NCBI RefSeq assembly: GCF_000020325.1
Contig: NC_010730.1
Location: forward strand, 1,571,501-1,635,500
Source of the DNA: Sulfurihydrogenibium sp. YO3AOP1
GTDB taxonomy: Bacteria; Aquificota; Aquificia; Aquificales; Hydrogenothermaceae
DNA: 64,000 bases
Direction: 5' to 3'
The translations under genes and the position numbers were made by a program. Below the pieces are notes generated by a model, which was not told the DNA's origin, searched no databases, and saw only the letters and a list, made by a program, of their open reading frames with translations. This document shows positions 1 through 64,000 of the stretch, one piece after another; positions within the stretch are counted from its first letter, which is position 1; each line of letters starts with the position of its first letter.

Positions 1-20
1 AAAATTCAATTTTTATCTTC

Positions 21-1190
21 TTACATTCCAGGCAATCTTGGAATTTTACCAAGTTTGGAAAGCTTATAATACATTCCCCAACCTTTTTTCATCCAATGTC
101 CTATGATTGGAAGTGGTATTAGCATAGCTTTTTTATCATCCCTGTATGCAAGACCTCCGCCATTACCCATATCCATAAGACAGAGAATATTAATATGTTC
201 AATGTAAGTTTTAGGATTTCCTTTTTCTAAACCTTCTTTTAAAGCAATATTATAAGCTGTATTTCTTGCCATAACTTCGGCTAGATGTCCTTGTTTTGCT
301 TTCCATTCAGGACCTTCTAATGCAGCACTATCTCCAATTGCATAAATATCTTCACAATCTTTGACTTGATTAGTGGGCTCTATAATAATAAATCCGGCGT
401 TTGTTTGTGGTAAATTTCCGGCTTTTATAGCAGGATGACCATCACCAGCAGGTGTAAATAAAGTTAAATCTGATTCAATTTTAGTTCCATCTTCAAGTAA
501 AACACCATCAGAAGTAAACTCTACTATTTTCTTTCCAGTAATGGATTTAATATTAAGTTTTTTAAACATAGAATCCATCATTTTTAAAGCTGTTTCTCCA
601 AGTCTTTCTCCGGGTTTTGGCATAGGAGCAAAAAATGTAAGTTCAAAGTTGTCTCTAATTTTTAACTTTCTCAGATAGTAATCAACATTAAATAAAACTT
701 CAAATACAGGACCACCTCTTACAGCTTCTTTAGCATTTGGATTGCCGCCAAAACCAAAAGCTAATTTTCCACCCTTTTTCTGATTTATAAGTTCATCAAG
801 TTTTTTTGTGTATTCTAAGGTTTCTTCAGGGGTCGAGCAAATAGAATAAGTATATTCAATACCTTTATGTTTTAGCTTTTGCTGACCAAGTGCAACAACA
901 AGATAATCAAAATCCTTTCTTTCTCCGCCATTTTCAAGAGTAAAACTGTCTTTATTTACTTGTACCACCTTGTCTTTTACAAACTTAAATCCATGAGCGT
1001 TTGCTAAATCTTGCATCGGAATAATTACATCTTCAAGTTTTTTCTCTTTCGTTGGAATCCATATGGAAATTGGATAAATGTACAGATAGTCTCTATCTGA
1101 AATAAGCTCAACTTCAAAGTTATACTTTCTTAAGAAAATAGCACATTCAACGCCAGCAATACCGCCACCAAGAATAACAACTTTTTTCAT
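21..1190 (-). CDS. Sulfide:quinone oxidoreductase-like FAD flavoprotein
   Basis: 389 aa. FAD-binding Rossmann motif GGGIAG at residues 8-13 and a second FAD motif DIYAIGD at 281-287 place it in the SQR / flavocytochrome c sulfide dehydrogenase flavoprotein family. Such proteins oxidise sulfide at the membrane and pass electrons to quinone or cytochrome c. Cys118 and Cys337 occupy the positions of two redox cysteines. The segment around 150-162 (VRGGPVFE), where classical SQR carries the third cysteine, has none. The basic, amphipathic C-terminus (370-389) fits monotopic membrane attachment. The start follows a GGGGG run 8 nt upstream. It stands alone on the minus strand. It could be an SQR subtype or a related NADH dehydrogenase-like flavoprotein; the substrate cannot be fixed from sequence. 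Confidence 0.75.
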   Translation of the reverse strand: MKKVVILGGGIAGVECAIFLRKYNFEVELISDRDYLYIYPISIWIPTKEKKLEDVIIPMQDLANAHGFKFVKDKVVQVNKDSFTLENGGERKDFDYLVVALGQQKLKHKGIEYTYSICSTPEETLEYTKKLDELINQKKGGKLAFGFGGNPNAKEAVRGGPVFEVLFNVDYYLRKLKIRDNFELTFFAPMPKPGERLGETALKMMDSMFKKLNIKSITGKKIVEFTSDGVLLEDGTKIESDLTLFTPAGDGHPAIKAGNLPQTNAGFIIIEPTNQVKDCEDIYAIGDSAALEGPEWKAKQGHLAEVMARNTAYNIALKEGLEKGNPKTYIEHINILCLMDMGNGGGLAYRDDKKAMLIPLPIIGHWMKKGWGMYYKLSKLGKIPRLPGM

Positions 1191-1290
1191 TACACGTCCC
1201 CCTTTTAGTTAGTAATCATTAACCTAAATTATACCAAATTATACAAAATGCAAAATGATTTAATGCATATGTAATGATTTATTCCATTGG

Positions 1291-1426
1291 GGTGAGAAAT
1301 TAATGATCTTTATAAAATTTAAAAAGAAGGTCCTTCAAACTTACATTCTCGGATGATGAGGAACTTCCAAATGGTGTCATTCTACAGCCGGCGAAGAACC
1401 TCATACTTTTATTGAATTTCTCATCC
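1291..1426. repeat. Dispersed palindromic repeat, degenerate full copy
   Basis: It begins GGTGAGAAAT, ends with ATTTCTCATCC and contains the inner motifs GAAGGTCC and GTCATTCT...GAAGAACC. Gene order and ends match the family whose clearest copies lie at 25011-25175 and 37529-37692. It occupies most of the gap 1191-1512; nothing else is recognisable there except AT-rich upstream sequence for the Nudix gene. Confidence 0.6.
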
Positions 1427-1512
1427 ATACAAAGACTATCCTAAGTTAATATATAAATATGTTATTGGCGAAAAGTTTTTAAACAAAATAACAAAATACA
1501 AAGGAGAGTAAA

Positions 1513-1926
1513 ATGGCTATTCAAACACCTTACGTAGCAGTGGATGGAATAATTAAAGTTTTTGATGAGAATGAAAATTTTAAAGGAATTGTCTTAATCG
1601 AAAGGAAATACCCACCCCATGGCTTAGCCTTACCTGGTGGTTTTGTTGACGTTGGCGAAAGCGTTGAAAATGCTTTAATTAGAGAGATGCAAGAAGAGAC
1701 AAATCTTAACGTACAAATTGTTAGACTTTTTAATGTTTATTCAGACCCAAAAAGAGACCCAAGATTTCATACTGTATCTGTAGTTTTTGTCTGCAAAGCT
1801 TACGGCACTCCTGCAGGTAAAGATGATGCAAAAGAAGCTAAGATTTATAAATTAGAAGAAATACCGTTTGATAGATTAGTCTTTGACCACGAAAAGATTT
1901 TAAGAGATTTTATAAACTTGTTATAA
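1513..1926 (+). CDS. Nudix hydrolase (ADP-ribose pyrophosphatase-like)
   Basis: 137 aa, a single-domain Nudix protein. The Nudix box runs from Gly43 to Leu65: G-x5-E49-x7-R57-E58-x2-E61-E62, with Asn in place of the usual Gly near its end. These residues bind the Mg2+ ions used to hydrolyse nucleoside diphosphates linked to another moiety. The small size and the [11 protein letters not shown] context resemble ADP-ribose pyrophosphatases, but the substrate is not determined by sequence. A strong ribosome binding site (AAGGAGAG) lies 7 nt before ATG. It is a monocistronic gene followed by a tRNA on the other strand. Confidence 0.85.
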
Positions 1927-1945
1927 GTAGAAGATGTAACTTATC

Positions 1946-1990
1946 ACTTCTTACTTTCTCACTTTCTCACTTATTCACTCTCTCACTTAA
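1946..1990. repeat. CTCACTT-type short tandem array
   Basis: An irregular run of TTTCTCACT/CTCACTT units between the Nudix gene and tRNA-Cys. Similar short runs recur at 3630-3662, 24913-24928, 29850-29872, 40773-40817 and 53822-53850, usually beside the palindromic repeats. Units vary in length and there are no unique spacers, so it is not a CRISPR array. Confidence 0.5.
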
Positions 1991-1997
1991 CTAAAAA

Positions 1998-2069
1998 AGG
2001 CCGGGGTGGGAATCGAACCCACGTATAAGGGATTTGCAGTCCCCTGCCTTACCACTTGGCTACCCGGCC
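1998..2069 (-). tRNA. tRNA-Cys (GCA)
   Basis: Read on the minus strand, the gene folds into a complete cloverleaf. Acceptor stem: GGCCGGG/CCCGGCC. D stem: GCC/GGC. Anticodon stem: GGGGA/TCCCT around loop CTGCAAA (anticodon GCA). T stem: GTGGG/CCCAC with loop TTCGATT. The discriminator base is U, the identity element of tRNA-Cys. CCA is not encoded; a run of T follows at once (1993-1998 on the opposite strand) and probably ends transcription. Confidence 0.97.
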
Positions 2070-2088
2070 ATCAAAAGATGGATAAATA

Positions 2089-2943
2089 TTATATCACTAT
2101 TTCATAATTTTTCAAAAATTCGTTTAATTCTTCATTCCAATAGGGAATTTCTGTATTTAAAATTTGTGAGATTTTTCTATTGCTCATAGCTGAAAAATCT
2201 GGTCTTTTCGCTGGAAGGTTAAAAATTTCTTTTGAAACTGGCAGGATAAATTTATCTATTTTTTTAATTCTAAAAATCTCCTTAGCCCATTCATATCTTG
2301 AAGCATAGCCTGAGTTTGTAAGATGAAACATTCCTCTTAAATCATTATCTAATGCTTTTAGTGTAATATCTACAATAGTTCTTGTAGATGTTGGAACTGA
2401 GACTTCATTATAAGCTACTTTCAAATATTCATTATTCTTTGCCCATGTTAAAAGCTTATAGATAAAGTTTTGCTTTCCTTCTCCATAAACCCAGCTTACT
2501 CTAAAAAGCAAGTAATTTCCTGTCTCTTCTCTTAGAAAAATTTCACCCATAAATTTACTTTTCCCATAATCATTTAAAGGATTTGGTACATCATCTTCTG
2601 TATAAAGACCATTCTCTTTTTTCCCATCAAAAACATAATCTGTTGAATAATGAATTAATCTAAATTTGTAAACGTTAGATAAATAAGCTAAATTCTTTAC
2701 TGCAATGCTATTTACTTTTACTGCTTCCCAGTATTGTTTTTCAGCATCATCAACTAAATTATACGCTGCAGAGTTTATTACTACATCTGGTTTATACTGT
2801 GATAAAACTTGGTTTAACTTGTCAAAATTGGTTATATTACACTCTAATCTTGATAATCCAATAACATCTTTTTTTTGATTTTCTAAAGTCTTTAAAAACT
2901 CTTTTCCAAGCTGTCCATTTTTACCTAAGATTAGATATTTCAA
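2089..2943 (-). CDS. rfbD: dTDP-4-dehydrorhamnose reductase
   Basis: 284 aa, the usual length for RfbD/RmlD. It makes dTDP-L-rhamnose by NAD(P)H-dependent reduction of the 4-keto sugar in the cytoplasm, supplying rhamnose for surface glycan. Rossmann motif GKNGQLG at 7-13, STDYVFDG at 100-107 and the catalytic Tyr126-x3-Lys130 are present. It lies 2 nt downstream of the kinase-like gene at 2946-3542, so the two are probably one transcript. The other rml genes are not in this window. Confidence 0.9.
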   Translation of the reverse strand: MKYLILGKNGQLGKEFLKTLENQKKDVIGLSRLECNITNFDKLNQVLSQYKPDVVINSAAYNLVDDAEKQYWEAVKVNSIAVKNLAYLSNVYKFRLIHYSTDYVFDGKKENGLYTEDDVPNPLNDYGKSKFMGEIFLREETGNYLLFRVSWVYGEGKQNFIYKLLTWAKNNEYLKVAYNEVSVPTSTRTIVDITLKALDNDLRGMFHLTNSGYASRYEWAKEIFRIKKIDKFILPVSKEIFNLPAKRPDFSAMSNRKISQILNTEIPYWNEELNEFLKNYEIVI

Positions 2944-2945
2944 AC

Positions 2946-3542
2946 TTAAGCACCCCTTTTGAGATTTAAAACATACGATTTTATTTTATTATAATTTTCT
3001 TCTGATTGGTTTTCTTTATATTCTTTTAAAATATCCATTAATTCTTCATTTCTTTCTTTTCCTCTTGTTATAAATTGCACTAAATTTAAAACATTCTTTG
3101 GCTTTAAGCTTTTAGTTGCTCTTTCAAAATCAATTAAATACACTTTTAAATTTTTATCAACTAAAACATTTGAGTATGGTTTGTGCATCTCTCCTTTGTC
3201 AATTTTTAGCTTATCTAATATATACGCTTGGTCTAAAAGCTGACTTATAAGAATTTTAAAATTTTCTTCGTTCAAAACCTTGTTAAGATGAGTTCCTTCT
3301 ATGTACTCATACGCTATAAAATCTTCACCGGTTAAAAAAATCTTTCCGCCTATACCATACTGATTGACTATTTTTAAAATTTGTCCTTCTTTTTGTATTG
3401 GATGTTTATGGATTTCTTGAGATGCAACCTTAAAAGATAGATCTTTATTTTGATACTTCCCTCTGTAAACTTTAGCCCTCCAACCTTCACCAATAATTTT
3501 TAAATCTTCAATTTTATTTTTTATATTTTCGAATGTTGTCAT
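2946..3542 (-). CDS. Kinase-fold protein of the predicted Ser/Thr (RIO/Bud32-like) group
   Basis: 198 aa. It has a glycine loop GEGWRAKVYRG near 18-28, an ATP-binding Lys in SFKVA near 38 and a DFE metal motif in YLIDFERA. The catalytic loop reads HKPYSN: the metal-binding Asn is there, but the residue five positions before it, normally Asp, is His. It may be a pseudokinase or use a rearranged loop. There is no C-terminal lobe beyond about 40 residues after DFE, which fits the small RIO/Bud32 type rather than eukaryotic-like Hanks kinases. It is coupled to rfbD. The start has only a weak AAGG upstream, with AGGAGAG farther away, so it is not certain. Confidence 0.55.
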   Translation of the reverse strand: MTTFENIKNKIEDLKIIGEGWRAKVYRGKYQNKDLSFKVASQEIHKHPIQKEGQILKIVNQYGIGGKIFLTGEDFIAYEYIEGTHLNKVLNEENFKILISQLLDQAYILDKLKIDKGEMHKPYSNVLVDKNLKVYLIDFERATKSLKPKNVLNLVQFITRGKERNEELMDILKEYKENQSEENYNKIKSYVLNLKRGA

Positions 3543-3569
3543 AACCTTATATCAGGCTCTCCTAAGTTT

Positions 3570-3610
3570 CCTGATTTATTACAGGAACGTCCCGCCAACT
3601 TGACACGGGG
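3570..3610 (+). repeat. GC-rich dispersed repeat, copy 1
   Basis: GGAACGTCCCGCCA followed by CTTGACACGGG stands out in AT-rich DNA. The same sequence occurs inverted at 41575-41612, including the flanking TTTATTA. It has no coding potential; it could be the end of a mobile element. Confidence 0.55.
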
Positions 3611-3664
3611 CTAACCTTCTTGTCATCCTTCAACCCCTCACTTCTTACCTTCTCACTCATCACT

Positions 3665-4105
3665 TTACTTGCCTATATGACTCCATATTTCATTGTCTAT
3701 ATTATGCAGAACATACTCCGGAGCTTTTATTTTAACTACATATCTTCCATCAACTACCAAGATATTACCATTTTCATCTTTTTCAAAAATGGCTTCTACG
3801 ACTAAATGTTTTCCTTTGTAAATTTTGTACCCATCTTCTAATTCTTCAAATTTATCGAACCTGAGCATGTTTGACTGCTTTTTTAGAATATCTTTTATCA
3901 TTTCTTTTGATGGAAATGATAATATTCTCTCTGATATCTGCTCGTTGTAATACTTATCGTTAAACCATACGAGAATTGAAAAAACAATAACTGTTATATC
4001 TATTAAACAAAACATAACAGCAAACTTTAGATTTCCGTATAAATAAAAGAAGATAGTTAATGCTGTCAGAACTACAATTAAAGATATTGAGACTTTTTTG
4101 AGCAT
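3665..4105 (-). CDS. Hypothetical two-helix membrane protein
   Basis: 146 aa. Two hydrophobic helices (about 7-24 and 28-48) are followed by a soluble domain of about 95 residues with alternating charged and beta-forming segments. I recognise no family. The gene starts 10 nt downstream of lolA and is probably co-transcribed with it and the thioredoxin-TPR gene, which hints at an envelope role; this is inference only. Confidence 0.6.
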   Translation of the reverse strand: MLKKVSISLIVVLTALTIFFYLYGNLKFAVMFCLIDITVIVFSILVWFNDKYYNEQISERILSFPSKEMIKDILKKQSNMLRFDKFEELEDGYKIYKGKHLVVEAIFEKDENGNILVVDGRYVVKIKAPEYVLHNIDNEIWSHIGK

Positions 4106-4115
4106 TATAATCTCC

Positions 4116-4727
4116 TTAGTTGTTTAAAATCTTAACATTCTTTGGAAGGTTGAAATTTATATTTACCGGATTGGATAAATATTTAAATTTTTCAAATTCT
4201 ATTTCAATAATGTTGTTGTCTGTATCCTGTGCTGAAATTTTAGTTAATGATAGATTGGATTTATCTATTGTCAGTTCTAATTTTTTAACTTCTGCGTTGT
4301 TTTTTGGTTTTAAAGATATTTTATATGTATCATTGGTTTCTTTGGTTTCTAATACATTAAAGGTAGACTTGATAGATTTGTTTTTGATAATCATTTCTAA
4401 AACTTCTGTTATTAAAACACTGTTATCTGCTGATGTTATGATAGCCTGATTTTCTTCTACAGAGTATAAAGTTACTTTGGTACCATTTAGATAAATAATC
4501 TGTTTATATGGTTTTGTATACTCTATTTTGATTTTGTCTGGTTTTACTGCTAATACCTTTCCATAAAAAATATCTGGGCTGGAAAACCCAGATTGATAAG
4601 TTTTTTGTGTAATTTCTGCTTGAAATCCTTTTATCTCACTAAATTTTTTCTGAAGTTCTTCTACTATATCCTTTGCAAAAGAAAAATTAACAATAAAGAG
4701 TATTAAAAATAGAGCTATTTTTTTCAT
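4116..4727 (-). CDS. lolA: Outer-membrane lipoprotein carrier LolA
   Basis: 203 aa from the chosen start. The periplasmic chaperone carries lipoproteins released by LolCDE to the outer membrane. A signal peptide (residues 1-18, MKKIALFLILF core ending SFA) is followed by the LolA-type half-barrel with PDKIKIEYTKPYKQIIYLNG, the most conserved stretch of the family. The start chosen is the ATG in TAATG, where it overlaps the stop of the upstream thioredoxin gene by one base; an in-frame codon 12 nt earlier would spoil the signal peptide. LolD and LolC/E partners are at 58793-60662. Confidence 0.85.
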   Translation of the reverse strand: MKKIALFLILFIVNFSFAKDIVEELQKKFSEIKGFQAEITQKTYQSGFSSPDIFYGKVLAVKPDKIKIEYTKPYKQIIYLNGTKVTLYSVEENQAIITSADNSVLITEVLEMIIKNKSIKSTFNVLETKETNDTYKISLKPKNNAEVKKLELTIDKSNLSLTKISAQDTDNNIIEIEFEKFKYLSNPVNINFNLPKNVKILNN

Positions 4728-5536
4728 TAGTATAACCACATTGCAAGTTTTTTTCTGTACTCTTTTGTAAGTGGGTTAGATTCTCCAAGCAGTGTAAATA
4801 TGGAAACCATAGCTTTTCTTGCACCATCGTTTTTATAATTTCTATCTTTCTTAACTATTTCTAAAAATAATTTTAATGCTTCTTCATAATTTTCTTCAAC
4901 TGCATAGCATGATGCTTGGGCAAATATTTTATCAAGTTCTGTTTGTAAATTTGTATTTTCACATTCTTTTTTAAGTTCTATAAATTCTTTTAATGCTTGT
5001 GCTTGTGTAAAGTATTCTTTGTCATACTCTTTTATTTTGTTTAATAAATCTTCTGCCTCTTCAAGCTTGTTTAGTTTAATGAAGAATTTTGCTGCTTCAA
5101 GGATTAACTTTTTGTTATCTGGATACTCAGAAATTGCTCTTTTGTACAAGTCATACGCTCCTTCTCTGTTGCCTGCTAAAATAAGCATGTTCGCTTCTTC
5201 AATAACTCTATCTGCTGGTGATTTAACATATTTGCTTATTATTTTTCTTACTTGACTTTCTGGCAATGCTCCAACAAATTTATCAACTACTTTTCCATCT
5301 TTTATTATTCTAACATCCGGTATTCCGTGAACTCCAAACTCTTGTGCAATATCCGGATTTTCATCTGTATTAACTTTTGCTAAAATAAAGCCAAACTCTC
5401 CTGCAAGTTTTTCTAAGATTGGTTTTAAAGCTCTGCATGGACCACACCAAGGTGCCCAAAAATCTACAACTACCACATTATCATAAGATTTTTCCAATAC
5501 TTCTGAAAAATTTTCAGAGTTTACATCTATTATCAT
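4727..5536 (-). CDS. Thioredoxin-TPR fusion (CnoX/YbbN-like co-chaperone)
   Basis: 269 aa. Residues 1-108 form a thioredoxin fold with the complete active site WCGPC (30-34) and the cis-Pro loop GIPDVRII. The remainder is helical, with TPR-like pairs. This is the architecture of CnoX/YbbN, a redox-linked holdase that hands clients to GroEL and DnaK. E. coli YbbN has lost the first cysteine, whereas both are kept here, so thiol-disulfide exchange is likely. It has no signal peptide, so it is cytoplasmic. It is first in a coupled set with lolA and the 146-aa membrane protein. A good AGGAGGTTAG site precedes the ATG. Confidence 0.85.
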   Translation of the reverse strand: MIIDVNSENFSEVLEKSYDNVVVVDFWAPWCGPCRALKPILEKLAGEFGFILAKVNTDENPDIAQEFGVHGIPDVRIIKDGKVVDKFVGALPESQVRKIISKYVKSPADRVIEEANMLILAGNREGAYDLYKRAISEYPDNKKLILEAAKFFIKLNKLEEAEDLLNKIKEYDKEYFTQAQALKEFIELKKECENTNLQTELDKIFAQASCYAVEENYEEALKLFLEIVKKDRNYKNDGARKAMVSIFTLLGESNPLTKEYRKKLAMWLY

Positions 5537-5821
5537 TCTTCTAACCTCCTACATTTAGTTTACCTTACTAAAATTCGTTTATATTATAAATTATAAATCT
5601 CTTCAACTTTTCTTTCAATAAATTTTGTTTTATCTTTTTACTGCTATTTACAGGATATTGTATGTGAATACATGTAAACTTTTGTAAAAGATAAATACTT
5701 TCTGGAAGCTCAATTGTTATTACATATCATTCTCACTAAGAGAAAAACAGAAAATGGATTATATAAAATTTGTCTTTCAAAAAATAGAAAACATCACTGA
5801 TTTATCAAATTTTAATACTTC

Positions 5822-5895
5822 GGGTGAGGAATTCAATAAAAGTAGGAGATTCTTCGCTTCGCTCAGAATGACATCACTGGCGGTTTCCTGTCATC
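5822..5895 (+). repeat. Dispersed palindromic repeat, left half, cut by the IS110 copy
   Basis: The left arm runs from GGGTGAGGAATTCAATAAAA to GAGATTCTTCG and CAGAATGACA, then the central CTGTCATC (5888-5895). The right arm resumes at 7534 after the insertion. The preceding gap 5537-5821 is AT-rich with no gene or RNA that I can recognise. Confidence 0.85.
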
Positions 5896-5963
5896 GTATA
5901 TTAAATATACCAAAAATTTTTAAACTATAAGAGAATAAGTTTTATAGTAATTATAGACATGGG
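5896..5963 (+). mobile_element. IS110-family element, left-end remnant
   Basis: 68 bp beginning GTATATTAAATATAC, nearly identical to the upstream end of the intact element (29622-29689, opposite strand). It stops exactly where the IS256-family copy begins. The bridge-RNA region and the first two thirds of the recombinase gene are missing. Confidence 0.9.
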
Positions 5964-7256
5964 GAGACTTATCAATAATTTTGTGTCTGGATTGAAAACT
6001 TTTTATTAAACAATTGTAAAATTTCATAAGAAGCTCCTTTAAAAGCAGGTATAGGTTTTTTCCATTTTCCATTCTTTAAATTATCTCTCTGTATAAGCAG
6101 ATTTATCTCAAGAATGTCTACAGATTGAAAATATCCGCCTAAATTTATTCTTACTTTCTCTATCATGCTATTAACACTTTCAACTGGATTTGTTGTGTAT
6201 ATGTGCTTTCTTAGATTTTCTGGATATTTTAAAAAACATAAGTATCTCTCTTTGTTAGATTGAATATGTTTTATAAAGCTTGGATATTTAGATTTAAATC
6301 TACTACATAAATCATCTAATTTTTCTAATCCATCTTCATAATCTAAGCTGTTTTCTTTTATGTTTTTTAATTCTTTGTTAAATACTTGTGAATCTTCTTT
6401 ATCCATCTGATTTCTAACGTTTCTTTGTAAATGGACTAAACATAGCTGATGGTCTGTAAAAGGAAACAGTGTTTCTATGGCTTTTGATATCCCAGGAAAA
6501 TCATCACTTACTATAAGCATTATCCTTTTTAGTCCTCTATCTATTAAATCATTGAATACTTTTATCCAGTCTGCTTTGTTTTCACTACTGAAAAATGTAT
6601 AAAATCCAAATATATCTTTATTTCCTTGTAAGTCCACTCCAAGAACTACATAGACAGAAGCTTTTCTGATTTTGTTTTTCTCTTTTATATCACAGTGGTA
6701 TGCATCTATATACAGTACAAATGCATCCGATGGAAGCTCTCTTGTTTTAAAATCATTAAGTCTTTCTATAAGCTCTTTTTTAATTATATCCATATGTTGT
6801 TTTGAATAGTTTAAGCCTAAGCTTTTTAATGTAGAATCTATCTTGCTTTCTGAGTATCCATTGGATACCAAACTCATAAGAAGGTCTATATAATCTTCAT
6901 CAACTCTTTTGTAAGGGTCAGGTAATATTTGTGGTCTAAATTTACCCTTTCTATCTCTTGGAACATTTATGTTAAGCTTGAAAGAACCAGTATTTAGGCT
7001 TCTTTCATAATACCCGTTTGCTTTGTTATCATCGTCATTTTCAAGAAGAAATTTCTTTCTTGGTTCATAATCAGTTCCACAACAGATTCTAAAAGTTTTC
7101 TTATACCTATCTTTTCTTGAGTTGTTATACCGTTTGGGAAAAGTTCTTTTACTAATTCTTCAGTTGATCTGTCTAACACTTTTTCAAAGTATTCTTTTTT
7201 ATTCATTACTACTCCTCCTTATAATTTTATTTAGACACAACATTATTTTAACTCCC
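5964..7256 (-). mobile_element. IS256-family insertion sequence, copy 1 (defective)
   Basis: 1293 bp, nearly identical to copy 2 at 8286-9580. The outer ends read GAGACTTATC on the left and, inverted, GGGAGTTAAA on the right, imperfect inverted repeats of about 25 bp that share TTGTGTCT. The flanking 8-mers differ (GACATGGG left, CAAGCCCA right), so there is no target duplication. The left flank is the start of an IS110 element and the right flank is its 3' third, so about 0.9 kb of IS110 was lost at this junction. Confidence 0.9.
5972..7206 (-). pseudogene. IS256-family transposase, frameshifted
   Basis: The N-terminal 54 residues (from ATG at 7206, after AAGGAGGAG) match copy 2. A one-base deletion near 7044 (CAAGAAG instead of CAAGGAAG) then shifts the frame and ends the reading frame early (stop at 6994). 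The remaining catalytic part stays open down to 5972 and is about 99% identical to copy 2, with the DDE Asp, Asp and Glu all retained. No active transposase is expected unless frameshifting occurs. Confidence 0.9.
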
Positions 7257-7533
7257 CAAGCCCATATGAAAGTGCAGCATGTGTAAAGAAAAGTGGCTGG
7301 ATAAAAAAGATGGGAAATCCATATGCAAGGAAAATATTATACATGGCAGCATTATCAGCAATAAGGTTTAATAAATACTGCAGAGAATTATACGAAAGAT
7401 TAGTAAGTAAAGGTAAGGCTAAAAAGTTAGCATTAGTGGCTGTAGCACATAAGTTATTAAGGCAAGCATATGGTGTATTAAAAAGCAGAAGACCATTTGA
7501 TGAAAATTTTTGTACTTGACATTTAACATAGAA
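7257..7533 (+). pseudogene. IS110-family recombinase, C-terminal remnant
   Basis: It encodes the last 80-odd residues of the recombinase, almost identical to the intact copy at 28442-28704, including MGNPYARKILYMAALS and the C-terminus DENFCT. The upstream part is absent. The element end ...ATAGAA at 7533 is followed by CATCCTGA, restoring the repeat target. Confidence 0.92.
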
Positions 7534-7599
7534 CATCCTGAGGACTTTAGTCCGAAGGATCTCATTTTTAAATTCTATGAAAATTTCCGATTTCTCACC
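7534..7599 (+). repeat. Dispersed palindromic repeat, right half
   Basis: CATCCTGAGGAC, the small hairpin GGACTTTAGTCC, GAAGGATCTCA and the terminal TTTCTCACC. Joined to 5822-5895 it makes a typical family member, so the repeat was there before the insertion. Confidence 0.85.
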
Positions 7600-7748
7600 T
7601 CAAGGTATATCTGATTGTTATCAAAATACACAAGTTCTATTTTCCATTACTTTGCAACCGTAATTTAATGTAATTTTTAAAAACATTTATTTATCAAAAT
7701 CTTATGTTATTTTTTAAAATTTCTTAACATTTATTTCATACCAGATCG

Positions 7749-7857
7749 TTGCATAAAAAATATGCAATCAAACAATGTTATATTAAAAAATACCTTAATT
7801 TCAATATCTTTTTAAATTAATATTTAACATATTAATATCTCTAATAAAACAATGTTT
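7749..7857 (+). promoter_or_regulatory. Candidate acs operators: TTGCATA inverted repeat and two AAACAATGTT sites
   Basis: A perfect inverted repeat TTGCATA-5-TATGCAA spans 7749-7767. AAACAATGTTA (7770-7780) and the full palindrome AAACAATGTTT (7847-7857) follow. The latter lies 17 bp upstream of the -35 box. The same AAACAnTGTTT core occurs before the porin gene at 11235-11245. The regulator is unknown. Confidence 0.45.
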
Positions 7858-7874
7858 GAAAAATATGGAAAAAT

Positions 7875-7902
7875 TTGACAAACAATTAATTTTCAGTAAA
7901 AT
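7875..7902 (+). promoter_or_regulatory. Sigma70-type promoter for acs
   Basis: -35 TTGACA (7875-7880), 16-bp spacer, -10 TAAAAT (7897-7902). The start codon with AGGAGGT lies 46 nt downstream of the -10 box. Confidence 0.6.
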
Positions 7903-7948
7903 ACTGTTTGATTTTAATAAATAAAACTCTGTTATAGGAGGTTTAAAA

Positions 7949-8285
7949 ATGGAAAAGGCAGATTTGCTTTTGAAGGTTGATGAAAAATACTATCCTCCAA
8001 AGGAGATAGTAGAAAATGCTTGGGTTAAAGACTATGAATCTCTTTACAAGAAGTCTATTGAGAATAGAGAGGCTTTCTATGAAGAGATTGCTAACGAATT
8101 AGAATGGTTTCAAAAGTGGGACAAAGTTTTAGAATGGAACTATCCTTATGCAAAATGGTTTGTAAATGCTAAAACAAACATCACTTATAACTGTATAGAC
8201 AGGCATGTAAAAAATGGCAAAAGAAATAAGGTGGCTTTTATCTCTGTAGATGAAGAAGGAAATGAGAGAAAGGTAACTTACGGTG
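7949..8285 (+). pseudogene. acs: Acetyl-CoA synthetase, 5' fragment (interrupted)
   Basis: The first 112 codons of acs, preceded by AGGAGGT 7 nt before ATG. It carries the family N-terminus (WFQKWDKVLEWNYPYAKWF). The frame is broken at 8285 by an IS256-family insertion. The last bases TTACGGTG (8278-8285) are repeated at 9581-9588. Joined to 9589-11144 the frame is uninterrupted: 1893 nt, 630 codons plus stop. A short fusion protein ending inside the IS would be made if this part is translated. Confidence 0.93.
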
Positions 8286-9580
8286 GAGACTTATCAATAA
8301 TTTTGTGTCTGGATTGAAAACTTTTTATTAAACAATTGTAAAATTTCATAAGAAGCTCCTTTAAAAGCAGGTATAGGTTTTTTCCATTTTCCATTCTTTA
8401 AATTATCTCTCTGTATAAGCAGATTTATCTCAAGAATGTCTACAGATTGAAAATATCCGCCTAAATTTATTCTTACTTTCTCTATCATGCTATTAACACT
8501 TTCAACTGGATTTGTTGTGTATATGTGCTTTCTTAGATTTTCTGGATATTTTAAAAAACATAAGTATCTCTCTTTGTTAGATTGAATATGTTTTATAAAG
8601 CTTGGATATTTAGATTTAAATCTACTACATAAATCATCTAATTTTTCTAATCCATCTTCATAATCTAAGCTGTTTTCTTTTATGTTTTTTAATTCTTTGT
8701 TAAATACTTGTGAATCTTCTTTATCCATCTGATTTCTAACGTTTCTTTGTAAATGGACTAAACATAGCTGATGGTCTGTATAAGGAAATAGTGTTTCTAT
8801 GGCTTTTGTTATCCCAGGAAAATCATCACTTACTATAAGCATTACCCTTTTTAGTCCTCTATCTATTAAATCATTGAATACTTTTATCCAGTCTGCTTTG
8901 TTTTCACTACTGAAAAATGTGTAAAATCCAAATATATCTTTATTTCCTTGTAAATCTATTCCAAGAACTACATAGACAGAAGCCTTTCTGATTTTGTTTT
9001 TCTCTTTTATATCACAGTGATATGCGTCTATATACAGTACAAATGCATCCGATGGAAGCTCTCTTGTTTTAAAATCATTAAGTCTTTCTATAAGCTCTTT
9101 TTTGATTTTATCCATATGTTGTTTTGAATAGTTTAAGCCTAAGCTTTTTAATGTAGAATCTATCTTGCTTTCTGAGTATCCATTGGATACCAAACTCATA
9201 AGAAGGTCTATATAATCTTCATCAACTCTTTTGTAAGGGTCAGGTAATATTTGTGGTCTAAATTTACCCTTTCTATCTCTTGGGACATTTATGTTAAGCT
9301 TGAAAGAACCAGTATTTAGGTTTCTTTCGTAGTATCCATTTGCTTTGTTATCTTCATCATTTTCAAGGAAGAAATTTCTTTCCTGATTCATGACCAGTTC
9401 TACAACAGATTCTAAAAGCTTTCTTATACCTATCTTTTCTTTGGTTGTTATACCGTTTGGGAAAAATTCTTTTACTAATTCCTCTGTGGATCTGTTTAAT
9501 ACTTTTTCAAAGTATTCTTTTTTATCCATTATCATTCCTCCTTATAAATTTAATTTAGACACAACATTATTTTAACTCCC
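8286..9580 (-). mobile_element. IS256-family insertion sequence, copy 2 (intact, in acs)
   Basis: 1295 bp flanked by the 8-bp direct repeat TTACGGTG (8278-8285 and 9581-9588), the duplication length typical of the family. Imperfect terminal inverted repeats of about 25 bp end in GAGACTTATC and GGGAGTTAAA. It is inserted antisense to acs. The clean duplication and near-identity to copy 1 point to recent movement. Confidence 0.95.
8294..9529 (-). CDS. IS256-family (mutator-type) DDE transposase
   Basis: 411 aa, full length for the family. DDE residues: Asp168 in LYIDAYHCD, Asp235 in VSDDFPGI and Glu343 in NPVESVNSM, with the C-terminal helical insertion between the last two. It cuts and joins the ends of its own element. 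Two ATGs lie close together; the second is chosen because it sits 7 nt after AAGGAGG, as in copy 1, while the first would be one base from it. Confidence 0.95.
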   Translation of the reverse strand: MDKKEYFEKVLNRSTEELVKEFFPNGITTKEKIGIRKLLESVVELVMNQERNFFLENDEDNKANGYYERNLNTGSFKLNINVPRDRKGKFRPQILPDPYKRVDEDYIDLLMSLVSNGYSESKIDSTLKSLGLNYSKQHMDKIKKELIERLNDFKTRELPSDAFVLYIDAYHCDIKEKNKIRKASVYVVLGIDLQGNKDIFGFYTFFSSENKADWIKVFNDLIDRGLKRVMLIVSDDFPGITKAIETLFPYTDHQLCLVHLQRNVRNQMDKEDSQVFNKELKNIKENSLDYEDGLEKLDDLCSRFKSKYPSFIKHIQSNKERYLCFLKYPENLRKHIYTTNPVESVNSMIEKVRINLGGYFQSVDILEINLLIQRDNLKNGKWKKPIPAFKGASYEILQLFNKKFSIQTQNY

Positions 9581-9588
9581 TTACGGTG

Positions 9589-11144
9589 AACTTTTAGATT
9601 TAGTTAGCAGACTTGCAAATGGATTAAAATCTCTTGGAATTAAAAAAGGTGATAGGGTTTCTATCTACATGCCTAACACTGTTGAAGCTGCAATAGCAAT
9701 GCTTGCTTGTGCAAGAATCGGAGCTATACATAGCGTAGTTTTTGCAGGATTTAGCGAAGGAGCTTTAAAAATCAGAATAGATGATGCTAAGGCTAAGGCT
9801 ATAATTACTGCAACTTATACAAAAAGAAGGGGTAAAAAAATACCATTATTTCCAACAGTAAAAGAAGCAATTAAAGATTTAGATTTTGTAGAAAAAATAA
9901 TACTTTTGGACAGAGATAACGAGCTTTCGGACGAGTATGAAGAGCATAACGTATTAGATTTTTACAAGCTTATCAAAAATTCATCTAAAGATTGTCCGCC
10001 TGAGATTCAAGATGCAGAAGACCCATTATTCATACTTTATACATCAGGAACAACTGGAAAGCCAAAAGGCGTTCTTCATACAACTGGCGGATACATGGTT
10101 AATACATATATGACTTCAAAATATGTTTTTGACTTAAAAGAGAACTATATTTACTGGTGTACGGCAGACGTAGGTTGGATTACTGGTCATAGCTACATTG
10201 TTTATGGACCTTTGGCTAACGGTGTTACTTCGATTATGATGGAAGGCGTGCCGGTGTATCCACATCCGGGTATTTGGTGGGAGTATGTAGAAAAGTATGG
10301 CGTTAACGTGTTCTACACAGCACCAACTGCCATAAGAATGTTAATGAGATTTGGAGATGAGATACCGGCTAAGTATGATTTGTCAACACTGAAGGTTTTA
10401 GGTTCTGTTGGTGAACCAATAAATCCAGAGGCTTGGCTATGGTACTACAAAAACATAGGAAGAGGAAAAGCGGTAATCGTTGATACATGGTGGCAAACCG
10501 AAACAGGAGCTCATATGATTACAACAGTTCCAAGCTATCCTGCAAAACCGGGTAAAGCTGGTAAACCAATGTTTGGAATTGAAGTTGCAGTAGTAAATAA
10601 GCAAGGAAATCCAATGCCACCAAATCAAGTTGGTCATTTGGTAATCAAAAACCCATGGCCTTCTATGCTTAGAACTTGCTGGGGGGAGCCAGAAAGATAT
10701 GAAAAATACTGGAATGAAATACCCGGCTACTATTCAGCAGGAGACTTAGCTGCAATAGACGAAGAAGGTTATGTGATGGTTGTTGGTAGAGCTGATGATG
10801 TTTTGAGCGTAGCAGGACACAGAATCGGTACTGCAGAAGTTGAGTCAGCTATTGTAGAAAACCATGCAGTAGCAGAAGCAGCTGTAATTGGTAAGCCAAA
10901 TGAAATCAAAGGTGAATCTATCAAAGCGTTTGTAATCTTAAAAGAAGGATATGAGCCTTCAGAAGAGTTAAAAGAAAGAATTAAAGACACTGTAAGAGAT
11001 GTTCTTGGACCAATAGCTGTTCCTGATGAGATTGAGTTTGTTGATAAATTACCAAAAACAAGAAGCGGAAAAATAATGAGAAGATTGTTAAAAGCAAGAG
11101 AACTTGGCTTAGAAATTGGCGATACTTCAACATTAGAAGAATAA
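9589..11144 (+). pseudogene. acs: Acetyl-CoA synthetase, 3' fragment (catalytic part)
   Basis: The remaining 518 codons of acs. The adenylate-forming motif YTSGTTGKPKGV, the DTWWQTETG motif and the C-terminal PKTRSGKIMRR, whose Lys is the acetylation-controlled catalytic residue, are intact. Acs makes acetyl-CoA from acetate, ATP and CoA. Separated from its start by the IS, it has no obvious ribosome site, so it is presumably inactive; an internal ATG at 9669 would lack part of the N-terminal domain. Downstream genes for porin and acetate permease suggest an acetate-use cluster. Confidence 0.93.
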
Positions 11145-11158
11145 GATTTTTCTGAATG

Positions 11159-11188
11159 CCCTCCTTCTTCTGAAAGGAGGGTTTTTTT
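11159..11188 (+). terminator. Intrinsic terminator after acs
   Basis: Stem CCCTCCTT/AAGGAGGG (11159-11166 and 11174-11181) with a 7-nt loop, followed by seven T. Confidence 0.9.
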
Positions 11189-11207
11189 ATTGATTTTTAA
11201 AACAAAG

Positions 11208-11248
11208 TATAACGATGTTATAAAGAAAGTATTAAAACAGTGTTTTAA
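11208..11248 (+). promoter_or_regulatory. Palindromic operator candidates before the porin gene
   Basis: A perfect palindrome TATAACgatGTTATA (11208-11222) and a 17-bp palindrome TTAAAACAGTGTTTTAA (11232-11248). The second contains the AAACAnTGTTT core also found upstream of acs. It lies 26 nt before the porin start codon, where a repressor could block transcription. Confidence 0.45.
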
Positions 11249-11274
11249 ATAAAAATTTTTTAAAGGAGGTTAAC

Positions 11275-12645
11275 ATGAAAAAAACACTTTTAGCAGCAGC
11301 ATTGCTATCAGTTACAGTAAGCCAATCTATGGCAGCTAATGACCTTGAATCCGCATTCAAAGAATCAAAGGTCATGGGGCAGCTTAGGGCTTTCTACATT
11401 GACAGAGATTATGATGTTGTAAACAGTAAAAATGATAGGTCAGCTTTTGCAATTGGTGGAAAGTTTGGCTTTGAGACTGCAGCAGTAAATGGCTTAAAAT
11501 TTGGAATCATGGCTTACACTACAAACGGAATCAACACAAATCGTGAAAGTTGGCGAAATAATCCACCGTATAACGGAAACCCTCATATGGACCCATCTTT
11601 ATTTGGAAAAGATAGAAAAAGCGTAACTTATATCGGTCAGTTGTATTTAGATTACAAATATCAAAACACAGCTGTTAAGATAGGAAGACAAGAGATTAAC
11701 ACTCCAATGGCTGGCATGGACGATGCAAGAATGCTTCCAAACCTTTTTGAAGGTGCATTAATCACAAATAAAGATATTCCAAAAACAACCATCATAGCAG
11801 GACACTTTTGGAATATGGCATATGGAACATTTGCAAACGCTTATTCTGCTTGTTCTAATTTAGGTTTACAATCAGGTTATGGTTGCGGTGGATATACTAC
11901 TCCTAATCAGGGCTTAGCTAAATATGACACAGGAAATTTCTTAAACATGGGTAAACAAGCTATTGGAAAAGCAAACGCCGGTGTTTCTGTGATTGCTGCA
12001 ATCTATGAAGGGATACCAAACTTAAAGCTTCAAGCTTGGGACTACTACGCATGGGATATGCTTAACATTTTATACTTACAAGGTGATTATACGTTAAAAC
12101 TATCTGATGTAAAAACTACATTGTCAGCTCAGTATATCAACGAAACAAACGTTGGAAACAACATTAAAAATATATTTGGAAAAGAAGTTGGGGCGAATTT
12201 ATTTGGTGCTAAGGTAAACTTTAATGTTCCAGTACCTGTAGTTGAAAACTTTAATCTTTATGCGGCATACTCTCAAACCGGAAAAGATGAAGGAAAACTT
12301 TTAAACGGTGGATTAATCACTCCATGGGGCGGAACACCGGGATTTGTACAAGGTACTGTTACAAGACTTGGTTATGTAGCCGATACATCTGCATGGAAAG
12401 TTGGAACATCTTTTGACATAATCAAAGGATTAAACTTACATCTTGCATACTCGTATTTCAATGTAGGAAGTAAAGCTCAGTATTACAATAGAACCCACGA
12501 TGCTTCAGAAACAAACTGGGACTTAACATGGAAATGTAGATTAATTAAAAACCTTGAATTAAAGGCAAGAGGAATTTACACATGGAACTTTGTACCGGGT
12601 CAAAACTTTACAGAATACAGACTTATCGCAAATTATAATTTCTAA
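11275..12645 (+). CDS. Outer-membrane porin (OprD-like)
   Basis: 456 aa. A signal peptide of about 20 residues (MKKTLLAAALLSVTVSQSMA) is followed by a beta-barrel pattern of alternating aromatic strands ending in the C-terminal Phe (LIANYNF) expected of BAM substrates. The QLRAFYIDRDYD start and GLKFGIMAYTTNGI resemble OprD-family porins of Campylobacterota. It probably lets small organic acids such as acetate through the outer membrane, given acs before it and actP after it. An AAAGGAGGT site precedes the ATG. It likely forms a transcript with the DUF485 and ActP genes (24-nt gap, no terminator). Confidence 0.8.
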   Translation: MKKTLLAAALLSVTVSQSMAANDLESAFKESKVMGQLRAFYIDRDYDVVNSKNDRSAFAIGGKFGFETAAVNGLKFGIMAYTTNGINTNRESWRNNPPYNGNPHMDPSLFGKDRKSVTYIGQLYLDYKYQNTAVKIGRQEINTPMAGMDDARMLPNLFEGALITNKDIPKTTIIAGHFWNMAYGTFANAYSACSNLGLQSGYGCGGYTTPNQGLAKYDTGNFLNMGKQAIGKANAGVSVIAAIYEGIPNLKLQAWDYYAWDMLNILYLQGDYTLKLSDVKTTLSAQYINETNVGNNIKNIFGKEVGANLFGAKVNFNVPVPVVENFNLYAAYSQTGKDEGKLLNGGLITPWGGTPGFVQGTVTRLGYVADTSAWKVGTSFDIIKGLNLHLAYSYFNVGSKAQYYNRTHDASETNWDLTWKCRLIKNLELKARGIYTWNFVPGQNFTEYRLIANYNF

Positions 12646-12669
12646 TAATTTAAAAAGGGAGGTAAGGCT

Positions 12670-12984
12670 ATGAACAAAACATTGATTGAAAAAATCAAAA
12701 ATGCCCCAGATTTTCAAAAGCTTGTAAAGGAAAGAACAAGGATAATGATTATCCTAACATTGGTTGAGCTTGTAGTTTACTTTGGTTTTATCTTGTTGGT
12801 TGCATTTAACAAAGAGTTTTTAGCTCAAAAACTTGGAGAAGGTGTAACAACTATCGGCATTCCAATAGGAATTGGTGTGATCGTAATCTCATTTCTTTTA
12901 ACAGGTATCTATGTTTATATAGCTAACAAAGATTTTGATGAATTAACAGAAAAAATAAAGCAAAAGTATGCAAGGGAGGTGTAA
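12670..12984 (+). CDS. DUF485 membrane protein (YjcH-like)
   Basis: 104 aa with two transmembrane helices (about 28-50 and 57-82). The DUF485 signature includes F-x-x-L-V-x-x-R near residues 14-22 (FQKLVKERTR). In many bacteria this small protein precedes the acetate permease ActP, as here (3-nt gap), and is taken as an accessory subunit. A strong GGGAGGT site is present. Confidence 0.9.
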   Translation: MNKTLIEKIKNAPDFQKLVKERTRIMIILTLVELVVYFGFILLVAFNKEFLAQKLGEGVTTIGIPIGIGVIVISFLLTGIYVYIANKDFDELTEKIKQKYAREV

Positions 12985-12987
12985 GCT

Positions 12988-14721
12988 ATGACTAAAAGGA
13001 GTTTAATGTTTTATCTACTAAGTATAGTTGTTGTAGGATTTGCCTTTGCAGCCGGCGGAGTGGAAGGACCGGTTCAAAAGCAAGCTGTAAACCCACTTGC
13101 AATAACGATGTTTATAATCTTTGTTGCTGCAACGCTTGGAATTACATATTGGGCTGCAAAAAGAACAAAAACAGCTAAGGATTTCTACACAGCAGGCGGT
13201 GGAATTACAGGATTTCAAAATGGTTTAGCAATAGCTGGTGATTACATGTCTGCTGCATCTTTCCTTGGAATTGCTGGACTTGTTTATACATCCGGATATG
13301 ATGGATTGCTTTACTCTATTGGTTTCTTGGTTGGTTGGCCTATTGTTATGTTCTTACTTTCTGAGCCACTTAGAAATCTTGGAAAGTATACCTTTGCAGA
13401 CGTAACATCTTTTAGACTTGAACAAAGAAGAATAAGAATTCTTGCTGCAATTGGTTCTCTGTCTGTTGTAACATTCTATCTTATCGCACAAATGGTTGGT
13501 GCTGGTAAGCTTATACAGTTGTTATTTGGTTTACCTTACTCAACGGCTGTTATAGTTGTTGGTTCATTAATGATAATCTACGTTGCGTTTGGTGGAATGC
13601 TTGCAACAACTTGGATTCAGATTATAAAAGCTATCTTACTACTTGGTGGTGCTTCATTTATGGCGTTTATGGTACTACTTCATTTTGGATTTAGTTTTGA
13701 AAATCTCTTCCAAACAGCCGTGTCTGTTCACTCAAAAGGTGAAAAGATAATGGCTCCCGGTGGTCTTGTTTCTGACCCATTAAACGCTATCTCTCTTGGA
13801 CTTGCTTTAATGTTTGGAACAGCTGGATTACCACACATCTTAATGAGATTCTTTACAGTTCCTAACGCAAAAGAAGCAAGAAAATCAGTATTCTTTGCAA
13901 CAGGATTTATTGGATACTTCTACATCTTAACGTTCATAATTGGATTTGGTGCTATTGCTTTATTCATTCAACATCCAGAATACTTCCAAAATGCTAAACA
14001 AATCGTTGTTGATGGAATTACTAAAATAGTTGATGCTAACGATCCTACTAAAAACTTGATCGGTGATAAAAAGGCTCTTATTGGCGGAGAAAATATGACA
14101 GCTATTCACTTAGCTGAAGCTGTTGGCGGACCTGCGTTTATGGGATTCATCTCTGCGGTTGCTTTTGCTACAATCCTTGCAGTAGTATCCGGTTTAACAC
14201 TTGCCGGAGCTTCTACTGTATCCCACGACCTTTACGCTAACGTTTTTGCAGAAGAAAAAGATGAACAAAAAGAAGTTAAAGTTTCCAAAATAGCTACAAT
14301 TATCATTGGTATCTTTGCAATCGTTCTTGGAATTGTTTTTGAAAAACAAAACGTTGCGTTTATGGTTGGTTTAGCTTTTGCAATTGCCGCATCTGTTAAC
14401 TTCCCAATTCTTATCTTATCTATCTATTGGAGAAATTTAACAACAACGGGTGCATTCTGGGGCGGACTTGCCGGCTTAGTTGTAGCTCTTGTTTTAATCG
14501 TTATCTCTCCGACAGTTTGGGTTGATGTACTCAAAAATCCAGAACCAATCATAAAACTCAAAAACCCGGCTATCTTCTCAATGCTAACTACTTTTGTATT
14601 AACAATACTTATCTCTAAGCTTGACAACAGCCAAAGAGCAAAAGAAGACAGAGAAGGATTTGAACCACAATATATTAGAACTCAAACAGGTATAGGCGCA
14701 GAAGGTGCTGTACATCATTAA
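12988..14721 (+). CDS. actP: Acetate/cation symporter (SSS family)
   Basis: 577 aa. A sodium:solute symporter with about 13 hydrophobic segments after an N-terminal signal-like helix. The family pattern [16 protein letters not shown] (about 53-68) and [19 protein letters not shown] (about 76-94) is typical of ActP. It imports acetate and similar short monocarboxylates with a cation across the inner membrane. It follows DUF485 closely and sits in the acs cluster. The large loop at about 325-365 is a normal ActP feature. Confidence 0.92.
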
Positions 14722-14732
14722 TTAATTTTTAT

Positions 14733-14756
14733 GGTGGGCTTATCTGCCCACCTTTT
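14733..14756 (+). terminator. Terminator-like hairpin after actP
   Basis: GGTGGGC/GCCCACC (14733-14739 and 14746-14752) with a 6-nt loop and four T. The short T tract suggests partial termination, leaving some read-through into the regulator gene. Confidence 0.65.
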
Positions 14757-14774
14757 ACCGAAAGGAGTAAAATA

Positions 14775-16577
14775 ATGAGCATCGTTGATATAGAGCTTTA
14801 TCTAAAACAAATTTATCCATTTGAACTTCTAACCAATCAAGAGCTATCAGAGATTGTAAATAACTTAGTCATTGAATATTACAAAAAAGGTCAAAAAATA
14901 GAAGATGTTGATAATTATCTTTATGTTGTTTTGAAAGGAGTAGTTGTTGAAAAAGATAGTCTTGGCAATGAAGTAGGTTACTTTGGTCAAGGAAGTTTTT
15001 TTGATGTCAGCAGAGTGATTAACGGGTCTGAAAACATTTTTGAAGCCTTTGAAGAGAGTATTTTATACAAGATAGACAAAAAGATAATCTTAAAGCTTGT
15101 TAACGAAAATGAAAGATTTTGTGAGTACTTTAAAAAGTCTACAAAAGAAAAGCTTTCTTCAATAGCTTCAGAAAATCCGTACTTCTTTTTGAAAGTAAAA
15201 GAGATAGAACTCCAACAGCCGGTTATAGTATCAAAAGATACAACTATCTATGACGCAGTCAAAGAAATGACAGAAAAAGGAGCTTATTCGGTTATCGTTG
15301 ATTTTGGAAATGGTGAATATGGAATCATCACAGACTCAGACATAAGAAAAAAAATTATACTTCAAAATATAAGTACTTCTGAAAACGTTGAAAAAATAGC
15401 TACAAAGGGACTCATTACAATAAATGCAGATTCATTTTTATTTGATGCAATATTTTTGATGATTAAACATAACATTAAAAGAGTTGTTGTCGAAGAAAAC
15501 GGTAAGATTATAGGCATTTTAAACGAAGTTGACTTACTGTCTTTATACTCTAATCAGCCACAGTTTTTAGCTTTGAGAGTTGAAAGAGCAAAATCAATCA
15601 AAGATTTAAAAATCCTTTCAGATTCCATTGCAAGAACTGTAAAGATTCTTCACAAAGAAGGAATAAGAACAAGACATATTATGAAAATCGTTTCAGAGAT
15701 TAACACAAGGATATTTAAAAAAGCATTTTTACTTACAGCACCGGTAGAGCTTTTAAACCATTCAAGCCTTATCGTTATGGGAAGCGAAGGAAGAGAAGAG
15801 CAGATTTTAAAAACAGACCAAGACAACGGCTTAATCCTTGAAGATGGCTATCAAAATCCAAATTTAGAAGCTATTTCGCAAAACTTTATAGAAGCACTAA
15901 AAGAGCTTGGCTATCCAGAGTGTAAAGGAAATGTAATGATTACAAATCCATATTGGAGAAAATCTATAAGTGAGTTTAAAAACTCTATTATTGATTATAT
16001 AAATCATATCACACCGGAAAATATGCTAAACTTAGCCATTCTTATAGATGCTAAACATATCATCGGAAGAGAAGACCTTTATAATGAGTTTATAGACTTT
16101 ATGTTTTCAAAAATTTCAGATAATAAAACGTTTTTATCATACTTTGCACTTCCTACCATTCAGTTTAAAACACCACTGACATTTTTTGGCACTTTTGAAA
16201 CAGAAAAGGGTGAACATAAAGGAGAATTAGACATAAAAAAAGGTGGTATCTTTCCAATCGTTCATGGCATAAGGTCATTAGCAGTTGAAAACAAAATAAG
16301 AGAGACTAATACATTTGAAAGAATAAAAAGACTGTCAGAAGTAGGCATTTTTAACAGAGAGTTTGCATCAGAGCTTATAGAAGCATTAGAATTTTTCCTT
16401 ACTTTAAGACTGAGAGAGAGACTAAGAAAGATGGAGATGGGCAAACAGCCGGATGATTATATTAACATCAACTTACTTTCAAATTTTGAGAAAGACCTTC
16501 TAAAAGACGCCTTTAAAATCGTAAACAAATTTAAAGATTTAATCATCAATCATTTTAAACTAAACTACATATCATGA
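14775..16577 (+). CDS. cNMP-binding / CBS / DUF294 nucleotidyltransferase-like regulator
   Basis: 600 aa. Order: cyclic-nucleotide-binding-like fold (1-135), CBS pair (about 148-265) and a DUF294 nucleotidyltransferase domain with G335-SEGREEQ followed by TDQDNGLI, as in the uridylyltransferase part of GlnD. A helical C-terminal domain (about 450-600) completes it. Proteins of this build often neighbour actP and a DnaQ-like exonuclease, as here, and are thought to sense nucleotides and modify a partner; the target is unknown. The stop overlaps the next start (ATGA), so the exonuclease is translationally coupled. Confidence 0.85.
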   Translation: MSIVDIELYLKQIYPFELLTNQELSEIVNNLVIEYYKKGQKIEDVDNYLYVVLKGVVVEKDSLGNEVGYFGQGSFFDVSRVINGSENIFEAFEESILYKIDKKIILKLVNENERFCEYFKKSTKEKLSSIASENPYFFLKVKEIELQQPVIVSKDTTIYDAVKEMTEKGAYSVIVDFGNGEYGIITDSDIRKKIILQNISTSENVEKIATKGLITINADSFLFDAIFLMIKHNIKRVVVEENGKIIGILNEVDLLSLYSNQPQFLALRVERAKSIKDLKILSDSIARTVKILHKEGIRTRHIMKIVSEINTRIFKKAFLLTAPVELLNHSSLIVMGSEGREEQILKTDQDNGLILEDGYQNPNLEAISQNFIEALKELGYPECKGNVMITNPYWRKSISEFKNSIIDYINHITPENMLNLAILIDAKHIIGREDLYNEFIDFMFSKISDNKTFLSYFALPTIQFKTPLTFFGTFETEKGEHKGELDIKKGGIFPIVHGIRSLAVENKIRETNTFERIKRLSEVGIFNREFASELIEALEFFLTLRLRERLRKMEMGKQPDDYININLLSNFEKDLLKDAFKIVNKFKDLIINHFKLNYIS

Positions 16578-17185
16578 ATAGCATATTAGAAAGATTAAGT
16601 TTTTACTATAAGAAAAAACGATTAAAAAATCCAAAATACAGCTTTCTGTTTGAAGAGCCACCGGAAAATGAGTATGTAGCATTTGATACAGAAACTACAG
16701 GTTTAAATCCAAAAGTTGATGATATTTTGTCAATCGCAGCAGTAAAGATAAAAGATAATAAAATACTATTAAATGAAAGGTTTAACGTAATTGTTAAACC
16801 GGATAGAGAGATTAACGAAGATGTCATTAAAATTCACGGACTTAGAAAAAAAGACCTTGAATCCGGTATACCAATAGAAGAAGCAGTTGATAGATTTGTA
16901 CATTTTATAGGAAGCAGACCACTTGTAGGTTATTACTTAGAGTTTGACGTTGCAATGATAAACAAATATTTTAAAAAACTCTCCGGAACAACATTGCCAA
17001 ACAAACAGATAGAAGTATCAGCACTTTATTACGATTACAAAATCGGCTTAATTCCACAGGGATTTGTTGATTTAAGATTTGATTCTATCCTCAAAGATTT
17101 AGACATACCTACCTTTGGAAAACATGATGCTTTAAACGATGCCATCATGACAGCACTGATTTTTTTAAAGTTAAAAAATAAATAA
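16574..17185 (+). CDS. DnaQ-like 3'-5' exonuclease (DEDDh)
   Basis: 203 aa. DEDDh exonuclease: Asp38-x-Glu40 in FDTETTG, a second Asp in GYYLEFDVAM, and the His-x4-Asp end motif HDALND. It is related to the proofreading subunit of DNA polymerase III, but an N-terminal extension and its place in an actP operon mark it as the accessory type rather than the replicative epsilon subunit. It probably removes 3' nucleotides from nucleic acid or degrades small nucleotides. The start overlaps the upstream stop. Confidence 0.85.
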   Translation: MNSILERLSFYYKKKRLKNPKYSFLFEEPPENEYVAFDTETTGLNPKVDDILSIAAVKIKDNKILLNERFNVIVKPDREINEDVIKIHGLRKKDLESGIPIEEAVDRFVHFIGSRPLVGYYLEFDVAMINKYFKKLSGTTLPNKQIEVSALYYDYKIGLIPQGFVDLRFDSILKDLDIPTFGKHDALNDAIMTALIFLKLKNK

Positions 17186-17200
17186 ATAGAGGTGTGTCTT

Positions 17201-17581
17201 ATGAAAGAAGTTAAACTTCCTTTTTTAGAACATATAGGGGCTGTTATTGAAGATTTAGACCAAGGAATAGCAGTATTAAGTATAGATATTAAAGATTACC
17301 ATTTACAACATCTTGGATACGTTCATGGTGGAGTTATATCCAGTTTAGCAGATAACACAGGATGGTATGCAGTAATTTCAAATTTACCGGAGAATAAAAC
17401 TTCTGTAACAATTGAGATAAAAATTAACTATCTAAAACCGGCAAAGGAAGGAAAATTAAAAGCGATAGGAAGAGTCTTAAAATTAGGTAAAAGTGTAGCC
17501 TTTGCAACGGTAGAACTGTATTCAAACAATGACCTTGTAGCCTATGCAACAGGAACCTATGCTATATTAACGATGGAATAA
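17201..17581 (+). CDS. PaaI-type hotdog thioesterase
   Basis: 126 aa from the chosen ATG, which follows AGAGGTG by 6 nt; a GTG three codons earlier would overlap that site. The hotdog active-site helix carries HGGVISSLAD (42-51), in which Asp51 is the catalytic acid of the 4HBT/PaaI group. Enzymes of this type hydrolyse small acyl- or aryl-CoA esters. As last gene of the acetate cluster it may recycle CoA from dead-end thioesters; the substrate is not known. Confidence 0.8.
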   Translation: MKEVKLPFLEHIGAVIEDLDQGIAVLSIDIKDYHLQHLGYVHGGVISSLADNTGWYAVISNLPENKTSVTIEIKINYLKPAKEGKLKAIGRVLKLGKSVAFATVELYSNNDLVAYATGTYAILTME

Positions 17582-17779
17582 GTTGAAAAACTTTGACTTC
17601 GACATTGATTTTTAACCTCTATAAATCTTGGATAGGCTTTCTATTTTAATTTCTTTTCTGCTAAGTCAGAGTTGGATTGCATTTCATATTTTCTTTATGT
17701 CTTTTACTTTTGCTGATTTACTCCGAGTTAAAATCTTACTTACATTTTATTTAGCATAGCTTAACATCACACAAATCAG

Positions 17780-17875
17780 CTTTATATGTTTTTACATTTT
17801 AGCTTCCATAAATTTTACTATTGCTACTTTATAACCATTTATATCCATCTTCTTCCATAATCCAATAGCGAAGTT
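17780..17875 (-). pseudogene. Possible decayed IS110-family recombinase fragment
   Basis: Read on the minus strand, one frame gives GYKVAIV followed by KFMEAKM, and a shifted frame gives KADLCD. These match the order of NVAVI, KFMEAKM and KTDKADS in the intact recombinase. Stops and frameshifts interrupt it. It lies in the gap 17582-17988, which otherwise holds only AT-rich sequence and the HU promoter. Confidence 0.4.
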
Positions 17876-17928
17876 AAGGACTTATAATTTTTTGAATTTT
17901 CCCAAACTGGTATAACTTGTACAAACTC

Positions 17929-17958
17929 TTGACAAACCAATTATAATATTGGTAAACT
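17929..17958 (+). promoter_or_regulatory. Promoter of the HU gene with internal inverted repeat
   Basis: -35 TTGACA (17929-17934), 18-bp spacer, -10 TAAACT (17953-17958). The spacer contains the inverted repeat CCAAT...ATTGG (17937-17952), a possible operator. Confidence 0.55.
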
Positions 17959-17988
17959 TAGATATCATTATTTATAGGAGGTATAGAT

Positions 17989-18267
17989 ATGACAAAGTCA
18001 GAGCTCATCGCAAAGGTGGCGGAGAAAGCGGGGTTAAAAAAATCAGAGGCTGAAAGAGCGGTTAATGTTGCTATCGAGGCATTAGTAGAAGCTCTTTCAA
18101 AAGGTGAAAGAACAGCTATTCCTGGTCTTGGCGTTTTTAATGTAAAAGAAAGAAAAGCAAGAAAAGGAAGAAACCCAAGAACTGGTAAAGAAATCAAAAT
18201 TCCAAAAAGAAAAGTTGTTGCATTTACAGCTGCAAAATCTTTGAAAGAGGCAGTAAACAAGAAATAA
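17989..18267 (+). CDS. HU-family DNA-binding protein
   Basis: 92 aa, full length. The HU/IHF signature is complete: MTKSELIAKVAEKAG at the start, PGLGVFNVKERKARKGRNP in the beta arm with the intercalating Pro, and a basic C-terminus. It binds and bends DNA and compacts the nucleoid. Its own promoter, a strong AGGAGGT site and a strong terminator make it a single-gene unit. Confidence 0.95.
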   Translation: MTKSELIAKVAEKAGLKKSEAERAVNVAIEALVEALSKGERTAIPGLGVFNVKERKARKGRNPRTGKEIKIPKRKVVAFTAAKSLKEAVNKK

Positions 18268-18276
18268 TATTTATAT

Positions 18277-18303
18277 GGGAGGAGTCAATCCTCCCTTTTT
18301 ATA
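18277..18303 (+). terminator. Intrinsic terminator after HU
   Basis: GGGAGGA/TCCTCCC (18277-18283 and 18289-18295), 5-nt loop, T run. It separates HU from the convergent znuB. Confidence 0.9.
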
Positions 18304-18335
18304 ACATATTCACAAGACTATTTCTTCAAGCTTAA

Positions 18336-19085
18336 TCAGTGAGACCTTCTTAAAAATGAGATTACAGAAGACAATATCGCTAAAAAAGTTTGAGAAAATA
18401 CGATAGTGTAGCCTGTTGGCAAGTCAAAGTTATAAGATAAATACACTGCCAAAAGATTGATTAAACTACCTAAAATCACAGCATAAACAATTAAATTTTT
18501 AGAGAAAAACTGCATAACCGTAAACGCCGGAGCTATCAAGAGAGAAAAGACGACAAATACGCCGGCTAATGAAACTGAACTTGTGATTGTAATTGAAAAT
18601 ACAGAAAAAAATAACATCTCTTTTATAAATCCTACCGTAAATCTGTTAATCACAAATAAAAACAATCCTAAGACTGTATATAAAATAGCTGTTTTGTAAA
18701 CCTCTGTCATATTTACAAACAAGATATCATATGCAAGCAGATTGTTTAACTCCTCAAGACCGTGAGGCGATTTTGACATAATAATAAATATTAAAGAAAT
18801 TCCAAGAGCATAAATCAGTCCAATAAAGCCCTCTACGGAAACTTTTTCTTTTTTTGTTGCAAACGTTATTAAAATAGCTGTTATTAGTGCAAAAGATAGT
18901 GAGATTAAATATCTATACTGACCTTCAAAAAAGAAAAGAGAGACTGCCGCTCCTGCAGCAGCCATTTGTCCAATAGATAAATCAGTAAAGATTATCCCTC
19001 TTTTTATTATTTCTATTCCAAAGTAAGAATGGATAACCAATAAAACTATGGATAAAGTCAATGCAGGTACTAAAATATCACTCAT
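18336..19085 (-). CDS. znuB: Zinc/manganese ABC transporter permease
   Basis: 249 aa with seven to eight hydrophobic helices and the ABC-3 family signatures GIIFTDLSIGQMAAAGAAV and ISLAGVFVVFSLLIAPA-like segments (here SVSLAGVFVVFSLLIAP). It forms the inner-membrane channel for divalent metal, fed by ZnuA. The start overlaps the znuA stop (ATGA). No ATPase gene lies in this operon, so the energy subunit must be encoded elsewhere or shared. Confidence 0.88.
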   Translation of the reverse strand: MSDILVPALTLSIVLLVIHSYFGIEIIKRGIIFTDLSIGQMAAAGAAVSLFFFEGQYRYLISLSFALITAILITFATKKEKVSVEGFIGLIYALGISLIFIIMSKSPHGLEELNNLLAYDILFVNMTEVYKTAILYTVLGLFLFVINRFTVGFIKEMLFFSVFSITITSSVSLAGVFVVFSLLIAPAFTVMQFFSKNLIVYAVILGSLINLLAVYLSYNFDLPTGYTIVFSQTFLAILSSVISFLRRSH

Positions 19086-19966
19086 TTATTCATCCTTTCA
19101 ACGATTGTATCAAATAAAGAGAATATATCCTTTGCCTCTTCCACTGTTCCAACGTCATGAGGAAGGACTACAATTTTTAAACCTGTCTTTTCTGATAAGT
19201 ATTTTGCAGGTTTGATAGGATGGTAAACATCTTGTAAAATCATCTTCACATTTTCAGATTTTGCTTTTGAGATTAGCTCTTCTAAATGCTTTGCTGTTGG
19301 GGGTATTCCGGGTAATGGCTCTATCGTGTCTACAGAGATAATGCCATATCTTTTTAAGAAATAATCAAACAGCTTATGATACTGATAAACTTTTACTCCT
19401 TTCAAGTTTGCCATTTTTGAATTCCAAACGGCTAATTTTTCATTCCATCTTTTCTTAAAGTCAGATAGATTATTTTTGTAATAATCACAGTTTGAACTGT
19501 CAAGTTTGCATAGTTTTTCTGTAATAGTTTGCGAGATAATCAACACATTGTATGGGTCTAAGTGAAAGTGGGGGTTTCCCTCCGGATGTACGTCTCCCAT
19601 TACTCTTGATACGTTCTCCAGTTTTTCTATCAGATTAATATACTGAGATAAGTCTAAAAATCCATTTGAACCAGGGTTAATTTTTCTGTTGTTTGCTTGG
19701 TTTAAAAGCGGTGGAAGCCAGCCAACTTCAAGACCAGCTCCATTGATGATTAATAAATCCGCGTTTCTAAGCTTTACAGTTAAAGATGGCTTTGGAACGA
19801 TAAAGTGAGGGTCTAAGTTTCCAGAAGCTAAATAGTCTACCTGTGCTTTCTCTTTTACAATCTCCTTTGTGATGCTTGCTATGTATGGATATGTTGCTAC
19901 TACTTTAATTTCTGCTTCTGCAAATCCAAATGTTAATAAAATTAATAAAAACGATAGAACTCTCAT
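19082..19966 (-). CDS. znuA: Zinc-binding periplasmic protein of the ABC importer
   Basis: 294 aa. A signal peptide (1-18) and cluster A-I metal-binding residues: His54 in LDPHF, the His pair in NPHFHLDPYN (about 132-134), HKLFDYF and the late Asp in LPHDVGT. Unlike many ZnuA proteins it lacks a long His-rich loop, having only VHPEGNPHFH. It captures Zn2+ in the periplasm. It is 15 nt downstream of the outer-membrane gene and coupled to znuB. Confidence 0.88.
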   Translation of the reverse strand: MRVLSFLLILLTFGFAEAEIKVVATYPYIASITKEIVKEKAQVDYLASGNLDPHFIVPKPSLTVKLRNADLLIINGAGLEVGWLPPLLNQANNRKINPGSNGFLDLSQYINLIEKLENVSRVMGDVHPEGNPHFHLDPYNVLIISQTITEKLCKLDSSNCDYYKNNLSDFKKRWNEKLAVWNSKMANLKGVKVYQYHKLFDYFLKRYGIISVDTIEPLPGIPPTAKHLEELISKAKSENVKMILQDVYHPIKPAKYLSEKTGLKIVVLPHDVGTVEEAKDIFSLFDTIVERMNK

Positions 19967-19981
19967 TTTAAAACCTCCTTT

Positions 19982-21403
19982 TTAAAATCCGTGTGCTCCA
20001 TGGGCACCAATTGCCAAGTTAAACTGTAAAATAATCTCATGGTTAGGTTTTCTATCATTTCCTATAAACAAGCTTTTGTCGTAGTTATACTGAAGTCTGA
20101 TTCTTGAAAACTCGCTTGGCAAAAAGTCTATCATGGCAGAGTATTTATACATATTATCTGGCAGGTTCTTGTTTCTACCGTTTACAAATACATCATTTTT
20201 ATTGATTAAATCATATCTCAAACCAGCTCTCCATCTTTCGGCAAATTTATAGATTCCTTCGACATAAAATCCTGCCTGTTTTTTTTCAAGTCTTGGAGTT
20301 TGAATGTCTCCACTATCGTTATAACCAAACCTTGTTCCATCAAACTTTCTATAGATATATTCAGACTGTAAAAGTAAATATCTGTAAGAATCTAATGTGT
20401 GTCTTGCTGTCAGCTCAAATCCATAAATTTTTGTATCTCCAGATATTGCATGAGGGTTGTCATCTTCTAAATGGTTAATTCTTGTTTTTCCTTGTGCGTA
20501 TGATACACCTGTCAAGATTGAAGTATTGCCTATATCAAAAGATGGTTTGATGAAAAACGTAAATAGATTTGGCTTTTTAGTATCGTTAATTTTTATATAT
20601 GTGTTTGAAGTGCATTCTTTGGTTGTTGTATTTATTTGAGTACACACTTCAAATCCATTTCTGTTAAAGTTATTCTCGTTGTCTCCTTGGAAGACTTCAA
20701 AGCCCGTTAAAAGATAAAATGGAGTTGGTGCAAGCCATGATAACTGAATGCCTGTTTCGTTTAGATTTTCCTCTCCAAAAACAGCTCTGTATATCAAAGG
20801 TGCATCTGCAAAGTTCCAAATGTGATGGTGCTGTTTATTTAGCCTTCCAAATTCGCTATAAAATTTACCACCTTTTAGCTTTAAGTTATAGGGCAAGTCT
20901 CTTGTTTGAAAATATCCTTCTTCAATTTCAAAACCATCTCTATGAAGATGAAAAACACCAACCAAATCAAAGTATGGGTCAACTGTTGAAGATATATACA
21001 TTTCAGAATAATTGAAATTAAAGCCTCTTTCAGCATTCAATGGAGATTTCCCATCATGGAAAAACCCGTGATTAAATCCTGGAATTTGAACAGATTTGTA
21101 GCTGTCATCCGTAAGATTTCTGCTTACATAAGAAAAATCTGTAATCAAAGATATATCAGGAACAAATTTAGCCTGCGAGAATGGGTTAGATAGTATTTTA
21201 TCAATACTGCTTTCTGTTTGTAAGTTTTGTAATTTCTCCTTTGTCTGATTTAAAACTTCCTGCTGTTGTTCTAACTGGTTCAATCTTTCTTGAAGTTTGA
21301 TTATAATCTCTCTTTGTTTTTCAAGCTCTTTTTTTAAATCCTCTACGTTTTCTGCGTATGAAAATGTAAATAATGCCAACGTTGCAAGTAAGTATTTTTT
21401 CAT
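19982..21403 (-). CDS. Zinc-operon outer-membrane beta-barrel protein
   Basis: 473 aa. A signal peptide (1-17) is followed by a coiled coil with a Gln/Glu-rich heptad pattern (about 18-60), then a porin-like barrel with repeated aromatic strands. A His cluster KQHHHIW lies near residue 195 and the C-terminus is GAHGAHGF. The coiled coil would reach through the periplasm to the cell wall. Its position between a His-rich small protein and znuAB suggests that it moves zinc, or zinc bound to a carrier, across the outer membrane. The family resembles zinc-regulated outer-membrane proteins; substrate specificity is inferred from context. Confidence 0.7.
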   Translation of the reverse strand: MKKYLLATLALFTFSYAENVEDLKKELEKQREIIIKLQERLNQLEQQQEVLNQTKEKLQNLQTESSIDKILSNPFSQAKFVPDISLITDFSYVSRNLTDDSYKSVQIPGFNHGFFHDGKSPLNAERGFNFNYSEMYISSTVDPYFDLVGVFHLHRDGFEIEEGYFQTRDLPYNLKLKGGKFYSEFGRLNKQHHHIWNFADAPLIYRAVFGEENLNETGIQLSWLAPTPFYLLTGFEVFQGDNENNFNRNGFEVCTQINTTTKECTSNTYIKINDTKKPNLFTFFIKPSFDIGNTSILTGVSYAQGKTRINHLEDDNPHAISGDTKIYGFELTARHTLDSYRYLLLQSEYIYRKFDGTRFGYNDSGDIQTPRLEKKQAGFYVEGIYKFAERWRAGLRYDLINKNDVFVNGRNKNLPDNMYKYSAMIDFLPSEFSRIRLQYNYDKSLFIGNDRKPNHEIILQFNLAIGAHGAHGF

Positions 21404-21456
21404 AATACACCTCCTGCTTTTAATTTTAAAAAGTTAAATAGTAAAAAGCTTAGATA

Positions 21457-21738
21457 TTAGGCCAATACGGGAGGTGCTCTTGGGTTTTTGTTAGATGTTT
21501 TTTGAGATTTTAAGATCGACGTTTTGAATATTATTGGAAAGTCTTGATTAAAAGTTTGTATCTCATAAAAAAATTCAAGAGAATTAGGGTCTTCTGATTG
21601 TTGGTTTAATTGCAGTACGCAGACCTGACAATCTGTATGATGTTCTCCATCTTTATGATGGTGTGTTAGGGTTAAACTATTTGCGACTAATAGTATTATG
21701 CTTATTAATAAGCTAAGAAATCTGCTTAGTTTTAACAT
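21457..21738 (-). CDS. His-rich small exported protein (DUF2946-like)
   Basis: 93 aa from the chosen ATG. A signal-type hydrophobic segment (about 5-22) is followed by LTHHHKDGEHHTDCQVCVLQ, a cluster of five His with CxxC, and a Pro-rich tail PRAPPVLA. Such His/Cys clusters bind Zn or Cu. The longer open frame begins inside the operator and promoter, so the internal ATG is preferred. It is first gene of the zinc operon. The -10 box TATAAT ends 12 nt before this ATG and no ribosome site is visible, so the mRNA may be leaderless. Confidence 0.6.
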   Translation of the reverse strand: MLKLSRFLSLLISIILLVANSLTLTHHHKDGEHHTDCQVCVLQLNQQSEDPNSLEFFYEIQTFNQDFPIIFKTSILKSQKTSNKNPRAPPVLA

Positions 21739-21746
21739 GATGATAT

Positions 21747-21759
21747 TGTTATTATAACA
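21747..21759. promoter_or_regulatory. Zur/Fur-family operator overlapping the -10 box of the zinc operon
   Basis: A perfect 13-bp palindrome TGTTATTATAACA. The minus-strand TATAAT (-10) lies inside it at 21751-21756. The sequence agrees with the 7-1-7 type half-sites bound by Zur and other Fur-family repressors. Binding here would block the polymerase directly. Confidence 0.6.
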
Positions 21760-21767
21760 TATGCGTC

Positions 21768-21976
21768 GGATGAGAAATTTAAAAAAAATTAAGATTCTTT
21801 GCACGGCTGCAGAATGACAGCATTAGATGACTTTGTCGTCCTGAGGACTTTAGTCAAAAAGGATCTTCTCTTTTAAAGAAGGTGAGCAAGTAAGTAGAGG
21901 CAATTCATGAATTGCCCATACATTGAATAAGTGAGAGGTAAAAGAAAGGAGATTTGTTCGCCGGCTGTAGAATGAC
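21768..21976 (+). repeat. Dispersed palindromic repeat copies
   Basis: One copy runs from GGATGAGAAATTT at 21768 through AGAATGACA and GTCCTGAGGACTTTAGTC to AAGGTGAG at 21886. A second half (GGAGATTTGTTCG...TAGAATGAC) ends at about 21976. Between them lies the GGCAATTC palindrome. The copy abuts the zinc operon promoter. Confidence 0.65.
21899..21916. repeat. GGCAATTCATGAATTGCC palindrome
   Basis: A perfect 18-bp palindrome. Diverged copies lie at 41550-41567 and 63091-63110, also in intergenic DNA beside the other repeats. Confidence 0.55.
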
Positions 21977-22048
21977 GTTGTTGATTTTTGGAACAGTCTC
22001 GTATTCTCAATAGCTGATTAATCTAACTTATGATAAAATATAAAAATT

Positions 22049-22942
22049 ATGAAAAAGAATTTTTTTGCTTTAACTTTAGCTATTTTAATAAGTTCTTGTG
22101 CTAATCCTCAATCATATGAATCTGATTTAAGAGTCGGGGATGGAAAATACTTATACGAAATGGGTATATCTTACTTAAACAGCGGAAATAATGCAATGGC
22201 AATTAAATATTTAGAAGAAGCCTTAAAATCTTATGACAAACCAGAGGTCTACAATGCCCTTGCCCTTGCTTATCAATTTGCTGGGGAGTTTACTAAGGCT
22301 GAAGCCATTTTCAGACTTGGAATAGATAAATATCCTGATTATCCAGAATTATTAACAAATTATGGAATTCTACTGGCCAGTCAAAAAAAGTTCAATGAAG
22401 CAATAAAATACTTTGAAAAAGCTATAAATAATCCTACATATTCAGGAAAAGAAAAGGCTTATTATAACCTTGGTATGGTTTACCTTCAATTAGGCAAAGA
22501 AGATTTATTTTTATCTAACTTAGAAAAGGCTTTGATGTTTAACAGCAATTTTGTAAATGCGTATATTACCTTAGGAGATTATTATTTAGATAAATACAAT
22601 GCGGCCCATAACAAGGAAATGTTAAAAAAAACCAGAGAATATTACTCAAAAGCATTAAATTATGTTGCAAATGACCCATCAATCTATTTTAGGCTTGGAA
22701 AAGTTTATCATGAACTTGGAGATGATGAGCTTGCCAAATATTACCTTGAAAAAGCCCTAAGGTCTGCTGAAAATAATACAGGATTAAAAGAAGAAATTAG
22801 AAAGTATTTATTAGAAATTTTAGATAAACCAAAATCGAAAATTAATTTAAATGAAGAAAATAAAAAACATTCAAATACTATTGAGGATAAAAATAATGAT
22901 GGAAATTCTATACTAAGTATATTAAATAAGGGTGAAAAATGA
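22049..22942 (+). CDS. TPR-repeat lipoprotein (PilF-like)
   Basis: 297 aa. A lipoprotein signal peptide with lipobox ending at Cys17 (LISSC) is followed by about six TPR units between 30 and 250 and a charged, Asn/Lys-rich tail. Lipoprotein TPR proteins such as PilF/PilW act in assembly of envelope machines; a specific partner cannot be named. There is no Shine-Dalgarno site, and TAAAAT lies 9 nt before ATG, so a leaderless message is possible. The stop overlaps the next gene (ATGA). Confidence 0.75.
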   Translation: MKKNFFALTLAILISSCANPQSYESDLRVGDGKYLYEMGISYLNSGNNAMAIKYLEEALKSYDKPEVYNALALAYQFAGEFTKAEAIFRLGIDKYPDYPELLTNYGILLASQKKFNEAIKYFEKAINNPTYSGKEKAYYNLGMVYLQLGKEDLFLSNLEKALMFNSNFVNAYITLGDYYLDKYNAAHNKEMLKKTREYYSKALNYVANDPSIYFRLGKVYHELGDDELAKYYLEKALRSAENNTGLKEEIRKYLLEILDKPKSKINLNEENKKHSNTIEDKNNDGNSILSILNKGEK

Positions 22943-23913
22943 GTAAAGATAAAATTTATGTTTCGATAGTAGTTCCAATTTATAACGAAGAAGAAAATTT
23001 GCCAATCTTATATGAAAAAATAAAAACAGTAATGGAAGAGTTAAAAAAGCAGTGGAATGATAAAGATTATGAAATCATTCTTGTAAATGATGGCAGTAGT
23101 GATAAATCTTGGGAGATTATCAAAAATTTAGCTGAAAAAGATTATCATGTGGTTGGAGTTAATTTTAGGAGAAATTTTGGTCAGACTGCTGCTATGGCTG
23201 CAGGTTTTGACATAGCAAGGGGTGAAATAATTATAACAATGGATGGAGACCTGCAGAACGACCCAGAAGATATTCCAAGATTATTAGAAAAAATCAATGA
23301 AGGTTATGATGTAGTCAGTGGTTGGAGAAAAGACAGAAAAGATGCATTTTTAAGCAGAACTTTACCATCTAAAATAGCTAACTGGTTAATATCTAAAGTA
23401 ACAAAAGTTTATTTGCATGATTATGGATGCTCACTAAAAGCTTATAAAAGTGAGGTTGCAAAAAGTTTAGACTCTTACGGAGAAATGCATAGATTTTTGC
23501 CAGCTTTGGCAAGATTGGTAGGAGCAAAGATTACTGAGATACCTGTTAAACACCATCCAAGAATATACGGAAAATCAAAATATGGAATATCCAGAACTTT
23601 TAAAGTAATTTTAGACTTAATATGGGTAAAGTTTTTACTTGATTACAGAAACAAACCACTTAGAATTTTTGGTGGTTTTGGAATGCTATTTTCCGTCTTA
23701 GGCATTTTAATTCTTTTATATCTATCATGTGTAAAAATATGCCTTGGACTACCAATTGGTCATAGGCCACTCCTAATATTTGGTGTTCTTTTCTTCTTAA
23801 CAGGTATTCAACTTATTTCAACAGGTTTAATAGCTGAATTGATAATAAGAACTTACTACGAGTCTCAGGGTAAAAAACCTTATGTAATAAAAGAAGTAAT
23901 TCAACATCAATAA
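22939..23913 (+). CDS. Family 2 glycosyltransferase (polyprenyl-phosphate hexose synthase type)
   Basis: 324 aa. A GT-A domain (1-235) with VVPIYNEEENLP, NDGSSD and the metal motif DGDLQNDPEDIP, then two C-terminal membrane helices (about 245-270 and 280-305). This is the DPM1/GtrB/ArnC architecture: transfer of a sugar from a nucleotide to undecaprenyl phosphate at the inner membrane. The downstream membrane protein may move or use the product. Confidence 0.88.
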   Translation: MSKDKIYVSIVVPIYNEEENLPILYEKIKTVMEELKKQWNDKDYEIILVNDGSSDKSWEIIKNLAEKDYHVVGVNFRRNFGQTAAMAAGFDIARGEIIITMDGDLQNDPEDIPRLLEKINEGYDVVSGWRKDRKDAFLSRTLPSKIANWLISKVTKVYLHDYGCSLKAYKSEVAKSLDSYGEMHRFLPALARLVGAKITEIPVKHHPRIYGKSKYGISRTFKVILDLIWVKFLLDYRNKPLRIFGGFGMLFSVLGILILLYLSCVKICLGLPIGHRPLLIFGVLFFLTGIQLISTGLIAELIIRTYYESQGKKPYVIKEVIQHQ

Positions 23914-24792
23914 ATGGACACAAAAAAGCTTTTTCATTTAATATTTTCATTAATCATTACAATAGCTTTTATAGTTCTATTTGAAAAATATATTGGTTTT
24001 GAGAACTTCTTAAACATTTTTAAACAGATATCGGTTTATCAGTTTTTTATCGCTTTCTTTTTTTACTTTTTAAGCTATTTAGTAAGAACTTACAGATGGA
24101 GTTTTACATTAGACCTAAAAGAATTTAGCAAGCTTTTTAAACTTACGGTTTACAATACATTTTTTAATATTATCCTACCTTTTAGAACAGGCGAAGTTTC
24201 TTTTTTTTATCTTCTTAAAAAAGAAGGAGTCCATATAGTAGATTCAACAATGAGCTTTCTCATTACTCGTATATTCGATGGTCTTGGCTTGATGGCGGTT
24301 TTTGCATTTAGTTATTTAACTTTTAAAGGATTTCTATCCTTAGCTTTAATATCATTTTTGGTAATTCCTTTTAGCTTTTATGTTTTTGTTTTTATTTTAA
24401 AATTTATAAAACATGAGAAAATCAAAAGCTACAATAAAGACAAACTTAGATTTTCTAACCTTGCATATATTTATCTGTTATCTGTTTTAACTTTTATCTT
24501 GAAGTTTACAGCGTTTTATTTTATTATACCAACTCAAATAGATATATCATTTTTCCAAACAATTTTAGCATCAGCAGCTGCAGATTTGACAACCATCCTA
24601 CCCATTCATGGAATAGCAGGCATCGGTACCTATGAAAGCGGATATGCAGGAAGTTTGATATTTTTGTTTAACATAGATAAAAACACAGCGTTTTTACTGT
24701 CTTTTTTGGTACATACTTTTATACTTTTTTCAAGTAGTTTACTCTTTGTTTTGACTATAGTGTATTTTAAATTTCTTAAAAGCAAGAATTAA
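23914..24792 (+). CDS. Lysylphosphatidylglycerol synthase TM-region-like (UPF0104) membrane protein
   Basis: 292 aa with about eight membrane helices. The family features PFRTGEVSFFYLL and TTILPIHGIAGIGTYESGY are present. It lacks the soluble aminoacyl transferase domain of MprF. Such stand-alone proteins often pair with DPM1-like glycosyltransferases, as here, and are suspected of flipping lipid-linked sugars. It starts on the base after the upstream stop, indicating tight coupling. Confidence 0.8.
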   Translation: MDTKKLFHLIFSLIITIAFIVLFEKYIGFENFLNIFKQISVYQFFIAFFFYFLSYLVRTYRWSFTLDLKEFSKLFKLTVYNTFFNIILPFRTGEVSFFYLLKKEGVHIVDSTMSFLITRIFDGLGLMAVFAFSYLTFKGFLSLALISFLVIPFSFYVFVFILKFIKHEKIKSYNKDKLRFSNLAYIYLLSVLTFILKFTAFYFIIPTQIDISFFQTILASAAADLTTILPIHGIAGIGTYESGYAGSLIFLFNIDKNTAFLLSFLVHTFILFSSSLLFVLTIVYFKFLKSKN

Positions 24793-24800
24793 CAGAACTT

Positions 24801-24928
24801 TGGATAAGAAATTAAGAATCTTTTAGATATTTAAAAAGAATATCCTTCAGACTTAATCAAGTTCTAAAGATAGGTAAAGTAAGACGGATGACGAACGAGA
24901 AAGTTTTATTAACTTCTCACTTCTCACC
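24801..24928 (+). repeat. Degenerate palindromic repeat
   Basis: GGATAAGAAATT, GAATATCCTTCAGAC, GGATGACGA and TTCTCACTTCTCACC keep the order of the family but are much diverged. It sits in the gap 24793-25219 with the full copy that follows. Confidence 0.4.
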
Positions 24929-25010
24929 TCTTATATCTTTTGAATTTTGTAGAATTCCCTACCTGATATGTTTAACACCAATTTACTTATTAATACATAA
25001 ATTCTATACT

Positions 25011-25175
25011 GGGTGAAAAATTCAATAAAAGCATGAGATTCTTCGCTTTGCTCAGAATGACAAATAAGATTGCCCTTTTTCTAATGTTTATCAATCAACC
25101 TTTTCCTGTCATCCTGAGGCCGTAATGCCGAAGGATCTCATTTTTAAATTCTATAAAAATTACTAATTTCTCACT
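25011..25175 (+). repeat. Dispersed palindromic repeat, full copy with empty IS110 target
   Basis: The left end is GGGTGAAAAATTCAATAAAA and the right end is ACTAATTTCTCACTC. The two arms are inverted relatives (GAGATTCTTCG...CAGAATGACA against TGTCATCCTGAGG...GAAGGATCTCA). The centre holds CTGTCATCCTGA (25106-25117), the exact bridge-RNA target, unoccupied. Confidence 0.88.
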
Positions 25176-25219
25176 CAAGGTATAAATTCTATATTAAGAT
25201 TAAAATACTAAACTTATCC

Positions 25220-26542
25220 TTATCCTTTAAAAATTGCATCTAATTTTTCTTTTACTATTTTTGCAGTAATTTCTGCAACATATTCTTTAAGCTCTTCTTT
25301 TATCATTCTTTCAATTTCTTCTTTCATCATTAACTCTGCTTCTTTTGCTAAAGATGATTTTAATTGATTTTTTATTTCCTCAAGTTCTCTTCTAGCCTCA
25401 TCTTGAAAGTCTATCTGAAGGTGATCAATAATTGTATTCATGGCATTGTCGTTCTTTAACATATCTTTTACCATTTCCATAGCTAACGTCTTTATATCTT
25501 CTGAAGAAATAGTAATATTAAAGTTAGTTACCATGATTTCTTCTCCTCCTGTAATTTTATTTTCTTTTTCTACTTCTTGAATGAACTCTGTTAAAGGTTT
25601 AGTAATAATTTCTTTTTTTTCTTCTTTGGCTTTTACTACTTTTAATTTTTCTTCTTCAATTTCTTCTTCCTCATCTCCTTCCATGTATTTTTGAATCCCT
25701 TCATTTAACTCTTCAGATAAAGATTTTGCAATATTTTCTTCTATCTTAGTTTCAATACCAATTTCTTCAATACTAAAGTTTTCTAACTCTTTTTCTATAA
25801 TTAAATTATCTAAATTTAATAGGTTTTCCTCTTTCTCTTCGTTAAAAGATATATTATTAGGTTCCAACTCTATGTTTCCAAATTCAATTTCAAATAAAGA
25901 TTTATCTTCTACTTTTTCTTCAGAAGTAGATTTATTCTCAAATTCTGTATCATATGGGATAGTTATTGTAGAGAAGTTATCAAAACTTTCTTCTTTGTTT
26001 TCCAATTTTATTCCTTCTTCATTAGTTGATATTACATTAGGTTCAAAATCAATTGAATCTTTCTCTATATTATATAAATCTGTCTTATTAAATAAGTCTT
26101 CAAATTTTTGATTTTCAAAATTTTCGGTTTCATTTTCTTTTTCAGAAACGAAAGTTTCGGCTAAATTTCCAACTTGCTGAGATTGAATTTCTTCTGTTTG
26201 GATTAAGGTGTTTTTCAATATCTCTGGTAGAATTGTGAGAGATTCCGATTTTGATATAAATTCTATATCATCGCTGAAATTTTTTTTGTTTATAGGGTTT
26301 TCTGGAACAGTTAATACGAAATATTTTATATATTTTCCTCCCAATTTTCCAATCAAATATTTCAGATCATCTTCTGCAAAGATTCCTGACGAAGTATCGT
26401 AAATAATCACTTTAAAATCTTTTTGTGGAAACTCTTTAATTAATGATAAACTATCACCATATACTTCAACATTATTTATTTTTAACAAACTATTCAAGTT
26501 CTCTACAAATTTTATATCGTATGATACTACTGCAATGCTCAT
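25220..26542 (-). CDS. Acidic three-part protein of unknown function
   Basis: 440 aa from the ATG that follows AAGGAGGT by 8 nt. Residues 1-115 look like a response-regulator-type alpha/beta fold (SIAVVSYDIKFVENLNSLL, VIIYDTSSG) without a clear phosphoacceptor set. Residues about 120-330 are low-complexity and very rich in Glu, Asn and Ser. The C-terminal 105 residues form charged amphipathic helices (DEARRELEEIKNQL, MKEEIERMIKEELKEY) likely to make a coiled coil. I do not recognise a family. The layout resembles scaffold proteins of polarity or motility systems, which is speculation. It is divergent from khtT. Confidence 0.65.
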   Translation of the reverse strand: MSIAVVSYDIKFVENLNSLLKINNVEVYGDSLSLIKEFPQKDFKVIIYDTSSGIFAEDDLKYLIGKLGGKYIKYFVLTVPENPINKKNFSDDIEFISKSESLTILPEILKNTLIQTEEIQSQQVGNLAETFVSEKENETENFENQKFEDLFNKTDLYNIEKDSIDFEPNVISTNEEGIKLENKEESFDNFSTITIPYDTEFENKSTSEEKVEDKSLFEIEFGNIELEPNNISFNEEKEENLLNLDNLIIEKELENFSIEEIGIETKIEENIAKSLSEELNEGIQKYMEGDEEEEIEEEKLKVVKAKEEKKEIITKPLTEFIQEVEKENKITGGEEIMVTNFNITISSEDIKTLAMEMVKDMLKNDNAMNTIIDHLQIDFQDEARRELEEIKNQLKSSLAKEAELMMKEEIERMIKEELKEYVAEITAKIVKEKLDAIFKG

Positions 26543-26598
26543 AAAAAAGACCTCCTTAACATTTACATTTAATAAATTTCTTTTCGTCAAAAATTTTG

Positions 26599-26604
26599 TA
26601 TAAT
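26599..26604 (+). promoter_or_regulatory. -10 box of the khtTU transcript
   Basis: TATAAT preceded by TTG, 35 nt before the khtT ATG; no convincing -35 box. Confidence 0.4.
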
Positions 26605-26639
26605 TAAATTAACATAAAAATCTAATTGTGGAGTAAAAA

Positions 26640-27137
26640 ATGCAATTTAAAGAAGTTGACTTACCAGGTATAGGAAAAAAGTTTTCAATTATTACAACAG
26701 GAAAGGAAAAGGTATCTGTAATCATTCATTTGTCTGGGAAGAGAGAAATTTACTTTTTTGAAAAAGGCGATTTCGATGAACCTGTATGTTCTTTTGTGCT
26801 TAACGAGGAAGAAGCAAATCAGCTTGGTTCTGTATTAATGGGAACATTCTTTAAACCTGAAGCAAAAGAAGAAAAGGAAATGTTCTTAAAAAATCTTATA
26901 ATTGAATGGATTTCTTTGGAAAAAGGCTCTCTTCTTATAAACAAAAGCATAAAAGAATCTGAAATAAGAAAAAAAACTGGAGCATCAATCGTTGCTATTA
27001 TACGTGGAGATTTAACAATAACCAATCCATCACCAGATGAAATCCTAAAAGAAGGAGATACTATTGTATTAGTTGGGAATAAACAACAAATAGAAAAATT
27101 CTATGAAGTCTTTTACCCTGCTTGTGAGCTAAGATAA
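26640..27137 (+). CDS. khtT: K+/H+ antiporter regulatory subunit (KhtT-like, TrkA-C domain)
   Basis: 165 aa. The N-terminal domain (1-75) begins with FKEVDLPGIGKKFSI, characteristic of KhtT/YhaT-type subunits. The C-terminal RCK_C/TrkA-C domain (about 85-160) has TGASIVAIIRGD and ILKEGDTIVLVGN, a nucleotide-binding fold that in KhtT senses c-di-AMP. It overlaps the antiporter gene by one base (TAATG), so the two subunits are made together. Confidence 0.85.
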   Translation: MQFKEVDLPGIGKKFSIITTGKEKVSVIIHLSGKREIYFFEKGDFDEPVCSFVLNEEEANQLGSVLMGTFFKPEAKEEKEMFLKNLIIEWISLEKGSLLINKSIKESEIRKKTGASIVAIIRGDLTITNPSPDEILKEGDTIVLVGNKQQIEKFYEVFYPACELR

Positions 27138-28312
27138 TGGAGTACACATCGGTAAATTTTTTATTAAGTCTTGGATTAATTACGTTAGTTTTATTTATTG
27201 TTGGCTTAATGGGAAAATTCTTAAAATTTCCAACAATTATACTTTTTATATTTATTGGAATTATTTTCGGAAAATATGTTCATGAAGATAAAACCTTAGA
27301 ACATTTAAGTGAAATAGGAGTTGTATTGTTATTTTTCTATTTAGGACTTGAATTTAATATTGCGAGAGCAATCGATGTTGCAAAGAGAATATGGGTTGTT
27401 GGCTTTATAGATTTATTTTTTAATTTTTTCGTTCCGGTAATTGTTTTAAATATATTAGGATTTGAGTTTTTGGTCTCTATATTAGGGGGTGCAATAGCAT
27501 ACGCATCTTCATCAGCCATAACCTCTAAGATAATTGTAGATGAAAAAAGAATTGCAAACCCAGAAACAGAAATGATTCTTGGTTTGATGGTCTTTGAAGA
27601 TATTATTGCTCCGATAATGTTGGCTGTTTTGGCAGGATTTTTATCCGGACAAAACATAGAAGGTGTGTTAATAGGAATAATAGCTTTAAAAATACTGGCA
27701 GTATTTTCCTTTGTATTTCTAATCTCAATGACCTTTAAAAATCAGCTTGCTTTATTGATTGACAAGATTTTAAACGAGGATTTATTTATATTGTTTGCTT
27801 TTGGAGGTCTTATAACTTTTGCAGGCCTGACTTACTCACTTGGTTTATCTGAAGCATTAGGAGCTTTTTTAGTAGGTATGTTAATTTCTGAAACCGGAAA
27901 ATCAGAAGAAGTTGAAAAAAGTATGTTATCTATTAGAGACCTTGCTGTTGCTATATTTTTCTTTCTATTTGGTGCAAATATTATTTTAGATGAAAAATTA
28001 TTAAATATTAAAACCATTTTGGCTTTGATAATTTTAATCGTTATTTCTACAGTTGGTAAATTTTTAACCGGATATTTAGGGGGTAAAATATACGGACTTT
28101 CTAAAAGAGCTTCTATTACAGCTGGCTTTTCAATAATTAATAGAGGAGAATTTTCAATAGTTATATCAAAACTCTCTCCAGCAGCATATCTATCATTTTT
28201 TGGTGTATATATATTTTTCATGGCTTTTATAGGTATACTTTTTGCCCAATATGCACCGAAACTGTCTAAGCTAATCGTAAAACCAAAGCAAAATAAATCG
28301 AAAGTGCTTTAA
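27137..28312 (+). CDS. khtU: CPA2-family K+(Na+)/H+ antiporter (KhtU-like)
   Basis: 391 aa, about 12 membrane helices. The KefB/CPA2 pattern is present: FIGIIFGKYVHEDKTLEHLSE-type start, SSSAITSKI, ILGLMVFEDIIAPIMLAVLAG with the transport acidic residues, and LSEALGAFLVGMLIS. It has no C-terminal RCK domain, consistent with a separate KhtT subunit upstream. It exports K+ or Na+ in exchange for protons at the inner membrane. Confidence 0.85.
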   Translation: MEYTSVNFLLSLGLITLVLFIVGLMGKFLKFPTIILFIFIGIIFGKYVHEDKTLEHLSEIGVVLLFFYLGLEFNIARAIDVAKRIWVVGFIDLFFNFFVPVIVLNILGFEFLVSILGGAIAYASSSAITSKIIVDEKRIANPETEMILGLMVFEDIIAPIMLAVLAGFLSGQNIEGVLIGIIALKILAVFSFVFLISMTFKNQLALLIDKILNEDLFILFAFGGLITFAGLTYSLGLSEALGAFLVGMLISETGKSEEVEKSMLSIRDLAVAIFFFLFGANIILDEKLLNIKTILALIILIVISTVGKFLTGYLGGKIYGLSKRASITAGFSIINRGEFSIVISKLSPAAYLSFFGVYIFFMAFIGILFAQYAPKLSKLIVKPKQNKSKVL

Positions 28313-28368
28313 AATTTTAACCAGGTCTAAAAATTAATTAACATTTCGACCGTAATTCTAAAGCCATA

Positions 28369-28427
28369 GAAAGAATCTTCTTTTTCCTCTCTTTTAAAAG
28401 AGAAGATCCTTCACTTCGTTCAGGATG
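28369..28427 (+). repeat. Palindromic repeat half, left of the intact IS110 copy
   Basis: AGAAGATCCTTCACTTCG then TTCAGGATG. The central core GATG (28424-28427) recurs at 29690-29693 on the other side of the element. Confidence 0.8.
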
Positions 28428-28441
28428 TTCTATGTTAAATG

Positions 28442-29428
28442 TCAAGTACAAAAATTTTCATCAAATGGTCTTCTGCTTTTTAATACACCATATGCTTGCC
28501 TTAATAACTTATGTGCTACAGCTACTAATGCTAACTTTTTAGCCTTACCTTTACTTACTAACCTCTCGTATAATTCTCTGCAGTATTTGTTAAACCTTAT
28601 TGCTGATAATGCTGCCATGTATAATATTTTCCTTGCATATGGATTTCCCATCTTTTTTATCCGGACACTTTTCTTTACACATGCTGCACTTTCATATGGG
28701 CTTGGATTAATTCCTATAAAACTCGATATATCTTTTACACTCTTAAATCTTTCAAAATTTCCATATACTGATATTATCATTCCTATAGTCCTATCACTTA
28801 TACCAGGTATACTTTTTAAAAGTTTGTATTCCTCTTGATAATTCTTCTTAGACAATTCTTTTATCTCTTTCTCAAGTTCTTTTATGTTTTTTTCTATTTT
28901 TCTAATTAGCTCATCGTAATATTCTAAATTCTCTTTCAATTTTTTCATTGGTACATAGGTTAACGATTCTCTTTTGTTTCTTAGCATTGTAAGCTGCTGT
29001 TGTAAGTCTTCCAATATCTTTAGTTTTACTTCTATTTCTTTTTCTACATCTGATTTTGGTTTATAAAGCTCTCCATCGAAAAACGTTCTTCCATATTCTG
29101 CAATAAAGAATGAATCAGCTTTATCTGTTTTGACTCTTGTCATTTTAGCTTCCATAAATTTCTTTATCGAAAATGGATTTATTACTGCTACATTATAGTC
29201 ATTTTCATACAGATAATTAGCAAGCTTTAAATGGTAAACTCCCGTATGCTCCATTATGATAAGCATATCTGACTTTTTAAACTTCTTCAAAAATGGCTTT
29301 ACTTTCATTTCAAACTCAACCGGGTCAGATTTAACTTCAAAAGTTTCTTTCTTGTTATCATACAAAACTGTAGCAGTGAATGAGTTTTTAGATACATCAA
29401 CTCCTATAACAATTTTGTAGCTGTTCAT
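28442..29428 (-). CDS. IS110-family DEDD recombinase
   Basis: 328 aa from the ATG that follows GGAGG by 8 nt. The RuvC-like domain has Asp11 (GVDVSK), Glu60 (EHTGVYH), Asp102 and Asp105 (KTDKADS). A coiled coil spans about 130-200. The Tnp domain holds SIPGIS and GINPSPYESAACVKKS, in which Ser247 is the likely nucleophile. These enzymes use a bridge RNA to pair element and target DNA and exchange strands at a short core. It appears intact and full length. Confidence 0.95.
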   Translation of the reverse strand: MNSYKIVIGVDVSKNSFTATVLYDNKKETFEVKSDPVEFEMKVKPFLKKFKKSDMLIIMEHTGVYHLKLANYLYENDYNVAVINPFSIKKFMEAKMTRVKTDKADSFFIAEYGRTFFDGELYKPKSDVEKEIEVKLKILEDLQQQLTMLRNKRESLTYVPMKKLKENLEYYDELIRKIEKNIKELEKEIKELSKKNYQEEYKLLKSIPGISDRTIGMIISVYGNFERFKSVKDISSFIGINPSPYESAACVKKSVRIKKMGNPYARKILYMAALSAIRFNKYCRELYERLVSKGKAKKLALVAVAHKLLRQAYGVLKSRRPFDENFCT

Positions 29429-29460
29429 AATAGTACCTCCTTTCATAAAATACTTGACAT

Positions 29461-29620
29461 GAAAGAAACTTCCTGATAACCTATCATCGTAGTTAAATAC
29501 AGGCTTAAAAGCCTAATGTTCTGATTCAGGTTTTAGGAAGTAGAGGAAGGACAGTCTAAAACATCCTGATCGGTCTTAAAAGACCAATGACAGAAACTTG
29601 ATCTGTCCTTCTTTTTTTCT
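29461..29620 (-). ncRNA. Bridge RNA of the IS110 element
   Basis: Two stem-loops upstream of the recombinase. Loop 1: stem GAAGGACAG/CTGTCCTTC (29546-29554, 29603-29611), inner hairpin GGTCTTTTAAGACC (29572-29585), guide CTGTCAT (29587-29593) and guide TCAGGATG (29562-29569). Read with the minus strand, these specify the target CTGTCATCCTGA. Loop 2: stem ACTTCCT/AGGAAGT (29535-29541, 29468-29474), inner hairpin AGGCTTTTAAGCCT (29501-29514), guide AGAACAT (29516-29522) identical to the recombinase-side end plus core (28425-28431), and guide TACGATG (29485-29491) complementary to CATCGTA, the core plus the other end. Exact RNA ends cannot be read from sequence. Confidence 0.9.
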
Positions 29621-29689
29621 CCCATGTCTATAATTATTATAAAACTTATTCTCTTATAGTTTAAAAAATTTTTAGTATATTTAATATAC

Positions 29690-29940
29690 GATGACAAGGA
29701 AGACAAGATCCTTAGGACTAAAATCCTCAGGATGACAGTGAAATAAATAATGGTGTCATTCTGCAGCCGATGAAGAATCTCCAGGTTTTTTCATATCCTG
29801 CTCTGTCATTCTGAGCGTAAGCGAAGAATCTCCTCCCTTTCTTACCCCCATCACTTCTTATTTTCTCACTTTTTAAAAGAGAAGATTCTTCGGACTAAAG
29901 TCCTCAAGATGACAGTCAAAGGTAAACTTACAAAAATTTT
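29690..29940 (+). repeat. Cluster of palindromic repeat halves
   Basis: GATGACAAGG then AGATCCTTAGGAC and TCAGGATGACAG (29727-29738, an exact empty IS110 target). Further halves follow: TGTCATTCTGCAGCC...AAGAATCTCC, TGTCATTCTGAGCG...AAGAATCTCC and GAAGATTCTTCGGAC...GATGACAG. The tail CTTACAAAAATTTTTTACA recurs at 53904-53920. No gene is visible in the remainder up to 29998. Confidence 0.8.
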
Positions 29941-29998
29941 TTACAGCACACTCTAGAAAGCCATTGCTAAAAGTTTATTTTTATTTTAATAGTAAGAT

Positions 29999-31213
29999 TT
30001 AAAACAACTCTTTTTGCTTTCTTTTATTTCCAAGAATCTTTAAACTGATTGGAGCTATCAATGTAGTAATTGCGACTACAAATATTATACTTGCATAGAG
30101 CATATCATCAAAAAGTTTAGATTGCTTGCCTATTTCTGCAAAGATTAATCCAACTTCACCTCTTGGAAGCATTGAAAATCCTATTAATATTTTCTCATTT
30201 AAACTGCCTTTAATTAAAAATCCTGAAATCAGCTTACCAACAAATGCCACAATCAATAACAGAGTAGAGATTTTCCAAAAATCTATTGAAGTAAAATCTA
30301 TAACTTTCAAGTTTAAACTTAGTCCTATGGATACAAAAAATATTGGTGTTAAGATTGAAACAATTGGCAGTGTGGAATGTTCTATTTTTATAATCATTTT
30401 TTCTTTCTCTTCAGCTTTTAAAAAAAGTGCAAATGGAATTATAAACCGTCTTGAAAGGGCAAGTCCAACCGTAAAGGCTCCAAGGATTTCCGGAGAGCCA
30501 ACTTCATGGGATAAAAAAGCAAAGAAAAAAACCATTGACATAATAGCAACAGGAATAAACTCATCACTTTCAAGTTTTTCATAAAAAATATTTATTAGCT
30601 TTGCAAGAATTTTAGCAACAATTGGAGCTAATATGAAGAATGTGGCTATATAAATTATTAAAACTACAGCTCCGTTTATGTCTATACTTCCTTTTTTGGC
30701 ATATTCATATAAAACCGCTAAAACTATTACACCAAAAATATCATCAAGAACAGCAGCACCAAGAACTATTTGAGCAAATCTTTCATTTAATTTTCCTAAG
30801 TCGTCCAAAACTTTAACCGTAATACCTATACTTGTAGCCGTAAGAGTACCGCCGATAAAAAGAGATGTTGCCATGGAAAGATTTAAAATATAGTAGCTAA
30901 TCAGCGTGCCAAGAAGCATTGGAGTGAAAGCTCCAACAAAAGCAACGATAAAAGCATAAATTCCTACTCTTCTTAGCTGATGAAAATCTGCTTCAAGACC
31001 AACTTTAAATAAAAGTAATATAATTCCTATTTCTGCTAAAACTTTTATGATCTCATTTGGAGAGATAATTCCAAGAACGCTTGAACCAAGTATGACACCT
31101 GCTAAAATCTCTCCTAAAACTCCAGGAAGACCAAATTTATTGAAGATATCTCCAAAAACTCTTCCAACAAAGAGAATTATAGCTAAGCTTAAAAAAAGGT
31201 AGTGTAAATCCAT
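29999..31213 (-). CDS. CPA2-family cation/proton antiporter (NapA/KefB-like)
   Basis: 404 aa, about 12 membrane helices. GEILAGVILGSSVLG, the acidic transport motif AAVLDDIFGVI (two Asp as in NapA) and EILGAFTVGLALSRR are present, with IGFSMLPRGEVGLIFAEIG near the end. Two adjacent Asp suggest an electrogenic Na+/H+ antiporter rather than a KefB-type K+ channel; no nucleotide-binding tail. It begins one base after the nadE stop. It is a different subgroup from the KhtU-like protein at 27137. Confidence 0.85.
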   Translation of the reverse strand: MDLHYLFLSLAIILFVGRVFGDIFNKFGLPGVLGEILAGVILGSSVLGIISPNEIIKVLAEIGIILLLFKVGLEADFHQLRRVGIYAFIVAFVGAFTPMLLGTLISYYILNLSMATSLFIGGTLTATSIGITVKVLDDLGKLNERFAQIVLGAAVLDDIFGVIVLAVLYEYAKKGSIDINGAVVLIIYIATFFILAPIVAKILAKLINIFYEKLESDEFIPVAIMSMVFFFAFLSHEVGSPEILGAFTVGLALSRRFIIPFALFLKAEEKEKMIIKIEHSTLPIVSILTPIFFVSIGLSLNLKVIDFTSIDFWKISTLLLIVAFVGKLISGFLIKGSLNEKILIGFSMLPRGEVGLIFAEIGKQSKLFDDMLYASIIFVVAITTLIAPISLKILGNKRKQKELF

Positions 31214-31214
31214 T

Positions 31215-32936
31215 TTAAAATTCTTTAAATCTATTTGTTATTGGCATTCTTCTATCTTTTCCGAATGCTCTTTCTGTAATCTTTATTCCTATCGGTGCCT
31301 GTCTTCTTTTGTATTCGTTTTTATCTATAAGGTTTATTATCTTCTTCACATCTTTCTCTTCAAAGCCAAGTTTTACAATCTCTTCAACTGTTAAGTCCTG
31401 CTCTACGTAAAACTGTATAATTTGGTCTAAAATAGGATATGGAAGAAGTTCTGCTTCGTCTGTCTGATTTGGTCTAAGTTCTGCTGATGGTGGTTTTGTT
31501 AAAACTCTATCCGGTATTACTTTTGATATAGAGTTTCTGTAATAGCTTAGCTCATAGACTTTTGTTTTTAGTACATCTTTTAAAACTGCAAATCCACCTA
31601 CCATATCGCCGTACAATGTCGAATATCCTACGCTCATCTCGCTTTTATTTCCTGTGGCGATAACTATCCAACCAAATTTATTTGATAACGCCATCAAGAT
31701 GTTTCCTCTGATTCTTGCTTGAAGGTTTTCTTCTGTTGTGTCTGGTTTTAAGCCTTTAAATATTTCTTGAAATTCTTCTAAGTATTTATCAAAAATATTT
31801 TTTATTGGAATGGTAAATGTTTCAATATCAAGATTTTTAGCAAGCTCTATGGCATCTTCTATAGATTCTTTTGAAGTATAATGTGAAGGCATTAAAACAC
31901 CTTTAACATTCTCCTTTCCAAGTGCATCAACTGCTATGCAAGCTGTAAGTGAACTATCTATTCCCCCGCTTAATCCAATGACAACTTTCTTAAATCCATT
32001 TTTGTTTATATAATCTCTAAGCCCAACAACCAAAGCTTTATAATTATCTTCTATCTCTTTTTTATCAAGTGCTATTTTTTGAGATATTTGATTATTTTTA
32101 TTTTTGATTTTGTAGTCTAATCTAACTTCTTTTACATTTATAGGTTTTTTTAAGTATCTTAAATTCTTAAGTCTGTTATCTTTTAGCTGAAGTCTAAAAA
32201 TCTCGTCAAGGTCTATATCTGCCAATAATAACTCTTCTTCAAATGATTCTGCTTTTGCTAATATCTCACCTTGTGCATCTAAAATTAAGCTGTTTCCATC
32301 AAAAACAAGTTCATCTTGACCACCTACCATATTGACATATGCTATAGAAATTAGATTATCTCTTGACCTAACCTTTAACATCTCTTCTCTTTTTTTGACT
32401 TTTCCTTGTGAGTAAGGTGATGCGTTTATATTAATCACTACTTCAGCACCAAGAATAGCATAATCATTGACTGGATTTTCTGGATACCATATATCCTCAC
32501 AGATTGATATTCCGACTTTATAATTATCTATTGATAAAAGTAATAGCCCATCTCCTTTTTGAAAGTACCTGTTTTCATCAAACACGCCGTAGTTTGGTAG
32601 AAACTGCTTGTGATACACTCCGACTATTTCTTTATTGTAAATCACAGCGGCAGCATTAAAAACATCTTCTTGTTTATCTATAAATCCAACAACTGCAATG
32701 ATGTTATCAATATTTTCTTTTAATTTTTCTAAGTGTTGGAGATTTTTTTCAATAAAACTTGGCTTTAAAATAAGGTCTTCTGGTGGATACCCTGTAAGTA
32801 CAAGTTCAGGGAAAGCTACTATATCTGCTTCTAATTTCTTTGCTTTTTCAATAAATTCAAGGATTTTATTATAGTTATACTCAAAATCTCCAACTACTGG
32901 ATTTATCTGTGCTAAGGCTAATCTAATTTTTTTCAT
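31215..32936 (-). CDS. nadE: NAD+ synthase, glutamine-hydrolysing
   Basis: 573 aa. An N-terminal nitrilase-type glutaminase (1-270) with triad Glu44, Lys110 and Cys146 (SICEDIW). The C-terminal synthetase has the PP-loop SGGIDSS at 323-329. It converts nicotinate adenine dinucleotide to NAD+, using ammonia channelled from glutamine. It lies 25 nt after metG and is followed immediately by the antiporter, so three genes share a transcript. Confidence 0.95.
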   Translation of the reverse strand: MKKIRLALAQINPVVGDFEYNYNKILEFIEKAKKLEADIVAFPELVLTGYPPEDLILKPSFIEKNLQHLEKLKENIDNIIAVVGFIDKQEDVFNAAAVIYNKEIVGVYHKQFLPNYGVFDENRYFQKGDGLLLLSIDNYKVGISICEDIWYPENPVNDYAILGAEVVININASPYSQGKVKKREEMLKVRSRDNLISIAYVNMVGGQDELVFDGNSLILDAQGEILAKAESFEEELLLADIDLDEIFRLQLKDNRLKNLRYLKKPINVKEVRLDYKIKNKNNQISQKIALDKKEIEDNYKALVVGLRDYINKNGFKKVVIGLSGGIDSSLTACIAVDALGKENVKGVLMPSHYTSKESIEDAIELAKNLDIETFTIPIKNIFDKYLEEFQEIFKGLKPDTTEENLQARIRGNILMALSNKFGWIVIATGNKSEMSVGYSTLYGDMVGGFAVLKDVLKTKVYELSYYRNSISKVIPDRVLTKPPSAELRPNQTDEAELLPYPILDQIIQFYVEQDLTVEEIVKLGFEEKDVKKIINLIDKNEYKRRQAPIGIKITERAFGKDRRMPITNRFKEF

Positions 32937-32961
32937 AGACTCTTTTTAACCTCTTTAAGCT

Positions 32962-37359
<4,398 letters not shown>

Positions 37360-37528
37360 AAAGTGAGCAGGAGTGGTTCACGAGACAAAGTCCGAAAGAT
37401 TTCTTCTTAGATTTTGTAAAATTTATCAATACCCTTCCGAAGATATTTTATTAATCATTAATAATATAAAGGCAAAGGCTTAAATAATTTCTATACCGAT
37501 CAATTATTTCTAATAAATATACACGTCA

Positions 37529-37692
37529 GGTGATAAATTCAATAAAAGCAGGAGATTCTTCGCCGGCTGCAGAATGACAAATAAGGTTATCCTTCCTTTA
37601 ATGTTTATCATTCAACCTTTGACTGTCATCCTGAGGACGTAAGTCCGAAGGATCTCATTTTTAAATTCTATGAAAATCACTAATTTCTCACC
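37529..37692 (+). repeat. Dispersed palindromic repeat, full copy with empty IS110 target
   Basis: From GGTGATAAATTCAATAAAAG to ACTAATTTCTCACC. It has the same inner arms as 25011-25175 and the centre CTGTCATCCTGAGGAC (target 37623-37634). In the rest of the gap 37360-37704 there is one decayed fragment, AAAGTCCGAAAGATTTCTTC (37386-37405), and AT-rich DNA. Confidence 0.88.
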
Positions 37693-37704
37693 CCTCAAGG
37701 CATA

Positions 37705-39054
37705 CTAATCATTTATTTCTAATGTATACTTCTCTTTAACTAACTCTCTATACTCCTCTAACTTTTTCTCATATCCTTTTCTGCCCATAAGTCCGTAAGC
37801 AAAATCTTTTCCTTCTTCAACAGCCGGTTGGTCAAATGGATTGATTTTATAAAGCATTCCAGTAAATCCTGTTGCAAGTTCATAAATATAAATCAACATT
37901 CCAAGATTGTAATGATTCAATCTATCAATTGTTATAGTTAAGTTCGGTACTTGGCTTTTAATCAATGCAGCTATTGTTCCTTCTAATTCTATGTCTAAAA
38001 TTTCTTTCAATGAATGGTTAGCAAGGTATCCAATTTCTTCTGGAATATCTTTTGGGATTTTGTAATCTCTACTACTTTCTAAAACCCTTAAAAAAGTAAT
38101 AATTTTATCTTTTGGACTTTCTCTAAAAAGCTGAATTTGAGAGTGCTGGTCTATTGTTCCAATAGACTTTAATGGAGTTTGACCAAAGCCTTCTTTGCCA
38201 AGACTTTCAGCCCATAGCTGCCTATACCAATCTACAAATGATGATAATCTTTCAAAATACGGCATCATTACCGATATATGTTTTCCTTTCCTTTCACATG
38301 CTAAATAATGAATAAGTCCGATTAAATAAGCAGGATTTTCTAATGGATTTGAAATTTTCATGCAAAGTTCATCAGCTTTTCTTGCACCTTCTAAAAGCAG
38401 GTCTATATCAATTCCACATACAGCTGATGATAAAAGTCCAACATTGCTTAATACAGAAAATCTTCCACCTACTTTTGGCGGAATGTCAAGCATTTTGATT
38501 CCTTCTCTTTCCCCAAACTTTCTTAAAAACCCTTTTTCCGGGTCTGTGGTAAATATTAGATGGTCTTTATAATCTTCTCCTAACTCATCTTTAAGTGTGG
38601 TTAAAACTATTGCAAAGTTTGCAATTGTTTCGACAGTTGAACCGGATTTTGTTATCACGTTAAACATTGTTTTTCTAATATCTATTAAGTCAAGAATGTT
38701 GCCTATTTTTTCCGGGTCTACATTATCCATGATATAAAACTTTGGATAATTAAAATTATTATAGTTAAAACCGTTTATTGCTTCTTGAATCATTTGATTT
38801 CCAAGGGCAGAACCCCCTATTCCAATTACAACAAAGTAATCAAAATTTTCTCTTATTTCTATAGCAAGTTTTTTAATCTCTTCTGTGTGTTGATATGGCA
38901 GTTTAGTAAAGTAAAAGCTATTATCTCTCTCTTCTTTTATTTTCTCATGTACTTCTTTTACAATTTCTTTATAAGCTTCTATCTCTTCAAATAAAATTCC
39001 ATGTTTTTCACCAATAAAATCTGACATAACATTTGTAAAATCTATTTTTATCAT
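37705..39054 (-). CDS. pgi: Glucose-6-phosphate isomerase
   Basis: 449 aa, the short bacterial form. PGI signatures VIGIGGSALGNQMI, GRFSVLSNVGLL and the catalytic Glu/His/Lys regions (QLWAESLGKEGFGQ, YLANHSLKE, QPAVEEGKDFAYGLM) are present. It interconverts glucose-6-phosphate and fructose-6-phosphate. The start is the ATG 6 nt after AAGGGGGA; an upstream in-frame ATG would add 16 residues of no family similarity. Confidence 0.93.
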   Translation of the reverse strand: MIKIDFTNVMSDFIGEKHGILFEEIEAYKEIVKEVHEKIKEERDNSFYFTKLPYQHTEEIKKLAIEIRENFDYFVVIGIGGSALGNQMIQEAINGFNYNNFNYPKFYIMDNVDPEKIGNILDLIDIRKTMFNVITKSGSTVETIANFAIVLTTLKDELGEDYKDHLIFTTDPEKGFLRKFGEREGIKMLDIPPKVGGRFSVLSNVGLLSSAVCGIDIDLLLEGARKADELCMKISNPLENPAYLIGLIHYLACERKGKHISVMMPYFERLSSFVDWYRQLWAESLGKEGFGQTPLKSIGTIDQHSQIQLFRESPKDKIITFLRVLESSRDYKIPKDIPEEIGYLANHSLKEILDIELEGTIAALIKSQVPNLTITIDRLNHYNLGMLIYIYELATGFTGMLYKINPFDQPAVEEGKDFAYGLMGRKGYEKKLEEYRELVKEKYTLEIND

Positions 39055-39155
39055 GAAATCCCCCTTGAATATTGATGTAAAATATTTTATGACAAAAATC
39101 AATTTTCTGTTTTATAATATGGTTAGCAAATATTAACTAAACTGAGAGGTGTGGT

Positions 39156-40757
39156 ATGAGAAAAGGTTTATGGTTTATGGTTTTTCTTATCTTCTCGTCA
39201 TTTATCCTTTCTTCTTGTGAAGGTAAAGGAAAAATTTCTATTCAAGAGCCAAAAAATGCAGATGTTTACATTAATGGAAAACATGTTGGGAAAACGCCCC
39301 TTGAATTGGAATTAAAAGAAGGTAGTTATGACATTACTGTGGCAACAACAGAATTTGATAGAGATACACAAAAAGGTGTTTGGGTTTATTATGATAAAAC
39401 AACAAAATTAGTATTCAATCCAAAGCCAACTGGTATTCTTCAAGCAGACTCTACACCACAAGGTGCAACTGTTATGGAAGGAAGAAATTACATCGGTACA
39501 ACTCCGTTTAAAGAGTATCTTCCTGTTGGAAAACATCTTATTATCTTTAAACATGGAGCTGTAGGTACTTCAAGAAAAGTAATTATTGAATACGGGAAGA
39601 CAACGTCTATATTTGTAAATCTAACAAAAGCTGTTATTCATCTAAACGCAAATCCACAGGATGCTAAAATTTATGTAGATGGAAAAGAAATTGGAACTTC
39701 ACCACAAAACGTTGAGCTTGATGAGGGTGTTCACAAAATTACTGTAGAAAAAGATGTATATAAAGACACTTTCACTATAAAAGTTAAAAAGGGTGATGAG
39801 TTTTATGTTAATTACACCCTTGAAGATGTTCAGCTTCCACCTGTTCAAGCTTATGGACCATTATACATGACAAAAGATTACAAATATTTTGTATCCTTAG
39901 GAAAAGCTGGAATTTATTTCTGGGATATAACAGACTTAAAACCACATATCTCTTTATGGGATCCGGAGGATGTAAGAAACTTTGATAAATTCTCAATCTT
40001 TGCAATTTCTGACGATGGAAAATTCACAACTGCAATAAAACCTATCAAAGCACTTGCATACAAATATAAAGACATGAAAAATCCTGTAAAAATTCTTGTT
40101 TGGGACAATTCTACAGCCTCTGTAATTGTAAATAAAGTATTTGACGTAAATGCATCTTTAATTTCTTTTGGAAAAGGTGGAAATAATGTATATGTCTTCT
40201 CAAAAGACGGTAAGGGATTTGTATTAGATGCTAAATCCGGCAATAAAATTAAAGATCTTTCTTTAAATGAATCATTATCTGTGGTAAAAGGATATAACAA
40301 CAAAATCTATACAGGAACAGAAAGCGGAAAATTAATTGTATTTGATACAAATTCAGATAACATAGAGAAATCAGAAAATATATCTTCTGGAAGAATAAAT
40401 GATATTCAAGTTTCTAAGGATGGTAAATATTTAGTGATAGCTTCAAAAGAAGCTAAGGTCTTAAATTTAGCTGACTTAAGCGTGTTTAAAAATGTTTCAT
40501 CTAATACAACTGTATTATCAGCTAACTTATCCCCATCAAACAGCAAAATTGCTTTAGCTAAGGCGGACAAGACTGTGGACGTTTACGATATCAATGGAAG
40601 TAGGCTTTACACAATTAGCAACTTTACAGCACAGCCAATATCTGTTATTTTTGCAACTGAAGAAATCACAATCACAGCATCTTCTGTGGAAAACCCAACA
40701 ATCGACCTCTGGTACAATGGAAAATTACTAAGAAAATGGGTCCAAACTATAGAGTAA
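39156..40757 (+). CDS. PEGA-domain lipoprotein with beta-propeller-like repeats
   Basis: 533 aa. A lipoprotein signal ending at Cys21 (ILSSC) is followed by three PEGA repeats (about 28-62, 98-130 and 170-205) with the pattern VYINGKHVGKTPLE, VMEGRNYIGTTPFK and IYVDGKEIGTSPQ. From about 225 to the end come WD40/quinoprotein-like blades (YFVSLGKAGIYFWDI, VYVFSKDGKGFVLDA, YLVIASKEAKVLNLA). Such proteins are surface or periplasmic binders, and a substrate is not evident. Ribosome site GAGAGGTG. Confidence 0.75.
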   Translation: MRKGLWFMVFLIFSSFILSSCEGKGKISIQEPKNADVYINGKHVGKTPLELELKEGSYDITVATTEFDRDTQKGVWVYYDKTTKLVFNPKPTGILQADSTPQGATVMEGRNYIGTTPFKEYLPVGKHLIIFKHGAVGTSRKVIIEYGKTTSIFVNLTKAVIHLNANPQDAKIYVDGKEIGTSPQNVELDEGVHKITVEKDVYKDTFTIKVKKGDEFYVNYTLEDVQLPPVQAYGPLYMTKDYKYFVSLGKAGIYFWDITDLKPHISLWDPEDVRNFDKFSIFAISDDGKFTTAIKPIKALAYKYKDMKNPVKILVWDNSTASVIVNKVFDVNASLISFGKGGNNVYVFSKDGKGFVLDAKSGNKIKDLSLNESLSVVKGYNNKIYTGTESGKLIVFDTNSDNIEKSENISSGRINDIQVSKDGKYLVIASKEAKVLNLADLSVFKNVSSNTTVLSANLSPSNSKIALAKADKTVDVYDINGSRLYTISNFTAQPISVIFATEEITITASSVENPTIDLWYNGKLLRKWVQTIE

Positions 40758-40772
40758 AAAGCGGGTAGCGGT

Positions 40773-40817
40773 TAGGTGAGAAAGTGAGGAGTCTCTTTGC
40801 TTCTTACCTCTCACCTA
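40773..40817 (+). terminator. Hairpin between the PEGA lipoprotein and atpC
   Basis: TAGGTGAGA/TCTCACCTA (40773-40781 and 40809-40817) with further partial pairing inside. It has no T run, so it may be a repeat-derived hairpin more than a true terminator. Confidence 0.4.
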
Positions 40818-40838
40818 TTACCTTTCACGTTAGTATGG

Positions 40839-40844
40839 TATAAT
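40839..40844 (+). promoter_or_regulatory. -10 box for atpC
   Basis: TATAAT 33 nt before the atpC ATG; no good -35 match. Confidence 0.4.
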
Positions 40845-40877
40845 TAAATTCTAAATTTTCTAAAAAAGGGAGGAAAA

Positions 40878-41282
40878 ATGTATAGATTGGATGTAGTTAC
40901 TCCAACTGGTAGTGTATTTAGCGGTGATGTTTATCAAACGGTAATTACAACGGCTGATGGCGAAATTGGTATACTTGAAAACCATATGCTACTACTTACA
41001 AATATAACTCCTGGAAAGTTAAGAATCGAGAAAGCTGACGGAGAAGTAAAGGAATTTGCGGTGACTTATGGTGTATTAGATGTTAGAGGCGACAAGGTTA
41101 TTGCTCTTGTAGAAGAAGTTTTTGAGCTTGATGAAATTAATGTTGATAACGAAAAACAACTTTTAGAAGAAGCTAATCAAAAACTACAAAACGAAAATCT
41201 TTCAGAAGAAGAAAAAGAACATTACGAAAAACAAAGATCAAGGTCGCAAGCATTATTAAATCTTGCATCAGCTAAGGTTTAA
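40878..41282 (+). CDS. atpC: F1Fo ATP synthase epsilon subunit
   Basis: 134 aa, full length. An N-terminal beta sandwich (VVTPTGSVFSGDVYQTVITTADGEIGILENH) and a C-terminal helical hairpin. The subunit links the rotor to F1 and inhibits ATP hydrolysis. It is encoded alone with its own promoter and no other atp gene nearby; split ATP synthase gene sets are known in Aquificales. Ribosome site GGGAGG. Confidence 0.93.
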   Translation: MYRLDVVTPTGSVFSGDVYQTVITTADGEIGILENHMLLLTNITPGKLRIEKADGEVKEFAVTYGVLDVRGDKVIALVEEVFELDEINVDNEKQLLEEANQKLQNENLSEEEKEHYEKQRSRSQALLNLASAKV

Positions 41283-41370
41283 ATTGGAGTAAGAAGGTGA
41301 GTAAATGAGAGGTAAAACGTTTATAAAATTTAAGTTTGTAGGTGAATAAGTGAAAACAGAAGATAAAAAT

Positions 41371-41487
41371 ATGCAAAGCCTTCAATGCGAGCCAAGTTTT
41401 TGAAAAGAAGCCAATGGAGTAATTTTAATTAGCAAGTTTTGAAGGTAGCCATTGTCTTTCCTATTCTTGGAAAGTTCTTTACAATGG
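41371..41487 (+). other. Structured non-coding region of unknown nature
   Basis: A hairpin CCATTGT CTTTCC / GGAAAG ACAATGG spans 41449-41487 with a 7-nt loop and a 6-nt bulge. Upstream, CCTTCAA (41379-41385) can pair with TTGAAGG (41439-41445), and CAATGG (41412-41417) with CCATTG (41449-41454), an alternative that excludes the hairpin. No ORF of note. It may be a small RNA or a decayed element. The gap 41283-41667 also holds the repeats listed next. Confidence 0.35.
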
Positions 41488-41549
41488 ATTATTCCTCTCT
41501 GAAGTTATTGATAAATTTAGGGACGTGGAAATAAGGTTGCATTTAGCGG

Positions 41550-41567
41550 ACAATTAATGAGTTGCCC
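41550..41567 (+). repeat. Diverged GGCAATTC-type palindrome
   Basis: ACAATTAATGAGTTGCCC, related to 21899-21916. Confidence 0.4.
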
Positions 41568-41574
41568 GTTTAGT

Positions 41575-41612
41575 CCTGTGTCAGGTGGCGGGACGTTCCT
41601 ATAATAAAGTAA
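41575..41612 (-). repeat. GC-rich dispersed repeat, copy 2
   Basis: CCTGTGTCAGGTGGCGGGAC then GTTCC, the inverse of the copy at 3570-3610, with the matching AT flank. Confidence 0.55.
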
Positions 41613-41667
41613 GGATTTTACAAGCAGTCTGACCCACCTTTATTACTGTAAATTTGAAATAAAAACA

Positions 41668-42897
41668 TCAACCTAATAATCTTTCAAATAAACCCTTCAC
41701 ATCTTCTTGTTTACCAAGCTGGTTTGCTAAACCTGTAAGATTATGGATTATATCTTCATTCAATGGATTTAATGTTGCTGCTTTATAGAAAAATTGATAT
41801 GCTTTTTCTAAATTATTTGTATAATACTCCAATACACCAAGAATATTATACAAAGGTGCACCTTGATAAGCAGAAGCAATCTCGTTTATTAGATTAAATA
41901 TTTCTTGCACATTTCCTTCATTAATAGATTTTTCTATCATTTCTATCAATCTTTGTATTTGACCTATATTCTCTTGTAAATTTTTAACTTCTTCTTGAGA
42001 AAATCCTTGTTCTTCTGAAACTAATTTTTTAGCCTCATCAAAAAGACCCATGTTAAAATAAGCTTGAACCAACTTTGACAATGTAATTTTATTATGAAAG
42101 CTTAATGCAGCTTTTCTGTAAAATTCTGATGCATTGTATAAATCATAATAATCAGTTAAAACATCTCCTATAGACGTATATGCAGTTGCTAAAGCAAGAT
42201 TTTCATTCTTATTCCATCCAAGCTTTGGGAAAAATTCTTGTAAAGGATATTTTTTTAATGCATCTCTTAAAGCTTTACTCCTATAAGAAGTATCTATGAA
42301 TGTTTCTAATAAGTACTTTACTACATAGTTAAACTCTGACAGTTTTAACTTTAAGTTGTTTAAATTTTCATAAATAAATCTGTAAAATTCATAATCTTTA
42401 AAGCTTTCATCAAATTTTCCAAGTCTTTCTAAAGAATCTTTTTTTATAATTACTCCAAACTCAGGAATATAATCTTCTATTTTCAAAGTCATTAATAAAT
42501 TATTCTCTTTTCCATATACATCTTCTAGCTTTCTAATGCTTTCGTTACCTTCTATATCTTTGTAGACAATATTTGTATAAATAATATCAGCATCCGGATT
42601 TGATTCTAAAACTTCCATCATTTCCGGTATCATGTCAAACTCCAAGACAGTCGCATTATCTATCCAAAGAATTAGCTCATTTTCTGATTTGTCCATTATT
42701 TTATTTCTCAATACTGCTTTATTATCTGTATCAAGATCTAAAGCTACAAAATCAAACTCTGCATTTTCTAAATCTTCTTTATTGCCGGTATAGATTATTT
42801 GATTAAAATACTCTAAATTATCCTGAATTCCTTCCAAGACATCATTAATTTTTGAAAAATCTGAAGTGGTCTTTAAAATCCCAAGTGTTAAATTCAT
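41668..42897 (-). CDS. Glycosyltransferase-2-like protein with TPR C-terminus
   Basis: 409 aa. Residues 1-210 follow a GT-A-like pattern (LILWIDNATVLEFDMIPEMM, ADIIYTNIVYKD) but without a clear DxD. About 225-405 form TPR-like helix pairs (ALATAYTSIGDVLTDYYDL, APLYNILGVLEYYTNNLEK). It is similar to TPR-glycosyltransferases of surface-glycan or flagellin glycosylation clusters. It is divergent from the three-domain glycosyltransferase at 42965, with the shared intergenic region holding both promoters. Confidence 0.6.
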   Translation of the reverse strand: MNLTLGILKTTSDFSKINDVLEGIQDNLEYFNQIIYTGNKEDLENAEFDFVALDLDTDNKAVLRNKIMDKSENELILWIDNATVLEFDMIPEMMEVLESNPDADIIYTNIVYKDIEGNESIRKLEDVYGKENNLLMTLKIEDYIPEFGVIIKKDSLERLGKFDESFKDYEFYRFIYENLNNLKLKLSEFNYVVKYLLETFIDTSYRSKALRDALKKYPLQEFFPKLGWNKNENLALATAYTSIGDVLTDYYDLYNASEFYRKAALSFHNKITLSKLVQAYFNMGLFDEAKKLVSEEQGFSQEEVKNLQENIGQIQRLIEMIEKSINEGNVQEIFNLINEIASAYQGAPLYNILGVLEYYTNNLEKAYQFFYKAATLNPLNEDIIHNLTGLANQLGKQEDVKGLFERLLG

Positions 42898-42964
42898 ATA
42901 ATTTTCCCTCCTTTTATAAGTATTGTATTATATTTTATCAATAAAAAATAGATAAGGTTTTTTA

Positions 42965-45877
42965 ATGACGGATTTAAAAATATCAGTTTTAATTCCAACT
43001 TATAACAGACCGGAGTATTTAAGAGAAGCTTTAAAAAGTATTTTAGATCAATCAATTAAACCATATGAAGTTATAGTAGCAGATGATAATCCAAATGAAG
43101 AGATAAACAAAAAGAATTTTGAAGTTGTAAACGAGTTTGCTAAAGATTATCCTTTTATAAAATATCATAAAAATGAGAAAAATCTTGGACCGGCTGAAAA
43201 TTACAAAAATCTGTTTTACTTAGCGTCAGGAGATTTAATCCATTTTTTATGTGATGATGATATCCTTGCACCTTATACATTAGAAGAGTTAAGCAAACCT
43301 TTTAAAGAAGATGATGATATAGTAATATCTGCCGGAAAAACTTTATTTGTAGATGAAAAATTAAGGGTTATTTATTTGCCGGCATTAAGAAACCATTTAG
43401 AATTTTATGAAAAATATTTTAATGATTCTTATGTCAATGGTAAGTGGCTGATAGAAAAATCCTTAGAAAAGCTTTTTAACATTATGGAAAGTTTTTCAGG
43501 TTTTATGTTTAGAAAAGATAAAGTAGATTTTGAGCTATTTAAATTTGATGCTATAGATTTTGAAGCTAATGCAGATTGGTTTTTATGGATGAATTTAGCA
43601 AAAAAAGGAAAAGTTTATTTAAGTAATAAGGCCTCTAACCTGCATAGAATGCATGAAACAAATAATCAGCTTAACATAAAAACTATGCTTAAAGAAGCAA
43701 TCGAGAGGCAAACTTTTTTAACAAAAGAATTTATTGGTAGTCTTGGTATAGATGAAAATTTATTTAGATACAAAGATGGGTTTACAAGAAATTTATATTA
43801 CATTGATGCCTTTTACCAATACATAAAAACAGACAGAAAACTTTCCAAAGATTTAAAGCAATTGCTAAACAAAATCTACAATGCAAATTTAGATTTAAAA
43901 ATTGAAAGAGAACCATTTTCTATAATTATAGTCTCTTACACCTCTTCAGATACTATCAAAGAATGCATTCAATCAGTTTTGGATTCTTATTTAATAGAAG
44001 ATGATGAAATAATTGTTGTTGACAATAATTCGAAAGATAACACGGTTGAAATTGTAGAATCTTTTAATGATAGTAGAGTAAAGATAATAAAAAATTCAGA
44101 AAATCTTGGATATTCTAAAGCTATAAATCAAGGAGTTGATTTATCAAAGAACCCTTATTTGGTATTTTTAAATCCAGATACTGTTGTAATCTCTAAAGAC
44201 TGGCTAAACAGATTTTACAAAGAGCTTCAAGATAAACATGTTGCAATGGTTGGTCCGGTTTCTGACATAGCAATGTATAAAAATAATTTATCTAAATATA
44301 TTCTTCCAAACCTGAGATTTTTAGACTTAAAAAGATATGAAAAATTTTTAAAGTATATTTACAACCAATATCATGAAGATACAACTCTTTTGTCAGGATT
44401 TTGTATTGGAATATCAAAAGAAAGATTTTTAGAATTTGGAAAATTTGACGAAGACCTTATCCTTGGATTTGATGACTTTGATTTTTCATTAAAAGCACAA
44501 GAAAAAAATCTAAAACAGTATGTTTTACCTTCAGTATTGATAGCACATAAAAATCATAAATCTTTTGAAAAAGATATAAAAAAAGCTAATTACTTAAATA
44601 AATTAAGTTTATACAACTTTTTAAAAAAACTAATCAAAAAATACGGATATGGAAACGTTCCAAATCCAATAGATTTGTTTATGAAAGATTTAAAGAAAAC
44701 AGAGCCATTTTATACATTTGACTTGTCCGACGGAAGATACAGATATGTTTTCAAATTTACTGATAAAGAAAAGCCGAAAGACTTTTTTAGACAAAAGGCT
44801 AAAATAATAAAATTAAAGCCAAGAATAGCAATCATAACGGTTAATTATTTCTCTTCTGAATATATAAAAAGTCTTTCCAAATCTATCGTAGATTCTGATT
44901 ATCCTAACATAGATTTTATAGTTGTAGATAATTCTGAAAATGAAGAAGAGTTTAATAAGCTTGAGAATATCTTAAAAGAAGTGTTTGGAGAAACTACAAC
45001 AAAACAATGTTATCTACTAAAAAATATTAACAATGGCTATGCAGGCGGAAACAATTTAGGCATAAGATATGCTATAGAAAATTTAAAATCAGAATATATA
45101 TGGCTGCTAAATCCGGACACGAAAATAGAAAAAAATACACCTTTGGAGCTTTTAAAGACCTTAGAGTATACAGACATTCCGGTAGTTACTTGTAAGATAA
45201 AAAATTACGATGATGAGAATGTTCAATATGTAGGGGACAATGTATTCTTAGGTGGAGCTGAAAACTTAAAAGATTACGGCTTAAGATATGTAAAGTTTTT
45301 ATCAGGTGCCAACATCTTTATGAAAAGTGAAGTTATTGAAAAGGTTGGATATATAAACGAAGATTTCTTTTTATACTTTGAAGATAATGAATTTCTTATA
45401 AGATTAAGAAAAAACGGAATAAATCCAATTTATACACCTTTTACATTTATTAGACACAAAGTTGGAGGTACTACAGATAAAAGTAATAAATATCCTTTAT
45501 GGTATTATTATGAGATAAGAAATAGATTGTTAATTCTTGATTATGCAGCAGATAATAAATATGATTTTATGGATTATCTGACAAGCACTTTAGGTGAGAT
45601 TAGAAAAAGCTATATCGAATCAGAGCATAACAAGAAACAAGCTATTTTGGATGGTATTTTTGATTTTAGTAAAAGGATAAAAGGGAAAGTAAATAGAGGT
45701 AATTTTGACAAAGAAGAAATAGGAAATAGACTGATAGAGTTTGAAAGTTATATAGAAGATGTTATTATAGACTATGATATTGAAAAGATGTATTTAAAAT
45801 TAAAATTGGACTCGGAGAAAATGGATTTATTTGATGAGTTTTTGGAGTTGGTGAAGATAAAGGAAATAGGAAGATAA
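42965..45877 (+). CDS. Three-domain family 2 glycosyltransferase
   Basis: 970 aa with three GT-A modules. Module 1 (about 1-260): VLIPTYNRPEYLREAL and LCDDDILAP. Module 2 (about 315-590): SIIIVSYTSSDTIKECIQS and FLNPDTVV. Module 3 (about 618-870): AIITVNYFSSEYIKSLS and LLNPDTKI. Modules 2 and 3 resemble rhamnosyl/galactofuranosyl transferases. One polypeptide may add several sugars in turn. It starts the operon with glf and the following glycosyltransferase, pointing to galactofuranose-containing surface glycan; substrates are inferred. Confidence 0.85.
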   Translation: MTDLKISVLIPTYNRPEYLREALKSILDQSIKPYEVIVADDNPNEEINKKNFEVVNEFAKDYPFIKYHKNEKNLGPAENYKNLFYLASGDLIHFLCDDDILAPYTLEELSKPFKEDDDIVISAGKTLFVDEKLRVIYLPALRNHLEFYEKYFNDSYVNGKWLIEKSLEKLFNIMESFSGFMFRKDKVDFELFKFDAIDFEANADWFLWMNLAKKGKVYLSNKASNLHRMHETNNQLNIKTMLKEAIERQTFLTKEFIGSLGIDENLFRYKDGFTRNLYYIDAFYQYIKTDRKLSKDLKQLLNKIYNANLDLKIEREPFSIIIVSYTSSDTIKECIQSVLDSYLIEDDEIIVVDNNSKDNTVEIVESFNDSRVKIIKNSENLGYSKAINQGVDLSKNPYLVFLNPDTVVISKDWLNRFYKELQDKHVAMVGPVSDIAMYKNNLSKYILPNLRFLDLKRYEKFLKYIYNQYHEDTTLLSGFCIGISKERFLEFGKFDEDLILGFDDFDFSLKAQEKNLKQYVLPSVLIAHKNHKSFEKDIKKANYLNKLSLYNFLKKLIKKYGYGNVPNPIDLFMKDLKKTEPFYTFDLSDGRYRYVFKFTDKEKPKDFFRQKAKIIKLKPRIAIITVNYFSSEYIKSLSKSIVDSDYPNIDFIVVDNSENEEEFNKLENILKEVFGETTTKQCYLLKNINNGYAGGNNLGIRYAIENLKSEYIWLLNPDTKIEKNTPLELLKTLEYTDIPVVTCKIKNYDDENVQYVGDNVFLGGAENLKDYGLRYVKFLSGANIFMKSEVIEKVGYINEDFFLYFEDNEFLIRLRKNGINPIYTPFTFIRHKVGGTTDKSNKYPLWYYYEIRNRLLILDYAADNKYDFMDYLTSTLGEIRKSYIESEHNKKQAILDGIFDFSKRIKGKVNRGNFDKEEIGNRLIEFESYIEDVIIDYDIEKMYLKLKLDSEKMDLFDEFLELVKIKEIGR

Positions 45878-45878
45878 T

Positions 45879-47027
45879 ATGTTTAACTACATTATAATTG
45901 GAGCAGGATTTTCTGGAAGTGTGATAGCTGAAAGAATAGCCAATGTATTAAATCAAAAAGTTTTAATTATTGAAAAAAGAAACCATATTGGTGGAAACTG
46001 TTATGACTACAAAGATGAAAACAACATAATAATACATAAATACGGACCACATCTATTCCATACAGATTATAAAGATGTTTTTGATTACCTATCAAATTTT
46101 ACAGAATGGCAATTGTATCACCATAGAGTTTTAGCTTTTATAGATGGTAAAAAAGTACCAATACCATTTAATCTAAATACACTTTATGAAGTTTTTCCAA
46201 AAACCTTGGCAGAAAAATTAGAAACTAAACTATTAAACAAATACAATTACAACTCAAAAATACCGATATTAGAGCTTTTAAGAGAAGAAGATGATGACCT
46301 TAAATTTTTGGCAAACTTTATCTATGAAAAAGTATTTAAAAACTATACAGCAAAACAATGGGGATTAAAGCCTGAAGATATAGACCCACAAGTTACAGCA
46401 AGAGTGCCAATTTACATAAGTAGAGATAACAGATACTTTACAGATAAATACCAAGCTATACCAAAAGAAGGGTATACAAAAATCTTTGAAAGAATGTTGA
46501 ATCATCCAAACATTAAAATAATGTTAAACACGGACTTCAAAGAATTAATAAACATTGATTATGAAAACAAAAAAATATACTTTACGAAACAAGAGTATAA
46601 AGGAAAGCTTATTTTTACAGGAATGATAGATGAATTATTTAATTTCAAATATGGATATCTACCATACAGAAGTTTAGAATTAAAATTTGAGAGTATGGAC
46701 CAAGAGTACTATCAAGAAGCCCCTGTGGTAAACTACCCCAACGATTATGACTTTACAAGAATAACAGAATTTAAACACATTCATCCTATAAAATCTGATA
46801 AAACAACCATCTTAAAAGAATATCCAAAAGCTTATCAGCCAAACGTAGATATACCATACTATCCAGTTTTTACAAAAGAAAATCAGGAGCTGTATAATAA
46901 ATACAGAGAAGAAGTAGATAAATTTGAAAGTCTAATACTTATAGGCAGATTAGCAGATTATAGATATTATGATATGGATGATGTAGTAAAAAGAGCTTTG
47001 GAAGTATTTGAGAAGAGGGTTAGATGA
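45879..47027 (+). CDS. glf: UDP-galactopyranose mutase
   Basis: 382 aa. FAD motif GAGFSGSVIAERI at the N-terminus, GGNCYD and HKYGPHLFHTD, followed by the Arg residues of substrate binding (ARVPIYISRDNRYF). It converts UDP-galactopyranose to UDP-galactofuranose with reduced FAD. It overlaps the next gene (ATGA) and follows the large glycosyltransferase by one base. Confidence 0.95.
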   Translation: MFNYIIIGAGFSGSVIAERIANVLNQKVLIIEKRNHIGGNCYDYKDENNIIIHKYGPHLFHTDYKDVFDYLSNFTEWQLYHHRVLAFIDGKKVPIPFNLNTLYEVFPKTLAEKLETKLLNKYNYNSKIPILELLREEDDDLKFLANFIYEKVFKNYTAKQWGLKPEDIDPQVTARVPIYISRDNRYFTDKYQAIPKEGYTKIFERMLNHPNIKIMLNTDFKELINIDYENKKIYFTKQEYKGKLIFTGMIDELFNFKYGYLPYRSLELKFESMDQEYYQEAPVVNYPNDYDFTRITEFKHIHPIKSDKTTILKEYPKAYQPNVDIPYYPVFTKENQELYNKYREEVDKFESLILIGRLADYRYYDMDDVVKRALEVFEKRVR

Positions 47028-48052
47028 CTGAAATATATAAAGATACTAAAATCTTTGTAGCTTGTCCTGCAAATGTTTCGACAGGTGGACCAGAGCTTTT
47101 GCATCAACTGGCTTATCGTTTAAGAAGAGATCTAAGTATTGATGCTTATATGTATTATTATAATTTTGATGATGGTAAATTTAAAAATCCTGTTCATAGA
47201 GAGTATGAAAAATATGATAATCCATTTGTTACAAAATTAAACGAGATTGAAGACAACAAAAAGAATATAATTATAGTCCCTGAAATTCAGGAGGGAATAA
47301 ATTTACTTCAACATTTCAAAAATATAAGAAAAGGTGTTTGGTTTTTATCTGTAGATAATTATTATTTATCTAAAGTTTATGAAAAAATATTATTTTTAGA
47401 TTTTAATAAACTTGATTTACTTTCTAATAAAATTGAAAAATTAGCAATAAAATTTCCTTATGAAAAGGATCCGCTATTAAAGCTTGCAAATTTCTACTTA
47501 TTTCAATCTCATTATGCTATTGATCACTTTAAAAACTTAGAGCATAAATATTATTTGTCTGATTACTTAAATAAAGATTTTTTAAAAATAGAAACAGATA
47601 TATCCAATAAGGAAGATATAGTAGCTTTTAATCCAAAAAAGGGATACAATTTTACGAAAAAAATCATAGAAAGCAATAAAGATATAAAGTTCATACCATT
47701 GATAAATATGAGTAGAGAAGAAGTTATAGAAACTTTACAAAAAGCCAAAGTATATATAGATTTTGGCAATCATCCTGGAAAAGATAGACTACCTAGAGAA
47801 GCTGCTATCTTGGGCTGTTGCATAATTACTGGTAAAAGAGGTTCTGCCGCATTTTTTGAAGATGTTCCTATTTTTGATGAATATAAATTTGAAGACAGGG
47901 AAGAAAATATTCCAAAGATTGTAGATAAAATAAAAGAATGCTTTGAAAATTATGAAGAAAGATATAAAGATTTTGAGCATTATAGAGAAGTTATAAAAAA
48001 CGAACCGCAAAGATTTGTTGAAGATTTAAAAAAGATTTTTGTAAAAGTGTAA
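47024..48052 (+). CDS. Putative GT-B glycosyltransferase
   Basis: 342 aa. The N-terminal part (VACPANVSTGGPELLHQLAYRL) resembles the acceptor-side start of GT-B enzymes. The C-terminal part has GKDRLPREAAILGCCIITGK, a likely nucleotide-sugar-binding E-x7-E-like region. I cannot assign a family number. It is last of the glf operon, so it is probably a surface-sugar transferase. Confidence 0.6.
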   Translation: MTEIYKDTKIFVACPANVSTGGPELLHQLAYRLRRDLSIDAYMYYYNFDDGKFKNPVHREYEKYDNPFVTKLNEIEDNKKNIIIVPEIQEGINLLQHFKNIRKGVWFLSVDNYYLSKVYEKILFLDFNKLDLLSNKIEKLAIKFPYEKDPLLKLANFYLFQSHYAIDHFKNLEHKYYLSDYLNKDFLKIETDISNKEDIVAFNPKKGYNFTKKIIESNKDIKFIPLINMSREEVIETLQKAKVYIDFGNHPGKDRLPREAAILGCCIITGKRGSAAFFEDVPIFDEYKFEDREENIPKIVDKIKECFENYEERYKDFEHYREVIKNEPQRFVEDLKKIFVKV

Positions 48053-48093
48053 AAGAAACCAATATTGCTTTAAATATTGCTTTATAATACGTC

Positions 48094-48201
48094 GGGTGAG
48101 AAATTCAGCAAAAAGAGGAGATTCTTCGCTTCGCTCAGAATGACATACAAGGTTATCCTTCCTTTAATGCGTATCATTCAACCTTTTGTTTGTCATCCTG
48201 A
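48094..48201 (+). repeat. Palindromic repeat, truncated right arm
   Basis: GGGTGAGAAATTCAGCAAAA, GAGATTCTTCGCTTCGC and the centre TGTCATCCTGA (48191-48201). The right arm is missing after the centre, as if deleted there. Confidence 0.85.
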
Positions 48202-48250
48202 GAAGGTATATTACTTTATAATAAATCAAAAAATCAAAAATTCTATCTAT

Positions 48251-50542
48251 CTACTCTTCAAATCTAACTATGGTTACTCCAAGACCGCCTTCGTGATATG
48301 GTGCATCTTCGTATTTTAGCTTAAAAGGAAGTTTGTCTAAGTACTCTCTTACTGCATTTCTTAAAACGCCTGCCCCATAGCCATGGATTATTTTAAAGGT
48401 AGTATAACCTTCAAGTATTACTTTATCGATGTACTTTTCTAACTCTTTTATAGCCTCTTCTTTTGTCTTGCCAATTAGATTGATAGATGGGGTTATATCT
48501 GTTTTTGATTTGGTTATTTTAAAGGTTGTCTTTTCTTCTTTAGGCTGTCTTTTTTCTAGCTGATTTAAAGGTAGCCATATTTTTATCCCACCGAAGTTTA
48601 CATTAGCTTTATCTTCTCTGATGGCAATAACCGTTCCTTCCTGAGTTTTTCCTTTTATTCTTACAACATCACCTTCTTTAATCTCTTCTGCCTTAATTTC
48701 TTCTTCTGTTTTTATATTGATGTTTTTCTTTTCTTTGACAAATTTTTCTAACGGTGCTCCTGATTGCCTTTCTTTTACTTCTTTTAAGACTTCATAGCCT
48801 TCCTGTCTTATTTTTTCAACAAAATCTTGAATTTCTTTTAAGCTCTCTTTCCATTTTTCTTTTTTGTCTTTTTCAAGCTGTTTTGCTAAGTTTTCGTATT
48901 TTGCTTTTTCTAATTCTAATTGCTGTTTTAACTGGTTTATCTCTTTAATTTTTTCTTCATATTCTGATATTAACGCTGAAAATTTAGATGCTAATTCTTC
49001 AAAATTTAGTAAATCCTTAGATATTAAAGATTTAGCTTTTTCTATGATTTCTTTTTGTAAATTTAGCTTTTGGGCTATGTAAAACGCCATGCTTTCGCCT
49101 ACTGCATTGTAATAAATTTTATAAGTTGGTGTTAAGGTCTCTTTGTCAAATCCAACTGCTGCTATCTTAAAGTAATCGTTGTTTAATACGTAAGCTTTTA
49201 TTTTCTTTAAGTGTGTAGTGGCTATTACTCTTATGTTTTTTTCTTTTACATAGTCTAAAATTGCTATACCAATAGCTGATGCAAAATCTGGGTCTGTTCC
49301 TGGTATAAGCTCGTCAAATAGCAAAAGAGAGTTTTTATTTGCTAAATCTAACATCTCTCTTATGTTTTTAATATGTGCTGAGTATGTAGATAGATTTTCC
49401 TCTATACTTTGATAGTCTCCAATGTCTATAAATATTCCGTTAAAGATTGGAATTTTACTTCCTTCATCAACAGGTATGGCTATGGCTGATTGAAAAATTA
49501 AAGACAAAAGTCCTGCTGTTTTTAGTGCTACCGTCTTTCCGCCTGTATTTGGTCCTGTAATTACCAATCCTCTCTTTTCGTCAAGTAAGATATCTATTGG
49601 AATAAATGGCTTTTCTTTAAGTAAAAAGATAGGATGTTTTGCATTATAAAGCTGATATGATTCTCCTATCTGTGGAAATCTGCAGTTAAAAGCTTTTGAA
49701 AATTTAGCTTTTGTGTAGAGAATGTCAAACTCAATCAAAGCATCAAAAGAGTTTGAAATAAAGTTAATTTTTGTTCTAATTATGTCTGTTAAGAATCTCA
49801 GTATTTTTCTAATTTCTAAGTTTTCTTGGAGTTTTAAATCTGTGAGTTTGTTGTTCAGCGGTACTACTTCAAATGGTTCTACATAGACTGTATTTCCTGA
49901 AGAAGACCTGTCTTGAATGATGCCCTTTATTCTATGGGAAAAGTTATACTTTACAGGAATGACAAATCTATCTCTTCTTAAGGTGATAAGCTTTTCTTGA
50001 ATTGCGTCTTGGTAGTTTGGATTGTTCAAGATTTTTTCAAGCTGATTGTTTATAAGCTTTTCAACTTCTTTAATCTCTTTTCTAATCCTTGCTAAATCTT
50101 TACTTGCACTGTCTTTTACAGCAAAGTCTGAGTCTATGCTGTCTGTGATAAACTTTTCAAGCTCTCTAAGTGGAGTAAGATTTTGAAACAGCTTTTTAAG
50201 ATGGTTTAGAGTATGGTTTGATAAAAAAGATTTTACATTCTTGACTACTCGTAAAATTTCTCCGATTTCAAAAATCTCTTTAGGAGACAAAATACTATCT
50301 TCAACCTTTGCAAGGTTTATTGCTTGGGTAATGTCAGGAAATTCTGAAAGTGGGAAATATCCTTCTTTTAAAAAGATGGATTCAAACTCAGATGCTTTTG
50401 CTATTTCTCTCTCTAAAAACTCTCTGTTTGTAATAGGTTTTAGATTGTTTATCTTATTTTTCGTTATCTCGTTATGGGTATAGCTTGAAAGCAGGTTTAA
50501 AAACTTTCTATACTCTAAACTTTCTAAATCTCTTTCTCTCAT
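48251..50542 (-). CDS. mutS2: MutS2 family ATPase/endonuclease
   Basis: 763 aa. Walker A GPNTGGKT near 328-335, [17 protein letters not shown] (Walker B and signature), a long coiled coil (about 500-600), a KOW-like segment (about 630-670) and a C-terminal Smr nuclease domain with [10 protein letters not shown]. It lacks the MutS mismatch-recognition domain. It suppresses homologous recombination and, in some bacteria, splits collided ribosomes. It is coupled (ATGA) to the HEPN gene upstream. Confidence 0.93.
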
Positions 50543-50913
50543 TCTCTCATCTTATTATAAAGTGTTTTTAGATATAACAATACTTTTGGAAGCTCTTCAT
50601 AAACTTCATCTGCCATATACTCGCTGTATATGTAAGCCGTGCTATTACGTAAATCTACTATTTTTAGCCAATAATCATCGTATTCAATCAGTCCTTGGGT
50701 AAATGCTTCTCTTATACAGCCTTTTGGAGATTTACAAATAATGCCGTATTTTTCTTCTAAATAAGTCTTTAAAGTCTTCCATGCTATATCAAAAGCTATC
50801 TCAAATCTTTTTATTGCCGAGTCTCTGTTTATTTCTAATTTTTCTAAGCTTAGAACTTCTTCTAACTTTAATAAAATTTTTTCTAAATCTATTGTAAGTT
50901 TTTCTAACTTCAT
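50539..50913 (-). CDS. HEPN-domain protein (HI0074-like partner of nucleotidyltransferase)
   Basis: 124 aa of four helices. [19 protein letters not shown] and [18 protein letters not shown] match the HI0074/HEPN family. HEPN RNases use R-x(4-6)-H, whereas here RNSTAY puts Tyr at the His position, so RNase activity is doubtful. It overlaps the MNT gene upstream (ATGA). The pair is of the HEPN/MNT toxin-antitoxin type. Confidence 0.8.
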
Positions 50914-51218
50914 GGGTATAAATACTCTACAAATTGCTTTGCTACTTTTTTAAAATCATCGTCAACTTCGTTAAAATCAACGAAATCTATTTTATATAAA
51001 GTTGGCAGATTTTCAAGCTCTTCTTGAATTTCAAGTTTTATGTGAGATGGAATTTTTGGTCCCTCTACTGCTAAATCTATGTCAGACCTTTCATCTGAAT
51101 TTCCTTTTACCCTTGAACCAAAGAAAAAAACTTTATACCTACTTAAATCTAAATGTTTACTCAAAATTCTCAAAATATCTTCTTTTAGTTTTTCTTCCGA
51201 GTAATGCTCTAATTTCAT
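50910..51218 (-). CDS. MNT-type minimal nucleotidyltransferase
   Basis: 102 aa. GSRVKGNSDERSDIDLAVEG gives the G-S-x(10)-D-x-D active site of pol-beta-fold minimal nucleotidyltransferases; the third Asp is in YKIDFVDF. In characterised pairs the MNT protein AMPylates and silences the HEPN toxin. It starts on the base before the lpxD stop. Confidence 0.85.
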   Translation of the reverse strand: MKLEHYSEEKLKEDILRILSKHLDLSRYKVFFFGSRVKGNSDERSDIDLAVEGPKIPSHIKLEIQEELENLPTLYKIDFVDFNEVDDDFKKVAKQFVEYLYP

Positions 51219-52199
51219 TTATTTCTCAAGTTTTTTCAAAATCTCTGGAAGTTTTGGAAGGATTGCAATAACTCTTTTCCATTTTTTCCACTCTATCGCA
51301 TTTATAGAACTTCCGTATATGCCGTTTGGTGGTAAATCGCTACCTACACCGGATTTTGCAGTCACTATAACATTATCTCCAATGGTAATATGGTCTGCAA
51401 CACCTACCTGACCGGCAAGAATTACATTATTCCCAATCTTAGAACTTCCGGCAATTCCAACCTGCGAGACTAAAATCGTATTTTGACCTACTTTACAGTT
51501 ATGACCTATCATCACAAGATTGTCTATTTTTGTGCCTTTCTTTATGACTGTTTCATCCAACATAGCCCTATCTATTGTAGTATTTGCTCCAATCTCTACA
51601 TCATCTTCAATGATGACTTTTCCTATATGTTTTATCTTTTTATGCTTTCCATCCTCTTGATAGTATCCAAAACCATCTGCGGCAATTACGCTGTTTGCAT
51701 GAATTATCACGTTGTTTCCGATAGCTGTGTCTTTATAAATTACAACGTTTGGGTATAAAATACAGTTGTCCCCTATCTGAGTATTTTCTCCGATATAACA
51801 AAAAGGATGTATTATACAATTCTTTCCAATCTTAACATTGTCTTTTATGACCACATACTCATGTATTTGACTGCTTTTCTCAATTTCAACATTTTTACCA
51901 ACAATAGCTAAATTAGAGATAAAACCTTCTTTTTTCTCATCCGGATAAAAAATATCGATAAGCTTATAAAATGCTATATTCGGTTTATCAACAACTATCT
52001 GCGGAATGTTTAACTCTGGTATAAAAGAGCCAACAATAACAGCACCGGCTTTTATTTTATCTAAATCTTTTTTGTTCTTTAAAAATGTAATATCATCTTC
52101 TGCTGCAGTTTCAATGCTTTTTAGATTTTTAATCTCTTTGTCTTGTGTAAAGTTTTCAAGCTTTCCATTTAAAAGCCTTGCTATTTCTGAGATTTTCAT
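51219..52199 (-). CDS. lpxD: UDP-3-O-acylglucosamine N-acyltransferase
   Basis: 326 aa. An N-terminal uridine-binding domain (1-100; DDITFLKNKK) and a left-handed parallel beta-helix of hexapeptide repeats (about 100-290). The catalytic His is in MIGHNCKVG near 230. It adds the second acyl chain in lipid A synthesis. It is found near skp and bamA as in many Gram-negatives. Confidence 0.93.
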   Translation of the reverse strand: MKISEIARLLNGKLENFTQDKEIKNLKSIETAAEDDITFLKNKKDLDKIKAGAVIVGSFIPELNIPQIVVDKPNIAFYKLIDIFYPDEKKEGFISNLAIVGKNVEIEKSSQIHEYVVIKDNVKIGKNCIIHPFCYIGENTQIGDNCILYPNVVIYKDTAIGNNVIIHANSVIAADGFGYYQEDGKHKKIKHIGKVIIEDDVEIGANTTIDRAMLDETVIKKGTKIDNLVMIGHNCKVGQNTILVSQVGIAGSSKIGNNVILAGQVGVADHITIGDNVIVTAKSGVGSDLPPNGIYGSSINAIEWKKWKRVIAILPKLPEILKKLEK

Positions 52200-52246
52200 A
52201 CTTTACCTTACTCCTTAAAAATGTGTGGATATTTTATCAGCACTTA

Positions 52247-53182
52247 TTACTTTCTCAACAACTCTTCTAAACTATTAGCCAAAATAGCTTTTGTAAATAG
52301 TTTATCTAATTCTTCTAAATCGTTAATGTCTGAAATTAATTTTCCTACATTTTCAGGAACATTACCGAATCTAACCTTGATTAGCTTTATAATATCTTCT
52401 TGTTTTGCCTTTATTAACCCTTGTTGTAAACCTTGCTGTAAACCTTGTTGCAATCCTTCCATTTTCCATTTTTCTGTTAATGTCGTCATCTCTTTTTCAC
52501 CTCCCAAGATTTCCTTTAATACATTTTCAACTTCTTGTGGGTTGTTTACAACTGAAATATAATCTAAAATGATAAAAACACAACCATCTTGATAGTGTTC
52601 AAAAACCTTCTTTAAGATATGTTTATACTTTTTTAAATCTTCAAAAATATGCTTCATCGTAAGAAGTGCTGACGCTGTACAAAAATCTACGTAGAGCTTG
52701 TTTATCATCTCTTCATCAGCTACCTTTGAAAGGTCTATTAAGTGATAGTTAAGTTTGTTTGAAAATCTTTCTATAATTTCTGAGTTAGTCTTTGGTAGTG
52801 TGGTTGGTATATTCCATTTTCTTTTACCATGATACAAGACAATGTTAATTATTGGTAGATACTCTTTATACTCTCCTGTTTCTTCCCATAATATCCCATT
52901 GTAGTATAAAAGCTGACTTGGTAGGTTTTTATCTATGTATGATTTGTGTTCAAAAATGATTCTTAAAAAGCTTTTTTCGTTTTCTATTTTGCATTCATAC
53001 AAAAGGTCAAGAAGTGATTTTCCAATCTTCTGTGAGTATTTTTCACTGTTTAATAATCTTATACTTTCTAAGTCTATCTTTTGAGATAGCTCTGAATAAA
53101 ATATATCAAGCAGGCTTTTAACTCTCTTTGGCTCAGAAAATATCTGTTTAAAAAATTGGTCGTGAGGTTGTAAGTCATTCAT
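52247..53182 (-). CDS. Rpn-family recombination-promoting nuclease
   Basis: 311 aa. The PD-(D/E)xK-type nuclease domain begins HDQFFKQIFSEP and has LLYECKIENE with FEHKSY (Glu-x-Lys) near 90-98. The C-terminal third contains three exact GLQQ units from EGLQQGLQQGLQQG and a helical end. RpnA-type proteins cleave DNA and promote recA-independent recombination; this class is mobile. It sits 10 nt after skp within the otherwise conserved bamA-skp-lpxD block. Confidence 0.85.
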   Translation of the reverse strand: MNDLQPHDQFFKQIFSEPKRVKSLLDIFYSELSQKIDLESIRLLNSEKYSQKIGKSLLDLLYECKIENEKSFLRIIFEHKSYIDKNLPSQLLYYNGILWEETGEYKEYLPIINIVLYHGKRKWNIPTTLPKTNSEIIERFSNKLNYHLIDLSKVADEEMINKLYVDFCTASALLTMKHIFEDLKKYKHILKKVFEHYQDGCVFIILDYISVVNNPQEVENVLKEILGGEKEMTTLTEKWKMEGLQQGLQQGLQQGLIKAKQEDIIKLIKVRFGNVPENVGKLISDINDLEELDKLFTKAILANSLEELLRK

Positions 53183-53192
53183 AGCTAATAAT

Positions 53193-53690
53193 TTACTTAT
53201 TATATTCTTTAAGCACTTCGTCTGTAATGTCTAATTTTTTATCTGCATAGAGTACACCGCTGATTAAACCGCCGTAAAGAATTAAATCAAGATTTTTATC
53301 TTTTGCTATTTTTTGCGCTATTGCTTTTATGTCGCTTACCATTTTCTTTTCTGCTTCTGCTTTCATTTTTGCAAGCTCTTCATTTGCCTGGATTTCAAGA
53401 TTTTGAAGTTGTCTTGCTGTTTCTCTAAGTTCCTTCATCTTATCTTCTTTAGCTTTTTGATTTAAAGCTGAAGAGTTTAGCTGGCTTTGTAAAGATGCAA
53501 TTTTGTTTTGTAGTTCTTTTGCTTTATTTTGATAGTATTTTAACTTTGCATCCAACTCTGCTTTATACTTTTTTCCTTTTGCAGATTGATTCATCACTTT
53601 TTCCATATCAACATAAGCAACATTTGTTGCATTTGAGTATCCAAAAGCTAAAAATAATAAAGTTAAAACTGTTAAAAATTTTTTAATCAT
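53193..53690 (-). CDS. skp: Periplasmic chaperone Skp/OmpH
   Basis: 165 aa. A signal peptide (1-21) is followed by VAYVDMEKVMNQS and a long coiled coil (about 40-125), then a small beta end with LILYGGLISGVLYAD. Skp holds unfolded outer-membrane proteins on their way to BamA, encoded just upstream. Ribosome site AAGGAGG. A repeat-filled 245-nt gap separates it from bamA. Confidence 0.9.
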   Translation of the reverse strand: MIKKFLTVLTLLFLAFGYSNATNVAYVDMEKVMNQSAKGKKYKAELDAKLKYYQNKAKELQNKIASLQSQLNSSALNQKAKEDKMKELRETARQLQNLEIQANEELAKMKAEAEKKMVSDIKAIAQKIAKDKNLDLILYGGLISGVLYADKKLDITDEVLKEYNK

Positions 53691-53737
53691 ATCTCCTCCT
53701 TATTAATGTACCAAATTTTAACTAAGTTTAAAAATGT

Positions 53738-53930
53738 TCGTCATCTGCAACTACAATTAAGAATCTCTGCCTTCATGCTCATACTCTGCCATTCTGAAGT
53801 CAGTGAAGAATCTTCTTTCTTTCTCTCTCACTTATTCACTTTCTCACTTTTTAAAGAAGAGATCCTTCGGACTTACGTCCTCAGGATGACAATCAAGGAA
53901 AAGCTTACAAAAATTTTTACAACACTCTCT
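53738..53930 (+). repeat. Palindromic repeat cluster between bamA and skp
   Basis: GAAGAATCTTC, a CTCACTT array, then GAGATCCTTCGGACTTACG, TCAGGATGACA (53881-53891, a near-exact IS110 target on the minus strand) and the CTTACAAAAATTTTTACA tail. Confidence 0.75.
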
Positions 53931-53935
53931 CTTCA

Positions 53936-56296
53936 TTAAAAGAATGTACCTAAAATAAATCCAAACCTTGAGCTGCTTATACCGGATGGTGGATTTAAAA
54001 CTTTACCATAATAAAGTTCTATTGGTGCAAATGGAGTAATGATTTTTAAGCCCACACCTGTGGAGTAATACATGTTAGAAAATGGATTGCCTTTGTCATA
54101 GCCTTTACCTTGGTCTAAAAATACATATCCCCATAAAAATCTTTCTACAATTGGATGTGCTAACTGGTAATTTAAAATAATTTCTCTTTTAGCCCCAGCC
54201 GGGTCTTTGTTTTCATCCAATGGACCGGCTCTACCCCATTCAAAACCTCTAATTGTAAAATCGCCACCTACAAAGAAAAGCTGGTCAAGTGGTATCGTTT
54301 TAGATATCTTTTCTACAAATCCAAATGTACCTTTGACAGAGAATAAAAAGTCTGTATAGAAAATCTTATCTGGAATAATTTTTGAAGCACTAAAAACTGC
54401 TTTATAAAAATCTCTTGTTCCAGTACCGGCAGAAAGTGTCAATGTTATATCACTTCCTCTTGTTGGAAGAATAGGATTGTCTATTGAGTTTCTGTTTATA
54501 AACCAGTAGGTTGAGTATAAATCATACTTTCCGACTTGTTTTTTAATGTATGTTGATGCAGTATCTAAAACATCTTTGTACTCGCCTTTTTCTAAGGTTA
54601 AACCAACGCCTGTTCTCCAAAACTCTTTAAATTCATAAGATAAGGTAGGAGAAAATCCTCTTTTTGTAGAGATGAACGTTGTATAGTCTACATATGAATC
54701 ATATAAGTTTAATCCAAGGTCTAACGGCTTATAAAACGCCCATTTATGTAGATAGTTTAGAGAGTTATTTCTGTATTTTGAACCAACTGTTAATGATAAC
54801 CCTGCAGTATCGCCGGTACCTAAGAAGTTTCCTTTTCTAATTGATGCAAAGAATGATAAGCTTGTTTGTTGGCTGTATCCTGCACCTATAGACATTTGAC
54901 CTGTAAATCTTTCATTTACTTTTGTCTCTAAATCCATCTCATTGTCAGACTTTACCTGTGGGTCAAACCCAATCATATCGTAATAACCAAGTCTGTATAA
55001 TCTTGCTTGAGACCTTAAAAGTTTGTCTTTTTTAAATACATCTCCAGGTGCCAATCTAAGTTCTCTTCTGATAGTGGAGTCTCTTGATTCATAATTACCA
55101 GAGATTTTGATTTTATCAACATAATAAATATTTCCTTTGTTTATGTTAAAAACTACATCAACCTGTTTTTTCTCTTTATCTACAATTTTGTTTACTTCAA
55201 CGTTAGCAAATATATAGCCAAGGTCGTTATAATTATCTAAAATATGCTTCTTAATAAACTCAACTTTCTCAGAGTTGTAATACTCACCGGGCTTGATGCT
55301 TTTTCTATCTGGTAGGTCTAATAATTCCTTGGTGGTGAATAAGTCATTGTTTTCAACCTTAACAGACCCTACTTTATATCTTTCTCCTTCGTCTATTTTT
55401 ATTGTGATGATGTATTTTTTCCCATCTACTAATGTAATTTCAGGCTCTGATACTTGTACATCTAAAAAACCTTTACTAATGTACAAGTCTTTTATTCTGT
55501 CTATATCCTCATAAAGAGTCTCTTTTATTAAAGCTGGATGCAGCTTAAGTTTTAATATATTTCTTTCAGATGTTTCCATGACAGAAAGAATTTCTTTTGT
55601 TTTAACGTTTTTATTTCCTACTATATTTATTTTTTCAACGTAAGCCTTAGTTCCTTCTTCTATTTTAAAAACTAAGGTGTTTCCTTTGTAGTAGTAAGAT
55701 ATCTTTGGACTGTAATAACCCTTCTTTTCATAAAGTTTTTCAATCTTTTTTATCATCTGCCCTATTTCATCGTTAGATAAAACTCTACCAAGTCCTTTTT
55801 TTATCGATGAAAGCTTTTCTTGTAGCTCTGGTCCCAGAGTTGAAAACGGTAAAGGTCTGCCAGATTCTAATTTTTCTGTTAAATCAAGACCAAGTTCTTT
55901 GATCAAATCATCTTTTGAAACTGCCTTATTTCCTTCAAAATCAATTCTTTGAACAACTGGCAGCTCTGTGAAAACAAAGGTTATATCAATTCCGTTTTCG
56001 GTGTATCTTGTATATGCTTCAACATTTTGAAAGTATCCAAGCTTATAAAGGTCTCTTATTGTGCTTTCTATTTTATCCCGTGTGACTATAGCACCCTTTC
56101 CAAATGGAATTAAAGGTTTAATTATCTCTTCATTGAAAAATTTTAGACCTTTAATTTCTATTTTTTCTATTTTATAAACCTTGAATGCTTCTTCTTGTAA
56201 GGATGGTGTTTTGACCTGTGGGGTTATTGTTTCTAGCTCTGCTGCGTCTGAGAGGTAAGATAATGAAAGTAAGGCGGCGGCTGAAAGCGCCGCCAC
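53936..56296 (-). CDS. bamA: Outer-membrane assembly factor BamA
   Basis: 786 aa from GTG. POTRA domains (about 40-430) and a C-terminal barrel with IRGFEWGRAG and VGLKIITPFAPIELYYGK, ending in Phe (GFILGTFF). BamA inserts barrel proteins into the outer membrane. The start is unusual. The best signal peptide would be [14 protein letters not shown], read from an ATA codon (56305-56303) that overlaps the clpC stop as ATAA; the only standard in-frame start nearby is GTG three codons later, which loses the two Lys. No ribosome site is visible. Frames extending farther upstream lie within clpC and are not credible. Confidence 0.85.
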   Translation of the reverse strand: MAALSAAALLSLSYLSDAAELETITPQVKTPSLQEEAFKVYKIEKIEIKGLKFFNEEIIKPLIPFGKGAIVTRDKIESTIRDLYKLGYFQNVEAYTRYTENGIDITFVFTELPVVQRIDFEGNKAVSKDDLIKELGLDLTEKLESGRPLPFSTLGPELQEKLSSIKKGLGRVLSNDEIGQMIKKIEKLYEKKGYYSPKISYYYKGNTLVFKIEEGTKAYVEKINIVGNKNVKTKEILSVMETSERNILKLKLHPALIKETLYEDIDRIKDLYISKGFLDVQVSEPEITLVDGKKYIITIKIDEGERYKVGSVKVENNDLFTTKELLDLPDRKSIKPGEYYNSEKVEFIKKHILDNYNDLGYIFANVEVNKIVDKEKKQVDVVFNINKGNIYYVDKIKISGNYESRDSTIRRELRLAPGDVFKKDKLLRSQARLYRLGYYDMIGFDPQVKSDNEMDLETKVNERFTGQMSIGAGYSQQTSLSFFASIRKGNFLGTGDTAGLSLTVGSKYRNNSLNYLHKWAFYKPLDLGLNLYDSYVDYTTFISTKRGFSPTLSYEFKEFWRTGVGLTLEKGEYKDVLDTASTYIKKQVGKYDLYSTYWFINRNSIDNPILPTRGSDITLTLSAGTGTRDFYKAVFSASKIIPDKIFYTDFLFSVKGTFGFVEKISKTIPLDQLFFVGGDFTIRGFEWGRAGPLDENKDPAGAKREIILNYQLAHPIVERFLWGYVFLDQGKGYDKGNPFSNMYYSTGVGLKIITPFAPIELYYGKVLNPPSGISSSRFGFILGTFF

Positions 56297-56301
56297 TTTT
56301 T

Positions 56302-58746
56302 TTATGCTGTCTGAAGTTCTTTTTTCTTTTTGGATTTTTTCTTCTGTTTTACAGGATTTAAAACTACTTTGCCATCTTTCATACCAACTTCTACTACTGA
56401 GCCAGGGTGTAGTTTTCCTGCTAAAATCTCCTCTGCTAATAAGTCTTCCACTTGTGATTGTAAAGCTCTTTTGATACTTCTTGCTCCATACTCTGGTTTG
56501 AATTCCTTCTCTATTAAGTACTCTACAAACTCTGGAGAGAGTTTCACTTCTATTTCCCATTCTTTTAACCTTTCGTTTATCTCTTTAATTTGCTTATCTA
56601 TTATACCTTGAATTACAGATTTGTCTAATGGTTTAAATACTATGATTTCGTCAAGTCTATTTATAAACTCTGGGTTAAATGCTTTCTTAACTTGTTCTAA
56701 AACGTTTTTCTTTAAGTCTTTATAGTCTAGCATTGAAGATTTTGTTTCAAATCCCATTTTACCACTTTCCAAAATCATTCTTGCACCAAGGTTAGATGTC
56801 ATAATAATGATAGTGTTGCTAAAATCAACCACCCTGCCAAGAGAGTCTGTTAGCCTTCCATCGTCAAATATCTGTAAGAATATATTAAATACATCCGGAT
56901 GAGCTTTTTCTATCTCATCAAAAAGAATGACAGAGTATGGTTTTCTTCTTACCGCTTCAGTAAGCTGACCTCCTTCTTCATAACCTACGTATCCCGGAGG
57001 TGCACCGATAAGTCTTGATACTGTATGTTTTTCCATATATTCACTCATATCAAATCTTATTAAAGCATCTTCTCTACCAAACAAATATTCAGCTAAAGCT
57101 TTTGCTGTTTCTGTTTTTCCAACACCTGTTGGCCCTAAGAATAAGAATACTCCGATAGGTCTATGTCTACCTTTTAAGCCAACGCTGTTTCTTCTTATAG
57201 CTTTTGCTATAGCCGTAATTGCTTCATCTTGTCCAACAACTCTCTTATGTAATTCTTCTTCTATATGCAGAAGTTTTTCTTTATCAGTTTCTGTTAGTCT
57301 TGCAACTGGAATACCTGTCCATCTTGCTATAACTTCTGCGATATCTCTAACAGTAACCTTAGGTTTGGTTTCCTTTTGCTCTTCTTTCCATTTAAGTTTA
57401 AGTGTCTCAAATTTAGCTCTTAATTTAACCTCTTCATCTCTTAGCTTTGATGCTTTATCAAAATCTTCTTCTTTTATAGCTTTTGTCTTTTCGTCTTCTA
57501 TCTTTTTTATTTCTTCTTCCAATTGTTTAAGGTCTTGTGGCAATTCAAGCTCTCTTAATCTTACTAACGCTCCTGCTTCATCCAATAAGTCTATAGCTTT
57601 GTCTGGCAAGTATCTGTCAGGTATGTATTTAACAGAATACTCAACAGCTTTTTCTATTGCTTCTTTTGTGTATTCAACGTTATGAAATTCTTCAAACTTA
57701 TGCTTTAAACCTTCTAAAATCAATATTGTATTTTCTGGAGTTGGTGGGTCTACAATGACCGGCTGGAATCTTCTTTCTAATGCTCCGTCTTTTTCTATAT
57801 ACTTTCTGTATTCATCTAAAGTTGTAGCACCTATTACTTGAACCTCACCTCTTGCCAACGCTGGTTTTAACATGTTGGAAGCATCAAGAGAACCTTCAGC
57901 TGAACCTGCTCCAACCATTGTGTGAAGCTCATCTATAAATAGTATAATGTTAGGTGTTTTTTCTAACTCTTTTAAAATTGTTTTTAGTCTTTCTTCAAAC
58001 TGTCCTCTGTATTTTGTGCCTGCTACTAAGGATGCTAAATCTAAAGCTATTATTCTTTTGTTCCAGAGAATTTCTGGTGCTTTTTTGCTTACTATCCTTT
58101 GTGCTAATCCTTCTACGATTGCGGTTTTTCCAACCCCAGGTTCACCTATCAAAACAGGATTGTTTTTTCTTCTTCTTGAAAGTATTTGAATAACTCTCTC
58201 TATTTCTCTATCTCTACCAATTACTGGGTCAAGCTTTCCTTCTTTTGCAAGTGCAGTAAGGTCTCTTCCGTATCTATCTAAGTTTGGTGTAGGTATTTGT
58301 TTTACCTGCTCTTGTGGTGGTATTTCACCTAAAACTGACAATATTTCTCTTCTTACCGAATACTCATCAATTCCAAAGCCTCTTAACACCCTTCCACCAA
58401 GCCCGGACTTTTCTCTAACAACCCCAATTAACAAATGTTCTGGACCAACAAATGGATGGTGTAAAATTCTTGCTTCTTCTACTGCATACTCTAATATTCT
58501 TTTAGCGTCCGGAGAAAATAGTATCTCTCCTGTATGTGTACCTCTTGGAATTTGAGAAAGTAAAGTTTTCTTTACCTTTTCCGGGGAAAGACCAAATTTA
58601 GATAATACTAAAACTACAATATCATCTTCATCAATCAACCCTAAGAGAAGATGTTCACTTCCTAAGTAGTTATTTTTGTATTTTAACGCATGCTCCCTTG
58701 CTGTTAATATTACTTTTCTTGCCTTTTCTGTAAATTTTTCAAACAT
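56302..58746 (-). CDS. clpC: ClpC-type AAA+ unfoldase
   Basis: 814 aa. Two Clp N repeats (1-145), AAA-1 with GEPGVGKT near 203, a middle UVR-like coiled coil (about 415-450), AAA-2 with GPTGVGKT near 535-542 and the C-terminal D2 small domain. It unfolds proteins for ClpP. The IGF-type ClpP loop is not obvious beyond MGFETKSSM near 665. The tail is Lys-rich. It is 47 nt after lolD and probably belongs to the same transcript. Confidence 0.93.
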
Positions 58747-58792
58747 CGCTTTTTACCTCGTTTTTATTTATGCCTTTTAAATTTATGCAAAT

Positions 58793-59464
58793 TTATATTT
58801 TTTCAATTCTTTCAATCATACCATCTTTTATATGGTAAATATAATCACAATATTTTGCTATTTCAACATCATGGGTTGCGATGATAACAGTCATATCAAA
58901 ACTCTCATTTAGCTCTTTGATTAACATTATAACATTCTTAGCATTTTGAGAATCGAGATTGCCTGTTGGCTCATCTGCTATCAAAACCTTTGGATTGTTG
59001 ATTATAGCTCTTGCAATAGCCACTCTCTGCTGTTCTCCGCCTGAAAGCTGAGAAGGTTTATGATTTATTCTATCTTTTAGATTTAGTTTTGTCAGTATAT
59101 CTACCGCTTTACTTTCTGCATTTTTATCTCCTGCTAAATAAGCCGGCAAAGAGACATTTTCTAAAGCAGTAAACTCCGGAAGTAAATAATGAAACTGAAA
59201 AACAAAGCCAATGTTTTTATTTCTAAATTCTGCAAGCTGTTTATCTTTTAGATTTGTAATATCTACACTGTCAATCTCAACTTTTCCCTCTGTTGGATAA
59301 TCTATACCACCAAGTATGTGCAACAGCGTACTTTTTCCCGACCCGGATGGCCCTATTATTGCAACCATTGAACCTTTTTCTATGTTTAGAGAAATACCTC
59401 TTAAAGCTAAAACCCTATCGCCGTTTGTCTGATAAATCTTTTTAATATTTTCTGCCTTAATCAT
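58793..59464 (-). CDS. lolD: Lipoprotein-releasing ABC ATPase LolD
   Basis: 223 aa. Walker A GPSGSGKST (38-46), signature LSGGEQQRVAIARA and Walker B VLIADEPTGNLD, typical of the MacB/LolD group. It powers release of lipoproteins from the inner membrane to LolA. It overlaps the permease gene by 8 nt. Confidence 0.9.
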   Translation of the reverse strand: MIKAENIKKIYQTNGDRVLALRGISLNIEKGSMVAIIGPSGSGKSTLLHILGGIDYPTEGKVEIDSVDITNLKDKQLAEFRNKNIGFVFQFHYLLPEFTALENVSLPAYLAGDKNAESKAVDILTKLNLKDRINHKPSQLSGGEQQRVAIARAIINNPKVLIADEPTGNLDSQNAKNVIMLIKELNESFDMTVIIATHDVEIAKYCDYIYHIKDGMIERIEKI

Positions 59465-60662
59465 ATCTTAAAACCTCAGCAGGCACTTCCTTAGATGCAG
59501 AAATAGCCGGAAATAAAGAAGATAAAAAGCATATAAGCATAGAAGATAAAGCAATTATAAAGACTTCTAAAATTGAAATCTTCATTGGAAGATAATTTAT
59601 TAAATAAACCTCCGGATTTAGTTTTACTAAATGGAATGTATCACCTATGTATACTACGGATAAACCAATAATAAGACCCAGAGATGTTCCAATAAATCCT
59701 ATTATCAAGCCTTGTGAAATAAATATCTTTTTTATAAAATTGCTGTCTGCTCCGATGGTTTTTAAGATCGCAATTTCTTTTCTTTTTTCCCTGCTTTTTG
59801 TTGCTATTAAGCTTGAAATGTTAAAAGATGCAACAACTACAATTAAAGCTATCACAAGAAACATTGCAAACTTTTCAAGCTGTAGAGCTTGGAATAAGCT
59901 TTTATTCATATCAGTCCATGACCTGACGATGTAAGGAAAATCTAATCTTTTTTCTAATTTTTCTTTTACTATGCTTGGATTAAATGGGTCTTTAATTTTT
60001 AGCTGAATACCTGTTATTGCACCGTTTAAATCAAAAAAGCTTTGAGCATTTTCTAAACTCATACATACAAACGTTGAGTCATACTCATAAATACCAAATT
60101 CAACAATTCCTGCTACCTTAAACTCTTTAAGCTTTGGTAAAAAGCCAATGGGCGTTTTTCTTCCAACCGGAGACACGATATTTACGCTATCTCCAACCCA
60201 AACATTCAAAGCAAGAGCAACATCCTTACCAAGAATAATGTTATCATCTGTTAAATCATACCTACCAGAAATCAATTTTTTATCAAGAGCCATAAAATTC
60301 TTATCTTTTTCTGAAATCACGCCTCTTACATATACAGGAATTAGATTGGAAGATTTTCCGGCTATAGCTTGAGAATAAACAAAAGGTTCATAATCAATAA
60401 CACCTTCAACATCTTTTATTTTTTGTACTACTTCTTGATACTCTTGGAATTTACCGTCGGCTTTTACTATCATAATGTGTGGTGCAGTCTCAAGAAGTTT
60501 AGACTTTATTCCATACATAAAACCACCCATCACAGCCATAGTTATGATTAAAGCAGCAACTCCAAGAGTTATTCCGATGATAGAAATAATAGACATAAAA
60601 GATAAAAGTTTAGATTTTGTAGAAAACAAATATCTTAGTGCTATCTTCAGATAAAGCGGCAT
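59457..60662 (-). CDS. lolC: Lipoprotein-releasing permease LolC/E
   Basis: 401 aa. One helix near the N-terminus (about 20-45), a large periplasmic domain (about 46-265) and three C-terminal helices, the FtsX/MacB fold. KSREKRKEIAILKTIGA is the LolC/E coupling motif. A single permease gene suggests a homodimeric LolCD-type system rather than LolCDE. Confidence 0.88.
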   Translation of the reverse strand: MPLYLKIALRYLFSTKSKLLSFMSIISIIGITLGVAALIITMAVMGGFMYGIKSKLLETAPHIMIVKADGKFQEYQEVVQKIKDVEGVIDYEPFVYSQAIAGKSSNLIPVYVRGVISEKDKNFMALDKKLISGRYDLTDDNIILGKDVALALNVWVGDSVNIVSPVGRKTPIGFLPKLKEFKVAGIVEFGIYEYDSTFVCMSLENAQSFFDLNGAITGIQLKIKDPFNPSIVKEKLEKRLDFPYIVRSWTDMNKSLFQALQLEKFAMFLVIALIVVVASFNISSLIATKSREKRKEIAILKTIGADSNFIKKIFISQGLIIGFIGTSLGLIIGLSVVYIGDTFHLVKLNPEVYLINYLPMKISILEVFIIALSSMLICFLSSLFPAISASKEVPAEVLRYD

Positions 60663-60721
60663 ACAGCTCCTTAATGTTAAAATATTTTTTATATCAAAAA
60701 ATTATAGCATAGGAGAAAGTC

Positions 60722-61900
60722 ATGATTATAGGTACTCCTTTATCTTCAAATGCTACAAAAATTTTACTTCTTGGAAGCGGTGAGCTTGGAAAAGAGTTTG
60801 TCATTGAAGCTATGAGACTCGGTATAGAAGTTATAGCTGTAGATAGTTATCAAAACGCACCAGCTCAACAAATAGCCCATAGATACTATGTTATTGATAT
60901 GAAAAATGGTGATTTAATAAAAGATATAGCATACAGAGAAAAACCAGATTTTATCGTTCCAGAGATTGAAGCAATAGACACAGATGCCTTGATAGAGTTA
61001 GAGAAAAAAGGATTTAGTATAGTTCCTTGTGCTAATGCAGTAAAACATACAATGAACAGAATAAGCATAAGAAGACTTGCTGCTGAAAAAGTGGGCTTAA
61101 AAACTTCTAAATATGCTTTTGCATCAGATATAGAAACATACAGACAAAAAGTAAAAGAGATTGGACTACCGTGTGTAGTTAAACCCATTATGAGTTCATC
61201 AGGGAAGGGGCAATCAATTGTTAGAAGCTTGGATGAGATTGACAGAGCATGGTATTATGCACAAGAAAATGCAAGAGGAAAAAGTGGCGAAGTAATCATT
61301 GAAGAATTTATCAATTTTGATTATGAAATAACTCTTTTAACTGTCAGAACAAAAAATCAAGGAACATTATTTTGCGAGCCGATAGGACACATGCAAGTTG
61401 ATGGAGATTACTGGGAAAGTTGGCAACCACATCCAATGAGTCAAACAGCTTTAAACAAAGCAAAAGAGATTGCTAAAAAAATAACAGATGAGCTTGGTGG
61501 TTATGGAATTTTTGGATGTGAGATGTTTGTAAAAGAAGATGAGGTTTGGTTTAACGAAATATCACCAAGACCACATGATACTGGAATGGTGACCATGATA
61601 ACTCAAAATATGTCAGAGTTTGAGATTCATTTAAGAGCTATACTTGGACTGCCGATAGATATAAAACTCCTATCCCCAGGAGCTTCTTACTGTTTCCATG
61701 CATCTGATTATGGCGTAGCTCCAAAGTATAAAGGACTTGAAGAGGCTTTAAGCATTCCAGGAACTAAAGTTAGAATTTTTGGAAAGCCTACCACAAGACC
61801 AAAAAGAAGAATGGGCGTTGCTTTAGCAGTAGGAGAAAATATAGAAGATGCAAGGAAAAAAGCAAAACTTGCAGCTGAAAGTATGAAAGTAATTTTATAG
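60722..61900 (+). CDS. purT: Formate-dependent phosphoribosylglycinamide formyltransferase
   Basis: 392 aa. An ATP-grasp enzyme: [17 protein letters not shown] at the start, [13 protein letters not shown] in the ATP lid, and [14 protein letters not shown] with metal-binding residues. It uses formate and ATP to make formyl-GAR in purine synthesis, an alternative to PurN. Ribosome site AGGAGA. It is monocistronic. Confidence 0.95.
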
Positions 61901-61903
61901 TGA

Positions 61904-62095
61904 GACTGTTCTAAAATTTTTGTAAGCTGTGAAAGGTGTATGCAAAATGTATCTTTGCTCGTCATTTCTGAGGACTTTAGTATGAAGGATTTCTTCTTTT
62001 AAAAGTTAGAAAGGAAGAAGATTTTTCGCTTCGCTCAGAATGGCACCATAGGGAAATAAAGAAGGAGATTCTTTTATTATTCTCAAAATGATGAA
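61904..62095 (+). repeat. Degenerate palindromic repeat cluster
   Basis: GTCATTTCTGAGGACTTTAG, GAAGGATTTCTTC, AAGATTTTTCGCTTCGC and CAGAATGGCA. The AATTTTTGTAAG at 61916-61927 is the inverse of the CTTACAAAAATT tail. It fills the gap 61901-62219; the remainder is AT-rich upstream sequence of the cytochrome gene. Confidence 0.6.
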
Positions 62096-62219
62096 GGTTA
62101 ATTAATTTTTAGACTTAGTTAAAATTTTAAATCACTCTCATTTTATAGTTGATAAAATTATTAAAAAGTATTATTATTATTCTATAAAAGTTTGGATAAA
62201 GTTTGGAGGAAAAAAATAA

Positions 62220-62777
62220 ATGAAAAAATCAAAGTTATTAATGGCAGCTTTATTATCCTCGGCAATAGTATTAACATCTTGCCAAAAGAAAGAAGAGGCT
62301 CCAGCAACTGGAGAAGCACAACCTGCTCCTCAACAACAAGCACAGCAACCACAACAACCTGCACAACAAGAACAGCAATCACAACAAGCTACAGAAACTA
62401 AGCAAGAAGTAAAAGAAGAAGCTAAGTCACAAGAACAAAAACCAGAGGAGAAAAAAGTAGAGAAAAAGCAAGAGTCAGCTAAACCTAAGGAAGAAGCTAA
62501 ACAACAAACAGCTAAAGTAGACGGTGAAGCAATATTTAAATCTAAAGGCTGTACTGCATGCCATCAACCAAACGCAGATACTGTTGGACCAGGATTAAAC
62601 AAAATTGCATCTGCATATAAAGGAAATAAAGATGGGTTAGTTAAATTCTTAAACGGTGAAGGAAAAGCAATTGTAGACCCTGCAAAAGAAGCTGTAATGA
62701 AACCAAATTTAGAAATTACAAAGAAATTATCTAAGGAAGAAAAAGGAGCATTAGCCGAATTTATTTTAAAACACTAA
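62220..62777 (+). CDS. Monohaem cytochrome c lipoprotein with Gln-rich linker
   Basis: 185 aa. A lipoprotein signal ends at Cys21 (VLTSC). A low-complexity Gln/Glu/Lys/Ala linker (about 25-100) follows. The class I cytochrome c domain (about 102-185) has C111-TAC-H115 and an axial Met candidate in AVMKPNL. The linker would let the haem domain reach partners in the periplasm. Its electron donor or acceptor is unknown; it is followed 15 nt later by a 40-aa membrane protein that may be a partner. Ribosome site GGAGG. Confidence 0.88.
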   Translation: MKKSKLLMAALLSSAIVLTSCQKKEEAPATGEAQPAPQQQAQQPQQPAQQEQQSQQATETKQEVKEEAKSQEQKPEEKKVEKKQESAKPKEEAKQQTAKVDGEAIFKSKGCTACHQPNADTVGPGLNKIASAYKGNKDGLVKFLNGEGKAIVDPAKEAVMKPNLEITKKLSKEEKGALAEFILKH

Positions 62778-62792
62778 TAGGAGGTGTGAATC

Positions 62793-62915
62793 ATGGAAAT
62801 GACATTTGGTGGAATTCCAAGTGCAGAAGTTATTTTATTAGTTTTAATGTTAACTCAGTTGGTTTTCTTATGGGGTTCTATAATGTATAAAATGGGTACA
62901 AAAGAAGAAAAATAA
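62793..62915 (+). CDS. 40-aa single-helix membrane protein
   Basis: MEMTFGGIPSAEVILLVL begins a 40-residue frame with one hydrophobic helix (about 12-31) and a charged tail KMGTKEEK. A strong AGGAGGTG site lies 7 nt before ATG and the gene follows the cytochrome lipoprotein stop by 15 nt. The size and context are those of small subunits of respiratory complexes, but I recognise no family. Confidence 0.7.
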   Translation: MEMTFGGIPSAEVILLVLMLTQLVFLWGSIMYKMGTKEEK

Positions 62916-62934
62916 GCAAATTTTAGGCTTCATT

Positions 62935-62963
62935 CCCAATCTCTTGAGTTAAAAGAGGTTGGG
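62935..62963 (+). terminator. Terminator-like hairpin after the cytochrome operon
   Basis: CCCAATCTCTT/AAGAGGTTGGG (62935-62945 and 62953-62963), 11 pairs with one G-T, 7-nt loop. The T run is interrupted (TTAATTTTAATT). Confidence 0.6.
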
Positions 62964-63045
62964 AGGTTAATTTTAATTAATTGATTATAACTAATTCGGA
63001 ACACATTGGACTAGAAATTATAATTTTTATGGAATATAGATAATG

Positions 63046-63195
63046 GGATCCTTCGGACTTACGTCCTCAGGATGACAAAAAGTGGAAAAAGGCCAATTCA
63101 TAAATTGCTCGTAGACATCGTGCATTAATGGTTGCATTATATGTAATTCTGCAGCCGACGAGGAATTTTATACTTTTACCCAATTTCTCATCTGA
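63046..63195 (+). repeat. Palindromic repeat halves and GGCCAATTC palindrome
   Basis: GGATCCTTCGGACTTACG then TCAGGATGACA (63067-63077, near-exact IS110 target). A diverged palindrome GGCCAATTCATAAATTGC lies at 63091-63108, then ATTCTGCAGCCGACGAGGAA and AATTTCTCATC. This fills the gap 62916-63259. Confidence 0.7.
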
Positions 63196-63259
63196 TGTAT
63201 TTATTATGTTGAAATTTGACTGAGTTATAACATTTAAAAATATAAGGAGAATATTTATT

Positions 63260-63508
63260 ATGGAAAAAAAAGCTTACGCATTTGTTTTTGCAGGATTTTT
63301 TATAACGGACCAAGATCCACAGGATGTCTTTAATGAAAACATTACAGCTCAAGACATGGAAGAAATTGAAAATCTTATAAAAACAAAGCTATTTAAACCC
63401 GGTGTAGATGTAGCTTTAGCACCATCAATAGTTCCACCACATCAAGCCAATGAATTGTTAAATGAATTTTCAAAAGTAATATTTGGTCAAGGAGAGGTAA
63501 ATGGTTAA
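63260..63508 (+). CDS. Small hypothetical protein upstream of dapB
   Basis: 82 aa. It begins EKKAYAFVFAGFFITDQDPQ and contains VALAPSIVPPHQANELLNEF; no signal peptide or known motif. A TAAGGAGA site precedes ATG. The end overlaps dapB by 8 nt, so its translation is coupled to that of dapB. Function unknown. Confidence 0.65.
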   Translation: MEKKAYAFVFAGFFITDQDPQDVFNENITAQDMEEIENLIKTKLFKPGVDVALAPSIVPPHQANELLNEFSKVIFGQGEVNG

Positions 63509-64000
63509 TATAGCAATCTCTGGTATTATGGGAAGGATGGGAAGAAAGATTGCAGAATTGGCTTCAGAGGATAAAGATGTAAATATCGTTGCAGGTATAG
63601 AGAATCCCGATTGTGCCCACTTGCATTCAACAGTCGGCGAAATAATCAACAAGGATGTAAAAGCTCCTGTTGTTTCTGATGTTTCTCAAGTAATTGATGC
63701 TTTTGATGTTTTGATTGATTTTGCAAACAATACTGAGGCTGTTTTAGGGCATTTAAGAATTTTAGCAGCAGATAAGAACAAAAAATATGCAGTAATAGGA
63801 ACAACAGGATTTAATGAAAAAGAATTGGAAGAAATAAAACAGCTTTCTCAAGATATGCCAATTGTTTTAGCTCCCAATATGAGCATAGGTGTGAATTTAT
63901 TATTTAAACTTGTAGAACAAGCAGCTAAAACATTAAGAGATAAAGGTTTTGATATTGAAGTTATAGAGATGCATCATAGATATAAAAAAGATGCCCCATC
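63501..64000 (+). CDS. dapB: 4-hydroxy-tetrahydrodipicolinate reductase (partial at window end)
   Basis: The first 166 codons. The NAD(P)H-binding motif GIMGRMGRKI near 8-17, GTTGF near 100 and the active-site signature EMHHRYKKDAPS at the end of the window identify DapB, a step in lysine and diaminopimelate synthesis. The ATG lies after AGGAGAGG, inside the end of the preceding small gene. Confidence 0.95.
   Translation, partial: MVNIAISGIMGRMGRKIAELASEDKDVNIVAGIENPDCAHLHSTVGEIINKDVKAPVVSDVSQVIDAFDVLIDFANNTEAVLGHLRILAADKNKKYAVIGTTGFNEKELEEIKQLSQDMPIVLAPNMSIGVNLLFKLVEQAAKTLRDKGFDIEVIEMHHRYKKDAP

Follow-up and report, generated by a model that had tools for sequence, protein, structure and literature searches.

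Gene content of the operon

The window, a 64,000-nucleotide stretch of the Sulfurihydrogenibium sp. YO3AOP1 genome, contains a four-gene operon on the minus strand (positions 18336-21738, counted from the first base of the window) with a palindrome upstream at 21747-21759. In the direction of transcription, the genes encode a small His/Cys protein, an outer-membrane protein, ZnuA and ZnuB. A ZnuC ATPase gene was not found after the permease gene; the next gene is convergent and HU-like, and is followed by a terminator-like hairpin (18277..18295, plus strand) identified by a consensus scan only. The sequence-only reading had described a zinc operon with a His/Cys protein, an outer-membrane barrel, ZnuA and ZnuB but no ZnuC. 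All four genes were located, no ATPase follows them, and a metal operon is supported, the metal probably being zinc.

The first gene encodes a small, putatively exported His/Cys protein of 93 aa (21457..21738, minus strand) with a hydrophobic N-terminus, a HHHKDGEHHTDCQVC cluster and RAPP near the C-terminus. The start given in the open reading frame list is a GTG (21804); the ATG located after the -10 box is that at 21738. Residues H26, H28, D30, H34, C37 and C40 are invariant in 28 Aquificota homologues, and the H...CxxC pattern is present in all 49 profile matches from contig loci. The protein was not assigned to any Pfam family; DUF2946 (PF11162) was touched by 2 of the 28 members, with a best E-value of 0.048.

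The second gene encodes a porin-like outer-membrane protein of 473 aa (19982..21403, minus strand). Its AlphaFold2 model (pLDDT 88.3) displays 16 long strands preceded by a predicted coiled-coil helix formed by residues 20-61 (21221..21346, minus strand, from the secondary structure of the model). The C-terminal GAHGAHGF tail, residues 466-473 (19985..20008, minus strand), is modeled with low pLDDT and contains the conserved H468, H471 and F473, which, together with H192 and H194, are invariant in 34 homologues from several phyla. The best PDB structure matches of the model are OprP (2o4v; Z 27.6, rmsd 3.4, 317 residues) and OprO (Z 27.3). As modeled, the operon porin has the 16-strand fold in common with these proteins but only ~15% identity to them, and adds the conserved histidines, the GAHGAHGF tail and the coiled-coil N-terminus. 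Searched by sequence against the PDB, the protein gave nothing better than weak matches to autotransporters (E 0.05 or worse), and Pfam Porin_O_P was touched by one of the 34 homologues. A TonB-dependent receptor was considered and rejected, since a 22-strand barrel with a plug would be expected and the model has 16 strands and no plug domain.

The third gene encodes a ZnuA-like periplasmic metal-binding protein of 294 aa (19082..19966, minus strand; PF01297, E 3.2e-46, 158.4 bits against a gathering score of 29). Among 19 aligned ZnuA-like sequences, H54, H127 and H197 are invariant and D271 is at least 90% conserved; we take these residues to be zinc ligands. Its best NCBIfam match is the zinc protein AztC, at 101.7 bits and thus under the cut-off of 350, followed by the manganese protein MntC at 73.7 bits.

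The permease lacks the ATPase-docking coupling loop

The last gene encodes a ZnuB-like ABC-3 permease of 249 aa (18336..19085, minus strand; PF00950, E 1.4e-17, 64.5 bits against a gathering score of 20.1). It is matched by the E. coli ZnuB profile at E 9.8e-14 and matches the solved E. coli ZnuB (9oko) at the sequence level. AlphaFold modeling (pLDDT 92.5) yielded a structure comparable with PsaB (7kyp; Z 23.8, rmsd 3.9, 244 residues) and BtuC (2qi9; Z 19.8, rmsd 3.1, 240 residues). Where canonical permeases have the coupling loop, the model has a two-residue turn (residues 150-151; 18633..18638, minus strand), placed by model and alignments between helices 126-149 and 152-174, which are equivalent to TM6 and TM7 of BtuC. 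According to PMC5136619 and PMC5117765, the TM6-TM7 loop of the type II importers BtuC and BhuU is the coupling helix.

The same deletion recurs across the family. Between two anchor positions, 81 of 81 cassette permeases have 54-56 residues versus 70 in 21 of 21 canonical Aquificota ZnuB proteins, a uniformity that is partly selected for, since the loci examined in addition to the 37 of Aquificota were picked by similarity, as the best 80 of 171. The gap of ~15 residues coincides exactly with the cytoplasmic loop that, in BtuC and BhuU, provides the coupling helix for ATPase docking, and its position agrees between MAFFT, HMMER against E. coli ZnuB, and hhalign. With the loop placed by homology, alignments and model indicate that the cassette permease is without its ATPase-docking coupling loop. 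A histidine that is invariant in canonical permeases is replaced by glutamine in all 81 cassette permeases, which could mean that transport is altered or lost, and the acidic membrane residues D35, E85, D120 and D221 are conserved. In the tree, all the cassette permeases fall to the same side of a branch with 100/100 support. In our reading, the permease descends from an ABC-3 importer, from which both the coupling loop and the ATPase have been lost.

Distribution of the cassette and of canonical transporters

The cassette permease was detected in 117 loci (109 distinct sequences) from about eight phyla. The ZnuA gene is no more than 30 bp from the permease gene in 111 of 115 loci, and the porin gene no more than 400 bp from that of ZnuA in 110 of 112; in 89 of 99, a His/Cys gene with an xPP end precedes the porin. 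Thus, the co-occurrence of the four genes in other Aquificota, which the sequence-only reading had proposed to check, extends far beyond this phylum. Beyond the four genes, no neighbor is common across lineages, all being lineage-specific. Three loci (L084-L086), presumably Persephonella-type, hold the His/Cys and porin genes only, followed by TPR and Wzz proteins or by UvrA; the ABC flag in L086 is therefore false.

An adjacent ZnuC was absent from the 37 Aquificota loci and from the best 80 of the 171 further loci. The sole ABC-type open reading frame in the Aquificota loci lies on the opposite strand (L077). ABC ATPases are present in 5 of the best 80 further loci, each located 600 bp or more past the permease; the closest two belong to the ordinary ABC ATPases, and one of them carries a TOBE domain.

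The source genome (1,838,442 bases, one contig) encodes 13 clear ABC ATPases and, besides the operon, a separate canonical ZnuBC. The distant znuC sought in the sequence-only reading therefore exists, as a ZnuC-type ATPase adjoining the canonical ABC-3 permease ~430 kb from the operon; however, the operon permease is without the loop that would dock it. Canonical ZnuB was found in the source genome and in every one of the 37 Aquificota cassette genomes, and ZnuC accompanies it in the source genome and in most of 20 fetched loci.

Elsewhere, 69 genomes were reached, starting from 70 of the 80 contig loci. Of these genomes, 27 have no canonical ABC-3 permease, although some of these absences may be gaps, since the genomes are mostly MAGs of unstated completeness. 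The absences are concentrated by clade: 11 of 11 Bacteroidota/Chlorobiota/Ignavibacteriota genomes versus 16 of 58 others (Fisher p 7e-6).

These data bear on the most serious alternative, in which the permease pairs with itself and docks in an unusual way, or forms a heterodimer with canonical ZnuB, and in either form uses a distant ZnuC in trans, making the system an ordinary ABC zinc importer. In the Aquificota cassette genomes, canonical ZnuB(C) means that an ATPase is at hand, which counts against an ATPase-free reading, and the source genome has one such ATPase beside its canonical permease. Nevertheless, we regard action in trans as unlikely: all 81 permeases are without the docking loop, nothing on the cytoplasmic side of the model takes its place, and canonical ABC-3 permeases are absent from 27 of 69 cassette genomes, concentrated by clade.

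Proposed mechanism and relation to known systems

We propose that the operon forms a self-contained route for zinc, or a similar transition metal, through both membranes without an ABC ATPase. The 16-strand porin with its conserved histidines would pass the metal through the outer membrane, and the anchored His/Cys protein would collect it or hand it on. The ZnuA-like protein would bind the metal in the periplasm and deliver it to the ZnuB-like permease, which, as a secondary or facilitated transporter, would let the metal run down its electrochemical gradient into the cell. The proposal starts from the conserved four-gene set, the lack of a neighboring ATPase, the missing coupling loop and the cassette genomes without a canonical ABC-3 permease, all of them seen in the data; from there we infer transport itself, the identity of the metal, the inward direction and independence from an ATPase in trans. 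The arguments for and against a trans-envelope zinc or transition-metal route that runs without an ABC ATPase, through a permease derived from an ABC importer, appear to us about evenly balanced. Such a route would be binding-protein-dependent and probably ATP-independent. A broader hypothesis is more tentative and somewhat more apt to fail than to hold: a class of binding-protein-dependent metal importers in about eight phyla may have shed ATP by deleting the coupling helix and, with a co-inherited porin and His/Cys carrier, may form a four-part zinc line without TonB or ATP.

Two further explanations were weighed. The membrane protein may no longer transport and may instead be a sensor or receptor reading metal-loaded ZnuA, or a scaffold for envelope proteins. 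The lost coupling loop and the His-to-Gln change at an otherwise invariant position would fit this role, and invariant positions kept over great distances imply that some function is retained; however, no output gene is linked, the remaining neighbors being lineage-specific, and the conserved D35, E85, D120 and D221 are as expected of a cation path, so we consider it quite improbable. A cassette specific for some other metal or a chelate, or one whose transport runs outward or both ways, seems equally improbable to us: specificity would rest on three conserved His and an Asp in ZnuA and on His/Cys in the other proteins, and an ATP-free permease would be reversible, but among NCBIfam families the binding protein scores best, though below cut-off, with zinc AztC, and an operon with a binding protein of its own points to capture and import.

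The proposed trans-envelope route resembles several known systems in part. With the ABC-3 importers ZnuABC and PsaBC, the operon has the binding-protein and permease families (PF01297, PF00950) and the fold in common; it differs in having no ATPase, a deleted coupling loop and the His-to-Gln change, and in adding the porin and the His/Cys protein. The nearest named NCBIfam subfamilies are AztABC and the anchored-repeat ABC transporter, for both of which, unlike the operon, NCBIfam lists an ATPase. At E-values up to 1e-5, TIGR03770 (anchored-repeat) was matched by 29 of 38 permeases and AztB by 28 of 38, and the window permease scores 41.7 of 296.8 and 38.1 of 280, respectively. Membership in AztABC was rejected, the AztB score and that of AztC (101.7 of 350) lying far below the cut-offs. 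The permease also has the membrane fold of the type II importers BtuCD and BhuUV (Z ~18 to 20), from which it differs by the absence of the TM6-TM7 coupling loop and the ATPase. BtuM and BioY, ABC-related components that transport without their ATPase module according to PMC6072759, provide a precedent for an ATPase-free permease; the solitary forms belong to another protein family, have no binding protein and carry other substrates. At the outer membrane, the job proposed for the porin is that of ZnuD and ZnuK, which are described in PMC4176598 as TonB-dependent receptors carrying zinc across this membrane; unlike them, the porin as modeled, with 16 strands and no plug, would not be expected to draw on TonB energy.

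If the proposed route is real, a conserved family would show an ATP-driven pump turning passive or potential-driven, and sulfidic and anaerobic bacteria would have a zinc uptake route of this kind. ABC importers are generally regarded as dependent on their ATPase. The family also cautions that the annotation 'metal ABC transporter permease' may include genes for proteins that are not ABC transporters. No paper on an ATPase-less ZnuAB system was found in the open-licence PMC literature, which is weak evidence of absence.

The upstream palindrome

The palindrome TGTTATTATAACA (21747..21759) reads TGTTATAATAACA on the coding strand, which includes TATAAT with TG before it. As the sequence-only reading had noted, the palindrome overlaps the -10 box: the extended -10 element TGTTATAAT (21751..21759, minus strand), which starts 21 bases before the first ATG, lies within it. 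The same reading had taken the palindrome for a Zur-type operator, an assignment that the comparison of upstream regions does not sustain. Among 41 regions (L090 has no upstream sequence), it is present in three, those of the window, L054 and L056, all more than 90% identical, and no common palindrome precedes 58 non-Aquificota cassettes. Within the source genome, neither the znuCB operon nor the second znuA operon has a copy with at most one mismatch, and the only other exact copy falls within a coding gene. Allowing up to two mismatches, 9 matches occur in the window versus 7.3 expected, and 38 of 100 shuffles reach 9; thus, the motif class is not enriched, and only the exact copy at the operon stands out. 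The half-sites are those of the Caulobacter Zur sites, TGTTAT and ATAACA, but their spacing is one base rather than the three given in PMC4176598. A Zur operator was rejected because of this spacing and because neither orthologous operons nor other zinc genes have the palindrome conserved in front of them; its absence before orthologous operons is what the sequence-only reading had itself named as refuting. The genome encodes three Fur-family proteins, none of which reaches any NCBIfam cut-off, Zur's included (best Zur score 54.4 against 167).

Of the 32 upstream regions with a detected His/Cys gene, 13 have TGnTAnnAT no more than 60 bases from the start and 19 have some -10-like hexamer. The pattern TGTTATNNNATAACA, allowing one mismatch, is absent before the cassette and at the znuCB and second znuA loci, and occurs at 23 places in the genome versus 6 for a control pattern. 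Many of these places are the same two sequences copied at fixed spacing, which probably marks a repeated element.

Operon structure and conservation of the cassette

In the Sulfurihydrogenibium sp. YO3AOP1 genome, a single contig of 1,838,442 bases, the operon lies on the minus strand and consists of four genes. In transcription order, these encode a His/Cys protein of 93 residues, an outer-membrane protein of 473 residues, a ZnuA-like protein and a ZnuB-like permease. The ZnuA-like and ZnuB-like genes overlap by 4 bases, and a convergent HU-like gene is situated downstream of the permease gene. An 18-base inverted repeat (GGCAATTCATGAATTGCC) is located at window positions 21900-21930, about 180 bases before the operon, in an intergenic stretch of repetitive appearance.

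Among 40 Aquificota loci fetched around porin homologues, 37 contain porin, ZnuA and ZnuB together, and ZnuC was found within the operon in none of these 37. A permease search over 84,980 species genomes returned 171 relatives, and the 80 best of these were retained. According to record titles, in which some MAG labels may be wrong (e.g., the L170 ‘Acidobacteria’ bin inside Aquificaceae), these 80 derive from Aquificota, Campylobacterota, Spirochaetota, Bacteroidota/Chlorobiota/Ignavibacteriota, Aminicenantota, Acidobacteriota, Sericytochromatia, Fischeribacteriota and Myxococcota, and their gene order is identical. In a collection of 117 cassette loci including these best 80 of 171, ZnuA lies at most 30 bp from the permease in 111/115, the porin at most 400 bp from ZnuA in 110/112, and a His/Cys gene is found ahead of the porin in 89/99; it is missing from this position in L072, L127, L130, L139, L140, L153, L157, L176, L182 and L190. 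At least 1 kb is visible past the permease in 109 of the 117 loci. An ABC ATPase occurs in 5 of the best 80 loci, always at least 600 bp past the permease; of the two closest to it, both of the ordinary ABC type, one carries a TOBE domain. The remaining neighbours are lineage-specific. Three Persephonella-type loci (L084, L085, L086) keep the His/Cys gene and porin and lack ZnuA and ZnuB, the porin being followed by genes for TPR and Wzz proteins or UvrA.

A permease family without the coupling loop

Alignment with 21 canonical Aquificota permeases revealed that all 38 Aquificota cassette permeases, including that of the window, lack the stretch FDEDLAYIGAV / FNEELAKLKGV of the canonical proteins. 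The anchor-to-anchor distance is 54-56 residues in 81/81 cassette permeases (the window and the best 80 of 171) and exactly 70 residues in 21/21 canonical ones. In a HMMER comparison, E. coli ZnuB has its additional residues at the same place, and hhalign agrees on the gap position (99.2% probability, 248 columns). The AlphaFold2 model (pLDDT 92.5) displays two long helices, 126-149 and 152-174, linked by two residues; it matches PsaB (Z 23.8, rmsd 3.9, 244 residues) and, from residue 51 on, BtuC (Z 19.8, rmsd 3.1, 240 residues), and by order count the fold match to BtuC identifies these helices as TM6 and TM7. Two reports describe the TM6-TM7 loop of BtuC and BhuU as a coupling helix gripping the ATPase (PMC5117765, PMC5136619), whereas the cassette permease model has a two-residue turn instead; thus, the ATPase gene and the ATPase docking site are missing together. 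The cassette permease very probably lacks the conventional mode of ABC ATPase docking. Residue Gln40 is invariant in the same 81 cassette permeases, with His at this position in 21/21 canonical ones, and a single fully supported branch parts cassette from canonical permeases in the tree, a split in line with one loss.

An ATPase could be supplied in trans within Aquificota: a canonical permease is present in 37/37 cassette genomes, and blastp places ZnuC beside it in 14/20 fetched canonical loci, not every neighbour being resolved at this sensitivity among L102 to L105 and two others. Outside Aquificota, however, the canonical permease is often absent, so such supply is often not expected. No canonical ABC-3 permease was detected in 20/50 plus 7/19 genomes reached from the best 80 of 171 loci, the 100-bit threshold being exceeded by no ABC-3 match apart from weak ones stemming from the cassette or from longer BtuC-like proteins. 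Among these best 80, it is missing for 11/11 Bacteroidota, Chlorobiota or Ignavibacteriota loci versus 16/58 others (Fisher p 7e-6, a guide only, as loci are not independent). Single absences in these locus-derived genomes, whose completeness is not given, may be gaps, but such gaps would hardly account for the clade pattern. In another set of 119 genomes of one class, all at least 90% complete, the cassette-type matches G216, G288 and G148 lack the canonical permease, G216 and G288 being taken as cassette carriers from match range and length.

One of the 13 clear ABC ATPases of the YO3AOP1 genome is encoded at 1156-1157 kb, next to a canonical ABC-3 permease (znuC-znuB, L019:1483-3065, 1155.9-1157.5 kb), and a second ZnuA is encoded on its own at 1268 kb (L017:1441-2277), far from znuCB; besides the window operon, the genome thus holds a complete canonical zinc-type system, split into pieces. 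An alcohol-dehydrogenase-like gene lies in front of znuC-znuB, the canonical ZnuC has a C-terminal tail containing His and Cys (HSDECLTCQHF), and a nicotinate-phosphoribosyltransferase-like gene is directly 5' of the second znuA.

Putative metal ligands and proposed transport route

The porin model comprises 16 long strands following a coiled-coil helix, with OprP and OprO as the nearest folds. The protein is not a TonB-dependent receptor. Four of its histidines (H192, H194, H468 and H471) show no variation across 34 sequences. In the His/Cys protein, six residues of metal type are invariant among 28 Aquificota sequences, and the H...CxxC motif is present in 49/49 profile matches; three His, all invariant, and an Asp are retained in the ZnuA-like protein. 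Because such residues are kept in all three proteins, the cassette is very likely a metal route. Zinc is the best guess; the metal may instead be copper or another.

We propose that the metal would cross the outer membrane through the porin and be picked up by the His/Cys and binding proteins, and that it would then be passed to the permease, which would admit it down its gradient. Inward movement of a divalent cation would be favoured by the membrane potential. Solitary BtuM and BioY, described as ABC-related components transporting without ATPase modules (PMC6072759), provide a precedent. We regard the chances that the cassette imports metal independently of ATP as evenly balanced. No literature on an ATPase-less system of this kind was found among open-licence papers; the parts belong to known families, and their combination, like an ABC permease family without the coupling loop, appears to be hitherto undescribed.

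The promoter palindrome

The sequence-only reading had placed a Zur-type operator over the -10 box. The palindrome TGTTATTATAACA (21747-21759; coding-strand form TGTTATAATAACA) contains an extended -10 box, TGTTATAAT, beginning 21 bases before the start codon, and given this box just four further matching bases are needed. The idea was reasonable, since Caulobacter Zur sites have identical half-sites three bases apart and overlap -10 boxes (PMC4176598). It is not borne out: the palindrome occurs in 3/41 upstream regions, all from genomes more than 90% identical in the cassette genes, is absent at up to one mismatch from the znuC-znuB and second znuA loci, and no shared palindrome was found before 58 cassettes of other phyla. 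Its one further exact copy in the genome lies within a coding gene. TGnTAnnAT occurs in 13/32 Aquificota upstream regions, counting the window and two near relatives, and some -10-like hexamer in 19/32; in other Aquificota, the first cassette gene directly follows an upstream gene, e.g., a FabZ-like one.

At 1410 kb of the YO3AOP1 genome (L015), a Fur-family regulator resembling PerR or Fur is encoded near a TonB-dependent receptor gene. Near-palindromic 15-mers, TGTTATACCATAGCA and TGTTATGGAAAAACA, recur across the genome in pairs with a spacing of about 0.9 or 2.2 kb (e.g., C1:52581 / 53486, 947709 / 949916 and 1560669 / 1561573, on the single contig) and probably represent a repeated mobile element.

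Follow-up and report, generated by a model that had tools for sequence, protein, structure and literature searches.

The window, that is the whole stretch of 64,000 nucleotides that was analysed, has a GC content of 31% and lies in the genome of a thermophilic bacterium, a host genome that consists of a single contig of 1,838,442 bp. It contains members of a repeat family with inverted ends, which are collected with the hairpin units found in the window in Table 1. An acetyl-CoA synthetase-type gene is split (7949-11144), with the N-terminal domain at 7949-8317, the AMP-binding domain continuing at 9669-11144 and, separating the halves, the gene of an IS256-family transposase on the minus strand (8294-9535). 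This transposase gene and a second IS256-family transposase gene (5972-6877), 2.3 kb apart, share 300 identical bases; the latter is flanked by the left and right MITE halves of Table 1, which may originally have been one MITE. A repeat of about 80 bp, AAAAATTTTTAAACTATAAGAGAATAAGTTTTATAGTAATTATAGACATG, occurs in inverted orientation at 5884-5963 and 29621-29701, and a closely similar sequence forms the left flank of the IS982-like IS in genome G002 (L053). An IS110-family element is located at 28442-29446 and a 286-bp inverted fragment, 98% identical, at 7256-7541; each of the two has a hairpin unit near one of its ends.

The repeat element

Repeat strings were counted in the window and in the genome; genome-wide counts were taken from searches, and alignments were made from retrieved sequence stretches. 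With up to one mismatch, GGTGAGAAATT was found 13 times in the window (2.2 expected; none of 100 shuffles reached 13), and with up to two mismatches TGTCATCCTGAG was found 15 times (3.1 expected from shuffles). A genome-wide BLAST search with the copy at 37523-37698 gave 45 matches, of which about 40 were nearly full-length, the hairpin core TGTCATYCTGAG was counted 221 times against 0 for the reversed control, and the terminal repeat, with up to three mismatches, 234 times against 32 in the control, an excess of about 200. The family of palindromic repeats proposed in a sequence-only reading is thus real and is present in genome-wide excess. Conservation in an alignment of 30 genome copies ended at ACGTCGGGTGAGAAATT on the left and at AATTTCTCACCCAAGGT on the right, giving an element of about 176 bp (172-180 bp in most copies) with IS982-type ends, ACGTCGGGTGAGAAATT...AATTTCTCACCYAAGGT. 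The earlier span 25011-25175 therefore contained the element and missed its ends, which lie about 5 bp further out on each side.

The inverted pairing of the repeats was seen in the window as first described, and the earlier estimate of at least ten full, half or decayed copies agrees with two full copies, six partial or decayed copies and additional hairpin units without terminal inverted repeats (TIRs). Near-exclusive intergenic position was likewise upheld, as none of the 34 full-size copies in the genome shared 60 bp or more with an ORF of at least 80 amino acids. The element is short, ORF-free, bounded by TIRs and high in copy number, as a MITE is.

Table 1. Copies of the MITE, their parts and separate hairpin units in the window (positions are those of the window).
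Feature	Position	Strand	Basis or remark
Full MITE, copy first noted, corrected ends	25006-25181	+	30-copy alignment; TIR pair by pattern
Left TIR ATACTGGGTGAAAAATT (family consensus ACGTCGGGTGAGAAATT)	25006-25022	+	Alignment, pattern
Right TIR AATTTCTCACTCAAGGT	25165-25181	-	Alignment, pattern
Left flanking direct repeat ATAAATTCT, 9/9	24997-25005	+	Remnant of a longer duplication, if any existed
Right flanking direct repeat ATAAATTCT	25182-25190	+	Flank comparison
Hairpin unit 1 within MITE, minus strand reading TGTCATTCTGAGCAAAGCGAAGAATCTC	25035-25062	-	
Hairpin unit 2 within MITE, TGTCATCCTGAGGCCGTAATGCCGAAGGATCTC	25107-25139	+	
Second full MITE copy, flanking repeats 22/27	37523-37698	+	BLAST, flank comparison
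Decayed MITE, left TIR degenerate, right TIR good	63003-63198	-	
Decayed MITE, 4 mismatches in each TIR	1285-1431	-	
MITE left half: TIR and hairpin unit	5817-5890	+	
MITE right half: hairpin unit and TIR	7534-7605	+	
Decayed MITE: left TIR and two hairpin units, without right end	21763-21880	+	
MITE: perfect left TIR and two units, without right end	48089-48202	+	
Four clustered hairpin units without IS982-type TIRs	29704-29917	n/a	
Two hairpin units without TIRs	53787-53891	n/a	
Two hairpin units without TIRs	61965-62046	n/a	
Single hairpin unit adjoining IS110-type element	28395-28430	-	

Target duplications and a partner insertion sequence

The left and right flanks of a single copy resembled each other over some 24-32 bp, forming imperfect direct repeats. 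Mismatched flank pairs, 0.8% of which reached the threshold, served as the null; repeats above it were found in 18 of the 34 full-size copies and were very strong in 12 (24-32 bp), and a clear duplication was absent in the other 16, which would fit decay. The copy first noted keeps only 9 bp. At L043, a 196-bp copy is flanked by a perfect 24-bp repeat, and the collinear regions of G002 (24/24) and G005 (22/24) lack the element and hold this sequence once; on comparison of these three genomes, repeat and single-copy empty sites together bear the standard mark of insertion with target duplication. The target duplications that the sequence-only reading had proposed looking for were thus found, with an empty site in two relatives. 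A second copy tried as an empty-site case (L018) is common to G005 and apparently also to G002, and the copy first noted is common to G002 and absent from G004 and G006, where its exact joint was not seen because the intergenic region is too divergent; judged by this distribution, both are older insertions than that at L043. Copies were gained and lost among close relatives, and within the genus copies common or not common to species offer a ready relative clock of insertion.

Among the stretches retrieved around unassigned ends, an 839-bp element (L042:3002-3840) was found that has the MITE's ends and a 26-bp duplication and contains an ORF of 241 aa, the best family match of which is IS982. 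The ends common to the MITE, to this IS and to its intact relatives are ACSYYGRGTGAGAAATT. Similarity between MITE and IS is confined to the terminal 17 bp or so, and the MITE is not simply this IS with an internal deletion. Aligned with an intact relative, the L042 transposase shows a 39-aa internal deletion spanning GDKGYRG, the segment presumed to hold the second catalytic Asp. The same type of IS, at about 95-97% identity, is present in G002 and G005, the other two hairpin-bearing members of the genus; G001 and G003 have neither IS nor hairpins, and in G004 (1,640,877 bp) and G006, where hairpins are likewise missing, the IS belongs to another lineage (51% identity). In the sister genome G002, many fragments of the same IS were found and many contigs end inside it, which may point to many intact copies; in one contig the frame is open across the GDKGYKG segment. 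With copy number, target duplications, an empty site and a partner transposase with matching ends, which had also been proposed as a thing to seek, the label MITE-like was borne out. Two other candidates within the window were rejected as partners: the IS256 transposases, since the IS256 end visible at about 5963 is unlike GGTGAGAAATT, and the IS110 transposases, since IS110 elements are not known to have such TIRs.

DDE transposases normally cut with a fixed stagger, which the shape of the complex between protein and DNA determines. Perfect duplications of 18 full-length IS copies of G004, G006 and G031 measured 23, 23, 24, 24, 24, 25, 25, 26, 27, 27, 27, 28, 28, 28, 32, 33, 34 and 38 bp, a length more variable than is usual for a DDE enzyme, and a strong duplication was present in 19 of 28 full-length copies. 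The nick ends of the 18 perfect cases, counted on both strands, were C^AT in 20 of 36 and A^AT in 8 of 36, and AT content was 84% inside the duplicated stretch against 63% in the adjoining 15 bp. An IS copy from another genus (G085) has a duplication that matches at 26 of 27 positions. Across these genomes the long duplication appears as a property of the IS group.

The hairpin unit

The inner arms of the element are hairpin units of about 28-33 nt with the form TGTCATYCTGAG-(variable)-GAAGRATCTC and the foot TGTC/ATCTC. In a sample of 86 distinct units from the host genome, the outer Y-R pair was T-A in 49 and C-G in 32, the remaining 5 having a mismatch or wobble (Fisher p ~1e-17), and in 27 units of equal length all nine stem pairs were Watson-Crick in at least 24. 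The compensating arm changes claimed earlier were therefore upheld in so far as stem pairs covary, and the example given for them, GGCCGTAATGCC, was not, being only half compensated: its third pair has changed from A-T to C-G and its fourth pair is broken. Fully compensated arms, GGCCGTAAGGCC and GGCCGCAAGGCC, are present elsewhere in the genome. Stem covariation is real and strong; selection of the hairpin, one of the two options named in the sequence-only reading, may be its source, and arm-templated correction or the spread of subfamilies could also yield it without selection on RNA.

TIR-bounded elements of the host genome contain two to four units each, and units occur outside elements too. 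The sequence TGTCATYCTGAGCGAAGCGAAGRATCT, a 27-nt version of the unit, was matched exactly by at least 119 stretches from other genomes. Among the matches listed are the complete Candidatus Brocadia pituitae genome and sequences from Acidobacteria, Bacteroidales, Lachnospiraceae, Chloroflexi, Nitrospirae, Planctomycetes, Ignavibacteria, Verrucomicrobia and Gemmatimonadetes. Conservation in these genomes is limited to the hairpin unit, inverted pairs are frequent, and a 22-nt core reaches 95-119 copies in G044, G045 and G058. The hairpin had no Rfam match, a literature search gave no relevant context for the long hairpin strings, and shorter fragments had only unrelated matches among the literature matches listed. 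In some copies (L043:3002-3197, L045:3002-3197 and L034:3001-3260) an extra palindrome, GTAAGGGCGATTCATGAATCGCCC or a close variant, lies between two hairpin units, which suggests modular interiors.

The sequence-only reading had also suggested that the hairpin drives the spread of the repeat. This was not supported. The hairpin is missing from the partner IS, and in G031 a 209-bp MITE of the IS982-related group (L093:248-456) that shares the ends and has a 23-bp duplication contains the palindromes GGCGGGTCTTGAACCCGCC and GGCAGGTTTAAAACCTGCC, which are quite different from the hairpin unit. Since the IS lacks the hairpin and the L093 MITE has other palindromes, the unit would be cargo for the element; by its occurrence outside the element and in many phyla it is best described as a separate unit, for which we infer a passenger role. 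That the unit is identical across phyla raises the question of what moves it.

Proposed mechanism and alternatives

From the ends, the copy number, the duplications, the empty site that two relatives show, the matching IS and the presence of the unit in other phyla, all of them read from sequence, the element is very probably a MITE moved in trans by an IS982-related DDE transposase, with the hairpins as captured passengers. The MITE would be a non-autonomous derivative served by a DDE transposase from an IS982-related group found across Aquificota, which would recognise the 17-bp ends ACSYYGRGTGAGAAATT. The two 3' ends (...GT-3') would be joined to different strands of an intergenic stretch rich in AT, in most cases at C^AT and with a stagger of 23-38 nt, the spacing between the two attack sites being only loosely constrained, and repair of the gaps would leave a long duplication of 23-38 bp. 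The two inner arms would be separate palindromic units, taken up between the two ends and copied along as passengers. Since the only near-complete matching IS in the host genome is without the segment of the second Asp, the copies there are probably immobile now; movement in trans, the staggered cut and this loss of activity are what we infer from the comparisons above. A wider reading is put forward only tentatively and is rather less likely to hold than to fail. In it, each of the two ends in a DDE group of Aquificota would choose its own C^AT site, one on either strand of an AT-rich stretch, so that duplications vary from 23 to 38 bp; a unit of about 28-33 nt, found in identical form across phyla and in multiple copies in many genomes, would travel inside such elements and spread with no recognised transposase. 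If true, independent choice of C^AT by each end, perhaps on DNA that has melted locally in a hot environment, would break the usual rule of a fixed stagger; a compact transposase with clean duplications of 23-38 bp makes independent target choice by the two ends directly testable.

Insertion might instead be aimed at promoters, with the -10 region duplicated so that neighbouring genes keep their expression; TATAAT-like sequences do lie inside many duplications and 31 of 34 copies are upstream of at least one gene. This is unlikely, however, as TATAAT-like content (27) was not above that of dinucleotide shuffles overall (25.4, p 0.31) and the bias in gene context was not significant (p 0.05-0.13); for the IS duplications alone the same comparison, by count, gave p 0.03. 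Less probable again is a role in RNA, in which the hairpins would be terminators or stabilisers of mRNA under selection and mobility would be secondary. The covarying stem pairs speak for it, and the RNA of the copy first noted folded better than shuffles (z = -3.0), but most of the extra folding is due to the element's own inverted arms, the DNA folding of the second copy was unremarkable (z = -1.35), and the lack of an Rfam match and the gain and loss of copies among close relatives do not favour it. Convergent genes, between which terminators are expected, flank only 3 of 34 copies, a trend that was not significant, and a terminator role was rejected for want of significant bias in gene context.

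Mobilisation of the hairpin units by a RAYT (Y1 HUH transposase), as in REP/REPIN systems and with the outer ends incidental, is very improbable: although the units are short, palindromic, mostly intergenic and in inverted pairs in many genomes, and a Y1 transposase above the family cut-off was found in 17 of the 21 hairpin-bearing genomes searched, there was none in G002 or G005, a true unit lay within about 1.5 kb of only 1 of 30 Y1 loci in hairpin-bearing genomes (L237), and fixed outer ends with long target duplications would be left unexplained. The host genome's only Y1 transposase is of the IS605 type beside TnpB, with the motif not nearby (at L001, this TnpA has a TnpB-like and an integrase-like ORF as neighbours). 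RAYT was rejected as engine for the lack of a consistent association in the host genome and the 21 hairpin-bearing genomes, and the ends and duplications already contradict it as what now moves the 176-bp element in this genome.

Comparison with known systems

The proposed movement of the MITE in trans by an IS982-related transposase would place the element next to several described groups. Like the IS982 family, the IS group found here is about 1 kb long (959-966 bp here), encodes one DDE transposase of about 285 aa and has TIRs that begin with 5'-AC and have T at position 9. The family TIR is 5'-AC(N)6T(N)5TT (PMC7335449); AC and T9 agree with it and the final TT is one position off. The best NCBIfam match of the transposases was NF033520 IS982, with scores of 21-48 bits that fall below the curated cut-off of 130, and the group is therefore called IS982-related and not a member of IS982. 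Duplications of 2-10 bp were given for 69 analysed IS982 members (PMC7335449), in contrast to 23-38 bp in the 18 perfect cases here, and no paper on long duplications in IS982 was found in the literature search.

Unusually long duplications are shared with part of the IS1202 family (16-28 bp; PMC10132070), the characterised long-duplication members of which are 1.5 kb in length and have a Tn7 TnsB-like transposase of more than 440 aa and TGT ends (PMC10132070), whereas the transposases here match IS982/IS5-type models. Duplications of 2-60 bp are mentioned for IS1182 (PMC7335449); together with those of IS1202, they make long duplications in themselves already known.

The hairpin units resemble REP/REPIN sequences in being short, palindromic, mostly intergenic and often in inverted pairs, and the element differs from REP/REPIN in that no RAYT was found here, in its IS982-type ends and duplications and in a unit sequence of its own; in a paper on the GTAG and CGTC superfamilies of REP, neither the string GTCATTCT nor GTCATCCT occurs. 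Like bacterial MITEs such as BOX, RUP, Nezha and MITEAba12, the element is short, non-coding, TIR-bounded and flanked by a duplication, and movement in trans would be a further likeness. It is unlike bacterial MITEs generally in its long and variable duplication and in an interior of palindromic units common across phyla. What is new is that duplications in an IS982-related group are so long and variable, and that many phyla have a hairpin unit in common.
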